From contig JALKBU010000119.1 in NCBI GenBank assembly GCA_023091735.1, positions 1-64,000 of the forward strand: a stretch of DNA of 64,000 bases, in the 5' to 3' direction. The DNA comes from Trichomonas tenax (Eukaryota; Parabasalia; Trichomonadida; Trichomonadidae). The notes under the pieces were generated by a model that saw only the letters and a list, made by a program, of their open reading frames with translations, ran no database searches and was not told the DNA's origin. Of this stretch, positions 1 to 64,000 are shown one piece after another (positions within the stretch are counted from its first letter, which is position 1; each line of letters begins with the position of its first letter). The translations under genes and the position numbers were made by a program.

Positions 1-1075
1 AGAGTGATATTTGTTAAATTAGAACAATAATAGAAAGTTCCATCACCAATACTTGTCAATGTTGATGGAAGAGTGATATTTGTTAAACTAAAACAATAAG
101 AGAAAACATAATTATCAATACTTGTCATTGTTGATGGAAGAGTGATATTTGTTAAATTAGAACAATAATAGAAAGTTCCATCACCAATACTTGTCAATGT
201 TGATGGAAGAGTGATATTTGTTAAACTAAAACAATAAGAGAAAACATAATTATCAATACTTGTCAATGTTGATGGAAGAGTGATATTTGTTAAACTAGAA
301 CAATGAGAGAAAGCGCCATCACCAATACTTGTCAATGTTGATGGAAGAGTGATATTTGTTAAATTAGAACAATGAGAGAAAGCGCCATCACCAATACTTG
401 TCAATGTTGATGGAAGAGTGATATTTGTTAAACTAGAACAATGAGAGAAAGCATAATTATCAATACTTGTCAATGTTGATGGAAGAGTGATATTTGTTAA
501 ATTAGAACAATAAGAGAAAACATAATTATCAATACTTGTCATTGTTGATGGAAGAGTGATATTTGTTAAACTAGAACAATGAGAGAAAGCGCCATCACCA
601 ATACTTGTCATTGTTGATGGAAGAGTGATATTTGTTAAATTAGAACAATAAGAGAAAGCGCCATCACCAATACTTGTCAATGTTGATGGAAGAGTGATAT
701 TTGTTAAACTAGAACAATAAAAGAAAGCATAATTACCAATACTTGTCAATGTTGATGGAAGAGTGATATTTGTTAAATTAGAACAATGAGAGAAAGCGCC
801 ATCACCAATACTTGTCAATGTTGATGGAAGAGTGATATTTGTTAAACTAGAACAATGAGAGAAAGCATAATTACCAATACTTGTCAATGTTGATGGAAGA
901 GTGATATTTGTTAAATTAGAACAATGAGAGAAAGCGCCATCACCAATACTTGTCAATGTTGATGGAAGAGTGATATTTGTTAAATTAGAACAATCTCTGA
1001 AAGCTTCATCACCAATACTTGTCAATGTTGATGGAAGAGTGATAGTTGTTAAACTAGAACAATAAGAGAAAGCAT
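1..1075. repeat. Tandem 69-bp repeat array (coding)
   Basis: About 15.5 consecutive 69-bp units built on the block GATATTTGTTAAA...TTGATGGAAGAGT. Each encodes one 23-residue LRR on the minus strand. Neighbouring units differ at only a few positions, and two or three unit types (GCGCCATCACC, GCATAATTA, ACATAATTA) alternate, indicating unequal exchange or gene conversion. Confidence 0.95.
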
Positions 1076-1247
1076 TTGCCAAGATTTCAGTGGCGGTGTC
1101 TGAAATTTCGGCAGTTATTAAATTTGGGTATATTTGTTTAACATTGGAGTGGATGCTTCCACAGTTACGAATAGTAAGGTAAAGTATTGCTTCATTTCGA
1201 GGTTGTCCAGATGGACATTGATCTAGAATGAGCGTTTCTGATGACAT
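1..1247 (-). CDS. BspA-like leucine-rich repeat surface protein (3' end outside the window)
   Basis: Reading from an ATG at 1247, the frame stays open to the window edge (at least 415 residues). About 55 N-terminal residues without repeats are followed by roughly fifteen 23-residue repeats of the BspA/TpLRR (LRR_5) type, with the pattern CSxLTNITLPSTLTSIGDxAF. Proteins of this family are abundant on trichomonad surfaces and are thought to act in adhesion; that role is family knowledge. No signal peptide is visible at the N-terminus, and a C-terminal membrane anchor, if present, lies beyond position 1. Units vary mainly at GDGAF, GNYAF, DNYVF and HCSSL/YCSNL positions, so the array is recently expanded or homogenised. 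The start is the first ATG before the repeats. Confidence 0.85.
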   Translation of the reverse strand, partial: MSSETLILDQCPSGQPRNEAILYLTIRNCGSIHSNVKQIYPNLITAEISDTATEILANAFSYCSSLTTITLPSTLTSIGDEAFRDCSNLTNITLPSTLTSIGDGAFSHCSNLTNITLPSTLTSIGNYAFSHCSSLTNITLPSTLTSIGDGAFSHCSNLTNITLPSTLTSIGNYAFFYCSSLTNITLPSTLTSIGDGAFSYCSNLTNITLPSTMTSIGDGAFSHCSSLTNITLPSTMTSIDNYVFSYCSNLTNITLPSTLTSIDNYAFSHCSSLTNITLPSTLTSIGDGAFSHCSNLTNITLPSTLTSIGDGAFSHCSSLTNITLPSTLTSIDNYVFSYCFSLTNITLPSTLTSIGDGTFYYCSNLTNITLPSTMTSIDNYVFSYCFSLTNITLPSTLTSIGDGTFYYCSNLTNIT

Positions 1248-2345
1248 TTAGGGGTGAAGCTAGAAATTTCAGATCTTGTTACTTTGCTCTTCATCAGTTA
1301 ATTGCATTGTTGAGAGAACTAGAAAGATGATTTTGGATCATCAACATTTAAAAATTGTAAATAATGTCACTTTTGATAAAAATGCTACTTTTTTGTCAGA
1401 ATTGGCTGAATTTGGAATTTATTTGTCAAAACATTGAATGATTACGAAGAGTTTTTTTGGATTCGTCACAGGAGCAACGAATAATCGACAAAATCATTCT
1501 CGAGTTGACTTTATTTCGGACTTACACATCGAATTTAGGTGATATGTGAGAGGGACTTGAGTGGTTTCCGCAACATGACGCAACTTTACAAATCCTCTCA
1601 AAATTGAGAGCCAATGTTGCTTCAAGTTGTGGAAGCTTGAAAAAATTGAATACTTTTAGGCAAGATTTGAGAGGACCAAAATTTTAATGTTATTGCAAAG
1701 TCACTTTTGGTGATTCTTGCTTCTCGTTGAAGCCTGCTCACCATACTTGCACCACAGATAAAGTTAAATATGCAAATTTGTTTTCATAATATGAAAAAGA
1801 AATATTGCTTTTCATTCCCAATCACACAAATCAATATGAACTAAATCGATCTATAAATTCATTAACTCAAAGTGCTATGTAAAGAATCACGTCATCATTT
1901 TCTTTGACATTATATCCAAACCTAGAAAATTTATTTGAAGTGTGAAAAATAATGTCATGTAAATATCACAAAATATTTGATTTTTGATATTTTGACATGT
2001 AAAAATTATCTACCTGTGAAACATCAAAACTACTTTATTTTGTGATTTTAAAAACTTCATTTACCTTCACATATACTATGAGAGAATTTTTAGACCCTAT
2101 TTCATGATTTGGGAATGGATTTGGCTTTGATTTCAATAATATGCTGAAAAACGAAGTTGTAAATAAAATGTGACAAAGAATTCAAAAGATGAAAAACTCC
2201 AAAAATAGACTGTCCTCGAAGCACAGATTCCAAATTTCCGGTTTTTGGGCCGTGTCAAATCGTTCACATTTTTATCTATAAAAATAAAAATAAAGATGGC
2301 CGAGAAGTCGCTCATCAACTGCTAAAGGAGGAAATTCAAGAGGGA
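1248..2345. other. Intergenic region, possibly with decayed coding sequence
   Basis: No convincing gene. A short ATG frame at 1327 (36 codons) and stop-interrupted codon-like stretches between about 1430 and 1680 may be relics of a gene. Two TGTCATGTAAA/GACATGTAAA motifs lie near 1952 and 1995. The last 40 bases before 2346 contain TCATCAAC, a plausible initiator for the next gene. Confidence 0.4.
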
Positions 2346-3076
2346 ATGATCGAACAGACGCCAGATCCGCAGCCAGTTAATGAGCCGCCAAAGGAAAATA
2401 ATAAGAATTCTCAAGATGGAAATATTGAAAAACTGAAGAAAGTCGGCAAATTCGCATTGAATTACTTCATTCAGGATAGCTTGCTTTATCTGACACTCAA
2501 ATTCTTAAACAGAAGCTTCCCTAAGTCTGGATGGCTTTTCAGGCCTAAATCTGGCTTACGTCCTTTAACCTGATGGCTTTCGTCGCTACAAGAGATTTAT
2601 CCGTCTACTTGTTGTCAAAAGTCGAACAAGTCATGAATATTAAGAAAGAGATGCCTTACGCTTACGCAGCAATATTGGGACCAGTCCATTTGATTTTTAA
2701 CACACTTATTACTGTTCCTCTCGCTTTCATATTCTGCAGATCGAAAGCTGGCTTCTTTAACCAAGTTTCTCGCAGTTTCTTCAATTGGGCTGTTCGTGGC
2801 GCTGTGGATGCATTTGGTTATGAATACGCTGAGAGAAACTTCTACTCAGGAAAGGAAATTCCTGATCTTATAGTCAAACAAAAAGTTGCAGGTGTCTGCG
2901 CTTTCCTCGCAGCCATTTTCGCATTCCCACTTCAGAAGATCTTCTGGGGAGAGTCCTTCGACATCTGCCGTGCTCGTGGTGTCGATGCTGCAATTGGAAT
3001 GAACATTCTTACAGTTTTGGGATTCATCTTTATCAAACACAAATTTAGCAAATTTCATGATTTATTCACTTTATAA
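2346..3076 (+). CDS. Small multi-pass membrane protein, apparently split by a frameshift
   Basis: Two open frames abut: 2346-2573 (75 residues) and 2573-3076 (167 residues), the second ATG overlapping the first stop as TGATGG. The first part has a polar N-terminus and then a hydrophobic, membrane-like stretch ending in a repeated PKSG motif. The second carries at least three hydrophobic segments (about residues 27-47, 98-113 and 137-153 of that frame). The second frame is open only shortly upstream of its ATG, so a single gene with one indel near 2520-2570 fits better than two genes; real overlapping genes or a mis-sequenced base remain possible. The stop reads TAAA, like the stop-overlapping poly(A) signal of trichomonads. 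I do not recognise the family. Confidence 0.5.
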
Positions 3077-3722
3077 ATCCCAGTTTTCGTTTTATATCTA
3101 TGATATATATATTTGGCGCATAATCTAAATATTCAGTTTATTATGATATATGGATATTTTCACTTATTTCAGCAATATTTAGTCAATAACGTCAAGATTA
3201 TACCTATCCACTTTGCAGTTTTATAATATTCCTTCTGATATAAGTATATCTAGTTAATATGAGTCTGAACGCTTATTTTTTGGTGAGATATTCAGGAATT
3301 TGTTGAAAAATAAATATCATAACGAAATATTGATATATTTGGACCTAACATTTGATTTAGAATGTAAATGCAATGTTTATTTGATTCTAATAAGAAAACA
3401 AAATTAGTCCAAATTGATCATTCGGCCACTCATCACTCAATAGTTATCGTGAAAACAAATTCAACAATATAAACGCAATGTGATGAAAGAAGAGGGAAAA
3501 AAGATGTTCATTGTCGTTCATAAAAATAACAAAAGTTTTCTTTGAGCTCATTCAAAGATTTGTTAATTGTTTAAACAACGAAAAAAAATTCCAAATTTCA
3601 CGCATTCGAATGCACAGCAAAAAGGGAGTGTATGTGAATACCGTCAAAGAGGCCATTCATCCTCACAAAGATGTGAATTTGACACCCACAGAAAAAAACA
3701 TCACTTCATTTTTCAGCTTAAC
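3077..3722. other. Intergenic region and GAPDH promoter
   Basis: A+T-rich DNA with no supported gene; an apparent frame reaching into the GAPDH gene is only its untranslated leader. TCACTT at 3701 and TCATTT at 3706 match the trichomonad initiator form TCA-Y-(T/A) and sit about 15-20 bp before the GAPDH ATG. Confidence 0.55.
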
Positions 3723-4808
3723 ATGGTTGTTAAAGTTGCTATCAATGGTTTCGGCAGAATTGGCCGTCTCGTCTTCCGCGCATGCCGCAAGCTCTATCCA
3801 AAGGACATCCAAGTTGTTGCCATTCACGACCTTGGCGACATCAAGACAAACGTCTATCTTCTCAAGTACGATACCGCCCACCGTGCCTTCCCAGAGCCAG
3901 TTACTGTTGATGAAGCAGCGCAGACATTCACTGTTGGTGACGGCGACGACAAGTGGGTCGTTAAGAGCCTTGGTGGCCGCTTAAGCCCATCCCAGCTCCC
4001 ATGGAAGGAGCTTGGCATCGATGTTGTCCTCGAGTCCACCGGTATCTTCCGCTCGAAGGCCGAAGTTGATGCCAACGGCAAGGTTGTCAAGGATGGCTAT
4101 GATGGCCACGTCATTGCCGGTGCTAAGAAGGTTGTCCTCTCTGTCCCATCTGCCGATGAGATCGAGTGCACACTTGTTCTTGGTGTCAACGACGAAGACC
4201 TCAAGCCAGAGACAAAGTGCATTTCCAACGCCTCCTGCACAACAAACTGCCTTGGTCCAGTTGCTAAGACACTCAACAACGCTTTCGGCATCCGCAACGG
4301 TTTCATGACCACCGTTCACTCATACACAAACGATCAAGTTGTTGCTGATACAATGCACAAGGATCTCCGCCGTGCTCGTGCAGCTGGCATGAACATCATC
4401 CCAACATCCACTGGTGCTGCCATTGCACTTCCAAAGGTTTGCCACGGCCTTCCACCGAAGTCTCTCGATGGCTTTGCTCTCCGTGTCCCAACAATCACAG
4501 GCTCCCTCGTCGACCTCACAGTCAACGTTAACGCCAAGGTCACAAAGGAGGAAGTTAACGCCGCCCTCAAGAAGGCCACAGAGGAAGGCTCCCTCAAGGG
4601 CATCATGGCCTATGTCACCGACCCAATCGTCTCATCCGATATCATCGGCAACCAGTACTCCTCTATCGTCGATGCACTCTCCACAAAGGTTCTTCCAAAC
4701 CCAGAAGGCCAAGGCACCCTCGTCAAGGTCCTCTCCTGGTACGATAACGAGTGGATGTACTCATGCCGCTGCGCCGACATCTTCCACCGCCTTGAGCAGT
4801 ACCTCTAA
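3723..4808 (+). CDS. GAPDH: Glyceraldehyde-3-phosphate dehydrogenase
   Basis: A 361-residue GAPDH catalysing NAD-dependent oxidative phosphorylation of glyceraldehyde-3-phosphate in glycolysis. The Rossmann motif INGFGRIGR is at residues 7-15, the catalytic-cysteine motif SNASCTTNCL is about residues 161-170, and the substrate-binding HSYTNDQ and RRARAAGMNIIPTSTGAA segments and the C-terminal WYDNEWMYS motif all follow. The open frame extends upstream to 3567, but the ATG at 3723 gives the normal family start (MVVKVAINGFG) and lies just after TCA-type initiators. Codon use is strongly C-ending, as expected for a highly expressed gene and unlike the A/T-ending codons of the insertion at 5.2-8.3 kb. 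The stop is TAAA. Confidence 0.98.
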   Translation: MVVKVAINGFGRIGRLVFRACRKLYPKDIQVVAIHDLGDIKTNVYLLKYDTAHRAFPEPVTVDEAAQTFTVGDGDDKWVVKSLGGRLSPSQLPWKELGIDVVLESTGIFRSKAEVDANGKVVKDGYDGHVIAGAKKVVLSVPSADEIECTLVLGVNDEDLKPETKCISNASCTTNCLGPVAKTLNNAFGIRNGFMTTVHSYTNDQVVADTMHKDLRRARAAGMNIIPTSTGAAIALPKVCHGLPPKSLDGFALRVPTITGSLVDLTVNVNAKVTKEEVNAALKKATEEGSLKGIMAYVTDPIVSSDIIGNQYSSIVDALSTKVLPNPEGQGTLVKVLSWYDNEWMYSCRCADIFHRLEQYL

Positions 4809-5206
4809 ATCATTATGACTAAACTAAATCAAACTTTCTGATAATTTTATTCTTTTTTCTCTATTATCTCATTATCTAATCAATATCATGAGTGATCATC
4901 TATTAAAACGTTCATAAGAAGAAGTGCTCATTGTGTTCTTCATATTTAATATCGATTTTCTCAAAGAAATCAAATACCTTACAATATACTTATAGGAATT
5001 CTAAAATACTTATGAATTGAAATGAGTACAGATAGTGTATTACAGTTTATGAATATAATTTTTTATTTTGAGCAAAAATATTTGTGTCATCTACTTTTCT
5101 AGAACAAGTGACAAGTTTACATGCCAAAAATGTCATGTAAATAATAAAAATTTAACAAGTAAATTATTTATTCCAATTTATAAGTAAGTTTAATTTCCTT
5201 CATTTT
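4809..5206. other. Intergenic region at the left border of element 1
   Basis: No gene seen. A near-palindromic pair of the recurrent motif (TTTACATGCC and TGTCATGTAAA) lies at about 5116-5145, immediately left of the A+T-rich insertion. No target-site duplication could be identified. Confidence 0.4.
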
Positions 5207-5386
5207 TTACTTCCACATTTCTAATACCTCATCTGGAGCATGTGTGGAAATAAATTCTGTAATTTCCTTCATGATTTGTATCTCAACATCCGTTGATAAA
5301 TGAAGATCGATAATAGTCTTCATCATAACATCGCTTATTTTATAAGCGATGTTAATAGTTTCTTTTAGTTTTTCTAATTCTAGCAT
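5207..5386 (-). CDS. Small helical protein of element 1
   Basis: A 59-residue frame from an ATG at 5386. The product is predicted to be almost entirely helical and amphipathic (rich in L, I, K, E, M), without cysteines. It is unrecognised. Compact size, A/T-ending codons and position beside the element hairpin suggest it belongs to element 1 rather than the host. A perfect 12-bp inverted repeat lies inside it. Confidence 0.5.
   Translation of the reverse strand: MLELEKLKETINIAYKISDVMMKTIIDLHLSTDVEIQIMKEITEFISTHAPDEVLEMWK
5327..5353. repeat. Perfect 12-bp inverted repeat inside a small ORF
   Basis: AACATCGCTTAT (5327-5338) and its exact complement ATAAGCGATGTT (5342-5353), separated by TTT. 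It could form a 12-bp hairpin in RNA or single-stranded DNA. Confidence 0.9.
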
Positions 5387-5418
5387 AATTGAAATAGGAT
5401 TATAGGCTAATGAAGGTA

Positions 5419-5486
5419 GTTATAAACAATTGGTTCGTTTTTACCTAGCGGCAAAAACCAATTCTTGAAATTGACTTCTTTATAAC
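5419..5486. other. Element 1 hairpin with loop ACCTAGCGGC
   Basis: The loop ACCTAGCGGC (5443-5452) is closed by GTTTTT (5437-5442) and AAAAAC (5453-5458). Farther out, AATTGG (5428-5433) can pair with CCAATT (5458-5463) if the inner stem is shortened, and GTTATAAA (5419-5426) pairs with TTTATAAC (5479-5486). The same loop on a different stem occurs at 45228-45273. Function is unknown: terminator or RNA 3'-end signal, replication or nicking origin, or element terminus are all possible. Confidence 0.75.
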
Positions 5487-5512
5487 TTTCATCATATCTA
5501 TTTACCAAAAAT

Positions 5513-5558
5513 AATAATATATTTCTTAATTAATTATCATAACCAATTTCTGAATCTT
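5513..5558. repeat. 46-bp segment identical to 45765-45810
   Basis: From AATAATATATTTC to TGAATCTT, this segment matches 45765-45810 base for base. In both places it forms the 3' end of a minus-strand frame ending in DSEIGYDN. It links the two insertions as members of one element family. Confidence 0.9.
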
Positions 5559-5748
5559 CTTCTTTAGATTTCTTTTGAAGTCTTGGATTCTTTTGTCTTC
5601 CAGCAGCCAACGCAGTTAATTGTTTTTCATTACATTTTCTTTTAGGTTTATCTTGTTTAATCTTCTTTGATTTATCATTTGATAATTCCTTTAGAATTTC
5701 TTGTTTAATTTCATCTCTAAGTGATTGGATGTTAATTGTATCCGACAT
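5530..5748 (-). CDS. Small basic protein of element 1
   Basis: A 72-residue frame from an ATG at 5748. It contains a predicted coiled helix (about residues 5-25), then a lysine/arginine-rich segment with KQLTALAAGRQKNPR, and an acidic tail ending DSEIGYDN. The basic part could bind nucleic acid, but no family is recognised. It is divergent from the gene at 5787, with only 38 bp between start codons: a compact shared promoter typical of viruses and of this element. The last nine codons lie in the 46-bp segment shared with element 2. Confidence 0.55.
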   Translation of the reverse strand: MSDTINIQSLRDEIKQEILKELSNDKSKKIKQDKPKRKCNEKQLTALAAGRQKNPRLQKKSKEEDSEIGYDN

Positions 5749-5786
5749 TTTAATAAGATAAAACTTTTGATTTTATTTATAATAAA

Positions 5787-6206
5787 ATGAGCTTATGTAA
5801 ATCCGAAAGGCAATCGATTATAGATAATGAAGAACGTGAAATCCAACATCCCTTATATTATGTTGTCAAAACAAATGGTGAAGTACAAGTTCGTAAAAGA
5901 AAAGTACCATTAAATTCTATGAAAGAAGAATCTGATAGTTTTTCTGAAATCACATTAGACGATAATCTATCATCAGATTCAGAAGATGATTATCAACAAT
6001 TATCTAATAAAGCATTACTGTCAAAGATGCTAAAGGTATTAGAGAAATCAACAACATCAGAAGATATGAATAAGAATCCTGTTGAAAGAGAACGTGAAAC
6101 AAATGAAAATAAACAATTCATAGAAAACATTCAAGAAACAGTAACAAATAATAGACCATTTCCAATACCATTTAGAAATAGAAGAGCAAGAATAATAAGA
6201 TTATAA
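5787..6206 (+). CDS. Hydrophilic protein of element 1
   Basis: A 139-residue frame with an ATG at 5787. The N-terminal part is basic (VRKRK at about residues 35-39), followed by an acidic serine-rich segment (SDSFSEITLDDNLSSDSEDD), a helical leucine-rich part and an arginine-rich C-terminus (RNRRARIIRL). No family is recognised. The alternation of acidic disorder and a basic tail resembles small virion or core proteins in general composition, which is only a suggestion. It is the divergent partner of 5530-5748, and A/T-ending codons throughout set it apart from host genes. Confidence 0.55.
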   Translation: MSLCKSERQSIIDNEEREIQHPLYYVVKTNGEVQVRKRKVPLNSMKEESDSFSEITLDDNLSSDSEDDYQQLSNKALLSKMLKVLEKSTTSEDMNKNPVERERETNENKQFIENIQETVTNNRPFPIPFRNRRARIIRL

Positions 6207-6239
6207 ATTATATATATTATTGATTTTTATTTTTATTAA

Positions 6240-6386
6240 ATGAATAATGAACTGTTGAAGAAATTCGCTCCAACAGAGAATTATCATCAGATTAAGAGTT
6301 ACTTTGATATTATAGATAATGCTATTCAAGTAGGTGATACCAATAGATGTTATGTACCTTTGATGATAGCTTTAATGCTACATTGA
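6240..6386 (+). CDS. Short ORF of element 1, possibly truncated
   Basis: A 48-residue frame starting 33 bp after the preceding stop in the same orientation, preceded by the same T-rich/ATTAA context as other element genes. The product is unremarkable and ends with a hydrophobic stretch (YVPLMIALMLH). It overlaps the 3' end of the minus-strand pseudogene by 37 bp, so it may be a 3'-truncated gene joined to other sequence by deletion. Confidence 0.4.
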   Translation: MNNELLKKFAPTENYHQIKSYFDIIDNAIQVGDTNRCYVPLMIALMLH

Positions 6387-6667
6387 TATAAACTTAATAG
6401 ATATTCATCAACTGTTTTATACAATGGTTCAAATGTATTAATCTCTCTATTATAAATTGGTGGATATGCTACAGCAACATTATTAGGAATAACATCACTA
6501 TTAACATTACTTTCATTTGTACCCCTAATATTAATTTCTTTATCATTATCTAGTTTATCACTACTATAATTCTTAATAATAATATTATTAGTTGTTCAAC
6601 TATCAACATTACTAGTTGGTTCAATTGGAACATTAGCAATTCCTGCCAGAATACTCTTAGACCGCAT
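6350..6667 (-). pseudogene. Element 1 gene with one internal stop
   Basis: An ATG at 6667 opens a frame interrupted once, by TGA at 6596-6598, and otherwise continuous to a TAA at 6350 (106 codons). The second half is Asn/Ile/Ser-rich and then has a more structured segment (NREINTFEPLYKTVDEYLL). The start lies 41 bp from the divergent gene at 6709. The single in-frame stop in good coding context indicates recent decay. No family is recognised. Confidence 0.5.
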
Positions 6668-6708
6668 TTTTATAAAATAAAACAATATAAATGTTTTAAA
6701 ATAAATAA

Positions 6709-7086
6709 ATGAATAAGCAAACGATTGAAGGATCACCGCAAAAAGTAAATCCTATGAATATCTTATCATATGATGATAACGGTGTTGCTATTAGAAATGT
6801 TAATAATATACCTAGAATAAAAATACCAAGAGTTAGGAATAGAGGAATAGAACCTAGAATATATGTTAATGATGGTTCACATGGTACTAACTTACATTAT
6901 ACATATTCATATAAAGTATATGCTGAACCAAATGAGAAATCTAGTATTTTTAATTCTTATTCTAATAACTTTCCTAGACAAATAACAGATACTCAAACAT
7001 ATGATATGAAAGCATTTAATAGATTATCTATTAATGGAGATATGAATGGTAATCACTTATTAACAAATCCACAATTAAAAATATGA
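6709..7086 (+). CDS. Basic, tyrosine-rich protein of element 1
   Basis: A 125-residue intact frame with an ATG at 6709. It has a KIPRVRNRG segment near residues 43-51, many Asn and Tyr residues and no hydrophobic segment. It is divergent from the pseudogene at 6350-6667. Two small inverted repeats follow the stop: GCGAC...GTCGC and ATCATCA...TGATGG, between about 7093 and 7131, which may serve as 3'-end signals between converging genes. No family is recognised; it could be a small structural protein of the element. Confidence 0.5.
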   Translation: MNKQTIEGSPQKVNPMNILSYDDNGVAIRNVNNIPRIKIPRVRNRGIEPRIYVNDGSHGTNLHYTYSYKVYAEPNEKSSIFNSYSNNFPRQITDTQTYDMKAFNRLSINGDMNGNHLLTNPQLKI

Positions 7087-7116
7087 ATTATAAGCGCGAC
7101 AAATAGTCGCAGATCA

Positions 7117-7293
7117 TCAATTATGATGGTCTGATTTAATTTCATATCCAAAATTATTATGATTAAATATTAAAGATATTTTTATATTTTCGTTTTTATA
7201 TTTATCAATTATATTATTTATCTTATCTAATATTTATATATCATCAACATTTTCAATTACAACGATTTCATCAATTATAAACCTTAAATACAT
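7117..7293 (-). pseudogene. Short decayed ORF of element 1
   Basis: An ATG at 7293 opens 58 codons with one in-frame TAA after codon 19, ending at TGA 7117-7119. It converges on the gene ending at 7086. It was kept because the frame resumes cleanly with similar composition, but support is limited. Confidence 0.3.
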
Positions 7294-7538
7294 ATTTATA
7301 TTACTAAAGCTGTAGTTCATGAAAATGGATGTTGTATGCCATTTATTGTGGATGCTAAATATGAAAGTATTTAAAATAATTATTTTTAAATAAATAGTAG
7401 TATATGCATGGGGGTAGTTTGCCGGAATTTACAAATTATATATAGAGGGGACAATAACTAATATATATAGAAGGGAAAAAACTAAGTTAATTTTTTATTA
7501 TTTAATATTTTAATTAGTATAAAAGCAACTATATATAG

Positions 7539-7884
7539 ATGGAAACAATCCCACCCGAGCGAATGAATAAATACATTAAAAATTCAATTAAGGACTTTGA
7601 AAAACAAGAATCTAAAGATATGTAAATACCTCAACGATTAGGTTGTGGTCTAAATCCTGAATGGATTAAAGAACAATTTAAAAATGAAGGTTGTGAATTA
7701 ATATCGAAATATGAAAAGTGTAGTTCAGAAATGGCATATAAATATGATGGAAAGATACTACGCTACTTATGCATTCAATGCTAAACAATCAGAAAGCACA
7801 ATTAAATTAAAATATGGTGATTTAGAAATGCTTTTCAAAGATGGTATGTTTCAATTTATATCTAAAGGTGGTGCAATCATTTAA
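7539..7884 (+). pseudogene. Broken ORF inside the TIR element, possible zinc-ribbon-like repeat protein
   Basis: An ATG at 7539 opens 28 codons to a TAA. The same frame continues through a well-formed segment (IPQRLGCGLNPEWIKEQF, then KNEGCELISKYEKCSSEMAY) and shifts frame by one base near 7760 to continue to a TAA at 7882. The pattern of a helix followed by a short beta segment with spaced cysteines is reminiscent of zinc-ribbon-like repeats in giant-virus and bacterial proteins; this is a weak resemblance. The stop plus frameshift make it non-functional as read. Confidence 0.45.
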
Positions 7885-7924
7885 CTGATGATATAACATC
7901 CATACCACCAGAAGAACAATGATA

Positions 7925-8014
7925 TTATTCCCCCTCATCAAAATCATTCATTATTTTTGATAATTCTTTACCTGTGAATCCTAAAGATCGTAGACCGAAC
8001 GTTTTAATACTCAT
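7925..8014 (-). CDS. Very short ORF inside the TIR element
   Basis: A 29-codon frame from an ATG at 8014, in the same T-rich/TATAA context as other element genes (SIKTFGLRSLGFTGKELSKI...). It could be a small peptide gene or a 3'-truncated remnant. Confidence 0.25.
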   Translation of the reverse strand: MSIKTFGLRSLGFTGKELSKIMNDFDEGE

Positions 8015-8310
8015 TTATACAAAAATAAAAAATAAAATTAAGTTTTTAAATCGTAAGAATAAATATATGCTTTATGTAGTCAGGATTTATCATTCTATAA
8101 TATTGTTAACCTTTAAATTTTAAAATATAAACAGGTACTCATCAATAAATCTTTCATCTATTTATCCTTTTTATATTCAACATTGTCGCTGTTTATGAAA
8201 ATAAAAAAAAATTAACTTAGTTTTTCCCCACTATATATATTAGTTATTGTCCCCACTATATATAGATACAAAAAGTGGCATAGATACCATTACATTTACT
8301 ACTACTATTT

Positions 8311-8679
8311 TCGAGGATATGCATATGTTTGACTTGAGAATATCTTATGCCTTAATATGTAAAATCTATCTGCTAAGTTAATTTTGAAATTTCATTATAG
8401 AACTATTTTAATGCAATTAACGTTTACCAAAATAGGATAATGGTTCAAATGTTAACATATCATTTAACTCCTAATAATGTATTTATGGCATCAAATAAAT
8501 TTATAGTTATTTATCATATGATATAGTTGGTAAAGCATCTTTGGCTCGAGAAATAAGGTTAATAAAAATAATATTTTTATAGGATACAAAATAAACTCAA
8601 TTAACAAGTAGAGTAGTTGTTCTTCTGATGAATTATCTAACAAATTTAGAAAATCTACCAAATAATATTCCACCTTAAA
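8311..8679. other. Intergenic region
   Basis: No supported gene. A 60-codon minus-strand frame at 8491-8673 has no recognisable feature and normal A+T-rich background composition. Confidence 0.4.
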
Positions 8680-9759
8680 TTAATTACTGAACCAGAACCC
8701 ACCAATCAATCGCCTAATGACATCCCTCTGTACCAGTGGCTTAACAACAAATATGGCACATGTTGTTATCATTATCATAACAGATAACCACATTGGGAAC
8801 AGCAGCCAACTGATAAAAACAACAAAACACGCTTGGAACAGGTAAAGAGACTTCTTTGCATCCTGCCATGCAAACCATTCTTGGAAGAAGGAAGAAACTT
8901 CATAAAATCCTTCTGCTGGATGTCCTTTCCATTTATTGTCTTCAGCTTCACTGTCCTCGTCATCATCTCTGTCCTGCTTAAGTTTGAACCAACCATTGTA
9001 AAGTTGGATTCCAATTATCACAATTGCTGTTAAAGGGAAGAATGGAATAATTTTGAGAGCGAATGTTATGAGAGATACATAGAACAGTATGTGTAGCTTC
9101 AAATGCATATCAAAGTTTGTCGAATTAACGAATTGGGCGATTTTTAGAATTGGATCTAATAATTCGATCAATGTTTCAGCTTGAGGATCATTAGGTATTT
9201 CTTCGTGAACGATTTTCTTTGGTGCTGTGATTTCTGGTGTTGATGTCGCATCAGATTCTGATAAATCAAATTCAATTGATGCAAATGGTGTTTCGTCGAG
9301 ACTTGTTGATGTGACTATGTTGTAAACAAGATCGGTAAAGCTCTTTTCATCAAGTCTTGTTCCTTCAGCAATTTTTCTTAGAGTATTAAAACATTGGAAC
9401 AAACTTTTTGCTGTTGGGAATTTAAATGTAGAATATGCGCTTGCATTATCTGAAATTGATATTGATAGATCATTTCTTGTTCCTCGTAAACATCTTAAAG
9501 CATTATAAGTGCAATGAATGATTTGGTTATGTGGAACTGTGTTTTTTGGAAGATAAATGATCCTCTTAGAGGTCATATATAGTGATCCTTTGAGAAAATT
9601 CGTTGCTTCTCCTTCTTGGAATGAAATCTGAACATCATTGAATGAACAGATCAACGCTTCCTTCCTCAAACTGCCACCAAATATGAGCACTGCCTGTCGT
9701 ATCGGATCGTACTGTGGCTGCGTCCACTTTTCCCAAACATTTGCTGGCAATTCGTGCAT
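8680..9759 (-). CDS. GRAM-domain protein with C-terminal membrane segments
   Basis: A 359-residue protein from the ATG at 9759. Residues about 40-130 match a GRAM/PH-like fold, with FLKGSLYMTSKRIIYLPKN as the characteristic core. GRAM domains bind lipids or proteins at membranes (family knowledge). An acidic linker (about 160-205) precedes a hydrophobic hairpin (about 222-255), an acidic D/E-rich stretch, and a second hydrophobic hairpin (about 307-342) ending in a basic tail. Paired hairpins suggest an ER-shaping or contact-site protein, which is inference. The promoter contains TTGCGCCA about 100 bp upstream. No damage is seen. Confidence 0.75.
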   Translation of the reverse strand: MHELPANVWEKWTQPQYDPIRQAVLIFGGSLRKEALICSFNDVQISFQEGEATNFLKGSLYMTSKRIIYLPKNTVPHNQIIHCTYNALRCLRGTRNDLSISISDNASAYSTFKFPTAKSLFQCFNTLRKIAEGTRLDEKSFTDLVYNIVTSTSLDETPFASIEFDLSESDATSTPEITAPKKIVHEEIPNDPQAETLIELLDPILKIAQFVNSTNFDMHLKLHILFYVSLITFALKIIPFFPLTAIVIIGIQLYNGWFKLKQDRDDDEDSEAEDNKWKGHPAEGFYEVSSFFQEWFAWQDAKKSLYLFQACFVVFISWLLFPMWLSVMIMITTCAIFVVKPLVQRDVIRRLIGGFWFSN

Positions 9760-10377
9760 TTTTATTTGAATATTTCTCTATTTGATCGTGAAATTGTATA
9801 AAATCAGTGCTTTATAACGTATTAAACGCTTTGATTTGTACTTTTCTATCGATTTATTTTCCTTGCGCCATCAAAACTTCGCAAATATTATTAGATCAAT
9901 ATCAAAATCATGGAATCTGATCATTACCTCTTAAGTATATTTTTTCTACATAAAGTAAAAATGTTTCAATGTAATTATATAAATTGTAACTCTATATAGA
10001 TCGAAAATTGATTCATATCTTTTTATTATAATGCGTTCTATTAAAATTTCTCTTGGGTAAATATCTGTATAGAGACGCAAACTATTGCTATATCGTTTAT
10101 TTAGCTAAAAATCATATATAGAAATGTTTGACAAAACAATTTCAACATGTCAAATATTACAATATTATGACATGTAATTGAAATTTACAAAGCAGAAAAA
10201 TATGAAGTTTCTTTGTTTTATTCCAATAACAAAGAAACAGAGCTTCATTGCATTGATGAATTTAGAAAATTTGAGCAATACCACCAATACACATCAGAAA
10301 AAGCCATAATTATTAGAAATTTCAAAAATAGATTTTGAATTTGTAAAAAAGAATAATTCGGACAAATGGATAATAGT
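9760..10377. other. Intergenic region with an ACATGTCA inverted pair
   Basis: No gene seen. ACATGTCA (10145-10152) and TGACATGT (10168-10175) face each other across 15 bp that are themselves partly symmetric (AATATT...AATATT). This is the same motif family as the cluster at 20.86-21.14 kb. Confidence 0.5.
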
Positions 10378-10767
10378 TTACTCAGCGTTGAACTTAGCGA
10401 CGGCCTTGCCACCTTCAGAAACGGCGTGCTTGGCAAGATCACCTGGAAGAACAAGACGGACAGCTGTCTGAACTTCGCGGGAACCGAGTGTGTTACGCTC
10501 GTTCATATCGACGAGACGAGCACCCTCCTGAGCGATTCTCTCGAAGATATCTGTAACGAAGGAGTTCATGACCATCATAGCCTTGTTGGAGATACCGATA
10601 TCTGGGTGAACTTGCTTAAGGACCTTGAAGATGTAGGATGAGAATGTTTCAGCACGCTTCTTGTGGCGGAGCTTCTTGTCCTGCTTGGCAGCGTTGGCGG
10701 CATCGACGCCCTCGACGGCTGGCTTCTTCTCTGTTGGTGTCTTAGATGCTGGTTTCTTGGAAGACAT
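10378..10767 (-). CDS. H2B: Histone H2B
   Basis: A 129-residue core histone. A basic lysine-rich tail (residues 1-38) is followed by the H2B histone fold: [21 protein letters not shown], then [49 protein letters not shown] and a short tail. It pairs with H2A in the nucleosome. It is transcribed divergently from H2A across 164 bp, with a mirror-image promoter that should enforce equal expression. The stop is TAAA. The tail is short and diverged, as usual for trichomonads. Confidence 0.97.
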
Positions 10768-10931
10768 TCTAAACGAATGAACTCAAGAAATCGCCCGCCT
10801 AAAATTGAGAGCTTTTGCCGCGCTTTTTCACTTTTCGGCGCCAGAATTGAATACTTTTCATTTTGCCACTTTAGGCCGCGAGAAAATTTGTGAACTTTTT
10901 GGCGGGCTTTTCATCAGTTCATTATTTCGTA
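10768..10931. promoter_or_regulatory. Mirror-symmetric bidirectional histone promoter
   Basis: GCCCGCC (10793-10799, read as GGCGGGC toward H2B) and GGCGGGC (10901-10907, toward H2A) each lie about 25 bp from their start codon. Both are followed by AGTTCATT and then the ATG after 8-9 bp; TTCATT fits a trichomonad TCA initiator. Between them are further G+C-rich, E2F-like sequences: TTTTGCCGCGC at 10813, TTTTCGGCGCC at 10832 and GGCCGCGAG at about 10874. TTTTTGGCGGGC closely resembles the eukaryotic E2F/DP site, suggesting S-phase control. Confidence 0.8.
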
Positions 10932-11351
10932 ATGCCAGCTAAGAAGGGTGTTAAGAAGACAGCAACAAAGACAGCCGTCGATGGTGAACGCCAGCATCCA
11001 AAGACACGTTCATCCCGTGCCGGTCTTCAGTTCCCAGTCGGTCGTCTTCACAGATTCCTCCGTGAAGGCCGTTATGGTGAGCGTGTCGGTGCTGGTGCTC
11101 CAGTTTTCATGGCCGCTGTTCTCGAATATCTTACAGTCGAAGTCCTCGAACTTGCAGGTAACGCTGCTCGTGATAACAAGAAGACACGTATTTCCCCACG
11201 CCACATCATGCTCGCCGTCCGTAACGATGAAGAACTTAACCAGCTCCTCTCCAACATCACAATTGCCTCCGCTGGTGTCGTTCCACACATCCACAAGGTT
11301 CTTCTTGGCAATCCAAAGAAGGGCAAGGATGCCTCTCAGACACAGGAGTAA
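10932..11351 (+). CDS. H2A: Histone H2A with an SQ-containing tail
   Basis: A 139-residue H2A from the ATG at 10932; an upstream in-frame extension to 10890 is non-coding leader, since the ATG follows the TTCATT initiator. The fold is canonical: [20 protein letters not shown], the acidic-patch region [40 protein letters not shown] and [11 protein letters not shown]. The C-terminus ends ASQTQE: an SQ dipeptide five residues from the end, resembling but not matching the H2A.X SQ(E/D)-hydrophobic motif phosphorylated after DNA breaks. The stop is TAAA. Confidence 0.97.
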
Positions 11352-12147
11352 ACCTTTACTGTTTATCGGAATTTATTCATTTTTATTGTAATTTTTATAT
11401 TTACCAAAATTTATCAATGTCTCTAATCATTAGTAACTTTATGATTATAAAATGAGAGGCAATCAATATAAAAGATTAAAATTTTGAAATTCAACAAAGT
11501 GGATTTGTGATTCTTTAATTGTTATTAATGAAATTGGATTCGTCTTTTAAGTTTATTCACGAAGTGGTAAAAGTTAATTATGATTTATTCAAATTCAAAG
11601 AATATATTTTTGTATTTGACATTTGTTATTGTGAAGATATGTTTTATGGGAAGTTTTCTGCTTATTAGAATGTTAAATGGCTCCAATAATCTAATATTTG
11701 TGTTCAAAGAATATATATTCAGCACTTGACTTGTAGAACTACTCCTTTTTGTCTTAGAAGCTCCTGAAAATGATATATCAATGTATGCCCATAGTAGAAT
11801 TTCAAATCTTAATTCCTCTATAAAATCTAGTAAAGGGAAACGCATATAAATTGCTTTGTAGGTCTAAAGTAAAATTTTAACCCTATTCATTGGTAACAGT
11901 ATTTACCTCAAGTCTCAAATGTTTTTAGATTCAGTTAAATTATCTACTGGGAAATGAGCTAACCAAACGCAGGGTTAACAAAGGAAAATCCATTTAAAGG
12001 TTAGTTTGAGTTTTGTACGCTTCCGATTTGAAGATCAAAAAAATCAAATTTTCGCGCCAAATTTAAAACCCAAAGATTTGTGTTTTGCAATAAAAGGAGG
12101 TATCAAAAACACAAAAATTAAAATTTGAAAAATCATAAAAAAAATTA
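11352..12147. other. Intergenic region with an E2F-like site
   Basis: No supported gene. TTTTCGCGCCAAATTT at 12049-12064 is an almost ideal E2F/DP site (TTTSGCGC plus AAA), about 85-100 bp before the Tup1-like start. TCATAAAAAAAATTAATG gives a possible initiator directly before that ATG. Confidence 0.55.
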
Positions 12148-13440
12148 ATGTCATACCCGAGTGCTGAACAAATCCAAGGTATATTAACTAATCTCGCCTC
12201 AGAGTACGACCAATTGCTGGAAAACAGGACAAAGCTGCAGAATGACTGCACAAAGCTTCGAGAATTCATTGATTCTCAGATCCAGCAAATTCAAAACTTG
12301 AACCAGGACTTCGAAAAACTGAGGATAGAGTACTTACAGCACAGGAAGGAGACTGCCGCTCAAGGTATCCAGCCTCCGCCACGCCAACCTGTTCCACCGC
12401 CTGAATCGGAAAAACCGCAGGAGATAGTCGAGGAAGACCAGCAGGATTGGAAGGTTACAGCTCTCCCTGGTGCGGAGAAGTGCCCAGTTGATATTACGCT
12501 CGTCGCTGAAATTGTTGATATTTCTATTATTTGTTCCACCGCTTATTCACCAGATGGCAGTTGCCTTGCTATCGGCTCGAACAACGCAATGAGAATTTAT
12601 AATGTAGAAAACGATAAATTCATCTTACAATTCACAATCGAGAGCGAAAATCCGAACTTCATTCGTTCTATCGCTTGGACACCTCACGGAAAGCAACTTA
12701 TTTGCGGTGGTGAGGATTTCAAGCTTCGTGTCTTTGAACTTCAAGATAATCAAGAGGATCAAGCAGAACATGCAACTCCCATCAAAGTTATCGATGTTAA
12801 ATCAGCAATTCCGCAAATCAAATTCGTTACCGATGGTAAATTCTTCATTACAGCGACAAACGACGGAGTTTTAACGTTATGGGATGCAGTTAACTATACG
12901 AAAGCTTGGACATATTCTAGACCAGAGCAAAACATTGAAGCAGTCTCATTGGCTGTTTCGACAGATGATAAGCTCGTCGCTGTTGGTTATCGCGATAATT
13001 ATGTTTGCATTTTAGATTTAGAACATCGCAAGCTTTTACACGCATGCCAATGCCACACTGCTGGCGTCTACGCTATGGTTTTCATACCAAACACACATCG
13101 TTTGATTACTTCTTCCTTAGATTTTTCAATCAAGATCTGGGATTTCATCGAAAGTGGTGGAAATTACGATTTGAAGCTTGTAACAACACTCACCCCACAT
13201 AGCGACTATGTTTTGACTCTCGCCGTCGATCCTAAAGGAAAATGGTTGTTATCTGGATCAAAGGATATGACTATGAAAATAATCAACCTCGACTTACTGC
13301 AGCCTGTTTATAGTATCAAGAGCCATACAAACTCTATTATATCTGTTGATTTCAATCCAAATTCAATGGCGTTTTGCTCTGGCTCTGGTGATAAGATGGT
13401 TAAACTCTGGTCTATCCAATACCCTGATGGTATTGAGTAA
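12148..13440 (+). CDS. Tup1-like WD40 protein with N-terminal coiled coil
   Basis: A 430-residue protein. Residues about 1-68 form a coiled coil resembling the Tup1/Groucho tetramerisation helix (LTNLASEYDQLLENRTKLQ). A proline-rich linker (about 75-90) leads to a seven-bladed WD40 propeller from about residue 115 to the end, with GH/WD-like repeats such as LTLWDAV, FSIKIWDF and KMVKLWSI. That order (coiled coil, Pro-rich linker, C-terminal propeller) matches Tup1-type transcriptional corepressors, but other WD40 adaptors with a similar layout cannot be excluded. The stop is TAAT. An E2F-like site lies upstream. The gene is intact. Confidence 0.65.
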   Translation: MSYPSAEQIQGILTNLASEYDQLLENRTKLQNDCTKLREFIDSQIQQIQNLNQDFEKLRIEYLQHRKETAAQGIQPPPRQPVPPPESEKPQEIVEEDQQDWKVTALPGAEKCPVDITLVAEIVDISIICSTAYSPDGSCLAIGSNNAMRIYNVENDKFILQFTIESENPNFIRSIAWTPHGKQLICGGEDFKLRVFELQDNQEDQAEHATPIKVIDVKSAIPQIKFVTDGKFFITATNDGVLTLWDAVNYTKAWTYSRPEQNIEAVSLAVSTDDKLVAVGYRDNYVCILDLEHRKLLHACQCHTAGVYAMVFIPNTHRLITSSLDFSIKIWDFIESGGNYDLKLVTTLTPHSDYVLTLAVDPKGKWLLSGSKDMTMKIINLDLLQPVYSIKSHTNSIISVDFNPNSMAFCSGSGDKMVKLWSIQYPDGIE

Positions 13441-13875
13441 TTCATAGAATTTTCATATTACACATATAATATATATATATTTACGTTTTTCTTTTTTTGA
13501 TCAATTAAAAGCTTTTTATTTAATATATGCAACAACGGTTCTTAGCCTTACAAACTCCAAAAACAAAATATCTTTATTATTTCAAATATATCAACGACAA
13601 TATATGTTTATATTTTGGGTTTAAGCATAATTTTTCAAGTAAGATCAAATATGCATTACATAAAGCATAGACATTGAATATCAAAAATAGAAATATAATG
13701 TTATTACCGATTACATTGTAATTTTCTTGAATATTTTTAATCTATGTCTATTTTATAATCTGTGTCTAGATTTTAATTTTTAAAAAACTCGATATTAATT
13801 AAAGATATAATGAAAATTTGTAACAATTATCATAATTTTTTAAATTTATGATCTTAAAAAGTTTTCAGAAAAATA
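13441..13875. other. Intergenic region
   Basis: A+T-rich DNA with no supported gene; TTATCATAATT and TTTTCAG shortly before 13876 are possible initiators. Confidence 0.4.
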
Positions 13876-14172
13876 ATGGATTCAGATTTGAATGGTCTTC
13901 TTGCACAGAGAGAGCAACAGGAGCAGAATTTGAACCTCATTGCTGATGCCTCCGGCGAGGTGAGGCAGATGTCTATCGTTATCAATAACGAATTGCAAAG
14001 TCAAAATCAAATGTTGACTGACGTTCAAAATCACATGGATACGGTCCAAGACAAGATACAGAGAAACATCGAACAGATGGAAAAACTCACTCAATCATCG
14101 GAAGGGCCTTTATTATTGATATGCATAGTATTAACTTTGATTTTAATCGGCATGGTATATTGGGCTTTGTAA
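13876..14172 (+). CDS. Tail-anchored Bet1-type (Qc) SNARE
   Basis: A 98-residue protein with a single SNARE motif (about residues 15-72) of heptad-spaced hydrophobic residues and a central glutamine, probably Q43 in NNELQSQNQML, fitting the zero layer of a Q-SNARE. It is followed by a C-terminal membrane anchor (about residues 77-97). Length, absence of an N-terminal domain and the surrounding sequence match Bet1/Sft1-type SNAREs that drive ER-Golgi or intra-Golgi fusion. Assignment to Qc is by similarity; Qb is less likely. Confidence 0.8.
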   Translation: MDSDLNGLLAQREQQEQNLNLIADASGEVRQMSIVINNELQSQNQMLTDVQNHMDTVQDKIQRNIEQMEKLTQSSEGPLLLICIVLTLILIGMVYWAL

Positions 14173-15041
14173 GAACTCCTTATGGTAAGATCATGTATCT
14201 ATTTTTAAGAAAAAATTGATTTGTAATTTCAATTATACAAATTTATTCTCAAATCCCACTATACTTCAACCCATTAGAACCAACTTTTTAGTTCTTTATA
14301 TTATATTACCTTTCTATTTTATTTCCAATCAATACTAACTAATTATACAATATACTATACGGCCTTATGCATTTACTTCACGAATTTAGTCTAATTGCAC
14401 AATGTTGTTAGTCTGTTACTTATATTATTTTTATTTGTTTGAAAAATATTAAAATTGTTATTTTACTCTATCATTATTCGAATGTACTCCTACCAGATAT
14501 TTCACTGAATGAATATAATATATTGCTATTGATCAAAAATATTTCGAATTTCTTTTTTGAACATCAAATCATAATGGAAAATTGGGCATAGTTATTTCAG
14601 ATGACACAAAGTTGTTTCATCATATCTATCAACCATTAATCAAAACTTTCATAATTTTGCTAATTGAAAAAACAGCCGATGAGAAGAACTCTTTGAGGAA
14701 TATGATTTACAAATAATGTAGTGATAATATCAATCATAAAAAAGCTATGTTTGATGGACCAATATAAAATAATTAAATTTTTTGCATCCACATATAACGT
14801 AGATTCTAAAAATTAACTTGAAATGAATTTTTCAAATTTTACAAAATTTTCTCGAAAAACCAAAATCCAAAATTTCGTACTTTTCAGGTACTACATTTAA
14901 TAGAGATTATAAAAATCACCAAATCTCAATTTTTCAATATTTCGAAACAAAAACACAAAATTTTAAGTTTCTTAGAAAGCATTTCAAGTTTAGTATCTAA
15001 ATTGAAAATAAAAAAGATTGTCCAAAAAATCAAAAATTTTC
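14173..15041. other. Intergenic region
   Basis: Very A+T-rich DNA with no coding frame worth calling and no repeat recognised. TCAAAAATTTTCATG directly precedes the next start codon. Confidence 0.4.
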
Positions 15042-16643
15042 ATGGAGATAAAACAAGTTTGCGAGTCAGTAATTTCTTCGCAGACTGAGGAGACCATTTC
15101 GAGCTTTTCGACGCTAACGGAGGAACTCCCGAAGCAGATCATAGAAATGACAGGCACTTTCGGACAAAAACTTCAGTTTTTGAAAGATAATCTTTATTTT
15201 GACGCCTTAATGTCATCTTTTTCATATCCGCTATCGCTACAGCAACAACAGAGGATTCTTAAACTCTGGGATATATTTTTCCAGACCGCTGGTGATAAAG
15301 AAGACTACGATATTTTATTTTCGAATGATATCACAAACAAAGTTATATTATACGCTTTCGATTTGAATTCAGAGGATATCAGGCAGTCATATGCCACAGT
15401 TTTGAAGGGAATTTCACTTAAATTCAAAGAGTTTAATCACGATTATCTAATTTATAAAGATGAAATACCGATTTTATCTCATTCATTGCCATTCATTAAC
15501 TTCCAAGATTCGGTTACCGTGTCAGCAATGCGCTTTGTAATTTTAAATCTTTGCCTTTCTAAAAATGAAACGATTCAAGAAGCGATCAGCGATAAAACGT
15601 CATACACACCGATAGAGTACTTGATAAATAACATAGACATCGATGGATTCGCGTTCTTAGCCGACTTTTTACAAGTTGCTCCATTAGATCTCAAGAACTT
15701 CTCCTTGAATTTGCTCAGGAAGAAATTAGAGATCAGCGTCCCGGGCTTCTTCGCTACAGCTATAACATTCCTCGCTAGCTCTCAAGCAAGGTCTCTTTTA
15801 ATGGAAGTTATCAGTGCAAAGATCAATTCTTGGGATTTACACGATCCTTTGATTCTTGGCATCATATTGTACGCTCTCGAGAAGAAACTCATAAAGATTG
15901 ATGTTGCGCTGAGATGCGGCTTCAATAACACGCCTATACCACTTTTTGGTAAATCTCCGCATAATAAAGAGCGAAAGTTCGATTTGGTTTGTGAATTACA
16001 ATCTATTATGGATGATTTGATATCTCCTGTGCACACAGCCGTGATTCTTCGCATTTACACGATTCTCTTTAAATCTTTACACGAACCTGTCTTAAAGACG
16101 AAACAGAAGATCGTGCACATTCTCAGGACAGAGGGTAGTCAGGATTTGTTGAGAGTTGTCATGTATCCGCCTTCTCCACTGATAATGCGAACAGATTTAG
16201 ATTTTCTCCAGAAGAGTCAAGATATTCAGCCGAAGTTCGATAACTTAATGTATATGCTCGCTGAAATCCAGAACTATATCATGAGATACACCTGTGGAAC
16301 ATTTTTGTGGTATTTGGTCCCAAGCATTGATCTTCCACGCACAATGTCATTCAATTTGGTAAATGATGGCCAAAAGGTCACTGCTGATGCCAACACGATC
16401 ACCTTAAATGGTACAGAAATACCATTGAAGAATTGTATCATCACTTTAGAAACGAAGAAATGCGTCAGCATTAAGGTCGTTACAACAGATTCATCGCCAA
16501 GAATGTCCATACCATTCCGCACACAAAGTGAAACTTTATACACAATGGATTTCGAAACAGGAAATGTTGCCCAGGGATTCATTGAATACGTTTATGGACA
16601 GCAGTGGCAGATGGTCCTCAAAATGCTTGACGCAATTGCTTGA
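15042..16643 (+). CDS. CLEC16A/Ema-like protein with FPL domain
   Basis: A 533-residue protein; the ATG at 15042 is chosen because the earlier in-frame codon is TTG. The N-terminal half (about residues 40-180) matches the FPL domain of CLEC16A, Drosophila Ema and worm GOP-1. It has helical repeats, including RILKLWDIFFQTAGDKEDYD, an ILFSNDITNKVILYAFDLNSED segment and SYATVLKGISLKFKEFNHDY. CLEC16A relatives work in endosome maturation, autophagy and mitophagy. The C-terminal part has further helices and ends in a beta-rich, PH-like segment (about 440-520). The gene is shorter than animal CLEC16A but otherwise intact. Confidence 0.85.
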   Translation: MEIKQVCESVISSQTEETISSFSTLTEELPKQIIEMTGTFGQKLQFLKDNLYFDALMSSFSYPLSLQQQQRILKLWDIFFQTAGDKEDYDILFSNDITNKVILYAFDLNSEDIRQSYATVLKGISLKFKEFNHDYLIYKDEIPILSHSLPFINFQDSVTVSAMRFVILNLCLSKNETIQEAISDKTSYTPIEYLINNIDIDGFAFLADFLQVAPLDLKNFSLNLLRKKLEISVPGFFATAITFLASSQARSLLMEVISAKINSWDLHDPLILGIILYALEKKLIKIDVALRCGFNNTPIPLFGKSPHNKERKFDLVCELQSIMDDLISPVHTAVILRIYTILFKSLHEPVLKTKQKIVHILRTEGSQDLLRVVMYPPSPLIMRTDLDFLQKSQDIQPKFDNLMYMLAEIQNYIMRYTCGTFLWYLVPSIDLPRTMSFNLVNDGQKVTADANTITLNGTEIPLKNCIITLETKKCVSIKVVTTDSSPRMSIPFRTQSETLYTMDFETGNVAQGFIEYVYGQQWQMVLKMLDAIA

Positions 16644-17155
16644 AATATTATTATTATTATCAGAATTTTTAATATCAGTTGTTTGTTTGATCGCCAGAAC
16701 ATCAATGTTTTGTTTTTTACCACCCAAATACTATTTCTATTTCTTTTATTCATACCTTTATCTTAAATTCTAAAATTCACAATTATAAGCTCAAAATGAG
16801 TCAAAAAACACTGGAAAGTTAATCAAGAGAAAGTTGTTTATAAAATCGAACAGACTAAAATATAACGAAACAAAAATCCAAAATATTCTTTTTTTGACCA
16901 ATTATAAAAGTATATCGACGTATGTTGTAAACTTGCATGAAATAATAAAAAACACTATAACATGCCGACAATTTGAAAGGTAGCCACAATATAAAAATAA
17001 TAATGACGTAATAACGATGTTTTCCCAAGGGAAAAATACTCAATTCCAATAACATTATCCACTGTTCACAAAATGAGATTCTAGTTATTGAGTATTTCGG
17101 ACTTTTCTGTATATTCTTGATATTATTATGCATGGCAAAAATATTATTGTTTTGT
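16644..17155. other. Intergenic region between converging genes
   Basis: No gene supported; only random A+T-rich frames on both strands. Confidence 0.4.
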
Positions 17156-17599
17156 TCAGCTGAATACAATGAGGTCATCAACTACCTTAGGAAGGCTCGA
17201 TGGAGACGACTGAGAATTCATCAATTCTCTCTGTTGCTTAAGATGGAGTTCTTCTAGCGCAGCAATCTCCGCTTTCTGGCGCTCTAACAAGGCCTTGTAG
17301 TCTGGATCGCTGAAAACCTCCTCGTCGAGGTCATCAGACAATTCTTGCTGTTTCGGAGCATTCTGCTGCCTGTAGTCAGTCAGCGACTGCCGAAGTGCTT
17401 CGCTGATCTGGTTACGGATAGAGTTCCTCACTTCGATTTCTTCGGCGCTCGAAAGGCCGACGTTTTGTGCCAATTCGGACACAACTTGGCCTATATCATC
17501 GTTTTCGGTGTCGAACGGGAACCCGATTTTTATGTCCTCGTTGTCTCTGTGGATGGTGAGGTTGATCTCGACATGGCTCGGAAAACCTGCAGCAGACAT
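17156..17599 (-). CDS. Small protein with a WNK/OSR1 CCT-like domain
   Basis: A 147-residue protein from the ATG at 17599. Residues about 8-70 resemble the conserved C-terminal (CCT/OSR1_C) domain of OSR1/SPAK and WNK kinases: IKIGFPFDTENDDIGQVVSE followed by LAQNVGLSSAEEIEV. In kinases this fold binds RFxV peptides. Here no kinase domain is present and the rest is a Gln/Glu-rich coiled coil (about 85-125). It may be a free-standing adaptor. The 3' end runs to a plausible TGA near the hydrophobic VVDDLIVFS tail. Family assignment is by motif recognition only. Confidence 0.65.
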   Translation of the reverse strand: MSAAGFPSHVEINLTIHRDNEDIKIGFPFDTENDDIGQVVSELAQNVGLSSAEEIEVRNSIRNQISEALRQSLTDYRQQNAPKQQELSDDLDEEVFSDPDYKALLERQKAEIAALEELHLKQQRELMNSQSSPSSLPKVVDDLIVFS

Positions 17600-18830
17600 T
17601 CTCTGTTTTTACTAAATCTGTTCAGAAGAAAACGATTATTTTTGCAATTACCCTTTTATTTGAGACCAAAACGATTATTTCACTTTTTACCCTTTCATTT
17701 TCCCTATGAAATTGTCACGTTTTTAACAGAAACGATTATTTTTCTATTTCACTTTTCTTTACCCTTTGCACTGTCACGTTTTTATTCAAAACAGCCATTT
17801 ACCCTTTTATTCTCCCTTTTGAATTGAAAACGATATAGATGAGTGAATTGGCAAAAATGGGCCAATTCGCTAAAATCGCAGACCTAATTCACGCACTGAA
17901 AAGTGACATTGTTGTGGCAAGTTTTTTAGAGATTATATTTGTATCCTAAAATATCACCACAGAGATACAACATTAGCATTTGTGATTACAATTTCACAAC
18001 TTTAAAGCTAAAATCAGAGGATTTGATTTTATTTAAAATTAATCTTGTTTTTTTTTGAATCTAAAAACGAGTGATTTTTAATGCACAATAGTTTGCAGTG
18101 TCCCTCTTAAGTTATTCATAATAAATTGAGTTTTTCTCAAGAGCTTCTCGATAAATCTATACTTTTTCTTGGTTGTTTATTATCTAAATGAAATATACAA
18201 TATGAAAATCATATAGCGCATTAGCGAATTTAGCGAACCCGTAGCTCATTTACTGCGCAATTCAATTTTGAATAGTTTACACGAATTCGTCGCATGCACT
18301 AAAAACCTTATATGCGAATTTTATCACTTTTCCTCTAATTACATAAGGGTTATATTAATTATCAAGGGAAAATATGTGATAATATGGGGGAGAAATTGTT
18401 ATAAAGGGTATTCCAGATATTTCAATAAAAGGGGATTTGAAAATAATAAAAGGATTTTTATTATAGCGGTTCGATAAAATAATGAGGTAGATTTTTATAA
18501 TTTCCGGGTCAAACGGCATTATAAAGGGTCCTTGAGTCGCTCCTTCCGCGAGCCTTAAAAATGTTGAGTTCACGCGCAGCCAAAAACGATTAATTTGAAT
18601 TTTGCCAAAATTTACTTTTATAGATCGTCACTTTTGGTATTAATTTTGAATTGAAAACGATTACTGTGTGTGATTTTCCTTTATTTGCCCTTTAGTATGG
18701 CACTTTTTAGAACCAATTCATAGAATTACCCTTTATTTTTCCCTTTTTTACGAGTATCTTGTATTCGATTATGTGCATGCAACCAAAACATCGAAACATT
18801 ATTTTACCCTTTTCGTTTTACCCATTCATA
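17600..18830. promoter_or_regulatory. Array of AAACGATT and CCCTTT promoter-like motifs
   Basis: AAACGATTA occurs at about 17629, 17668, 17730, 18587 and 18655, with AAACGATAT at about 17828. ACCCTTTT/CCCTTT follows most copies by 20-35 bp (about 17650, 17690, 17760, 17800, 17811, 18690, 18728, 18806). Between 18380 and 18540 the CCCTTT-type motif runs on the minus strand. From memory, AACGAT-type (Myb-bound, 'M3') and CCTTT ('M5') sequences are core promoter motifs in Trichomonas vaginalis. One set lies just upstream of the minus-strand gene at 17599; no gene for the others was found. Confidence 0.6.
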
Positions 18831-19255
18831 GTTGTTCTATGTCACTTTTTTGGAAATCTGTGCAGAGGACAAAAACTTTCGATATTTGGAATGACTACAG
18901 TGTATCTAATTCATCCCTACTGGAAATTCCTCCAAACTCCTTAAAATGAACAAAATGACAAAAAGCAAAGCTAAATACTTAATATATCACTGTTAAAGGT
19001 CCACCATTAGATAGGAAAACCAAATGCATAACCGAACAACAGAGTTCTGTCTGTTGAAATCGATCTCAATATTTTAATATTTTTCATATTGCTTTTTCAT
19101 AATTTCTTATTACGATATTTATACTATATTCCATCCATCTTTTTTTTTATTTATAAGAGTTCTTGTATTTGATTTCGTTGATAAAATTTCAAAAATGCAA
19201 AAATTTCTTATGAGATAATGAATAATAAGATAATGTTTATTAAACAAGTCAGGCT
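18831..19255. other. Intergenic region
   Basis: No gene supported. It lies beyond the 3' end of the GOST-like gene. Confidence 0.35.
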
Positions 19256-20731
19256 TTAAACGGCGAGCGTATCATCGTCATTTGGCTTTTGATCCATTGC
19301 ATATGGATTGCTGATTGGAGTGACGTCCTCATTGACTGTAGCAGGAGCTGAGATGTCAACACCAGCCTGGAAATCATTGGATGGTTGAACTTCGATTTCC
19401 TGATCGTCGTGTAAAGCATGTGTTGGTGTAACAACAATTCTTGGCATTGGAGGAAGTGGTGTTTCACTGTCCCACTTCTGGGTGGCATTGTTGAAGATTG
19501 TATCGAAATCGAGTCTCTCGATATCATCAATTGTGAATTCTTGTGGCTGCTGCACTTCGGCTTGTGCAAGAGAAGCATAACCACTATGTGCGCGTTCGAG
19601 ACGGAAGAGATAAATGCCTCCAATGACTAAAGCGAGGTTGATAAGATCGGATAATGTGTTGTAAATCCATTCCGGAATATCGAAGATGGAGAAGACAAGT
19701 TGCAACATAACGTTGAAACCCAAGTAGATGCAGAGGATGTAAGTGATGCATCTGTAAATTGTTAATTTCTTCTTGAGTGGTGTTGTTGTTGGATCGATAC
19801 CGCGCTCGGCGATGACGTACATATGAGCGTAGACCTGTATCAAGGACTGTCTTGTGCCCTTGAGAACGAGACGAATAATGAAGTACAAAGAAATGCCAAA
19901 TGCTACGATTAAAACGACGCTGATCCAGAACGATGTTGCATATCTGTAACCATAGATTGCTGCAATCATAAGGGCATCGAGAACGAGAATTTTGATGATA
20001 TCCCAATATGTGTAATTATCGTGAATTATTCCAAAGCCATTGGATGTTAAAACGAAGCACGAGATTGTAATGTACATGAACAAACAGCTGAAAACAATTG
20101 TTGCAATGGTAATTGAGCGTCCTGTATCGTTCTTGTTGAAGTGTGCGTAGTAACCGCAGTCTACGAGGATCATAAGAAGGGCCATGCTGAAGGCAACTGT
20201 GAAAACCTTGTGAAGAAGTGAAGATCCCTTGCAATTGAATGCCCAATTGATGAACCAGTAAATCAAGCATCCACCGAAGATGCAGGCCATGATTGGCTTA
20301 ATATAAAGGGATGGAATCAAATATGTTGATAATTTCGAATCTGGGTTTGAATAATAAAGGTCAGCATTCCAAACCGAACCGAGAGCTTTGCACGATCCGA
20401 TTGCTGTGTAATATCTTCCTGACTTATTGACTGTTAACTTGAAGTTTGCGGCTTCTTTCACAACTTCTTGTAATTGAGATACAGCGCACATCTTTTGGAA
20501 TGTGTCGCAGTTCATGTACGCGACCTCTGCAAACTTCTTGATTTCGTCACTTGTGCAGAGAGAAAAAACTAATGTGTTAGCATTTGTTACTTTTGTAAAG
20601 TTTCCAATCAATGTACCACCAGTCTGGAATCCCCACTTGAGGATAGAAGGCGCGAGGATTGTCTCTGGTGTTGATGCAGTGATACGTGCGCGATATCCTA
20701 AGATAAAAGAAAGCATTATAAAAAATGACAT
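19256..20731 (-). CDS. GOST-family seven-transmembrane protein (GPR107/108-like)
   Basis: A 491-residue protein from the ATG at 20731. A signal peptide (MSFFIMLSFILG...) precedes a luminal beta-rich domain of about 120 residues with several cysteines. Seven hydrophobic helices follow between about residues 143 and 400, including CLIYWFINWAF, the histidine/aspartate-containing MALLMILVDCGYYAHF and FVLTSNGFGIIHDNYTYWD. This GYGI-like segment and the topology match GOST proteins (GPR107, TMEM87, TMEM145), which act in Golgi-endosome trafficking. The cytosolic tail is acidic and disordered. Intact; the exact subfamily is uncertain. Confidence 0.75.
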   Translation of the reverse strand: MSFFIMLSFILGYRARITASTPETILAPSILKWGFQTGGTLIGNFTKVTNANTLVFSLCTSDEIKKFAEVAYMNCDTFQKMCAVSQLQEVVKEAANFKLTVNKSGRYYTAIGSCKALGSVWNADLYYSNPDSKLSTYLIPSLYIKPIMACIFGGCLIYWFINWAFNCKGSSLLHKVFTVAFSMALLMILVDCGYYAHFNKNDTGRSITIATIVFSCLFMYITISCFVLTSNGFGIIHDNYTYWDIIKILVLDALMIAAIYGYRYATSFWISVVLIVAFGISLYFIIRLVLKGTRQSLIQVYAHMYVIAERGIDPTTTPLKKKLTIYRCITYILCIYLGFNVMLQLVFSIFDIPEWIYNTLSDLINLALVIGGIYLFRLERAHSGYASLAQAEVQQPQEFTIDDIERLDFDTIFNNATQKWDSETPLPPMPRIVVTPTHALHDDQEIEVQPSNDFQAGVDISAPATVNEDVTPISNPYAMDQKPNDDDTLAV

Positions 20732-21210
20732 TCAAAATTTTTGATGACTCATTATCTGCGAGACTCCATATATCCCTTCTTTAAGGTATTGATTAACTGA
20801 AAACACCAAAAATGGGCCTTAAACCTAATATTTAAAGAAACCTTTCGAACTCTTGATCGATCTTTACATGTCAAAAATTATTCAAAAAATCAATTTTACA
20901 CGACAAATAATTGACAATCTGGTGAAATTTTCATTTTACATGCCAAAAAATCACTCCAATTTTATTGCTAACATATAAGTTTACATGGCATAATTCTCAA
21001 TGTTTACATGTTTAATTTTTAATTACATGTCATTAATATGATTTTACACGTCATTTTTGATTGATATTTACATGTCATACTAATATATTACATGTCATAG
21101 TTATAATTTTACATGTCAATATTAGTTTTACATGACACAATTCGAAAGAGCTTTGTTGGAGTGAATAGATATGCTATATATGCATTTTATGATAGAAAAC
21201 ACAAATAATA
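20732..21210. other. Intergenic region holding the ACATGTCA cluster
   Basis: No gene seen. The stretch is dominated by the motif cluster listed separately. It lies between the start of the GOST-like gene and the 3' end of the next minus-strand gene. Confidence 0.5.
20860..21136. repeat. Cluster of TTTACATGTCA-type motifs
   Basis: About ten variants of TTTACATGTCA (TTTACATGTCA, TTTACACGACA, TTTACATGCCA, TTTACATGGCA, TTACATGTCA, TTTACACGTCA, TTTACATGACA) are spaced roughly 20-35 bp apart. All read in the same orientation on the plus strand and are separated by unrelated A+T-rich sequence. The same motif appears singly or in inverted pairs near 1952-1995, 5116-5145, 10145-10175, 27320, 55328-55375, 55793, 55850 and 58658. 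The spacing argues for protein-binding sites or a degenerate minisatellite. Confidence 0.8.
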
Positions 21211-22203
21211 TTATATGATCATGAACAAGAATGTTGGATCAGTGAAATAAATGATAACATTCCCTAAAAGGAAGATGATGAAAGAGATGATGGAGTCAAT
21301 AAGATCGTTTCTGAGCAACTTACCGAAATCATCGCGAATATTTTCTTTAATCATTGAAGGAATGACAACTTCATCGTCATCACCGAATTTCTGGTTGCTC
21401 CATTTTGCACCCCATGAAATTTTCTTCCAATCAAAGTCTTCACGTCCGAATCCAAATCTTAATTCAAGAAAAATCGATGTCAATAAAGAAATTAAACTCC
21501 TAATTAACATATTTGTAGACTGGCTCATAAGATTTGATTCGAAAATAACTTTTTTGTCTGATAAACTCAAAATCATAATTGATAAAATGAGTGTAAAGAC
21601 TCCTAGCACAGGAATTCCTACTGGAGGAATGAATTTGAACAGGAAAACAACCCAAAAACCGAAGATCACAGATATTAAAGCTTGTGAAATCGAAGCACAT
21701 CCCGCTAGAACGGTAGAAACGATTTTAATTGCGATGATTATAATTGTAATGAGCTTTCTGACTGTTTCATAACCGACCTTTAAGAACCACACTCCAAGGC
21801 CGAGAATTAAAATTATAATTATCTCTGGATTTGGTGTTCTCGTTGATTTAAACGCCGGCTCCATTTTGCTTCCATCCCATGAAATGCAAGCCATTGGCTG
21901 TCTGATGAATAAATGAATAATTGACGTGATGCTAACCGAAAACGAGCATAAAAAGATGAATTCGATGAAAATCAATCTGGAACTGTCGTAGAAGTTTCTT
22001 AGTCTCTGTTGGACACCAAAGCCGTAAATTTTGAACAATATCGGGAAAATAATTAGAATTAAATAAACAACTGTTAAAACGCAATCGATTTGAAACATTC
22101 TATCGAACGCCAGCGAAATGGCTTGCACTAGTTTGTTGTTTTTCGCCAGACAGCAGTCGAATAAGTTGTCTGAAACTCCATTCATCAAAACAACATTCGT
22201 CAT
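21211..22203 (-). CDS. Multi-pass membrane protein of unknown function
   Basis: A 330-residue protein. The ATG at 22203 (MTNVVLMNG...) is preferred, since the upstream in-frame codon at 22227 is TTG. At least seven hydrophobic segments are visible, the last at the extreme C-terminus (FLLGNVIIYFTDPTFLFMII). A luminal or cytosolic loop near residues 95-125 contains RQPMACISWDGSKMEPAF, and a long polar loop precedes the final segment. No catalytic motif is recognised: the segment is weakly reminiscent of lipid-phosphatase loops, but the PAP2 signature is absent. Confidence 0.6.
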   Translation of the reverse strand: MTNVVLMNGVSDNLFDCCLAKNNKLVQAISLAFDRMFQIDCVLTVVYLILIIFPILFKIYGFGVQQRLRNFYDSSRLIFIEFIFLCSFSVSITSIIHLFIRQPMACISWDGSKMEPAFKSTRTPNPEIIIILILGLGVWFLKVGYETVRKLITIIIIAIKIVSTVLAGCASISQALISVIFGFWVVFLFKFIPPVGIPVLGVFTLILSIMILSLSDKKVIFESNLMSQSTNMLIRSLISLLTSIFLELRFGFGREDFDWKKISWGAKWSNQKFGDDDEVVIPSMIKENIRDDFGKLLRNDLIDSIISFIIFLLGNVIIYFTDPTFLFMII

Positions 22204-22825
22204 TTTTTTTGAAAGTTCAACTCTCAATTTAACAAAATCAGATCTTTTATTTTTGCTTCAAACTTATATAGATTAACCACAGCAAAAGGCCATATCACCA
22301 TGCAAATTAGAACTCTCAACAATACAGTTAAGATATCATTTTAAGATGAATCATTTCTCACAATATGCTGAAATTTCAGTTTTGAGATAATTCAACTTAT
22401 ATATCATTCAATACAGTTCTAGTCATAATACATTATTCTATTCATTATCAATTGATACATACTATAAGAACATTAGTCATTCATCATTTATGAGCATTTA
22501 AAATTGATATTTCTTTTAAAGGATTTTTTTAGATTCTTTTTAACAGAGAATCAACTCAGATTCACATTGCAAACAATATATTTTATTTATGTATTCAAAA
22601 ATACATTTAGCTGATTTCAAAATAATAACACCTCGATTCTGATATCCTTTTGACTCGAAAGAGTAATTTGATTTTTCGATTTGAAGAAAAGATTTCCATT
22701 AATTTATTTTTTAATAAATAACTTCACAACAAATAACCATGCATATCGTGTGCATTGGTGTTCTGATCATTATTCAATTGATGATTCGAAAATATTCGAT
22801 TTTGTTTCGGTCGTTGATGAAAAAT
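22204..22825. other. Intergenic region
   Basis: No gene supported. The region is A+T-rich up to the 3' end of the first discoidin-like gene. Confidence 0.35.
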
Positions 22826-23470
22826 TTATATTTCATAGTTCATATGAAAATTTAGGTTCACAACAACATTTCCGCTTTTGGAGATATGCCCAATGATGCT
22901 CACATCTTCATCATCATCGTGATAAGATACAAAGCCGTCATCTGAGTATCCATCACTTATTGCTTCACCAAATAATTCGAGCTTGTTTAGGGCGATGCAA
23001 GGATGTTCTCCTGGACATGGTTCGTTCTGTATGATCCTCACGTACTTGGTTATATATTCCTTATCGAGTTTATAAGATTTCTCTGTGCAGCGTCTCATTT
23101 CATTGTCTTTATCAACTCTGTGAATTTCAGTCCATGTTTTATTACCATCAGAAATCTGAAGAGACCAACTGTACAAACAGCAATAGAAGCAGCCATAGTC
23201 ATCTTCGCAGCAGCATCTTTCATAGCAACAACCACATCTCACGAAAGATCCATTAATTTTAATCTTGCGATCTTTCAAATAAAAAGAAATCCATGGATGC
23301 ACATCATATGACCATGCGCAGTTTGAGCACCAATCATATTTCTTATCCCATGGATATATTGTGTATTCTGGTATAGATAATTGCATTGATCCATTAATAT
23401 CCTGTTTAGACGATCCACTAGCATCTACAACAACGATGCTATCATTGTAGTGTTTAGAAAAGATTCCTTT
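22826..23470 (-). pseudogene. Cysteine-rich discoidin-like protein, copy G1, damaged 5' end
   Basis: The conserved family frame is open from 23470 to 22826 but begins immediately after a TAA, and the signal peptide and usual ATG are absent; the first in-frame ATG (23386) lies inside the domain. Conserved parts are ASGSSKQDINGS, the YPWDKKYDWCSNC motif, the cysteine cluster CGCCYERCCCEDDYGCFYCC, the discoidin-like YSWSLQISDGNKTW and the acidic tail before SIIGHISKSG. Closest to the gene at 32290, with which it shares the DYGCF pattern. It may still be expressed from the internal ATG as a non-secreted protein, but decay is more likely. Confidence 0.7.
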
Positions 23471-23548
23471 TTAATGTGAACATTTACTGAAAGTTAAAAA
23501 AATCAAAAAGATATAAAAAGTGACAACTATTCATAAAAAGTGCCAAAA

Positions 23549-24199
23549 ATGTTTTTGTTTTCGATTTTTGCTCAGTGTGAAGAGAAAAGAGGAATCTTTG
23601 CGAAGTATTATCACCAGAAAATCATTGCAATCGATGTCAGTGGGTCCTCAAAAGCAGATATCAATGGCACATTGCAATATACAAAACCCGAATATGCTGT
23701 TTATCCATGGAATAAAGACTACGATTGGTGTTCCCTTTGTGGTAGAGACTATAAAAGCAAGCCATTTATTACATTTTCAGCAAATCAAAGAACATTCAAA
23801 ATTAATGGTTATATGGTACGTAGCGGTTGTTGCTATGGACGCTGCTGCTGTGATGACGGCTACTATTACTGTATGGAGTGCTGCTTGTACAGTTGGTCAC
23901 TTCAGATCTCTGATGATAATAAAACGTGGACTGACATTCATAAGATTGAAAAAGACAACGAAATGAGGCGCTGCAAGGAGAAATCTTATAACTTTGACAA
24001 AGAGTATTTAGCAAAGTTCATTAGACTCATCCAGAACCAGCCATGCCCAGGAGATCCACCATGCATCGCTTTAAACAAAATCGAAATTTATGGAGATTTT
24101 GATAGTGCTGTTGATGAAGAACTATCTTCATTCCGCGATGAAGATGATGATGTTAGTATTATTGGACATATCTCTAAGAGTGGTAATGCCTATGCGTAA
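23549..24199 (+). CDS. Secreted cysteine-rich discoidin-like protein, copy G2
   Basis: A 216-residue protein; the ATG at 23549 is chosen over an upstream GTG. A short hydrophobic signal-like N-terminus (MFLFSIFAQC) precedes a domain resembling F5/8-type C (discoidin, galactose-binding-like). Visible are IAIDVSGSSKADINGT, YPWNKDYDWCSLCG, a cluster of eight cysteines (CCYGRCCCDD...CMECC), the hallmark WSLQISDDNKTWTDIH and the terminal IRLIQNQPCPGDPPCIALNK with IEIYG. The tail is acidic (DEDDD) and ends SIIGHISKSG. Role is unknown; discoidin folds often bind glycans. Head-to-head with copy G1. Confidence 0.75.
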   Translation: MFLFSIFAQCEEKRGIFAKYYHQKIIAIDVSGSSKADINGTLQYTKPEYAVYPWNKDYDWCSLCGRDYKSKPFITFSANQRTFKINGYMVRSGCCYGRCCCDDGYYYCMECCLYSWSLQISDDNKTWTDIHKIEKDNEMRRCKEKSYNFDKEYLAKFIRLIQNQPCPGDPPCIALNKIEIYGDFDSAVDEELSSFRDEDDDVSIIGHISKSGNAYA

Positions 24200-25332
24200 T
24201 AAAAATATGTTTTAGTGATATAATTAATTTTTTTTATTGGTGAAGATGATTTAAAAAATTGCGCTTGATGGCGTTGTGGAAGATTAGTACGTTTGATAAT
24301 ATAAACAGGAGGATCAGCATCATTTTCTTGCACTCCGTTGTAACCATAGGGCAGGAGACATGGAGAAACAAGATTATAGACTGGCATTTCATTTCTGAAT
24401 AATAAGTAAATGGGTTTTCTCTTGGCATGACTAGCAGATCTATCTTTAAAGTCATTTGGACTCAATACTCTGTAAGGGATATTCTTTTCGTACTTGCTAA
24501 ACGTTGAATTTAATGTTGAATTTTTTTTTGGAATTGGTATGGGATTTCGTGGGTGGCCTTTTGGTCTTACTTTATGAATATCAAACCGTCACCTTAGCTC
24601 TCAATCACCAAAAGTTCGTATTTCCGCAAACCCTCTGAGATTTAGCATCACCATGGCCTATGAAGTATCTTTGCAAAATATGGAGCTCCAGTTTTGAGGT
24701 TTCTGACGCCCTCCCTTCTTATTTGTCAGATTAAAATTGATGCTGTTAATCATTACAAGATCATATGCAATCACAGAGTCACTAAATTCAAACTTTTATT
24801 TCTTCACATTTTGACATTTTCAGATTTTCAAGGTTGAAGAGGAACTATTGTGGGCGGAAGATGGCCAGGACCAGCTATGCACCTACCTTCAGTTTCAGGT
24901 GGTATTATTTTATCTTCTTCTGACAATGGTTCTTCAAACAGTTCTAAATACCGAGGAAATGTTTCGATTTCACGATGGTTTTTAAATAGCAGTCTCGGAG
25001 ATGGAGTAGAACCTTTGAGATATTGCCCACAATGATAAAATCCAGCATTTTTGAAAAGGTTTTAGGGAGTCCCACAAAGATTTTTCGTGGATGAGCTATC
25101 ATTAAATTCTTTATTAAGGATTTAGGCGATGGAGGTGGAGGCTTAAAACAATGCGTGCTTTAGATTGGTTGGAAGAATTTTGAATTTTATAAACCTGATG
25201 TGTTTGTTGAGGCTTTAACAGCGAGTATATGTCGTCAAGAGAGGATCTTATAGATTTGAGCTCTTCAAGGATCTCTTCTTCGGTTGTTGAAAGAGATAAA
25301 GCAAAAAACAAAAACATAAAAAAATTTGGCAT
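24190..25332 (-). pseudogene. Decayed secreted proline-rich protein gene
   Basis: An ATG at 25332 opens a frame with a clear signal peptide (MPNFFMFLFFALSLS) and a short coiled coil (EEEILEELKSIRSSLDDIYS), ending at 25114. Open, similarly composed segments continue on the same strand in other frames: a proline/leucine part at about 24833-25032 (LLFKNHREIETFPRYLELFEE, Pro-rich end) and about 24190-24588 (IPIPKKNSTLNSTF...LPYGYNGVQENDADPP). These look like one gene broken by several frameshifts; two adjacent relics are possible. The context CAAAAATGCCAAA at its start echoes the discoidin-like gene promoters. Confidence 0.45.
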
Positions 25333-26079
25333 TTTTGGTTAAAAGATTTCAAAAAATCTATCAATATAATATTTGCAATATTTTATTTTTCAATATTGAA
25401 ATCTGTTTAATTGAATTCAACAAATCATATTAAGGTTATAAAATAATCGTTTGAATTTTACAAATTGTAGTTCCTCAAAAAGATCATTATCACTGTAATA
25501 AGAGTCATTTAAATCAAGATTTTAAGCATTGTTATCACAATTGTTTTCGTTGACCTTTAGCAATATCCATTTAGAACATGAACATAGACTATATTTAGAT
25601 AAAGAAATTTATTTTCATTGTTTAAAATATATGTTGTCGATCATGTTTTTCAACTTTCTTGATTTCATAGGAAAACACCTGATAATTTTATTCGAATGCA
25701 ATATACTACATTAACAGATTATTGTTGCATTAGCAATTTTAACTCAAAAATGAATTTTCATTCAATGTTCTCTGTTATGCACCGTTGGAACATGGAATGA
25801 GAGCATTATAAAATTGGAGCTTATTTCCCAATGATTCATTTTGATGGAACTGTAGACAGAAGAAAATGATGAATTCCAAGAAAATTCGAAGTTGAAACTT
25901 AATTTGCATCATTGCAAAAATTAATCTCATTTCAAGCTATATTTGTTAAAACTTTTATTTATGTCTATATCGAAGTTTGCTATACTGTGTATCAATATTA
26001 TTTGTTTTTATAAGCCTAAGAAATAAACTCCTTTTTAAAGATAAATTCGATGTATATTGAAACCAATTCAAAATGTAAT
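25333..26079. other. Intergenic region
   Basis: No gene supported; A+T-rich with short random frames only. Confidence 0.35.
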
Positions 26080-27303
26080 TTATTCGATCATCAAAAATAC
26101 AAAAACGAGTAATCTGTTGAATTTAAATGGGCAGCGATATGCAAGAGATTTGCATTTCATGAATGATTGATCGCTGAATAGATATGTACGTGATTTATTT
26201 GGACATTCGCCATTTCGATCAACAATATTACAGTCCAAAAAGTTTGTTCCTGTATAGGACGGAGAAACATGCACTGACATAGAAGGGCCATTAGTGCTTG
26301 TTCCAGAAATTACATTCACTCCGCAATAAAACAAATTGCGGACATTTGTATCCATAAAAGCATTGGTTTGTATCTGTTTGAATGAGGCCGGAAGAGTCAC
26401 ATTTTCGAGAGCAGTATAACTGAATGCATAAACACCGATTGTAGTGATTGTTGGAGGTAATATTAAAGTCCGAAATTTGCTGCATTGATAGAAGTTAGCA
26501 TCAGGTAAGGATGTAGCTAAAGCACAACTCAGATCAAGATATTCTAAGTTAAGGCATCGACGAATAGTATATCTGCCAAAAACACGAATCGGAAGCTCAA
26601 GCGTAAAATTGACAAATGATGCACCGCTAAATGACCTTGCGCTGTGAAATTCAACTACAGTTGGAAGAATGTCTAAGAATGAGTTCGATGGATATCCATA
26701 TAATTTCTTAAAGTCAGAGCTATACAAAGCTTTATTTTGAACAAGAAAATTAGGACTTTCAGAGAAAAACTCTTCAAGTTCTGTACAACATATAAATGCA
26801 CCTTCTTGAATGACTGTTGTTGCCTTAGGAATGGTAATATTGCGCGACGCTGCGGTGAAGAACATATGATAAAAGATTGTAGTTAAAGTTTTTGGAAGCA
26901 AAATATGTTCGACTGCGCTAAATTGAAAATGATAAGCGCCCTGAATCACAATGTTTTCATTGCTAAAGTTAAAGAATATGACCTGAGAATATGAGAAACA
27001 ATAACTTTCTACTAATCTTAAGGACGCTGGACAATCAAATTTGGTGAAAATTGTTCTTTCAAATGCATATTGTTTCAGTGTTGTAATTGTATCCGGGAGA
27101 GAAAGAGAAGATATTTTGCATTTAGAGAATGCATATGCACCGATACAAACGACATCTTTACCTTCGATTTGTTGAGGAATTGTGAGTTCTCCATCATATG
27201 AAACGGAAATCGACGCAACTTTTCCATCTCCAATCTGTATCCCTCCAGGTGAAAAATACGTATATGCGACATCGGTTTCTGCTTCAGTGTAAAGCAGAAA
27301 TCG
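26080..27303 (-). pseudogene. Divergent BspA-like LRR protein without a start codon
   Basis: A frame of 407 residues is open from 27303 to 26080, but it begins after a TAA (27304-27306) and contains no ATG until deep inside. The product has irregular LRR_5-type repeats (IPQQIEGKDVVCIGAYAFSK, LPDTITTLKQYAF, LPPTITTIGVYAFSYTALEN, LPASFKQIQTNAFMDTN) and a cysteine-containing, BspA-style C-terminal region. A hydrophobic C-terminal stretch (FNRLLVFVFLMIE) may be a degenerate anchor. Either the first exon or signal segment has been lost, or an unusual start is used; loss is more likely. Confidence 0.65.
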
Positions 27304-27575
27304 TTAAAATATTAAATTTTGACATGTAAACTAAATCTTAAAATATTGAAAGCTCAGATTTGTCATTTTTTATCCTTTTCTGGTTTAATTTATTTATGAG
27401 ATTGCGAAAAGATTAACTACATAAAATTGCATTCAAATAATCGATTATTTTTACGTATGCATTTTGATCATTTTGAAATTGGATAAATCAATATCATTCC
27501 ATTTATTGAAATGTTGGAAAACGTCACCAGCTTTAATACTGATATTAATGTTTTAAGATTAAAGCATTTTGAAAG

Positions 27576-28850
27576 TTAGAATTCATCATTATCAAGATAA
27601 CTTTCAATCAAGGATTTCATTTCATAACATTTTGATTCTTTCATCATTTTACGAGTGACAAATGCTTTGTTATCAAGAAGCAGTTTAGCAATTTCGATGT
27701 TATTGTTTTCTATAGCAATAGATAGCGGAGTTTTCATATCATTTGATTCAACATCAATCATTGCTTTCTTGCTAATGAGGAGTTCTACAATATCATAGTT
27801 GTTCGAAGATACGGCAAAATGCAATGGTGTCATTCCACCTGTGCATTTCTTATTAAACTCGCATTTTCCATCTTCCGTAAGGATTTTAACGCATCTGTAA
27901 TTCCCTGCAATGCATGCATTGTGTATCGGTTGGAATCCAATGGAATTTGATTCATTGACATCCTCTCCATTTTGAAGTAAAAACAATGTTAAATCATCTC
28001 TTGAATTTGATACGAATGTTAAAGGAGTGAACTCATTAGGAGTTAAATCTATCTTATGAAGCTTTAGAAGATAAAGAAATGCATCAGTATTGAACTTTTC
28101 TTGAATCATAAAGAAATTAAAAGTTGGAATTTCATAATTTTCACAAAGCCAGTTCAAAATCACATTATTATGTGATTCAATAGCAACACTGAAGCACTGT
28201 GATAGATCACAGCCGCTTTGTTGCGCTAATCTTACAATTTCATAATTTCCTCCATAAACTGCTTTTTGGCCTGTATCTGCAGTGAAATTCGGATTATTCA
28301 CCAAAATATATCTGAAAATTTTCGTAGATCCGTAAATTGCTGCAAGATCAATCATTGAAATAATTTTTCCTCGAAAATTGTATTGTGTTGAATAGTCAAA
28401 ATCATTTTTTGTAGAAATGTCAACAAATTTGTCTAAATCATCGCTTCTTATGTAATATGGGATTGTCGACTTTTCGAATTCTCCCTCAATTAATTCCATT
28501 TCCATCGAAGAATACATTGGTATTCTTGGTCTCTTTCCTGTAATGATTTTGCTTTTAATCAAATATTCTGAAAATCTTCCTGTTTTGACTTTAATTCGTT
28601 CCGAATTCGGTAATTTTGAGAGAATTTTGACCAATAACTTCCATGAAAACGGTCTAATATCAGAAATATGGCAAACTAATGCAAAAATGTATTCATAATC
28701 ATTGTAGAAATATTTGTTGATATAATTTATTGACTCAATGACGCTATCATTTGAGATGTTACATAACATGTTCTCAGCTGTATGAAATCTTTTGATTAAT
28801 TCATCATATTTGTCAAATAGAGAATCATCAAAAACAATTTCATCCAACAT
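27576..28850 (-). CDS. DUF3447-type ankyrin repeat protein
   Basis: A 424-residue protein from the ATG at 28850. The N-terminal helical half (about residues 1-150) has the layout of large trichomonad ankyrin families. Repeats follow: MIDLAAIYGSTKIFRYIL, GGNYEIVRLAQQSG, and then canonical ANK repeats FQPIHNACIAGNYRCVKIL, MTPLHFAVSSNNYDIVELLI and KTPLSIAIENNNIEIAKLLL near the C-terminus. Such proteins are highly expanded in trichomonads and probably bind proteins; the specific function is unknown. The gene is intact, unlike its LRR and beta-helix neighbours. Confidence 0.85.
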   Translation of the reverse strand: MLDEIVFDDSLFDKYDELIKRFHTAENMLCNISNDSVIESINYINKYFYNDYEYIFALVCHISDIRPFSWKLLVKILSKLPNSERIKVKTGRFSEYLIKSKIITGKRPRIPMYSSMEMELIEGEFEKSTIPYYIRSDDLDKFVDISTKNDFDYSTQYNFRGKIISMIDLAAIYGSTKIFRYILVNNPNFTADTGQKAVYGGNYEIVRLAQQSGCDLSQCFSVAIESHNNVILNWLCENYEIPTFNFFMIQEKFNTDAFLYLLKLHKIDLTPNEFTPLTFVSNSRDDLTLFLLQNGEDVNESNSIGFQPIHNACIAGNYRCVKILTEDGKCEFNKKCTGGMTPLHFAVSSNNYDIVELLISKKAMIDVESNDMKTPLSIAIENNNIEIAKLLLDNKAFVTRKMMKESKCYEMKSLIESYLDNDEF

Positions 28851-29736
28851 TTAAAATAATGACAAATTTTCATTAGAAAATTTCTTTCTATATAAATTCG
28901 AATCCATCCACCAAAGTAATTCTAATCAATTTCATGAAATTCAATTCCAAATTCATTATTTTTCATATCAGGCCATCACTGATATAAATACATAGTACAT
29001 TGAAGCCAAATTATCCAATGTTAGGCTATTTGATTCAGATATAACCTATTTATTTACATTATCAAATCCAAAGTCCCATTTACTTTAATCAATACATGTT
29101 ATCAGATAGATACAAGATTTTCTTATTTGATATCGACTGACGCATGAAGTTATTGAAGAATGATAGAATTTTGAAAATTCGCTTTTGAATTGGAACTTAT
29201 TTCAATTGAAAATGCTTAACATTCACCAGAAAATCTAGTGCAAATAGCCATCATCTCATTTATTGATCTCTCGATTCTTCATGAAATTCAATTCCTTCAA
29301 TTGATTAGATAAAACATTAACTACATTTCATTCGACATCACCATAGTCATGATTTTGGATCAGGAATGTTTTCAGTCTAAAACAAGCATTATTGATTTTT
29401 GCGATTTTCAAATTATCATAATATTCCATTTTAAATCGTTTAAATAGATAAAGAACAAGTTTACAAGATGATGTGCGCACAAATAAAGCTACAAAATGTC
29501 AGTGAAACCGAACAATTCAATGTTTTATAAAAATTTTATTAAAATAATTTTGCCAAATATATTTACATCATTCTTTTTGTTTTTATCGAAATTCAATTTT
29601 TCAATGAGATTTTGAAAAAATCGATTAGGTTCTAAATTTTTAGTGAAAATATCATCAAAAACAATGCGTGTTATAAAAACCGTAACTTTATTTTTTTGAC
29701 TTTATTCATTTATTTTTTTCTTTGTATACTTCAAAA
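28851..29736. other. Intergenic region
   Basis: No gene or repeat supported. Confidence 0.4.
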
Positions 29737-30720
29737 TCAATCTTTATTTTGAAATTCTTCTTCGGGTCCTTCCATTTCGACCAATTCTGGTCCCTCTATA
29801 ATCACAGGCGCAAGTTCTGGATCAATATATTGCTTTCCCTTGATGTCTGGTCTCTTGAATCTGATGTTGAGCTTCTTTTCGACAATGCATGGATTAACAT
29901 CGATTTCTTATGGAACTGGCTTGCAATTCTTGTTGAGGACTTGGCCAGCCCTAGCATTCCATGTGTGCTGGATTTCGTTTCTCATGAATGAAACGCATGA
30001 GAGAACAACTTGATCAGTTGCAAAGAGGCGGCAAATTCTGCACTGCTGGAAAACGCAGCTGTCTAACATTAACTTATCATTCGTTGTCTCATAGTCAATG
30101 AGTGGGTTCTTTCCATCAAATTTTTTCTTTATGAAATTTGTGTTTGAAAAAGTGACAGTTGAATCCTTCGCAACAATTTTGTATCCCTTAACTCCTTCCT
30201 GCTTGAGTTTGTTGAATGTTGTGTAAGACACAACTGCATGAGAGTCCGCGAAGAGTTCAATGAATGATGAGCACTTGAAGTTCTTGCAGTTGGAGAGGTT
30301 CAAATTGTTGACATTAACTTCGCCGCCATTTAGCGTAACGGCGTTATCGAAACCAGCGGCTTTAGCAATGGAAGAATCTGTAATAACGTTCTTAACTCCT
30401 GTGTGAACGAATGTGCGCCTTTGCATGATTTTTCACCCTTTGAAAATCTTGAATTAACACTTGTAACCTTTAATTGTACGCATTCTCCTTTGCAATTGCA
30501 GTCGGAAACGTCGCCGAATGATATTACAGCTTCATTTCTTTTGTATTTGCAACCATTATTATCGAAAGTTGACTGTAAAAAGAGTAATCGCGATGGTTGA
30601 TTTGGTTATATGATGATGCAGCCTTCTTGAAGCATGTTCATGAAGTGAGATCCAACAACGAAGACATCACCGGAATCTGATATTTTAGAAGACTACGAAA
30701 TCTTCTTTGACTTATTTCTT
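29737..30720 (-). pseudogene. Broken beta-helix-like repeat protein
   Basis: The longest frame (29908-30426) encodes repeats of the right-handed beta-helix type (FDNAVTLNGGEVNVNNLNLS, SHAVVSYTTFNKL, DSTVTFSNTNFIKK, LDSCVFQQCRICRL). It ends at a TAA after KPVP, but the same frame continues for 57 codons to a natural-looking acidic end at 29737. Upstream, a related segment (STFDNNGCKYKRNEAVISFG) is in another frame at about 30430-30600, and another before a TAA near 30610 (ISDSGDVFVVGSHF). So one gene has at least one frameshift and two premature stops. Relatives in trichomonads are large surface-like proteins. Confidence 0.6.
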
Positions 30721-31612
30721 CCTTTGGTGAAATATGAATCCTAGCTATCATCCGACTGATGAAGGAGACTCAATGCGATGGAGAAGATGAAAACCATCGA
30801 ATTTCTCTAAATTCAATTAAATTAACTAAAAGTGACATCCTAATTTCATTACTCAAAATTCAAGAGGTTTACAAAATGTAAGTAACTGAAATTCAATGGT
30901 TGAATTTACAAATCAAAAATTGTTCTTTTGACTTCGGGGTGATACATTCAGCGTTTAAGATTAGTTCAGGGTGAAAATAGGGGAGCACTCCTTTACAAAA
31001 TTAAGTTCTTAACATTTAATTCAATGAATATTTACGATTATTTCCCATTCAATTGTTGAGGTATTTATTACATCACTTTTGCTTCTGTACATCATACATC
31101 ATATTTTTAAATCCTTAAAAAACTATTGTCACTTTTATAATTTCAATTTCATTGTCTTTTATTTTATGTGCTCAAAGACATATGATATTTTTATTAAAAT
31201 TGACAAAAATCGTTGACGATAGATTTTTTTCCTCCATTTTTCACTTTGTGACCATTTAATTTATTGATAATAATACAATTTCCTTTAGAAATACAATTCT
31301 TCATAACCACAAGAGTCAATACATTTGATATGAAAGCCAACACTTAAATTTTCAACAAATGAAAAATTATTCTCATTTCCGGAAAGGAAGGTAATAATTT
31401 TTCTCTATACTGATGCTATATTTGTAATAATAATGTTCTAATGTAAGATTTTTTCTCGACCGTGAAAAAACCGAAATTTCGAAAATATCTTAAATTTTCT
31501 ATAGCCTTAATTACTGCGAAATTGAAACCACAGCAATATCTTTCCATATAAGTAATGATTAACGTGAAAGTCATTCGAAAACTCTTAATTTAAAAAAAGA
31601 GTATTGAAAAAC
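30721..31612. other. Intergenic region
   Basis: No gene supported; some weak codon-like stretches just above 30720 may be further beta-helix gene debris. Confidence 0.35.
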
Positions 31613-32260
31613 TTAAATAACATGGACTTGGCCATTCTTGGAGATATGTCCAATAATGCTTACGTAAGCGTCATGGAATGATACAAAATCATCTGTTGTA
31701 CCACCAACAACTCCACCTAAAAGTTCGAGTTTGTTGATGGCGATGCATGGAGGATCTCCTGGACATGGCTCATTCTGGATGAGTCTGACATACTTAGTTG
31801 TGTATTCCTTATCTAGTTTGAACGTTTTCTCTTTGCAGCGTCTCATTTCTCTGTCTTCATCAACGCAATGAACTTCAGTCCACGTTTTATTGTCATCAGA
31901 GACTTGCAGAGACCAACTGTATAAGCAACAATGAGCACAATAGTATCCATTATCTTCGCAGCAGCATTCCTTATAGCAGCAGCCGCATCTAACGAAATAT
32001 CCACTAATTTTAATTGATCTTTCTGGAACAGAGAAAGTAATCCATGGTTTATCACCATACGTATGCCCACACTGAGAGCACCAATCGTAATCTTTATTCC
32101 ATGGATAAATCGCATATTCAGGTTTCGTTGTTTGCAATGACCCATTTATATCTTGTTTTGATGATCCACTGGCATCGATAACGAAAATTTTGTCATTATA
32201 GTATTTAGAAAAGATGCCTTTAACATCTTCACTCAAACAAAAAGAAAATAACAAAAACAT
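31613..32260 (-). CDS. Secreted cysteine-rich discoidin-like protein, copy G2'
   Basis: A 215-residue protein; the ATG at 32260 is chosen over an upstream GTG, giving a signal-like start (MFLLFSFCLSEDVKG) that parallels copy G2. The domain has IFVIDASGSSKQDINGS, YPWNKDYDWCSQCG, the cysteine cluster CGCCYKECCCED...CAHCC, WSLQVSDDNKTWTEVH, the EMRRCKEKTFKLDKEY helix and LIQNEPCPGDPPCIAINKLE. The tail is less acidic than in other copies and ends SIIGHISKNG. Promoter and coding similarity identify it as the duplicate of 23549-24199. It is intact. Confidence 0.8.
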   Translation of the reverse strand: MFLLFSFCLSEDVKGIFSKYYNDKIFVIDASGSSKQDINGSLQTTKPEYAIYPWNKDYDWCSQCGHTYGDKPWITFSVPERSIKISGYFVRCGCCYKECCCEDNGYYCAHCCLYSWSLQVSDDNKTWTEVHCVDEDREMRRCKEKTFKLDKEYTTKYVRLIQNEPCPGDPPCIAINKLELLGGVVGGTTDDFVSFHDAYVSIIGHISKNGQVHVI

Positions 32261-32289
32261 TTTTGGCAGTTTTATTGACACTTTTTATA
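32261..32289. promoter_or_regulatory. 29-bp shared promoter of a divergent gene pair
   Basis: The two start codons are only 29 bp apart. Read toward 31613-32260, the sequence TATAAAAAGTGTCAATAAAA then TGCCAAAA before ATG resembles the sequence before copy G2 at 23549 (TATAAAAAGTGACAAC... then GTGCCAAAA before ATG), so the promoter moved with the duplication. TGTCAAT and TGCCAAA are candidate initiator/control motifs. Confidence 0.6.
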
Positions 32290-32952
32290 ATGTTTTTCTT
32301 TTATTCGACTTTTTCTCGTTCGCAAACATTAAATGGCATTTTCGCAAAATACTACAACGAGCAGATCATCGAAATAGAAGCTAGTGGATCTTCAAAACAA
32401 GATATTAACAGTTCAATGCAACTAACGAAACCAGAGTATTCTGTTTATCCATGGGAGAAGAGTTATGATTGGTGCTCCAACTGTGGACGTAGTTATGACT
32501 ATCATCCATGGATTATGTACAGTATTAAAAATCGCAAATTGAAATTTAACTCTTATTTCGTTCGCTGTGGATGCTGCTATTCCCAGTGCTGCTGCGATGA
32601 CGACTATTACGGTTGTTTCGATTGTTGCTTATACAGTTGGTCTCTGCAAGTTTCTGATGACAATAAAACGTGGACTGAAGTTCATCGCGTTGACAAAGAC
32701 AGAGAAATGAGGCGCTGCAAAGAGAAATCTTATAAACTAGATAAAGAGTATACAGCTAAGTATGCCAGAATCATCCAGAACGATCCATGCCCAGGAAGAC
32801 CGCCGTGCATCTCTATTAATAGAATCGAATTCTATGGAAGTGTTGTTGATGATAATGGTCAAGAATATAACCAAGATTTCATCTCTTTCCATGATGATGA
32901 CGATGATGTAAGTATCATTGGACACATTTCCAGGAATGGATTAACTAAATAA
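32290..32952 (+). CDS. Secreted cysteine-rich discoidin-like protein, copy G1'
   Basis: A 220-residue protein; the ATG at 32290 is preferred over an upstream TTG and gives a signal peptide (MFFFYSTFSRSQTLNG). Conserved features are IEIEASGSSKQDINSS, YPWEKSYDWCSNCGRSYDYH, the cysteine cluster CGCCYSQCCCDDDYYGCFDCC, YSWSLQVSDDNKTWTEVHRV, REMRRCKEKSYKLDKEY and RIIQNDPCPGRPPCISINRI with EFYG. A run of Asp (DDDDD) precedes SIIGHISRNG. This is the intact counterpart of the damaged copy at 22826-23470. Confidence 0.8.
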   Translation: MFFFYSTFSRSQTLNGIFAKYYNEQIIEIEASGSSKQDINSSMQLTKPEYSVYPWEKSYDWCSNCGRSYDYHPWIMYSIKNRKLKFNSYFVRCGCCYSQCCCDDDYYGCFDCCLYSWSLQVSDDNKTWTEVHRVDKDREMRRCKEKSYKLDKEYTAKYARIIQNDPCPGRPPCISINRIEFYGSVVDDNGQEYNQDFISFHDDDDDVSIIGHISRNGLTK

Positions 32953-32980
32953 TATAACAATATGTAATATTTATATAAAA

Positions 32981-35900
32981 TTAGTTATAAATCTTGAGAG
33001 CTCTTTGTTGATGATGGATTTCACAACATGAGCAATCTGAGCACCATTCGTTCAACTGCAACCTCTTGTTGATGTCTGAAGGCTCCTTGCAAATAACATG
33101 AATCTGCGAAAAAGCTGTTAATTCAGGAGTTATGTTTTGATCCATCTCTGGAACAAATGATGGAATTGCAATATCAAATTTGATGTCATCTGGAAGTTGT
33201 GGAAGAACACTTCTGATGTATTCAACAGTTTTGTCGAAAGTATCATCTATAGCCTTCATCATAAATGGAACACCGTAGAAGTGTTTGTTTCCATATCCAT
33301 CAACGCAGCAAGTTAATACAGTGATAACAGGCAAATCAGAGTCAATCTGATCTTCTGGGATTGCTTCAATTCTTATTGGTAATGAATCAAAAGGAATTGG
33401 TTTTTCCATATCCAGTTTGTCTGAGAACATACACATGTGCATTATGAACGCTCTGTATGGTCTCTCAATTACATTTACATTCATTTCTTTGAGTTTTGCG
33501 ATGATTTGTGAAGGCGTTGTATTCTTTGGCATGAAAACAATGTCATCGAAATCAAGATGCTTTGCATCATTGGAGTATTGAACTTTGTATGTATTGAATG
33601 AGATAAGGTCATTATCCGGAACTCCTTTGAGAATACGCATGAATAAGACAGTTATATTGCTGCAGAATATTTCGCGAATTGAGTATTTTCCTGCCAATGG
33701 TTTTGCAGCCATTCCTGAATATGAATTTTCCCATGGAAACAAAAGCATCGCTTCTTTAGATGGATCGAACTCTGTGTTTGAAGCTTTGGCAATGTAAATT
33801 TTAAAATCTTCAAGAGTGATTGAAGGAGGGAATGAAACTTTGCAAAGTAATTTGCTTTCTTTATGCTCATAATCGTAAATTGCACATGGAACCATTTTGT
33901 ATTTCTCTTCGACATATTGCGAAACGTAGCCTGTATTGAGATGAGGAATGTATTTATATGCAGTTTCTATTTCTTGTTTTTCGTTGTTAACTTTGACTTC
34001 TATCGATGGTTTGATTACTGGTGACTTTGGATCTCTCTGGAAAATCAAAATCGATCCAGAGTCAATCAAATTCTCGCTAAATGTTGTTTCAGTATCCATC
34101 TTTGTCGCAACATGGTTCTGTAACTCTTGGAAAGCAAACAAATGATCATTAATTGGAAATCCAAGTTTCTCGTTAATTGATTCAAAGAGTGAAGAAATCT
34201 TTGAATTCAACGAAACAGTCTTCGAGAACAAATAAACAAAAGACTTTTCTTGATGGAAGAAGAACTTAATGTAAACAGTGACTTGGTCCTTCTTTACCAC
34301 CAATTGTTCTTCTGGACTCTTATCTTGAATGAAGCAAGTTGCATTTCCAGAATAAAAGCTCCTGATTGATGATATTGTCATTGATTTCGATAATGGAACA
34401 ATAGGAGTCTGGAAGATTGCTGTGAACCAAAGTCTAAAGCTTTCTGGATCGTGTCCAAGTCCTTTAGCAACAGCATCATAGAGTTCATCTGTTGTCTGTG
34501 ATTTGAGAAGTTTCGTTTTAAAAATCGGAGATCCCAAAAATCCAAATTCTCCTTTTTCAGTGTTATTTCGCAAAACGCTTTCATCAATCAATTCGACTTT
34601 GATTTCTTTGTCTTCCTGTTCCTTCTGTTCAGCCATCTTCTGGTTATACAAAGTGACTTCTTTTACAACTTCTTTGACGTGTTCTGGGATTTCTTCAACA
34701 GAAATCGGTTTGTAAAGATTGACAAATTCTGATTTCTTGCAATAGATGAGATAATAGGCAGAAGCTCCTCCATATTTCTTAGAAGAGCCATAATTTCGAT
34801 TTATAGCATCTTCTTCTTTCTCAATACTGACTTGAGAGTCGTTAAAACAAAGCCATTTCGATTCCAGAGATGGACGAAGATATGCATAATAATGCCCTCC
34901 ATTGACGCTTCCTGAGTGAACTACGACACCAGTAAGTTCATATATATTGTCTTCTGAGTTCTCTACATACTTATTGAGATCTAATTCTTTCGGAAACTCG
35001 AATTTTGAATTTAATTTCAATGGTCTTCCGTATTCATTAAAGATGAAGCGATTTAAGTGCAAGAAAAGTATTGGCGGAAGCTCAGCAATCCTTTCGCTCA
35101 TATTAACAGTACATTTTCCGTATTCAGATTCTGTGTTATAATCTTCAAATTCTTCTGGTTCAGACATCGCATCAAGTGACTCATAGATATTCTTTTTGTG
35201 GTCTACTGTTAATGTTAAATCGTAGAAATATTCATCTCTCGATGTTATAAACGGATTATCTTTTGCTTTAATTATTTTTTGCATTTTTCCACGGAGCATC
35301 TGTGAAATTTCATTTACCATGCCTGCCTTGTTGAGTTTTATCTCAAGATTATCGAGCAAAACTCTGCAGAATTCTTGAATATCTTGTTGGAAGCCAGTTT
35401 CAATAGAATCCCATCCAAATGAACGTGTCAAAGATTTGGTTGACACTGCAGATTCGGATGTTTGCATATTATAAAACAAATGCTGAAGATTTAATGGAAT
35501 TGATTTTTCAATATCTTCATTTCCTGTCGTAGGCATGTTATAGATCATCCTTCTGAACGCTGTTAAACTGTATAATGCTTGAAGCATAGAATTCATGTAA
35601 CATGTTGCTCCTTGATTTAATAAACCAACAAATCCTGTTTCTTGTCTTGAATTATATGTAGGGCTTCTATATGTTCTTTCTGTTGATTTTTGTACTGTGC
35701 GGGTCGTTCTGACGCGTTTTTCAGCGAGTTTGATATTGCAAGAAAATTTCAGCTTGTTTTCAATTAAAAATTCCTCGAGATCATCAACAGATCTGTTGAG
35801 TGGTACATGTATATATATCTTAGAAATGCTGATAAGCGATTTTCCGGAAAAATTTTGATTTTTTTCAGGTAAAGGATGCTTCATGACTATGTCGTACTCT

Positions 35901-36088
35901 ACGCTGAAGTTTTTCCGTACTAATTCGGGCCCAGAGAACTTAATAACAATCTTTTTGAGTTTTTCTTGTATATTTGGAATAGATACATGACATTTGAGCG
36001 ACTTTATGGTGTAAATTTGCGTTTTCACGGTCTCTCTGGGCAATCCTGGAATCTCCCATTTGAATGATAAAATATCTGAATTGGTCAT
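32981..36088 (-). CDS. USP7-like ubiquitin carboxyl-terminal hydrolase
   Basis: A 1035-residue protein; the ATG at 36088 is used, since the longer frame starts with TTG. A weak MATH/TRAF-like N-terminus (residues about 1-120) precedes a USP domain with the cysteine box GLLNQGATCYMNSMLQALY (catalytic Cys about 163), the QQDIQEF box, PPILFLHLNRF and the histidine box GSVNGGHYYAYLRP followed by WLCFNDSQV. The C-terminal half (about 560-1000) resembles the USP7 ubiquitin-like/ICP0-binding region, with repeated beta-grasp-like segments. It ends with a Cys-rich CSDCSCCEIHHQQ tail. USP7 relatives deubiquitinate nuclear regulators. The 3' end lies 28 bp from the converging discoidin-like gene. Confidence 0.9.
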   Translation of the reverse strand: MTNSDILSFKWEIPGLPRETVKTQIYTIKSLKCHVSIPNIQEKLKKIVIKFSGPELVRKNFSVEYDIVMKHPLPEKNQNFSGKSLISISKIYIHVPLNRSVDDLEEFLIENKLKFSCNIKLAEKRVRTTRTVQKSTERTYRSPTYNSRQETGFVGLLNQGATCYMNSMLQALYSLTAFRRMIYNMPTTGNEDIEKSIPLNLQHLFYNMQTSESAVSTKSLTRSFGWDSIETGFQQDIQEFCRVLLDNLEIKLNKAGMVNEISQMLRGKMQKIIKAKDNPFITSRDEYFYDLTLTVDHKKNIYESLDAMSEPEEFEDYNTESEYGKCTVNMSERIAELPPILFLHLNRFIFNEYGRPLKLNSKFEFPKELDLNKYVENSEDNIYELTGVVVHSGSVNGGHYYAYLRPSLESKWLCFNDSQVSIEKEEDAINRNYGSSKKYGGASAYYLIYCKKSEFVNLYKPISVEEIPEHVKEVVKEVTLYNQKMAEQKEQEDKEIKVELIDESVLRNNTEKGEFGFLGSPIFKTKLLKSQTTDELYDAVAKGLGHDPESFRLWFTAIFQTPIVPLSKSMTISSIRSFYSGNATCFIQDKSPEEQLVVKKDQVTVYIKFFFHQEKSFVYLFSKTVSLNSKISSLFESINEKLGFPINDHLFAFQELQNHVATKMDTETTFSENLIDSGSILIFQRDPKSPVIKPSIEVKVNNEKQEIETAYKYIPHLNTGYVSQYVEEKYKMVPCAIYDYEHKESKLLCKVSFPPSITLEDFKIYIAKASNTEFDPSKEAMLLFPWENSYSGMAAKPLAGKYSIREIFCSNITVLFMRILKGVPDNDLISFNTYKVQYSNDAKHLDFDDIVFMPKNTTPSQIIAKLKEMNVNVIERPYRAFIMHMCMFSDKLDMEKPIPFDSLPIRIEAIPEDQIDSDLPVITVLTCCVDGYGNKHFYGVPFMMKAIDDTFDKTVEYIRSVLPQLPDDIKFDIAIPSFVPEMDQNITPELTAFSQIHVICKEPSDINKRLQLNEWCSDCSCCEIHHQQRALKIYN

Positions 36089-36600
36089 TTTAAATTTGTT
36101 GGTTTTTTGAAGTCGTGCGGTTTTTTCTTCGCGATTTTTATCGATTCTGTGGTGAAATTTATATAGATTTTGCGTCAAATTTTGAAATTCGATTTTGATA
36201 AATCATACAATTGACTTTTATGCTTATTACAAGTCACCCTGGATCCATGCAAAGATATGGGTAGATATATCTATCTTTAAATATTATATTTTGTTGATTC
36301 ACAAAATATTTAGCGAATTATCAAGGTAAATGATTCCAATATATCTAATTTTTACTATCATCATCTATGTTTAAATGCAAACAAGAATGTTACAATATCT
36401 TAAAAAGATATTCATGAAAAGATGTTAGTCTGATGAAATATAGTACTGATTCAAAATAAGTTCGAGTTGCTTCCATAAAATCCAATACAGTTCATTACAT
36501 ATATCAAATAATCTAATTTTGTTTTTGTTTTTCTCACTTTTGTTCTCAGGTTACATATACCATCCAACATAACAATCCCTTTATTACAAGAAATACATTT
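36089..36600. other. Intergenic region and USP7-like promoter
   Basis: No gene supported. Confidence 0.35.
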
Positions 36601-36786
36601 CTAACTATTTGAACACGAAAAACAGAATGATGGACAAAGATAATTTGCAGAAATAGTGACTCTTCCATTTGTAATTAATATTGGATTCCGGAGACCATCA
36701 ATTACTTCGTATTCTGTAATGCTTGTATCAACAAATGAAGTTCCACTGGAACTGAATAATTTTGAATACCAAAAATTATTTAACAT
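36601..36786 (-). pseudogene. Fragment duplicated from the glycine-rich gene
   Basis: A 61-codon frame (GTSFVDTSITEYEVIDGL, then a VTISANYLCPSFCFSCSNS end) is clearly homologous to part of the frame at 37077-37655 (GTSYVDSSITKYEVKDGV...ITENYLCLDNCYPCSN). It is a partial copy lacking both the upstream glycine-rich part and the TP-rich stalk. Confidence 0.6.
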
Positions 36787-37076
36787 TCATCGAGTCCACG
36801 TCGCACCATTTTCTTGTTAATTTTTGGTACCATTTAAGCTACTGAAACTATTATCAATCTGTGGCAGAGTGCTCAATATTTCATTGAATAACATTTGCTA
36901 TATTGCAAAATTTTTTGATAACATTTTAGAAGGAGGCAGGCTAACTTCTTGTTTACCTCTTGGATATAATAACACAAGATTCTCATCAATGAAGTTGCAA
37001 AAAATAAAGCGCAAAATACATTTCAATTCATAAAAAACAAACAATTGCAAGTTTTTGATAACATTTTCAAAAGAAA

Positions 37077-38304
37077 TTATCTAGAATTTTGCTTAAATAT
37101 GAATCTTATATTTGGAAATGGTTGGAATGACATAGTTCTGGGTCTTGAAGTTGCTGTTGGCTGAACTGTATTCATTGGCGTCGAATTTGGAGTCGATTTT
37201 GGTGTCATTAATGGTGATTCAAATGGAGACATTTTTGGTGTGGAAAACGGTGTTATTTTTGGGGTAATGGATGGCGTAATTTCCGGAGTTATACTTGGAG
37301 TAGATACAGGAGTGACTTCTGGTGTTAAAGATGGTGTTGCTTTTGGCGTTATTTGTGGCAACACACAGTTACCATCTGTTGTATCATAACCTTGATTGCA
37401 TTTTAAACAATAAGACAAATTACTGCAAGGATAACAGTTATCAAGGCATAAATAATTTTCAGTTATTATTATCTTCCCATTTATCGATTTTATAGTATTA
37501 TCTACTCCATCTTTAACTTCATATTTTGTTATGGATGAATCAACATAAGAAGTTCCATTTGAACCAAAAAAATCTAAATGAATCTGAAAAAAAGACAACT
37601 CCAAGTCCACAATAGAGCCCACCGCAACCACCAGAGTATGTTGACCCATCTCCACTTTTGTCTTTTAAAAGATTTAACAAATATTCATTCTTTTTAATTC
37701 CATGTGAATCGGAAGCATTATAATTATAATCAATTCCTCCTGCAGGAGCTCCTTCTGATACAAAATTATCACAATAATGAGCTTATTATCAATATAAACG
37801 CTACTTGAGCCTCCTCCGCCACTTGACTAAAATCCATCATAAACATAGTTGACATTTGGATTTCCTCCAATTCCGGTATTTCCGTTTTGTCCAACAATAA
37901 CAGATGCATTAGCGTTTCTATTTATTTGATTTGTTGCATTTACATAAGCACCATTCTCTCCAATCTTCTTACATTTGATTATTTTATCAATGTCATTATA
38001 TTAATCATAATAATATGTGACAGAAATACCTCCTGAAGCCCCATAGACTTCTATATTATAAGAGCCTGGGCTAAGAGTTCCCTACAATAATGCCAACTAG
38101 GACTCTCCCGCTTATTTATATTGTGGCTGTAATGAGTGACCCTCTACCCCCTGTATGTGAAGAAACTCCGCTATAACCACTAACAGTTTCAGAATAATCT
38201 CCTCCAGAAGCTCCAGTTATCTCAATCATGTATGAGCCTGGAGCTAAAAAGCTATCGGTATCATTTTGATATGTGTTTGCTAAGCAAATTGTTGCAAACC
38301 ACAT
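37077..38304 (-). pseudogene. Glycine-rich (ALK-type, PF12810-like) surface protein, heavily decayed
   Basis: An ATG at 38304 gives a signal-like N-terminus and the family motif APGSYMIEITGASGGDYSE. The same strand then shows PGSYNIEVYGASGG, a segment with SSGGGGSSSVYID, and GDGSTYSGGCGGLYCGLGVV, spread over several frames with in-frame TAA/TAG stops between about 37660 and 38110. The intact 3' part (37077-37655) carries a cysteine-containing EGF/furin-like segment (CYPCSNLSYCLKCNQGYD) and a repetitive Thr-Pro stalk of about 70 residues. Trichomonad relatives combine a signal peptide, glycine-rich domain and cysteine-rich part at the cell surface. No membrane anchor is left. Confidence 0.75.
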
Positions 38305-38633
38305 TTAACCAGAAAATGAGTTTCGATTTCAATGCTTTACATCTATCTCAAAAATTGTGAATAAACAAAAACTTTCTATTGACTCTACATCATGTTTATA
38401 TAGTGATTGCATAAATATGATTGTGAACGTTACAAAACTTTTGAGAAACTTGAAAACGTATTTTCCAAAATAATGCACAAAACATATTGGTGAGTTTAAT
38501 TCATTAAAGATATTTTGAATGCTTTATTTTTTGAATTGGTGGTGAAAAATATTATTAGTTCATTATATTCTATATATTCTAAAAATATATCTGAAACTTC
38601 ACTCTATTTACATAACATTAAATAATATAAAAA
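38305..38633. other. Intergenic region
   Basis: No gene or repeat seen. Confidence 0.35.
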
Positions 38634-39869
38634 TCACTTATTTTCACCATATGGATTATCAAGAAGTTTGTTGTGCTCGGCAAGTTCATTACGGATAAAA
38701 GAAACAACATCGTTAATCGATGTGATCATAAGTTTCAATCCTTTGTTTGCTTTCGCCGCGTTCACAAATATATCAACTAGCTTAAAAGCAGAAACATAAA
38801 GAATACTGTGCTCGCGCTCTCGCGCTTCTTTAACGAGAGGTGGAACAAAGAGAATTGCTGCTTGATTGCACAAATCTGGTATTATTGCTAAAACTTCTGC
38901 CAAATGAATGACAGCCAAATGGAAGAATGTATTTGCTGGGTGAATGAATAGAGAGGACACAATTGACTGTATAACATCTGTTGGAAGTCCGGTGTTTGCT
39001 GCAGGAAGAATATTTGTGATGACTTCAAGTGCAGAAACGTGCCTTGGATATAATTTCTGTATTGGTGATGGGAACAAGCTAATAGCTTGATAGAAGAATA
39101 CCATGCAGAAAGATGGCTGCGTCTTCTTGCAAAACGAAGCAATTGCATCCCATCGAGCGTCAAAAACACAATTTGGGACTTCAGCATCGATGCTTAACGA
39201 CTGCCAAACATCATCAGATACAAATTGCTTGTCATACACATTATTATCGATGGCCACTTTAATTAAATTGTACCAAGCAACGAGACGTGTCGTAGTTGGA
39301 TCCAATGGGTCATTAAAGTTGATCTGGTTTGTGTCAATTCGTCGAATATATTGAGATATCAGAACTTCGAGATGCAAATTTTGGATCGCGGTTCTATTTC
39401 TAACGAATCTGTCTGTAAACGTATAAATTGAGTGATAGAGATAATAAACTGACAGAAAATTAACGTTATCGAGCATTTTTACGAGAAGTGAACAAGTTTG
39501 ATCCGAATTTTTAACAGATGCTGATAAAGTAACGGTAATAATCATCGAATATCGGTTAATTATGAGCGTGTCAACTTGATCAACACCGAAAACATTTGAA
39601 TAATTATCTAAAAGTAAATTATTATCAATGATATCTTGAACGAAAGCATTATTGATGACTGTCAAAATTTTGTAGGCGCTCAAAACGTACGGTTTGTCGC
39701 CTCCTTTTATCGCATAATGAAAAACTATTTTGATATTTCTGCGAATAATCCGATTAAGGATATCATCTCCCGCCTGATATATTGTGTAACAGTATGGATG
39801 TGACAGAACTGTTTTAAGTGATGGATTTGTTTTGATTAAATCAAGAAACTGATCATAAATTTCCTCCAT
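38634..39869 (-). CDS. Helical-repeat protein, possible SAPS-type PP6 regulatory subunit
   Basis: A 411-residue protein; the ATG at 39869 is used since the codon two positions earlier is TTG. The whole chain is predicted alpha-helical and ARM/HEAT-like, ending in a charged tail. The N-terminal pattern (a helix, then FHYAIKGGDKPYVLSAYKIL, TVINNAFVQDIIDNNLLLDN, and later NFLSVYYLYHSI) resembles the SAPS domain of Sit4/PP6-associated proteins, where similar helices carry 'bankrupt A, loss of function' style arrays. The match is from pattern recognition only and other helical scaffolds are possible. The gene is intact. Confidence 0.5.
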   Translation of the reverse strand: MEEIYDQFLDLIKTNPSLKTVLSHPYCYTIYQAGDDILNRIIRRNIKIVFHYAIKGGDKPYVLSAYKILTVINNAFVQDIIDNNLLLDNYSNVFGVDQVDTLIINRYSMIITVTLSASVKNSDQTCSLLVKMLDNVNFLSVYYLYHSIYTFTDRFVRNRTAIQNLHLEVLISQYIRRIDTNQINFNDPLDPTTTRLVAWYNLIKVAIDNNVYDKQFVSDDVWQSLSIDAEVPNCVFDARWDAIASFCKKTQPSFCMVFFYQAISLFPSPIQKLYPRHVSALEVITNILPAANTGLPTDVIQSIVSSLFIHPANTFFHLAVIHLAEVLAIIPDLCNQAAILFVPPLVKEAREREHSILYVSAFKLVDIFVNAAKANKGLKLMITSINDVVSFIRNELAEHNKLLDNPYGENK

Positions 39870-40376
39870 CCACAAATATAATTTTATTTGTCAAAAATTT
39901 GACACTTTATTTGTCAATAAATCATATTTTTCAGATTAATTTCTGAATTTATCAACTATAAAACATCCGACCAGGGGGCCATTTTAGGTGAGGATCCCCC
40001 GACATCCTTATTACGAACTGAAAATTCGAGGTTTTTCGGAAAAATGATTTTCACTTTTATGTCAAAAAAGTAGGATAAAAATGTGACATTTTTGCAAAAT
40101 ATTATACTCTTATTCGGTTTTCTCGCTCTCTTCGAAAACCGAATAAGAGTATAATATTTTAGTATAGTTTTGATCTATGAAGAATCACATAAAAATGTTG
40201 ATACGTTTTAATCTTTCAAAAATAAAATAAGAAAATAAGAAAAATCAAAAATTTTAAAATCATAACATTATTTATCTAAATATATTCATATTTTTATAAC
40301 CAGTGATCATTTCTTCACAATAATTTATATTTTCTGAGACGCTAGATATTTTCTTTCAAAATGAGCCTAGCAAAAT
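39870..40376. other. Intergenic region with a strong palindrome
   Basis: No gene seen. Holds the 27-bp perfect inverted repeat listed separately, about 220 bp left of the recombinase relic. Confidence 0.5.
40096..40160. repeat. Perfect 27-bp inverted repeat with an 11-nt loop
   Basis: The left arm is 40096-40122 (starts AAAATATTATACTC, ends CGGTTTTC) and the right arm 40134-40160 is its exact complement; the loop TCGCTCTCTTC is 40123-40133. It could form a cruciform or hairpin. The arms are imperfectly A+T-rich, but a perfect 27-bp match is not expected by chance. Confidence 0.95.
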
Positions 40377-40699
40377 ATGCATCGAAAAGCGCAAGAAATA
40401 CTACAAAATATCATAGCTCCTAATACTCTTCGAAACTACAGGAGTATAATGAACAGTTATCAAATGTACTTTAAAAAGTTTTTCCCTGAAGATGAAGCTT
40501 TTCCTTTAAATTTTGAAAAGTCTCCGCTCTTATTGCCGCTTATCATCAACACAATCCTTCCACAACTTACGGTTATTTAAAGAACTATATAACAGCAATG
40601 AGATGGTACTTGCGGGACCAAGTATCGAAAAGTATATTTATGGGAACTTACTATACACAAATCATACAGCGTAACACAGTTAATGTATTTGTGAGTTAA
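40377..40699 (+). pseudogene. Tyrosine-recombinase-like N-terminal domain, frameshifted
   Basis: The frame 40377-40580 encodes a helical segment with the look of the core-binding (SAM-like) domain of tyrosine recombinases: IIAPNTLRNYRSIMNSYQMY, then FFPEDEAFPLNFE. After TILPQLTV the frame shifts; the continuation YLKNYITAMRWYLRDQ (to a TAA at 40699) has the pattern of the following helices. No catalytic R-H-R-Y part was found downstream. It is probably a remnant of a Crypton-like or other YR-bearing element. Confidence 0.5.
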
Positions 40700-41227
40700 T
40701 TGTTTCTTAAAATCGAATTGTTGTATTTCCCATATATTATAAACGTGCATCATTGTGACGATTTGAGTATTCTGAATAGTGACTTTGCATAGGGATGCTG
40801 ATGTGTATCATTGTAGGGTATCAGATCTTCTCAATACACACTGTAGAAAAAGATAAATTTTTTGAGATTTTGATCTTACCGACAATGATGTGCTTGGATG
40901 GTGGCATTGATACATATAGAATATGAAGCATAAGTCAACAAGAGATAACACCATGGTTTCAAACTGGAACAAAGATGCGATTTGTATCTCGGTAACCAGA
41001 ATGAAAATTATGATTTTCTTTGATGAAATCAAAGATACAAAAGGAGTTAAAGAAGAATATGCTGTTAAATCAACCAAAATTTTATCCGACCAAACAAAAA
41101 GTGAGATTGAATAGTTTACAGTTGCGTCAAATTGCAGAAAGGTGACAGGTCTATTTTGGTATCACAATACAAAGCCGTTTTCATTCAATTTTTTTAAAAA
41201 ACGTTCAAAAACATAATTGTTTAAAAA
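40700..41227. other. Intergenic region, possibly YR element debris
   Basis: Short frames on both strands (for example 40923-41114) show no recognisable motif. They may be the rest of the recombinase element. TTTAAAAAATG precedes the next gene. Confidence 0.3.
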
Positions 41228-41881
41228 ATGAATGACAATGTCAGTGTTAACAGTGTCACTTCAACAAAAAGTGATTCCAGAGTCACTCGCCGCACTCTAA
41301 ACGAGAGACTTGACTTTGGAATCGAACAATGTAATCCTTCTCCTGGACCCGGTGCTTATGAAATCAATCTAAACACATTCTCCAAGCCAGCGATTACTAT
41401 AAAGAATCGATATCCAATGGAATTTCCATCGGAAACGAAAAATGTTTCTTTTATATTGCCACCGCCTGAGAAAACAAATCCAATAAAGATCAAATCATCC
41501 GGAAAAGACAGAAAATACTACAATGAGACTGATGGATCATGCAAATTCGTCGTTTTACCATCAACATTAAATAAAAATTCGTACAAATTTAGTTCTGCAC
41601 CAAAAGCCGCAGAAGAAATCAACGACAATCCTGGGCCAGGACAATATGATCCACAAGAAAGATCACGAAAGATTCATACATCGTTAGGAAAATTACGTCC
41701 GAGGCAACCACTTTGGCCAGATGCAAACAACGAAGTCCCAGGGCCAGGAAAATACACGGTAACGAAATCATATAATAAACCAACGAACTGGACCGAATAC
41801 TTGAGATTTGTTAAACCCAAAATCCCAGTAAATCAGCTCAAGAGAGTAAGAAATAGTCAGTCCAGGATGGAGAAAAGATAG
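41228..41881 (+). CDS. PGP-repeat (SHIPPO/STPGR-like) axonemal protein
   Basis: A 217-residue basic protein with three clear repeats: NPSPGPGAYEI (about residues 36-46), NPGPGQYDP (about 137-145) and VPGPGKYTV (about 171-179). Proteins with this PGPxY repeat (SHIPPO1/ODF3, STPGR) associate with axonemal or cortical microtubules, which suits a flagellate with several flagella, an axostyle and a costa. The terminal part is strongly basic (RVRNSQSRMEKR). Intact. Specific partners cannot be read from sequence. Confidence 0.75.
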   Translation: MNDNVSVNSVTSTKSDSRVTRRTLNERLDFGIEQCNPSPGPGAYEINLNTFSKPAITIKNRYPMEFPSETKNVSFILPPPEKTNPIKIKSSGKDRKYYNETDGSCKFVVLPSTLNKNSYKFSSAPKAAEEINDNPGPGQYDPQERSRKIHTSLGKLRPRQPLWPDANNEVPGPGKYTVTKSYNKPTNWTEYLRFVKPKIPVNQLKRVRNSQSRMEKR

Positions 41882-42845
41882 AAAATAAGTGAAATATACT
41901 ATCTCCAATTCCTTTTTTTGTTTTCGATATTTATTTATCATCGAAGTTGAGCTTTTCTTCTTCCGCTGATACATACGGAACAAAAAGCAATATTAACGGC
42001 TCTGTTATGATATTGAAATTTCATATTTTCAATATCAAATGATATGTCTATGTAAAGACCATAGAACCTTGGCCCATTCGGCCATGATATACTGTATTAA
42101 TTATGTAATTTGTTTAAACATCTTCTTATCCATGAAATATTATTCGAATTCTTTGAATATTTTCGTTTTTGAAGCATTTCATTTTGGATTCAGATATCTA
42201 TCATCATCGCGATTCCATATCTCAACATATCAGGGTTTCAGTAAAACTTTTCTTGTTTATTTCGACTCAAAACTTGATTTATTGGCTGTAATTTACTGTG
42301 CTTTTTCTTCTCATAATGAAAAATCAAGTTATAAAATTGTTATTTCAAAATTTTAAGATTTTTACAATCTTCTATACACTAAGATGCTAATTATAATTAA
42401 TTTGAATGTTTTTACCGGAATCCGATAAATTTGGAAAGAATTAATTCGTTATTTATTACCGCACATCACTTCTGTATCCATTTTCCACCAAAGATCGATT
42501 TTTGAATTGACTTGATCGATTTTTCATAAATTTCGCTGAAAATAAATTGAATATGCTAAGCGAATTTCAATTTTCGCATTTTCGAAGAAATTTTATCAAT
42601 TTCAACCAATTCTAATTAAAATTTGCAAACATTTATATGATGTATGGAAATTACATCGAATGGACAGATGGAATCATAGATAAAAATGGAAATTGTTATA
42701 TATCAGAAATATTTAATAAATTTGGAAATAACATAATGAGTACAGAATAAAATTTATTTTACATAATTGAATTGAGCAAAAATACGTTAACTTCAATATT
42801 TTTCAAAACTTTACAAAATTCCTTGACACTTTTCTTAAGATTTAT
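41882..42845. other. Intergenic region
   Basis: A 105-codon frame at 42039-42356 was rejected. No repeat or RNA gene recognised. Confidence 0.35.
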
Positions 42846-44810
42846 ATGAGAGAGGTTTCATTTGACAAACAAAAATTTAACGAAATAAGTGACGCCATCA
42901 TTGCGCATTTCGATGCTGCTCCAGCACTCTCTCCCAGAACTCGTGAAGAACTTATAACTATCTATGGATGTCCAGAAATGCATGTTAAAAATCCTGACGA
43001 TATACGTCCTCCTTCTCCGTCTGAGTCTATCACGAATACGCAGGAGTATCTGAAAAAACTTGCGCGTGACGGATTCGTTCATTCTGTTGATACTGATGCA
43101 TTCGACAGAGAAATGATGAAAAGAAAGAACGAAGTGCTTCAAAAGAACAAGAAAACACGACAGCAAGAAGAAGCGGAAAACTCAGACATAACATCTCTCG
43201 TTACGCAAGAACCATATTTACAATATTGGTTAAGCACCGATACAGTTCAAACAATTGTCGCCGAAATCAATAATCTGCCTCTAAGGGAGGTCCACACCAA
43301 CTTTATTTTAGTCAGTCGGTTTTATAATTCAATAACGTCATTTGTAAGGAAAGAAAAAGCGAAACAGACAAGAAAAAAGATGACAGACGCAATGCTGAAG
43401 AAGCAGATGTATGATTTCGTCGTTGAAGCAAGAAATTTACGAAAGAATATTTTCGAAAACGCAATTCGCACAAATACGATTAAAACTGAAGATTTAAGCG
43501 TTGATTTAAGGAAAGAATTCGCAGACGCAATCAGTTCAGTCGAATTTAAGAAGGAAGAAGAAAAACCACGAAATTTAACTAAAGAATTAAAGAAATTAAG
43601 TCCAGAAAACGAATACGCTTTCTTAGCACACGCGAGAGCGACAATGGATAAGTTCCCGAAGCCGTATAGAATGAATGAGCAAATGTTTTATCCAAATGAG
43701 CTCAAAAATCAAGAAGCAAAATTATTGTCGTCTATAGACAAGCTACCATCAATTGAATCTGATTTATTGAGAAAGCAGTCGAAGTCAACCACAGTTATCA
43801 AAGCGCCAGTCATAGTTCAGCCAAAAACGAAAAAGATTAATGTTCTTTCGAATTTCACGACAAAGAAGAAAGAACACAGAAAATCTGATGTTTCTGATGA
43901 CCAGTATAAGCATATTGACCATATAAGGTATTTCTTGCAGAATGATGATCCTATTGCAAATCGATCAGGCGAAGTCACTTCAATTATCGATGAAATCAAT
44001 GGAATGACCGATGTTTATGTTGACGTAAGAGAGTTTAAATCAGAAGCAAATCCATTTCCACATCTTCAAGTTAAAGATTACGTTAAACCAGTCGAAGCGC
44101 CAAAGAAAGACACAGCAGTTCTTGTGGGTGATACTCTCATCACAGACACTATCTGGAACACAGCCCAGATGTCAGAAGAAACGCAAGTCAAAGCTCCACC
44201 ACAAAAATCAACACAAAACAAAGTCGATGAAAAGAAGGACGACGATGAGATGATTATCAATGGAATATCTGTGAAGAACTTAATGGGTGTTCAGCAATCA
44301 TTAGGAATGTCTCCAACATTCAAGTTCTTGATGGCGAATTCAATCTTTGGAGAAAACAAAGTTGAAGGTATTGAAGATCAAATACCTGCTATTAAGACTC
44401 TCGATGACTGTCTTAGAAGACTTGGATATTCTAGTTTCCACAAACTTGAGTTGTTCAAGAAATATTCTACAACTATCGGCGATATGTCCAAGATTGATGA
44501 TGTTATTCCTTTCTGGGAAAATGTTGCCATTTGTGCTGAAAAGTTTGAGTCTGCATACAGAGAACTCAAAAGTTATGTTTCTATTGGATTGGCTATTGAT
44601 GAAACAATCGGAAAAGGTGTTAAATTGGATCCACTGACACTTACATTTAAGACCGCATGTGATAACTTAGAAAGCGCTTGCCAGAACTTGCAGACAGCTG
44701 CAGGAGATATTGCATGGATCAGAAAACATTCGTTCCATGAGTGCATCGAACACAAGAAGAAGAAAATCGAAGAACTCGAAGCAAAATCACGTGAAGCTAC
44801 AAAAGCATAA
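42846..44810 (+). CDS. Large coiled-coil protein, probably cytoskeletal
   Basis: A 654-residue intact protein. It is highly charged, with coiled-coil-prone stretches around residues 85-110, 160-200 and 635-654, a central lysine-rich disordered part (about 310-345), and a helical C-terminal domain (about 460-630; KTLDDCLRRLGYSSFHKLEL, then FWENVAICAEKFESAYRELK). There is no signal peptide or membrane segment. Size, composition and neighbouring PGP-repeat gene suggest a flagellar or cytoskeletal role, which is inference. No family is recognised. Confidence 0.7.
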   Translation: MREVSFDKQKFNEISDAIIAHFDAAPALSPRTREELITIYGCPEMHVKNPDDIRPPSPSESITNTQEYLKKLARDGFVHSVDTDAFDREMMKRKNEVLQKNKKTRQQEEAENSDITSLVTQEPYLQYWLSTDTVQTIVAEINNLPLREVHTNFILVSRFYNSITSFVRKEKAKQTRKKMTDAMLKKQMYDFVVEARNLRKNIFENAIRTNTIKTEDLSVDLRKEFADAISSVEFKKEEEKPRNLTKELKKLSPENEYAFLAHARATMDKFPKPYRMNEQMFYPNELKNQEAKLLSSIDKLPSIESDLLRKQSKSTTVIKAPVIVQPKTKKINVLSNFTTKKKEHRKSDVSDDQYKHIDHIRYFLQNDDPIANRSGEVTSIIDEINGMTDVYVDVREFKSEANPFPHLQVKDYVKPVEAPKKDTAVLVGDTLITDTIWNTAQMSEETQVKAPPQKSTQNKVDEKKDDDEMIINGISVKNLMGVQQSLGMSPTFKFLMANSIFGENKVEGIEDQIPAIKTLDDCLRRLGYSSFHKLELFKKYSTTIGDMSKIDDVIPFWENVAICAEKFESAYRELKSYVSIGLAIDETIGKGVKLDPLTLTFKTACDNLESACQNLQTAAGDIAWIRKHSFHECIEHKKKKIEELEAKSREATKA

Positions 44811-45227
44811 TCATTGCTATATTTTATCTTAATAATATGGTTCACCAAACTAGCCATTTATGTTTTTATTATGTTTGTATATTTATACCATGTAATAAAG
44901 ATTTTTGTTTGTTTTTATGAATTATTTTTTTTTATTCAGGACGACTAACTTGAAAAGTAACTGTTAAGGATAATGATTTTTCTTTCTGACATTTAACATT
45001 TTACATTATGCTATTTCTGACAGTTCCAACACTTTACATTGATGATAATGAAGTAATTCAAGGAATTTTAAAAATCCTTAGCCGTAATAAGCAGTATATA
45101 TATTGAAGATTAATTATTTTGTTTTTCAAAAAAGTTAAAAAGTTAAAAAATAAATAGTTTATTCATAAGTTTCCTGTGTCATTAAAAATTTGAATTATTT
45201 ATTGGTTATGAAATACAGTTAGTATGT
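44811..45227. other. Intergenic region, left border zone of element 2
   Basis: A change from host-like to very A+T-rich sequence occurs here. No terminal repeat or target-site duplication was found. Confidence 0.35.
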
Positions 45228-45273
45228 AACATTTCGCTCGTTTGTACCTAGCGGCACAAACGATTTAAATGTT
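45228..45273. other. Element 2 hairpin with loop ACCTAGCGGC
   Basis: Loop ACCTAGCGGC (45246-45255) closed by a perfect 8-bp stem TCGTTTGT/ACAAACGA (45238-45245, 45256-45263), then a 3x3 internal loop (CGC/TTT) and an outer 7-bp stem AACATTT/AAATGTT (45228-45234, 45267-45273). The loop is identical to that at 5443-5452, while stem bases differ yet remain paired. Confidence 0.85.
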
Positions 45274-45391
45274 AGTTCTACCGTGTTTTAAATTTACAAA
45301 ATCTTTATCAGGTCCATACACCAGAAATAAAATTTAAAAATAAATATAAAAATAATAATAATTAAAATAATAAATATTTTTTATCCAATAA

Positions 45392-45757
45392 ATGTCAAGT
45401 TATATATATCAGTATTCATTTCCAGAGAGATTACAGAAGTTGTTTAATACAGATGCTAAATTTAAAAATACTGATATAGATCCTGAATATATTACTTTGC
45501 CGTATGATGTTAAGTTTATTCCGTATAGTGATACAGTTATTCAGAAGAATAGATTTTCGTATTTAACTAAGAATTACTTTTATAGTGAATCTGAAGATAA
45601 AATTTATTATATTAGTTATTATATGAATAATATAACTGTATTAAAACAGAACTGTCATAATAATTATATGTTATATGGTGATGACGGCAAAGGACATTAC
45701 ATTAATCCATATAACAGGTATTGTTACTTTAAGGAATGTTTAAATATCTATTTATAA
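45392..45757 (+). CDS. Tyrosine-rich protein of element 2
   Basis: A 121-residue intact frame. It is rich in Tyr, Phe and Asn (YSESEDKIYYISYYMNN) and without hydrophobic segments. It is the first gene after the hairpin and converges on the fibre pseudogene. Comparable in size and composition to the intact gene at 6709-7086 of element 1, but not obviously homologous. No family is recognised. Confidence 0.5.
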   Translation: MSSYIYQYSFPERLQKLFNTDAKFKNTDIDPEYITLPYDVKFIPYSDTVIQKNRFSYLTKNYFYSESEDKIYYISYYMNNITVLKQNCHNNYMLYGDDGKGHYINPYNRYCYFKECLNIYL

Positions 45758-45764
45758 AAATATA

Positions 45765-45810
45765 AATAATATATTTCTTAATTAATTATCATAACCAATT
45801 TCTGAATCTT
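45765..45810. repeat. 46-bp segment identical to 5513-5558
   Basis: Identical copy of the element 1 segment, here lying just beyond the stop of the fibre gene; the shared minus-strand frame again ends DSEIGYDN. Possibly a conserved recombination or 3'-end signal sequence. Confidence 0.9.
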
Positions 45811-47940
45811 TAAGCAGTTCTATACCGAGCATATCCAGTAATGTACGGTGGCATGTAATCTGTTCCGGAACCTGTGTTATAAGTATTACCACTAATAATA
45901 TGTGAGTGATCACCACTAGAACTTGTTTCTCGATCTTGCCACCATGATAAATGTTGACCAGAACCACCATCAGATCCTTTAAGTCTTTGTGCTGTAGTAT
46001 ATTTATGTGTATGACTACCACTATTATTAATGTTTAAATTAATATAATGGTTATGTGCTGGTAAGTTATTAATAGATATCTTTTTAGAACCACCAGTTTG
46101 ATTACTACTATTAGCACAATACATAAATTTATCAACGATTTGTGTCAATGTACCAAATCCTAAAGCTATACTAGGATTAGTACTATTCATAGATGTATAG
46201 ATAGAACCTATTGGATATAAGTTTTGTATCATTTGAGATAACGATTTACTATTATTAACAAATAATTGATATATATATCATTTAATCTTTGATGAACATC
46301 ATAATAATATTCTTTATCTGGATCTTTTACAGAAACACTATCAGTTTTAATATTATTAAATTCTGTATGTGCATGATTAATATTAGATTTATTATTTATT
46401 ATATTTTCTAAATCTTCATGTGTATGATCTTTGCTAGCTTTATTATTTAATTCTTGAATTACATTTAATCTATTATCCTAATTTGGTTCCATATATATTA
46501 TATCATTATTTGTAATTAGACCTGCTGTAAACGTTGGTGATTTTAATTGCTGGTGCACCATCTGTTTCATATACATAAGCACCAATTTCATTTATTGAAG
46601 CTTTATTAAATATACTATGTGTATAATTTATATCAGATTTATTATTTAATTCTGTACTTAAATCTTTATTATTAATATTAATTTCTTGAATATTAATCTT
46701 ACCAACTGTTATAGATGTTTGATATCCTGGTTCTTCATTTATTTCTAAATCATGATCATCAGGTATTTTAGTGAAACTAGTTAAATTATCATTTATTGAA
46801 CATAACTGTCTAAATACTTCGGCAACTGTAAAAGTAATAAGTAAATCATTATTTTTCTCAGTACCTTCAAAACTTATATTATTATCTTTAATCACACTAT
46901 TAATATAATTCAATAAAACATCATAACTAGGAAATAGCTTATTGAACTTTTCAGCAATTGTTGGTTCAGGTACTACAGTTTCTTCTTCTTCAGTAACTTC
47001 ATTAATATCTCTAGCCATAAAACTTCTAGTACCAACTCTAGATAAGTTTCTAAGAAATGTAGTAACTTGACTGAATAAATTCTTATGACTATCCATTACT
47101 TGTCCTGTAAGATCTTGTATCCAATTAATATTATTAGTAGTCATAGTATTTGTTTCTGAGACGAATGTACGAAACGATTCTAAATTAGATGTAGTACCTC
47201 CTAACATACTGATAACATATTAAAGTTTCCTGTAATTGTATGTGTGAACTCTTCCATTCTTTGAACCCACTTCGCTAAATTATTAATAATAAATACATCA
47301 CCACCAGTAGATATGACATTTAAAACTTCACGTAATGTATCTAAACCTTGTATCTTAGTTAATAATACTGATGACTGTGATACTTGATATTGAAGAGCAG
47401 CAAATGAACCAGCTGTTAATCCAGTATTTATTAAATCCCATATCCAACCTTTAGCTGAAGCACCATCTTCACCATCTAAACCATCAGGTCCTTGTGGTCC
47501 GGTATCACCTTTATCTCTGGTATCACCTTTAATTCATCATGATGTTTATTTAAATAATCTAATGTTAATAAATCAACATTTGTTTCATCACTTAAAATAT
47601 TAGATATTACTTTACCAGATATTTCTATAGGTTTTTAAAATTTAATTATATCATTAAATTCAAAGTTATTATTTAGTAAACTAATCAAATAAATAATATA
47701 AGTTAATGAATTTCTAATGTATTCATCAATAGTACTTTCTTTAAATAAAATATCAGTATTTGATATAAATGGTACATATACTATTGCTTGTCTTGGATCA
47801 AATGTTCTATCGATATAAATCCTACGTGATGTATTACCATCAGATATTATTAAACTTATATTATCAAAGCTTAATCTGTATTTATCAAATACTAAACACT
47901 TATATCTTTCGCTAATATATGAATATGGAGCAACTGACAT
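45810..47940 (-). pseudogene. Collagen-like, phage-tail-collar-like fibre protein (broken)
   Basis: Reading from the ATG at 47940: a 101-residue N-terminal part; an in-frame TAA at 47635 after which the frame continues; a shift near 47525 into a short collagen-like run (GDTGPQGPDGLDGEDG) and a helical part; an intact 233-residue frame (46506-47207); a segment with KDHTHEDLENIINNKSNINH repeats; and a final 140-residue frame (45810-46232). That last part has the layout of tail-collar/fibre tips: YPIGSIYTSMNSTNPS, then a glycine-rich loop, LPAHNHYIN, SGDHSHIISG, and YMPPYITGYARYRTA at the end. Such domains form trimeric receptor-binding tips in phages and some giant-virus-type entities. At least three lesions exist. 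Viral-fibre function is inferred. Confidence 0.75.
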
Positions 47941-47957
47941 TTTAAAATTAATAAAAC

Positions 47958-48682
47958 ATGTATTTCTATTTGAAATCGACTGATCCAGTAAATGACAATA
48001 AGGTTAATATTAACACAGAAATACCATTATATGATAATGAGAATATTATGATACGTATTAAAACGTTTCTTTCAATTCAATTATAATATTATGTGATGAA
48101 AACGATTACATAAAAATACAAACATCTTATAGCACTAAAACTTATTTTACAACTATGACATCATTAGATTTGATATCTATACCACAATACTTACAACAAG
48201 TAGTATTTAGAGATGAAATTACAGTGAATTATTAAGATGATACGACATTAGTATTATCTGGAGATATTATAAATAAATTAGATTGCTATCACAGAGCTAA
48301 ATTAATATTAGGATTATATCATACATCATTACCATTATTAGCAAAAAATAATATTATAACGATACCATCAAGTACAATTATTAATTATGATAATAACTTA
48401 TTTATTAAATCTAATATAACTAATATATCTGGTATAACTAATGAAAAGAAATTAGAATATATATCTTTGATTTATAACATTAAAGAATTCATATTCCCAT
48501 TTGTACCTATTATTAGTAAAACACCAGGAAACTATATCAAAATAAAACCTTATGAATTAAGAAACTTAGAATTTACATTAGTTGATGAATTTGATAAACC
48601 TATAGAAATCAAATCACCTATAAGTATTGTATTAGAAGTAATATATGAAAAAGATTATATCCCAATGTTTTATATTAATTAA
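47958..48682 (+). pseudogene. Possible minor capsid (penton-like) protein of element 2
   Basis: Divergent from the fibre gene with 17 bp between start codons. An ATG at 47958 opens a beta-rich sequence, shifted by one indel near 48075 and interrupted by TAA at 48233-48235. The last 72 codons (48467-48682) form an intact beta-rich end with RNLEFTLVDEFDKPIEIKSP before a final strand. That ending is reminiscent of the C-terminal region of the short jelly-roll or penton-like proteins of Polintons; it is a resemblance only. Size, about 240 codons, would fit. Confidence 0.45.
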
Positions 48683-48921
48683 AATACCTGATATATATGA
48701 TCAATATCTTAAAATATATAACAAATATAAAAAGATATATACCCAATATAAATTAACAGTACTAATATTAATATTAATTCATGTGAATTATTAAGGGCAA
48801 TTAAATTTTTATACGCAAAGTCGGCGAAACTCGTTTTTTTAACTCACTGGATTAACTTCTTGCGAAGTTATTGAACCCCAATGTGCAAAATCATGTTGTG
48901 CATGATATATTAAAGAATTAG

Positions 48922-49077
48922 CTAACAAAGTCTATATTTCATTAAAATATTAGATATATCTTGCATCAAAAACACTGATTTGCCATGATGTGCTTTACTC
49001 ATTATAATATATTCCCATTGTATAGCATTTTTATAACGTAAAATAGGTTGTTGTCGATGATAAATAGGTAAATCTAA
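48922..49077 (-). pseudogene. Walker-A ATPase fragment, possible packaging ATPase (left arm)
   Basis: On the minus strand an open stretch of about 51 codons reads ...RYKNAIQWEYIIMSKAHHGK followed by SVFLMQDISNILMKYR before a TAG. The GKS within HHGKS after a beta-strand-like IIM is a P-loop candidate, and the following helix fits. In another frame the sequence continues with ANSLIYHAQHDFAHWGSITS. Layout is compatible with an FtsK/HerA-type (A32-like) genome-packaging ATPase of Polintons, but only the N-terminal part survives. Its inverted copy on the plus strand lies in 49214-49459. Confidence 0.45.
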
Positions 49078-49213
49078 TCACAAATATGCTTTTTTTGGAA
49101 AAAAGTATTCCAAGTATTCACACATAAGCTCTGTGTGTTATTTTCCCAAAAATAATGATGATTCTTTTTTGCGCAGCTAAATTTGACAAATTTATTAAAT
49201 TGAGAAGAATAAC

Positions 49214-49459
49214 ACAACCTATTTTACGTTAAAAAAATGCTATACAATGGGAATATAATATATTATAATGAGTAAAGCACATCATGGCAAATCAATGTTT
49301 TTGATGCAAGATATATCTAATATTTTAATGAAATATAGACTTTGTTAGCTAATTCTTTAATATATCATGCACAACAGGATTTTGTACATTGGGGTTCAAT
49401 AACTTCGCAAGAAGTTAATCCAGTGAGTTAAAAAAACGAGTTTCGCCGACTTTGCGTAT
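49214..49459 (+). pseudogene. Inverted copy of the Walker-A fragment (right arm)
   Basis: Plus-strand copy of the same segment, with MSKAHHGKSMFLMQDISNIL preserved but the upstream codons disrupted by an insertion (TATAATATATTATAATG). Together with the left arm it shows the ATPase gene fragment was duplicated in reverse orientation. Confidence 0.5.
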
Positions 49460-49592
49460 CAATTTTAGACAAGCCATACACTTCTGGTGTTTCTAAAAGA
49501 CCAATCTTGATAAAAACTTAGAATCCAAATTTAAGCAATATATTAATGGTCTTAAATCCAAGATTAGCATTTTAATTAATAAAATAGCAGAT

Positions 49593-50693
49593 ATGGGAGA
49601 TGCTGTGCCTGTAAATGAAGAAACACCTAAAAAATTAAAAGATATGAAACTATCTGATTTAAGTTCGTCATATTTAAGACAAATGATAACAGATTTAGCA
49701 AATGAATCAACATTTACATCATTAAAGTATTATAGAGATAATGCTGAATTAGATGATATGATTTATTGGCTTGAAATTGAAAGAGATACATTCCCTAAAA
49801 CTAGATTAAAAGGACCCAGTGCAATATATTTATTTAAGAAGAAAGTTAAATATTCAGAGTTAAAGATTCCTGAAGAAGAAAAAAAAAAAAAAAAACGGTT
49901 TCCTAGAACAAAGAAAGATTTTGATGTAAATATGAAATTAAATGGTGAAGTATTTAGAGGTAGAACTGCTATTTTCGAGAATTAATTTTCTTATGGTGAT
50001 AATGGAAATGAACTTAAAGATATGTTCTTGAAATCGATTAATGCTTCTATAGTGAGATTTAGAAATGAATGGGAAAAACATAATAAAAAACTTAAGGAAT
50101 CTAAATCTAATGATAAACCTATAGAACAAAAACCATCAAATACATCCACAATAATTAATAGTGATCCAATTATTACTAATTCAGATAAACCAATTGAAAA
50201 TCTTAAAGAAACACTTATACATAATAATATACCTAATAATCCAAAATTAAATATATCTAAAAATAATAGTATTATTATTAATCATGGTAAACCTAAATTA
50301 TCTATATCAAATAATAATAGTTTTGAAATACAACCATCTAAACCTAAATTATCATTATTTAGTAATGATCCAATTATTATTAATCCTGGTAAACCAATTG
50401 AAAATCTTAGAGAAACAGTTATACCTAATAATTTACCAGAAAAACCTAAATTAAGTGCTTTTCTTAGTCAAGCATATGAATCATAAACTAAAGCTAATAA
50501 TGAAAAACCTAAGTTATCTATATCTGAAAATAATAATATTAATATTGAACAAAATAAACCTATGGATAATTTAAAAGAAAGTTTACTTCATAATAATCTT
50601 AAACAAAAATCATTATTAGAAACTTATAGTAGTGAATTTCATAATGGACCAATATTATACCATTCAATTAAACAAAAGAATAAAAATAATTAA
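49593..50693 (+). pseudogene. Element 2 protein with Asn-rich repeats, two in-frame stops
   Basis: One frame of 367 codons from the ATG at 49593 (open back to about 49503 without another ATG) is interrupted only by TAA at 49983-49985 and TAA at 50484-50486. The N-terminal third is helical and charged, with a lysine tract encoded by a run of about 16 A's near 49880. The rest has repeats of the type KPIENLRETVIPNN, KPIENLKETLIHNN and KPMDNLKESLLHNN alternating with KPKLS blocks. Repetition suggests a structural or scaffold role in the element; no family is recognised. Confidence 0.6.
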
Positions 50694-50704
50694 ATAGTAT
50701 ATAT

Positions 50705-51025
50705 TTATATAACTGCTATATTACCATCTAATAGTATTGCTTCAATATATAATTGGCCTTTATTATCTTTTGGTAATATAATTGGTGTTTTATGATCAAC
50801 TGTATAATATAAATCAACCCAAAATTCATCATTAAAACCTTTAAGTCGAAAATACTTAATATGTGATAATGTATACTTTATTGTGTGACCAAGATATTCA
50901 TCTTTAACTTCTTGTGCTATATTACTATATAATATACAGCTATTTCTATCCCATATATTTTTTTTGACACTTTGTCAGATTTTTCGAACATCTTCATCTC
51001 TTAATAACTCTTTATAGAGCAACAT
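50705..51025 (-). pseudogene. Element 2 small gene with one internal stop
   Basis: A 106-codon frame from the ATG at 51025 with a single in-frame TGA at 50975-50977, otherwise smooth beta-rich coding sequence (KYTLSHIKYFRLKGFNDEFW, then VDLYYTVDHKTPIILPKDNK). It converges on the repeat protein with 11 bp between stops and marks the right edge of recognisable element genes. No family is recognised. Confidence 0.5.
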
Positions 51026-51143
51026 TTAAAATGTTTTAACGCAATACCATTAAAATATAGTATTAGTATAAGCATTTTTATATATCAAAATAGTTCAACA
51101 ATGATGTAATCTTAAATTATGTTGATTGACCAATAAATAAAAA

Positions 51144-53111
51144 ATGGAGATGGAGAATCCTTTCCTCAATGGTCAAGAAAAGAAATTCAATAAAGGAAAG
51201 CTTTGCGTTACGAAGTACCTTTGGGTCTTTCTGATCGTGGTTCCATTGGGAATGCGTCTTATTTTCCCGATTAAATATGCGTCCATTCCAATTTCGAGTT
51301 TAAAACGTGAAATTCCGTTCGATAATGCAACAAATCCTAACTATTTCGCGGTTATGGCGGATGTACATGTATGGTATGACGAAAGAAATCGCAGATTTGA
51401 AGAAGGCATGGATTATGCACGTGAGTTACAGTCAAAATACGTCATAATCGCTGGTGATCTCGTTAATAACTGGAAGGCCGGCTACAAACAACAAATTTCT
51501 TCAAGAAATCCTGTCGAACACGAAATGTACCACAATATCACGGCAAACATGTCGCAATACTTCACGACTATCATTGATATCTCAGGTAATCACGATATGT
51601 GGGATGTAAGCCAGTTTTACTCGCCAACAAATGATTTTCCACAATATTCACATTATTACTCTAAAATAGAGAATCTTACTGAGGACGAATTCGCTTGTTC
51701 CACAGTTTTCGTTGAAGACAACGCATTTCTGCTGTTAAATCCAATGAGATTCCCACAACCAAGATCTGTTTATGATTTTTACACGCATATGAACAGAAGA
51801 TTCCTAGATTTGTTCGAAAAGAACATAAAACTTGCTTCCAATGCTACGCACATCTACGCATTGTTGCATTATCCAGTTTGCTTCTTGATTGAAGATGAAA
51901 AATCAAGTTCTGGAAAAACTTTCATTCAGATTCTTTCTGAATCAAAGATAGCGTTTTTGATCACGGGACACACACATCCTTCCACTGCTTCACCGATCCA
52001 TCACAAAAATGCAACAGAAATCATTTCTTCGGACATCACAACACACGCAAATGTCGGAATTATCACGGAAGATAATGGAAACTCTGTTTTCCACACTTTC
52101 AAGACAGGCACAAAAGTCAATGGTTTGCTTGTTAATCCACCACCTTATAAACAAATTGGTGGACAGTCATATTTCAATGAAGAAAAGATCAATGTTAAGC
52201 TTTTAGCTTTCACAAATTCATCGAATGAAGACATTAAAGTTAATGGAATCAAAATGGAATTCCATCACTTTGTTAAAGAAAACAGAGCAGTTTATGTTGC
52301 AAATATTGGCAAGAAGTCAGGAAAGTTCACACTCCAGTTCAGAGGATTCTACAGCAATGATGTTGAATGCTTCAATGGACCAACAGTTCCTTCGAGATGG
52401 GAAGATCCAGGAATCATTCACTCGATATTCATTTTGGGATATATCTGGCTTGGTTTGATGTCATCTATAATGGTTTTCATCCTATTCCCATTCGATCTTG
52501 CAAATTGTATTAAGATATTTGCAAGATTAAGAATGAAGATCAACAATTGGCTTCAGAGTAATGTTTGGTGCTCTTTCGAATCATTGATTTTCATTGTCTT
52601 CGGCTTTTTGACATTGAGAACAAGATTCTTGAGAAATCCATTATGGCTCCGTCTCTGTCTGTTCATTGTTTTAATCGCTCTTGCTTTCATTCCATTTGGA
52701 TTTACAAGATTTGATGGAAAACCAGGATTTATCTCAATGTTGGGATATTTCGCGAGTGGCAAGTTAATGGTTGAGCCTTCAGGTGCATTGTTATTCGATT
52801 GCTATTCTTTGACAATCATTATGTCTTGTATCTTCATGTCCGCGATGGTTGTTGATTACACCACATTCTCTTGGACAACAATTGTTGATGCTGCAGTAAT
52901 CATTGTTTTACTTATTGCTAACTCATTGATTATTAACTCATTCATCACTCAATTGCTTGGCGTTGCACATGCTTGGGCCAACTTCACGTTTGTTATCGCA
53001 CCAGCAATTCTGTTCGTCATGATTATCATCAATAGAATTGTCAACAAGAACCGTTTCAATGACGATCTCCTCAATCAGTCTCAGATAACTGTTAATATCT
53101 TTCCTACATAA
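51144..53111 (+). CDS. TMEM62-like calcineurin-type metallophosphoesterase
   Basis: A 655-residue membrane protein. A transmembrane segment (about residues 23-45) precedes a luminal calcineurin-like phosphoesterase domain with the metal-binding motifs MADVHVW (about 71), AGDLVNN (about 103), ISGNHDMWD (about 145) and TGHTHP (about 275). A beta-rich domain follows (about 330-420), then four to six membrane helices from about residue 430 to the end. This arrangement matches TMEM62, a poorly characterised eukaryotic family. Catalytic residues appear complete, so it is probably active. It begins about 120 bp from element 2 and is intact. Confidence 0.9.
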   Translation: MEMENPFLNGQEKKFNKGKLCVTKYLWVFLIVVPLGMRLIFPIKYASIPISSLKREIPFDNATNPNYFAVMADVHVWYDERNRRFEEGMDYARELQSKYVIIAGDLVNNWKAGYKQQISSRNPVEHEMYHNITANMSQYFTTIIDISGNHDMWDVSQFYSPTNDFPQYSHYYSKIENLTEDEFACSTVFVEDNAFLLLNPMRFPQPRSVYDFYTHMNRRFLDLFEKNIKLASNATHIYALLHYPVCFLIEDEKSSSGKTFIQILSESKIAFLITGHTHPSTASPIHHKNATEIISSDITTHANVGIITEDNGNSVFHTFKTGTKVNGLLVNPPPYKQIGGQSYFNEEKINVKLLAFTNSSNEDIKVNGIKMEFHHFVKENRAVYVANIGKKSGKFTLQFRGFYSNDVECFNGPTVPSRWEDPGIIHSIFILGYIWLGLMSSIMVFILFPFDLANCIKIFARLRMKINNWLQSNVWCSFESLIFIVFGFLTLRTRFLRNPLWLRLCLFIVLIALAFIPFGFTRFDGKPGFISMLGYFASGKLMVEPSGALLFDCYSLTIIMSCIFMSAMVVDYTTFSWTTIVDAAVIIVLLIANSLIINSFITQLLGVAHAWANFTFVIAPAILFVMIIINRIVNKNRFNDDLLNQSQITVNIFPT

Positions 53112-54497
53112 ATATAATATATAATATAATAAAAATCGGCATAATAATATACTTTCCTCATTTAATTCATTTTTTAACCAGAAAAGAAAATTAAAGTAAT
53201 TGGTGTAAATATAAATATAGGGTGTGCAAGGGTATGTTTCCCGCAGAAAGATAGAGAATGAGTTCAAATATTATAATAACATCATTATAAACCCTATCAA
53301 ATTTAAGCATTATAGCTATGGTTTGAAGTTTATATTTCGATTATAAGTCACTCAAATATCACAATTTTGACATCGGTCTTTTTTTGCACAATTTGGGTAT
53401 CAAAATTGTTTCTTGCTTGAATATAGTGACCAATAGCAAAGTACAGATCAATTTAAGCATATGCATAGATAGGCCGAGATATTCCGAATCGGAATCTATA
53501 GAGCAAAATAAAAAATCAAGACTGTGTAACTTGAATAACTCTATAAAAACAAAACTGAATTTTTTTGTGAAATTTCAAAAAAAGTGAAAACACTTTCATC
53601 ATTTGTCATGATGTCATATTGTGTTCACAATCAAATACAATCTATATAATGTTAATATCCAATAAGTATATATCTTATTTATATATATTATATTGTTGTT
53701 TTCCTTCATAATCTCTGTATCAGATCAAAATAAAAAATTACGTCATATTTTTCAAATTTGTAATTGAAATGCTTTTTTGACCATATACATCAAACTTGAC
53801 TTCATTTAATTGCAGTGAGTAATATACCATCAACTATAGATCCGTTGTGTCCCTAAGGAAAGTAATTGGCACATCTCAGTAATTAATGTAAAAGCAAATA
53901 TTCGATAGGAATCAATTTTTTGTCAAAAAACTGTGTTTGCGGAGAAAACATATCTTTCGAGATTTTCGTTTTCATATCATTAATAAATCATCTATCTACT
54001 AATGTTATTATAATCAAAACTGTATCTATTATATATGGTAACTATTGTCTATGTCTTTTATCAATCATTGGGTTGATTGTAATGAAAACAAAAAAATCCC
54101 ATCTCAGATTGTCAAAATTCGAGCCGTCCCTATTTATGGGATTGCTTATCAGCAACCTAAGATTCAGTTACAATTATGAGTATATCCATAGATTATATAC
54201 GAGGTATACTATACGTATAATAGCAGAGAAAGATTGTTTCAAAATTTTTTTGAAGAGAGAGTGAAAATTGTTTCTTCGTCACATCAAAAAATTGAACATT
54301 TTGATGCCAATTTTTCCTGCGAAACCGCTCTCGGACTCAATTTTGATTTTATATCCCGCCATGGCGCCACAATTATATGACACATTTCTCTATATAAGAG
54401 TTATTATAGGTGTATATTATATATGTGTTAATAGAATGATTCAGATTTGCTCAAATCTTTCTGCGCTAACACACCCTATATTTGATTCGCAAAACGA
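53112..54497. other. Intergenic region
   Basis: No gene supported; frames at 53920-54264 and 54268-54510 lack any coding signature. CCCGCCATGGCGCC at about 54357 is a local G+C-rich palindrome-like spot. Confidence 0.35.
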
Positions 54498-54893
54498 TTA
54501 TGTTGAATAACAAACAATGATATTGAAATTACGACTATGAAAGTTGATTTTACATTCTTCAGAAAATGAACCATTATTTAATGTCAAGTATAAATTATTG
54601 TATATTTCTACTCTTGCAGTTGCAACAGCAAAACTACTCGTAGTGAGGCAAGCAATTGACACCATTCCTCCTGGGCACTGAATCGAGTTAATTTCGTTCG
54701 TAATAAAATCAAAACTATCGATTATATCGGACCCGTCTTTTCCTCCTTCGAGTTTGGATATCGGGCCTTTCCTTGGGGATATAATTTTCGTCGATATGGT
54801 TTTATTTTGCATCTTCGAGGCATCTTCAACAGACTTTGAAGATACACAACCTTTTTTTTGAGGAACACGTTTTTCAGCGAATAGTTGTTAATC
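54498..54893 (-). other. Open frame of unknown status
   Basis: A 104-codon frame from an ATG at 54812 is open back to about 54890. The sequence has some protein-like character (INSIQCPGGMVSIACLTTSS, then a basic N-terminal part with KISKLEGG-like elements), but the 3' end reads into random-looking sequence. It may be a fragment of an unidentified gene. Not recognised. Confidence 0.3.
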
Positions 54894-55441
54894 AGTGGAT
54901 TGTCTTAAGATTAGATTTAATTATAAAAATATTGTATTCAAAATGATCGTTTACTTTTCAAAATACAAAATATGTCCTTGATATCATAAAGCAAAACTGC
55001 TAAATAATTTGCAATCGAAAAATTTGTTCGTTATTTTGTATCAATTTTTTTCAAAATGAATGTTGATCTGTCTTATGTATGTAGGAGCATTTTTAGCGAA
55101 GAAAAAGTCAAAAATAAAAAATGTCAGTAATTTGTTAATAAACACTGAACTTTTCTTTGATATTTGGCTTTAGAATATGTTTTCTTTATTCCAGATTCTG
55201 GATGTGCGCATTGGGCACTTTTTCATGCGTGCGGATTTTGCTGATTTACAGATCGCGCGCAAAGCTCCTCGAAACCCCCCCAAATGTTGCATACCGAAAG
55301 TTGTCAAGAAAAAGCGATATCGTCTGACATGTAAACATATATTTGACAAATAAATATTTACATGGCATGTGATTATAAATGATGATTGGAAGAATGATAT
55401 CCTATATTTGTTTAAATTTACTTTGAAAAGAAAAATTAAGT

Positions 55442-55760
55442 GCTTCATTGGCACTGGTAGCCAAAATGCTAGCAATCCAGTCCACAGTTCTTCCTTTCAG
55501 ACTCGATCTTCGAAATAATCAGCGATTCACTCTACAGAATGCTTCTGAAAGGACGAATTGTGGGCTGGATTACTAGCACCTTGGCTACAAGTTCCAATCA
55601 AGCATTTAATTTTGCTCTTCAGAGGCATTCTGAAGTGGAAATCTTTGATTTCTTAATGATGGCGTATGAAAGGAAGATCTGTGAGTTTAGCTACTTAAAT
55701 GCGTGGTACCTGTGTCAATGTTGTCCCCAGTTCTTCCCGTCAGACGCGATTTTGAAATAA
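55442..55760. repeat. Fold-back pair plus direct copy of a short gene-like segment
   Basis: 55442-55501 and 55544-55603 are imperfect inverted repeats of about 60 bp (GGTAGCCAAAATGCTAGCAA against the complement of TTACTAGCACCTTGGCTACA). Both code, in opposite directions, for diverged versions of LKGRxVxWIxSxLATSxNxA. A third, direct copy of the right part of the left arm (CAGTTCTTCC..TCAGAC..CGAT..TGAAATAA) occurs at about 55720-55760. Probably a relic of a gene or a non-autonomous element. Confidence 0.7.
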
Positions 55761-55859
55761 AAACTAATACATAATTTGAATGATTATAGAACTTTACATG
55801 TCAAAAAATATTAATATTTCGACACATAAAACTAGAGATTCCGACAACATTACATGTGA

Positions 55860-57019
55860 GATAATATCACTTTTTATGTCACTTTTTCGTGACAACTTCC
55901 GGTACGTGATACCTGCAGTATTTAGCCTCCCACATAATTAAATTTTATAAACCCTAACTATTATCGTTCCCCATTTTTCTACCAATGCCCCTTTTTTATC
56001 TAAAACTATTCCCTTTATATTGATTTATACCCCTTTTTAGTCCATAATCTCCCTTATTTTTTGTTCTGACCCTTTATTTTTTTTTTTCTTAAAAAGCGAC
56101 AGAATGCGCATTCATCATAAACCTCTCAAAATTGAATTGTGCTGCGCCGATCTTGCGCAAATTCGCTCAATGCGCTCTATGATTGCAGTATTGCAAATAG
56201 CTCATATAAAGGAATGGAAACAAAAATGGGCATATTTAACGAGAATCTCTTGAGATGATTTTGATTTTCTTATATTGTATATATGATTAAAGAATTGTAA
56301 TATACACATCTAGGCCATATGAATGGCACTTAATTTTTAGTTTGAAACAAATGATTAAAATTATCATAGGAAAAAATTTGAAATTGTGACGAATAAGTGG
56401 ACAGAATCAACTACAATTGAATAGTATAGTATGAAGGACTAACTACCAAATGAAGAAAACTACAAGTATCTTGTGATGACTTTGTGTGCTCTGTTTACCA
56501 GCTGATATTAGAGTACATTACTCACATGGATGCTGCAAGTAAGATTTTGCTTTTATTTTAAACAGCATCAAGATTTTGAAAAATGTATATACCTCATTAA
56601 AAACAGAAAAATCAATTAACACTATGGCTTTCTAGACTGCTTATGTTTAAAACATGGTATTAGTATAGCAGTTAAATTTGGATCTTTGGATCTCAAATAT
56701 CCAAAGAGGTATTGCTCCACAAAGTAAATTATCATGAAGATAATTTTGGTGTCATCTCCTAAATTATCCGTTTCTGCCACGTAAAGCTAAAATTTTTATA
56801 TAAAATTGTCAAAAACACTCGAGTCTATTAATCATTCTCTGTAGATAAATCAAAATGGAATTGACCAATATTTTTATTGCTCTATTATAAAGCACTAGAT
56901 ACTGCTTTTGTTTTATCATATTATGCAAAAAAAAAAAACTTTAAAAATGCCATGAAAAAACTAAAATAAGAAAGTATAAAATTAAAAAAAAAAGAATTAT
57001 AAAAATTTTTATAAAAAAA
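55860..57019. other. Intergenic region with CCCTTT motifs
   Basis: CCCCTTTTTT, TCCCTTTA, CCCCTTTTTA, CTCCCTTA and ACCCTTTA occur between about 55995 and 56080, resembling the array at 17.6-18.8 kb, followed by GCGCA-rich sequence (56105-56190). No gene seen; A-rich sequence leads into the next start. Confidence 0.45.
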
Positions 57020-58492
57020 ATGGATGCCGAGCAACTGGACGCAATATGTCGATGGTTGGCTGTTTTCGGACAAGGAGGTTCGTCATTCGTCGACAATCCT
57101 TCGTCGCTTCTCGATGGCCAAGTCCTTGCTAAAGTCTACAATGTTTTGGCGGGCGATGGCGAACAAATTGATGTAAACGCGTTGAAACAGATCAAAGATT
57201 CCAACGACTGGGTATCGATGCTCCTCAACATGAGACAAATTTCAGGAAAAATCATGCCTGTCTGCAAGCCAATCGAAATTACATTCGAAATTACACTTTT
57301 AGTCAAAAACAAGGACCAAGGAGAACTTCTAAAATTTTTGAAGTGCTTCCTTTACTTCTCTCTCAAAGCTGCGAACAAAAAAGTCTCAATTCAAAATATT
57401 CGTTCATTAGATCAATCAATTCAAGATATTATTCAACCGATAGTTCAATACTTCAAAGAAAAAGAAGGTGGCAGTGCACCATCGTCTCCAGCGCCTTCCC
57501 CAGTTCCATCACCGATGAAACCATCACAGCCTGCTCAGGAAGACGATTCAGCCGAGAAAATCGCTGCTCTGGACAAAGAGATACAAGAACTTACAAACAA
57601 GAAGGCCAATATCGATCGCGAAATCGATCAATATGAAAGACAGCTTCAAATTCACTCTTCACCGAATAAATCCGAAGACATGTTGAATGATGCACGCAAG
57701 AGACACACTATTGCTAAAGAGAAGAACGAAAAACTTCATCAGAAGCTTGATGAGACAGAAAATTTGTTAACTGTTTCTAGAACTGAGTTGGATGAGTTAC
57801 GCAAGCGAAAACAGAAGTTACTCAATCCAGAACATAATCAGCAATCAGAAAAATCAAGCACAGAGCTCAAACAACAGCTTGAAAAGCTCCAAGGCGAAAT
57901 TTTGGCGGAACTTTCAACAGATACAAAGATTGCTGCACAAATCGAGAGAAATCCACCAAAAACAAGTGATGACTATATCAATTTGCTCAATATTCGTGCA
58001 TTGGAGACAGAAATTGCAACATTGCAACAAGATCTTCAGACAATGAAGTCACAGCAAACTCTTCATGAAGCTGAGTTGTCAGCATTGACACAGAACCTTG
58101 CAAACCAGAACATGAAGGCTGCAGAAACACTTAAGAAGAAGATTGCTCAACTCAATTCTGAGATTGATCAAAGCCCAATCGGCGAAGCTAAGCGTCTCTC
58201 TCTGAAGTACATCAGAGTTATCAAGAAACTCGAGACAGAGGTTGAACAGTTGGCTTCAAACTGCTCTGACATGGAAGTTGAAGAACTCAAACGTCAGCTT
58301 ACATTAATGGCGACAAGGAAGGCGACAGAAGGTGATCTTCTCGCAAGGAAACAGTCCCTTATGCAGGCAACAGCTGAGCAATGCGACGTGAGACTCCAGA
58401 GACTCAAACTTAACATTGACTTGCAGATGCACTCGGCAAGAATCACAAGATGGAAGAATTGCTTCGCTCCACCAACCCCAGCACAAAAGTGA
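57020..58492 (+). CDS. CH-domain (Hook-like) coiled-coil protein
   Basis: A 490-residue protein. Residues about 1-150 resemble a calponin-homology domain of the Hook/NN-CH group: ICRWLAVFGQGGSSF, LLDGQVLAKVYNVLAG and later LLKFLKCFLYFSLKAANKKV. A proline/serine linker (about 155-175; SPAPSPVPSPMKPSQPAQ) leads into long coiled coils from about 180 to 470. Proteins of this layout bind microtubules or link cargo to dynein. The subfamily is uncertain. The gene is intact. Confidence 0.7.
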   Translation: MDAEQLDAICRWLAVFGQGGSSFVDNPSSLLDGQVLAKVYNVLAGDGEQIDVNALKQIKDSNDWVSMLLNMRQISGKIMPVCKPIEITFEITLLVKNKDQGELLKFLKCFLYFSLKAANKKVSIQNIRSLDQSIQDIIQPIVQYFKEKEGGSAPSSPAPSPVPSPMKPSQPAQEDDSAEKIAALDKEIQELTNKKANIDREIDQYERQLQIHSSPNKSEDMLNDARKRHTIAKEKNEKLHQKLDETENLLTVSRTELDELRKRKQKLLNPEHNQQSEKSSTELKQQLEKLQGEILAELSTDTKIAAQIERNPPKTSDDYINLLNIRALETEIATLQQDLQTMKSQQTLHEAELSALTQNLANQNMKAAETLKKKIAQLNSEIDQSPIGEAKRLSLKYIRVIKKLETEVEQLASNCSDMEVEELKRQLTLMATRKATEGDLLARKQSLMQATAEQCDVRLQRLKLNIDLQMHSARITRWKNCFAPPTPAQK

Positions 58493-59897
58493 AACCTATA
58501 TATGTTGTAAGTAAACTAAATAACACTCTCTATTTCGACAAATCAAATATTTGGAAAAGATTGTTAATTTATCACGGCCAATAAGTTTGCTAATTAGAGG
58601 TCGAAAATAAAACCGTAGTTTTTGGTTTTTGTAAATATAAATATTTGCCATCTGTCATGTAATCATTGCGTACATGACAAAATATTAACATTCAAGTTGA
58701 GGATAAGTCAATGAAAGCAAGAACTTTGTCAACATCTTGGGTAGTTTTTGCTGCATTGATAGTTATGCAGACACACTATTAATGATTTTATATAAAAAGA
58801 AATCCATAATCTATATTGATATAAGGAAATATAATTGTTACGATATGCTAGTGTAAGTAAGGTCACATATATATAAAATATATGAAGTGTGTTTTGCATT
58901 TTGCAGATATTAAATCTCAATGTGGAAACGAGGAATTAGCACTGGCATAATGGATTTAAAATTAGAAAAGTTTTTTTTTTGTTTTGATTCAAAGCAATAT
59001 CGCTATATACCTTTGAAATATATGTGATTCTGACATTTGACACTCTACATGATTCGCAGATTGAGCACTTAATCTCGGTTTCTAACTTGGTTCTCAAGTT
59101 CTGCTTTTTGGACATTTTTGGTACTGTGTGCATTCATCATGTGTGTGGTGGATGGCAACAAAAACTGAGTGGTCGGATATCTATAAGCATATAAGGCAAA
59201 AAATCCAACTGCTGAATGCTCATTTTGTATATCCATATCGGATTATCTAATGAAAAACCAGCTGAACATTGAATAAATTGTTGATTTTCTATTTTTATTA
59301 ACAAAACAATGTTGAGACGCTTACAGTTGGTATCTAAATTGCATAATACATTCATAAGAGCTCACGTAGAAACATTTTAATTTTTGAAAAATTTTATTCC
59401 TCAAAAATAAATGATTTTGTTGATAAAATAGATAAAACACATTAATCAAATGTGTTTTGTGTGCTTATTATGGCATAAATGTCCTTTACAGACATATCAC
59501 TTTATCATGCAAGTCTCGGCTTTTTCAGCATATTTCAGCCTTCTGTTTCTCAGGTAAATAATTAGAATTAGAAGATATCTCCTATGTATACCCCGATCCA
59601 AAAAATCTAGTTGTTAGTTAACAAAGAAAATCATGAAAATACCGATCAGGTAGGGCTGTGTGAAATAAGGTTAAAATAATTCATCAGAGCTCGATTTTTG
59701 CTAATTTTTTTGCGTCGAAAAAATTATGAAATTATTAAAATCTGATATGGCAAACATCTAGCATATACATAGAAGTAGCATGGTACATCATTTTTTTATT
59801 CAAATTCACACCAGGTTTCTCTAAGCTTTCTGCAAAAGTAAAATTTCATATCATAAGGTTATATTTTGAATAGTTTACATCAGATGCGAGTCGAGTC
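58493..59897. other. Intergenic region
   Basis: No gene supported. GTCATGTAATC and GTACATGACA near 58658-58678 belong to the recurrent ACATGTCA motif family. Short minus-strand frames at 58729-59355 show no domain. Confidence 0.35.
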
Positions 59898-60229
59898 TTA
59901 ATCGTTCTTTTTGGCTTCCTCAGACTTCTTCTCTTGAGGCTCTTCCTTTTCCTCTTCCTTAACCTCTTTTTACCCTTTTTACCTCTTTCATCGTTTTTGT
60001 CGATAATATCGGCATCAACATTTTAAGAAGCTAGCATGAATTTATCCTTAACATAGATGGCTTTAATTGATATCGAGACGAATGAGAGCATAAGAGAATA
60101 CTTATTCCTGACGTTAATTACATCTCCAGTACCTGGATATCGTTTTTCAAAGAGCGCTATGTTGCGCATGGAAACATTGAGCCATGTTGTGCTCCAGATC
60201 AAGATTGAGGCTAGCAATGTTGATGACAT
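59898..60229 (-). pseudogene. 3' remnant of an unidentified gene with acidic/basic tail
   Basis: A frame from 60229 to 60023 (NIALFEKRYPGTGDVINVRN, then FVSISIKAIYVKDKFMLAS) continues past a TAA with NVDADIIDKNDERGKKGKK. After a frame change it reaches a charged end (EVKEEEKEEPQEKKSEEAKK) at 59898. A real gene end with Lys/Glu-rich tail seems likely, now broken by a stop and an indel. The family is not recognised. Frames on the opposite strand to about 60590 may be further debris. Confidence 0.4.
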
Positions 60230-60659
60230 ATTAAAACAAAAGTTAGAAACATTGCCAGTCTTTTTTTATCGTCACCCATGGATTAAAGTTGATTCACAAT
60301 ATCCATGTAATCAACTTACACCAATTTTGATATATAGTTACAAATTTTGGCAACCAGCCCCTAAGCATTTTCTACTCTTTTTTTGTTTGATTGTTATATT
60401 TGTGGCCCATCCTGTGTATATGCTGGTGCAGAACTTTGGCTGTATGTTGTGTTTGCATGTCCTAGCATGGTACTGGCATATAACAATGAGAGAATCTGGA
60501 AAAGTGACTCGGATTCCTTCCTATGCTCATGCCCACAATGCAAAAGCCATTGCAATCATGCTTGAATGTATTTTGCATCGTGAGTAGGATCATATCAACG
60601 ATTTTTAAAAATAATTAGATTCATGAATTTCGAAATTGAGATAATTAATAATATTTTAT
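60230..60659. other. Intergenic region, possible gene debris
   Basis: A short plus-strand frame (60383-60565) with several cysteines (CYICGPSCVYAG...CSCPQCKSHC) may be a zinc-binding fragment, but support is weak. Confidence 0.3.
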
Positions 60660-63635
60660 TTAAACAACAGCCGGCTGGTTGGGAGTGATAGCACTTGGGT
60701 GTCTTCTGACAACTGGAATTGGTGGCTTTGGACCTTGTGCTGCATTTGGCTGCTGGCCGTCTTCTGGCTCGCGCCACATCATTGTTGGTGTCATACCTGT
60801 GTACTTCCTGCGCATGACTTCTCTCTTTTCTTCTCTTGAGACAATGAGTCTTTCAGTTGTCTCATCTCTGATCTTCCAGAATCTGATGAGCCATCCGAAG
60901 AGTAATTCGGTAGCACCAAGGCCGATTGAGATGATCCAATGGTTCCACTTCAAGCCGCTTGTGCCGAAGACCCTGCCACCGAACTCAACGAGGATTGTCT
61001 GGACGACGATAATGAAGAAGAAGAGAAACCAGAAGATCCAATTGGAGAATAATCCTTCGAAGAACGGTGTTGACTGATCAGCAACACGGGTGTTGAGCAA
61101 GTTGAAGATCTGCATCCAAACGAATGCATTGAAAAAGAATGTCTGCTGAGCATCAGTCTTGGAAAGATCGACCTTATAGAACGCATCAGCGCCGAACAAA
61201 ATTGTCATCAAGAGAGCTGCCTGGAATAAGCCATGTGCTGCGATGTTCCTCATCATGAGTCTAGAAATAAGCTTGGATGAGGCGCCGTATGGTGGCCTGT
61301 CTAAGAGAGAGTCGAATGGACCCTTTGTAGCAAGTGCCAGAGCACCGATGGAGTCCATGATCAAAGAAACCCAAAGAAGTTGAATAGCGCGCATTGGAGA
61401 CTTTCTCAAGACGCAGGAACCAATGAATGTGATGGCGAGAGCGCATACGTTGACTGTAAGTTGGAATTGAAGGAAGGAGCGAACGTTATCATAAATGCAG
61501 CGGCCCCACTTCAAAGCAGCGACGATGGACATGAAGTTATCGTCCAAAATAACGATATCTGAAGCCATCTTAGCAAGTTCTGTACCGCACATACCCATAG
61601 CAAGGCCGACATCAGCCTTTCTGAGAGCTGTAGAGTCGTTAGAACCATCACCTGTAACAGCGACTGTTTCACCGCACTCCATCAAGAGAGAAACGAGGCG
61701 ATACTTATCGAGTGGTGAAGATCTTGCCATAACCTGAAGCTTCGGGAGCTTTTCGATAAGCTTGACCTTTGACATCGAAGAGAATTCCTTGCCGAGCATG
61801 GCGTGGCCATCTTCTGTCAAAATACCGCACTGACGAGCGATGGAAACAGCTGTGTTGATGTTATCACCTGTAACCATTCTGACCATAACGCCTGCCTGCT
61901 TGCATTGTTTGATGGCATCTGGAACTTCCGGTCTGAGTGGATCTCTGATACCGCAAACGCCAATGACTGTGAGATCGCATTCGACATTGTCTGGGTTCTC
62001 CCAGTCCTTGTTGAATGTGTCGCCTGGGAGATCGTTGTATGTGAGAAGCATTGTTCTGAGTTGATCGTCAGCGAGTTCGTTAACTCTCTCAACAATCGCT
62101 TCGCTTGCAGCTTCATCTAATGGAAGCCTTGTGCCATCTGTCTTAAGGTAATACTTGCAGCGCTTGATGACAAGTTCTGGAGCACCTTTGCAGTGAACTC
62201 TGTACGCGTTGTCGCGTCTAACGACTGTTGACATGCGCTTTCTTGTGGAGTTGAATTCGTGCTGGAAGATGTCTGGATATTTCTCGCGGATGACTTTATA
62301 GTCATAGCCGCAGTCAGCACCAAACTTCATTAAAGCGCACTCTGTAGATTTGCCAACCCACTCTGGAGTTGTCTTTCCGTTCTTGATTGTGAGATACGCG
62401 TTTGTATTCAATGAAATACCTTCACCGAGGAGGTCGAGAACGCTCTGTGCAACTTCTGGAGTGCCAGCAAAGTCCTTTCCGTCCTGGCAGTAAATAACGA
62501 CTGTCATCTTGTTCTGTGTAAGTGTGCCTGTCTTGTCTGAGCAAATTGTCGTTGCGCCACCCATTGTCTCGCAAGCCTTGAGGTGCCTGACGAAGTTGTT
62601 GTCCTTCATCATCTTCTTCATCGAAAATCCGAGAGAAATAACAACAGCGAGTGGAAGGCCTTCAGGAATAGCGCCAATGAACATTGTAATAGCAACCATG
62701 ACGTCCTCCATCAAGAGAGAAAGGAATTTTCGGTTCCATTTGCTCTTTGCAACACCGATAGACCAAATAATCAAAAGGACAACCAAGGTGCAAAGCGAAC
62801 CGAAGAGACCTAAGTATGTGACTTGCTTGCAGATGTGGTCGAGTTTCTTTTGCAATGGTGTTTCTTCCTCTAACTCGTTCATGTGCTCCAATTTCTTCAT
62901 TGTGCGGCCAAATTGGCAGTTTGGACCTACAGCACAAACGAGAACAGCACCATCACCGCTATCCACGGCTGCGCCTGATGTAATCAAAGGAGAAGACTCA
63001 GTAATTAATATTGGAATTGGTTCACCAGTATTCTGTGAGTTATCGATCCTGAATGCATGGCCGGAAATGTAGGCACAGTCAACAGGAACAGCATCACCTG
63101 CGTGGAGAAGCAAAATATCACCTGCAAGGAGCTCTGTTGATTTAATTAGTCTTTGCTCGCCGCCTCGTTTGACAGTCACATCGAAAGAGTTCTTAAGTTT
63201 GCTGACTGATTTGAATGACCTCTGTTGTTGCCAGTTAACTTGAGCTTCAACAGAAGAAACGATCAAAACTGAGATTAAAATAGCAACTGGATCGATAACA
63301 TGTACCCATCCGTCTTCTTCACCAATGTTTGCAAGCGCCGATAATATCAAGCCACCAATAGAGAGTCCAATTAACATCTTAAGCATCAAATCTTTGAAAG
63401 TTTCAAGGAAAAGGCGGCACCACGACTTACTCGGTGGATCAGGGAGTAAGTTTATACCCCATTTCTGTATGCGCTCTGCGTAATTACTCGATAATTCAGT
63501 ATCACTGATTCCATCGTTCAAATCAACGGAGAACAAGCTCGCAACGCCCTGGATTCCTCCGAAATCTTCGATACCCTCGGATTCGCCGCGCTCGAAAACA
63601 GCTGAAAATCGCTCGATTGTCTCTGTATCACACAT
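60660..63635 (-). CDS. Plasma-membrane-type calcium-transporting P-type ATPase
   Basis: A 991-residue P2B-like ATPase from the ATG at 63635. Two helices (about 88-130), the actuator domain with an atypical NTGEP loop (about 202-206), the PEGLPLAVV helix (M4, about 324-332), the phosphorylation motif ICSDKTGTLTQNKMTVV (Asp about 367), the ATP-binding KGAPELVI, MVTGDN, and the hinge GDGSNDSTALRKADVGLAMG are present, then six C-terminal helices. PMCA pumps export cytosolic calcium. NTGEP and GDGSNDS differ from the usual TGES and GDGTNDA. The C-terminus is short and Pro/Gln-rich without an obvious calmodulin site. Intact; G+C-rich host codons. Confidence 0.95.
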   Translation of the reverse strand: MCDTETIERFSAVFERGESEGIEDFGGIQGVASLFSVDLNDGISDTELSSNYAERIQKWGINLLPDPPSKSWCRLFLETFKDLMLKMLIGLSIGGLILSALANIGEEDGWVHVIDPVAILISVLIVSSVEAQVNWQQQRSFKSVSKLKNSFDVTVKRGGEQRLIKSTELLAGDILLLHAGDAVPVDCAYISGHAFRIDNSQNTGEPIPILITESSPLITSGAAVDSGDGAVLVCAVGPNCQFGRTMKKLEHMNELEEETPLQKKLDHICKQVTYLGLFGSLCTLVVLLIIWSIGVAKSKWNRKFLSLLMEDVMVAITMFIGAIPEGLPLAVVISLGFSMKKMMKDNNFVRHLKACETMGGATTICSDKTGTLTQNKMTVVIYCQDGKDFAGTPEVAQSVLDLLGEGISLNTNAYLTIKNGKTTPEWVGKSTECALMKFGADCGYDYKVIREKYPDIFQHEFNSTRKRMSTVVRRDNAYRVHCKGAPELVIKRCKYYLKTDGTRLPLDEAASEAIVERVNELADDQLRTMLLTYNDLPGDTFNKDWENPDNVECDLTVIGVCGIRDPLRPEVPDAIKQCKQAGVMVRMVTGDNINTAVSIARQCGILTEDGHAMLGKEFSSMSKVKLIEKLPKLQVMARSSPLDKYRLVSLLMECGETVAVTGDGSNDSTALRKADVGLAMGMCGTELAKMASDIVILDDNFMSIVAALKWGRCIYDNVRSFLQFQLTVNVCALAITFIGSCVLRKSPMRAIQLLWVSLIMDSIGALALATKGPFDSLLDRPPYGASSKLISRLMMRNIAAHGLFQAALLMTILFGADAFYKVDLSKTDAQQTFFFNAFVWMQIFNLLNTRVADQSTPFFEGLFSNWIFWFLFFFIIVVQTILVEFGGRVFGTSGLKWNHWIISIGLGATELLFGWLIRFWKIRDETTERLIVSREEKREVMRRKYTGMTPTMMWREPEDGQQPNAAQGPKPPIPVVRRHPSAITPNQPAVV

Positions 63636-64000
63636 TTTATAATTTTGTAAAACAAATTAAACGATAAAAATTGTAACTTAAGAACCGTATTGTTTTGTAA
63701 CTTGTTTTTAGAACCGCAAAAACTATATATCGAGGTCGTTTCACGCCGCAAATTACGTTTTTTCGGATATTGTAATGCTTTTGTTCGGTATCTGGTGAAT
63801 TATTGCAGAAAATAGTGACGATATTTTGCATGTTAACATATTTTAGGCTGTTTTTGTAATGGTAGAATAGACTTTTTATGGTTTGTTATTCTCTATGTTT
63901 TTGATTGGCAAATGATGACTTTTCTGAATGGTTGATAAAAAGTTTTTTCGCTATTAATAATTTCTTTTTATTTTTTGATTTTACAGAGAGCATAGCACCT
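63636..64000. other. Upstream region of the calcium ATPase gene
   Basis: No gene supported to the window end. No distinctive promoter motif was identified. Confidence 0.4.

Follow-up and report, generated by a model that had tools for sequence, protein, structure and literature searches.

A broken fibre-and-penton end of a high-copy Maverick (Polinton) family in Trichomonas tenax

Maverick-Polinton elements are defined by a gene set that combines an organellar/viral type-B DNA polymerase (PolB) with a retrovirus-type (rve) integrase, which often carries a chromodomain, have long inverted repeats that start with AG and are flanked by a target-site duplication of 5-6 bp. Further hallmarks are an FtsK/HerA-type packaging ATPase, an adenain-type protease, a double jelly-roll major capsid protein and a single jelly-roll penton. 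Those of Trichomonas vaginalis were reportedly described by Pritham in 2007. Passages of PMC7845603 and PMC10120064 portray the T. vaginalis elements as carrying PolB, an integrase, a capsid gene and inverted repeats, and as present in very high copy number with many fragmentary, fused or nested copies; the family analysed here is alike in these respects. In capsid sequence the two are set apart, four T. vaginalis-named homologues being 45-51% identical to the protein found here. A passage of PMC10120064 equates the Pfam family DUF4106 with the T. vaginalis capsid gene. The DUF4106 model found nothing in the present genome, but the control search gave no match either, and the model also misses P0015, a T. 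vaginalis homologue.

The window, the whole 64-kb stretch of T. tenax DNA that was analysed, contains at 45217-50989 a gene-dense, decayed, virus-like segment with host-like genes on either side. This segment is one broken end, bearing the fibre and penton genes, of an ordinary high-copy Maverick (Polinton) family, and we consider it highly probable that it is a dead, truncated copy, an endogenous virus of the protist itself. Without its insert, the element has a G+C content of 24.3%, against 33.2% for the whole window. A second, separate copy lies near the start of the window. The features are as follows.

5414..7301, + strand: second, separate truncated copy with element end, o2 gene, major capsid residues 1-40 and further genes
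45217..45274, + strand: element end, AGTTAGT followed by a hairpin (45227-45274); relatives align up to 45217 and their flanks are unrelated
45392..45757, + strand: small open frame of 121 aa, which relatives also have beside their element end
45810..47940, - strand: fibre gene, broken, with N-terminal part, collagen run (~47.5 kb), repeats and Gp10-like tip (45810-46232)
47958..48682, + strand: penton (minor capsid protein) gene, broken; its reading frame changes near 48062 and is interrupted by one stop
48795..49475, no strand: inserted foldback repeat of 681 bp, non-viral, source of a 'Walker-A' frame
49488..50660 (right limit approximate), + strand: gene o10, broken, with K/P-rich repeats
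50708..50989, - strand: gene o9, C-terminal third only (residues 209-302 of 302), with one stop

The first-pass annotation had described a decayed virus-like element with fibre and capsid-type genes in a Maverick-rich protist genome, and this description holds, as does the compact gene arrangement that it reported: the fibre start (47940, -) and the penton start (47958, +) are 17 bp apart. Its boundaries, 45228-51025, are replaced. The left edge at 45217 is a true element end, judged by the alignment of relatives to this very base. The end pattern, with 0-1 mismatch, occurs at 60 sites in the genome, two of them in the window, and its reversed control at none. The right edge is a truncation, where the DNA matches to all seven relatives stop at 50962, the protein match reaches 50989 and a genome-wide scan gave no match to the end pattern. 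Beyond it, five of the seven compared relatives share a further 0.37-1.0 kb, one (L031) short pieces only and one (L027) nothing. In same-genome relatives, PolB lies ~0.7 kb beyond the truncation point. An element ending at ~51025 is ruled out by the relatives' DNA, which continues past 50962/50989.

A ~16-kb relative in the same genome (contig C14, 338-16350) has inverted repeats and encodes a double jelly-roll capsid protein, a Zot-like ATPase, the C-terminus of an integrase, PolB, a penton and a fibre. Its inverted repeats of 374/371 bp differ by four mismatches and three gaps, as counted on the alignment; of such long terminal repeats the present copy keeps one end. Target-site duplication was looked for on two contigs, C14 and C135, on each of which the flanks of the two ends are unmatched. 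The ends of C135 come from different subfamilies, so this contig may be a mosaic, and C14 is not a perfect template, since its o9 block is inverted relative to C41 and the window.

The C14 PolB matches PF03175 (E 1.2e-34), a family of protein-primed polymerases, and the PolB sequences of relatives beyond the truncation are 86-91% identical to it. PF03175 was found at 79 places in the genome (76 over the cut-off), lies beside o9 on C14, C812, C41 and C228, and is absent from this copy. The rve integrase gave 33 genome matches (20 over the cut-off), 13 of which have a PolB, o9 or fibre match no more than 10 kb away. The integrase C-terminus of C14, located beyond PolB, is 56% identical to a 400-aa rve protein of L048; its chromo/Tudor-like part is weak, with best Pfam matches below the cut-offs. 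The packaging ATPase on C14 (L019:4354-5292) matches Zot (PF05707, E 3.5e-07, over the cut-off), and a PDB sequence search with it returned nothing better than E 0.13. Pfam scanning of C14 frames, several of which have no family, revealed no adenain-type protease. The T. vaginalis homologue of the C14 capsid gene is modelled as a double jelly roll (pLDDT 85.4) and matched by Foldseek to iridovirus, PBCV-1, mavirus, Sputnik and PRD1 capsid proteins (prob 1.00), at modest query-normalised TM-scores of 0.38-0.51. On this predicted fold, the family has a double jelly-roll major capsid protein; an IMG/VR search with it matched 55 stretches, none of which was confirmed.

The fibre gene is broken. 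The 770-aa fibre of C14 matches the window as eight separate segments, which occupy all three frames of the minus strand; two of these segments contain a stop. The collagen run noted in the first-pass annotation is readable in the window, and the C-terminal frame matches Gp10_C (PF21939, E 2.4e-20). The C14 homologue carries phage tail repeats (PF12789), and the fibre also has PHROG tail-fibre matches. Passages of PMC12220804 describe a collagen run fused to PTR repeats (PF12789) in the fibres of T. vaginalis elements and of Organic Lake virophage; the fibre here is built alike and, unlike those described there, adds the Gp10-like tip at its C-terminus. The term 'Gp10' is absent from the main text of that paper. 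The small frame beside the element end is 86% identical over 128 residues to its C481 homologue and has no Pfam match at E<=1.

The gene first annotated as capsid-like does encode a capsid protein, but its identity is that of a penton. The AlphaFold model of a homologue matches the pentons of mavirus, Sputnik, PBCV-1 and adenovirus, with modest query-normalised TM-scores of 0.32-0.51. The likeness is one of fold, as identity to these pentons is ~7-15% in the aligned parts. From the lengths, the larger insertions of the adenovirus penton base appear to be absent from this protein of ~240 aa. The model thus indicates that the family has a single jelly-roll penton, whose gene is present but broken in this copy. 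The penton pieces matched nothing in Pfam and the penton one PHROG at chance level, and of 66 IMG/VR stretches matched none was confirmed. Parabasalid Mavericks gain here a structure-supported penton adjoining the fibre gene; the present searches turned up no report of it.

Right of the penton, the ATPase gene of the first-pass annotation is rejected. Its Walker-A frame belongs to the foldback repeat, which is unrelated to the virus and of high copy number (at least 106 matches, with 40 of 401 candidates scored). The arms of the repeat (48808-49013 and 49257-49462) are 98% complementary, and a copy on C1402 (L051) is flanked by a 10-bp duplication, AAATTTGAAA. Long inverted arms and such a duplication are shared with TvMULE, the Mutator-like elements of T. 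vaginalis, whose duplications are given as 10-14 bp in a passage of PMC2725143; in contrast to TvMULE, no transposase was seen in the foldback repeat. Our guess is that it is a Mutator-like element. Four relatives have a longer o10, the difference of ~0.7 kb lying at the repeats 50398-50452, and the o9 remnant, 85% identical to C14 o9, is cut off by the loss of the element's remainder. Neither gene matched anything in Pfam or PHROGs.

The first-pass annotation's assignment to the Polintons/Mavericks stands, while its suggestion of a non-canonical, possibly distinct lineage does not. A small Polinton-like lineage that never had polymerase or integrase and was moved by full Mavericks would agree with the lack of both genes in 45217-51025 and with the presence of this end in many copies. 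Such a lineage would need two element ends enclosing its gene set, and the right edge is a truncation past which most relatives continue, with PolB next. As C812 and C41 run past the break into PolB and the C14 integrase lies beyond PolB, both genes belong to the missing part and look absent because the copy was cut short. A separate lineage is therefore very improbable, and what might have been a new viral lineage turns out to be a known kind of element in truncated form. Bacteriophage or prophage contamination, which the Gp10_C and PHROG matches might bring to mind, is exceedingly improbable: the 233-aa fibre frame occurs at at least 145 places in this genome, itself included (150 of 162 candidates scored), the penton is of eukaryotic-virus type and accompanied by PolB and rve integrase, the capsid gene has T. 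vaginalis homologues, and passages of PMC12220804 document phage-like fibres for elements of this sort. The segment 45200-48800 likewise has at least 80 genome matches, counting its own, from 40 scored candidates out of 252; DNA identity is ~82-95% in the longer matches and lower in some of the short ones. With so many matches to it and to the fibre frame, the signal is not due to chance.

A further question is that of class. Passages of PMC12220804 name the T. vaginalis elements polinton-like viruses (PLVs), parabasalid capsids form a 'Metamonada' group of their own in a passage of PMC10120064, and the proteins matched by the penton and capsid models include those of mavirus and Sputnik. A better filing as PLV or virophage relative is nevertheless unlikely, given the PolB and rve integrase found in the family, class being judged by gene content. 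That the locus is less broken than it appears, with part of its decay produced by the assembly, is quite improbable: a passage of PMC10120064 reports spurious stop codons where elements of high copy number were assembled, but the truncation, the inserted foldback repeat and the lost repeats are structural changes of large size and no errors in single bases.

What survives of the element is the terminus, small gene, fibre, penton, o10 and part of o9; judging by C14, the missing part would have held PolB, integrase, ATPase and the major capsid gene. The surviving part took up the foldback repeat, has a repeat run unlike that of relatives and carries stops and frame changes. By analogy with the family, intact relatives would integrate as linear DNA via the integrase and be copied with PolB; the ATPase would load their DNA into a double jelly-roll capsid, and a fibre anchored on the penton would serve for entry into new cells. 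Such a pairing is in keeping with penton and fibre genes that lie side by side and diverge. This copy is now incapable of integration, copying, packaging or entry.

The second copy has an inner loss of ~1.8 kb. Its o2 gene is 78% identical, as are capsid residues 1-40 (E 1.4e-14), the sole major-capsid remnant in the window. The two copies were considered as halves of one element and this was rejected, as both have their end on the low-coordinate side and their cut on the high side. The 46-bp segment that the first-pass annotation called shared is probably the terminal hairpin, which is common to the second end at 5414.

This hairpin is the least expected feature. At the element end it measures 48 nt with a DNA fold z-score of -4.8, and a stem-loop of ~30-48 nt recurs 10-14 bases inside the AGTTAGT tip of this genome's Mavericks. 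The stem sequences are unrelated between subfamilies (ACATTT..., AGATGTTCGCA..., AGAAATT...), most of the stem still pairs, and compensatory changes occur within one subfamily. A count of pairs separated end sites (19/60) from control sites (247/2117) poorly, for which reason an energy-and-position measure was adopted after that result had been seen. An IMG/VR search with the end pattern matched 0 stretches. Tentatively, and with considerable doubt, the hairpin may be kept by shape and not by sequence. If so, it could be recognised in extruded or single-stranded form, for example as a start site of protein-primed copying, in end pairing during integration or as a packaging mark. To our knowledge, the copying mechanism of parabasalid Mavericks has never been studied directly, and the hairpin offers a testable candidate for a replication or integration signal. 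An earlier end pattern with other spacing gave four matches against two for its control and picked up another hairpin family.

The region 44780-51200 of the window was read, with the open frames of both strands listed and scanned, and pieces of it were searched across the whole genome (a 53.4-Mb assembly of 1528 contigs), in which Mavericks are abundant, as would fit a trichomonad-like protist as host. The features discussed below are as follows.

Window 45227-45274: terminal hairpin, DNA fold -12.1 kcal/mol, z -4.8
Window 48795-49475: foldback repeat of high copy, with at least 106 matches when 40 of 401 candidates were scored
Window 50398-50452: repeat difference; the flanking blocks are separated by about 0.7 kb in four relatives (contigs C41, C228, C812 and C1105)
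Window 5414-7301: second truncated Maverick copy, holding an element end, gene o2 and residues 1-40 of the major capsid protein
Contig C14, 338-16350: full extent of the C14 element, a fuller relative

The left boundary at 45217 is a real element end, since all 11 stretches of the left-edge line-up, the window included, begin with AGTTAGT and have unrelated left flanks. Two of them (L004 and L033) represent the same locus, leaving 10 distinct loci, and no other pair of flanks in the line-up matches at E <= 1e-4. The left flank of L024 matches another piece of element sequence; this copy thus adjoins an element piece.

On the right, the window copy is truncated, as its relatives run on. The DNA match of seven relatives to the window extends as far as 50962, and five of them (L020, L039, L040, L041 and L042) keep matching one another for a further 0.37-1.0 kb, whereas the window does not. 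Past this edge L031 has short common pieces only and L027 has none. The protein-level match reaches 50989, corresponding to residue 209 of gene o9. The end of PolB is reached about 0.65 kb (L039, on C812) and 0.7 kb (L040, on C41) beyond the edge, and in collinear relatives the integrase does not follow directly after the truncation point.

Within the copy, the fibre gene is spread over all three frames, the penton gene carries one frame change and one stop, and o9 carries one stop. These lesions, the foldback insert and the repeat difference are three features with separate causes. Relatives lacking the insert (C41 and C769) have 87-88 bp at the corresponding place. A frame with a Walker-A motif, taken in the first-pass annotation for an ATPase-like gene of the element, lies in the arms of the foldback repeat and is readable also in other stretches (L051 and L052); it does not belong to the element's own genes. 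The foldback copy on contig C1402 has AAATTTGAAA at either side, hinting at a Mutator-like element. In the window the insertion lacks a flanking duplication of the C1402 kind and adjoins a small loss of element sequence. Given the spacing in the four relatives, the repeats at 50398-50452 were either lost in the window or gained in the relatives.

The C14 element has ends that match each other (374/371 bp; 4 mismatches, 3 gaps). It carries the capsid gene, a Zot-like ATPase, an integrase C-terminus, PolB, o9, o10, penton and fibre. Its o9 block is oriented opposite to that in C41 and the window. Gene order is variable among elements: integrase and o9 lie on opposite sides of PolB in C14, whereas L048, from another subfamily, has an open 400-aa integrase and an o9 homologue arranged tail to tail. 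Counting by first coordinates of matches only, 22 o9 places match in DNA as far as the truncation point, and 7 of these have an rve match no more than 5 kb away, to one side or the other. Of the 33 rve matches, 13 have a match to PolB, o9 or fibre within 10 kb, and a PolB match lies within 10 kb of 15 of 150 fibre-tip matches. This last, low share may stem from short contigs, truncated copies and the limited number of scored candidates. Adjoining the C14 fibre gene is an HNH endonuclease frame (L020:5640-6191). Beyond the element end (L020 from about 6350) the contig runs on with a frame similar to one in L028, and another AGTTAGT hairpin stands at L020:8261; nested or adjoining elements are therefore likely there.

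The relatives of the capsid gene comprise 76 proteins, 36 of which entered the alignment. T. vaginalis proteins are among them, and this species is the sole named eukaryote among the few homologues carrying names. The predicted structure of one T. vaginalis homologue, P0015 (TVAGG3_0209670; pLDDT 85.4), matches double jelly-roll capsid proteins of viruses. The Pfam DUF4106 model gave no match to this family (L019:2123-3343 and P0015), whereas in PMC10120064 the capsid gene of T. vaginalis Mavericks is identified as DUF4106. The L019/P0015 family is possibly a second capsid lineage. The second copy in the window shows an internal loss of about 1.8 kb relative to C135, C783 and C461. Just past it lies a pair of inverted repeats of about 66 bp (93%), at 7437-7503 and 8199-8264 with some 0.7 kb between them, possibly another small transposon. 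A GAPDH gene is also present in the window; trichomonad GAPDH is of bacterial type.

The kind of element is already known from published T. vaginalis Mavericks. For this species about 5,000 copies are reported, including nested, fused and fragmentary ones (PMC7845603), as are elements with collagen joined to as many as seven phage tail repeats (n = 20; PMC12220804). Parabasalid capsids group as Metamonada, and Tritrichomonas foetus is likewise Maverick-rich (PMC10120064). Most Polintons encode a penton according to the accessible part of PMC4409740, where T. vaginalis is not named for it. The literature searched, with most subscription papers and the original Maverick papers outside its partial coverage, described neither a penton in parabasalid Mavericks nor a terminal hairpin in Mavericks (in five of the papers 'hairpin' denotes other things), and such absence is weak evidence. 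The first-pass reading of a decayed virus-like element holds; its possibly distinct lineage gives way to a truncated copy of a known kind. The window copy itself is of less interest than the assignment of the penton and the hairpin at the element ends.

The hairpin is a recurring feature of element ends. Eight further ends, chosen by the authors, gave z from -2.3 to -9.6. Pairing was tested on 13 ends of one subfamily, with the ACAATT type, a one-base-gap copy, a duplicate and other stem families excluded. Paired cells made up 86.4% against 76.2% in shuffles, and the covariation score was 0.233 against 0.084, a value reached by 0 of 500 shuffles; slid versions of the hairpin scored at most 0.065. 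The numbers of pairs changed on both sides (7 versus 4.7, a value equalled or exceeded in 34 of 500 shuffles) and of further pair types (15 versus 14.1; 208 of 500) were unremarkable, and the middle of several stems is unpaired. At gene-picked loci such a hairpin occurs at 14 of 57 AGTTAGT sites, and 60 permuted heptamers give one at 11 of their 2537 sites; over all loci the counts are 16 of 60 versus 36 of 3101 control sites, with one permuted heptamer at 42%. The hairpin may be read by shape. AGTTAGT sites with unrelated stems (L044, L020:8261, L022:2738, L032:7915 and L027:6995) have a hairpin at a similar distance from the tip.
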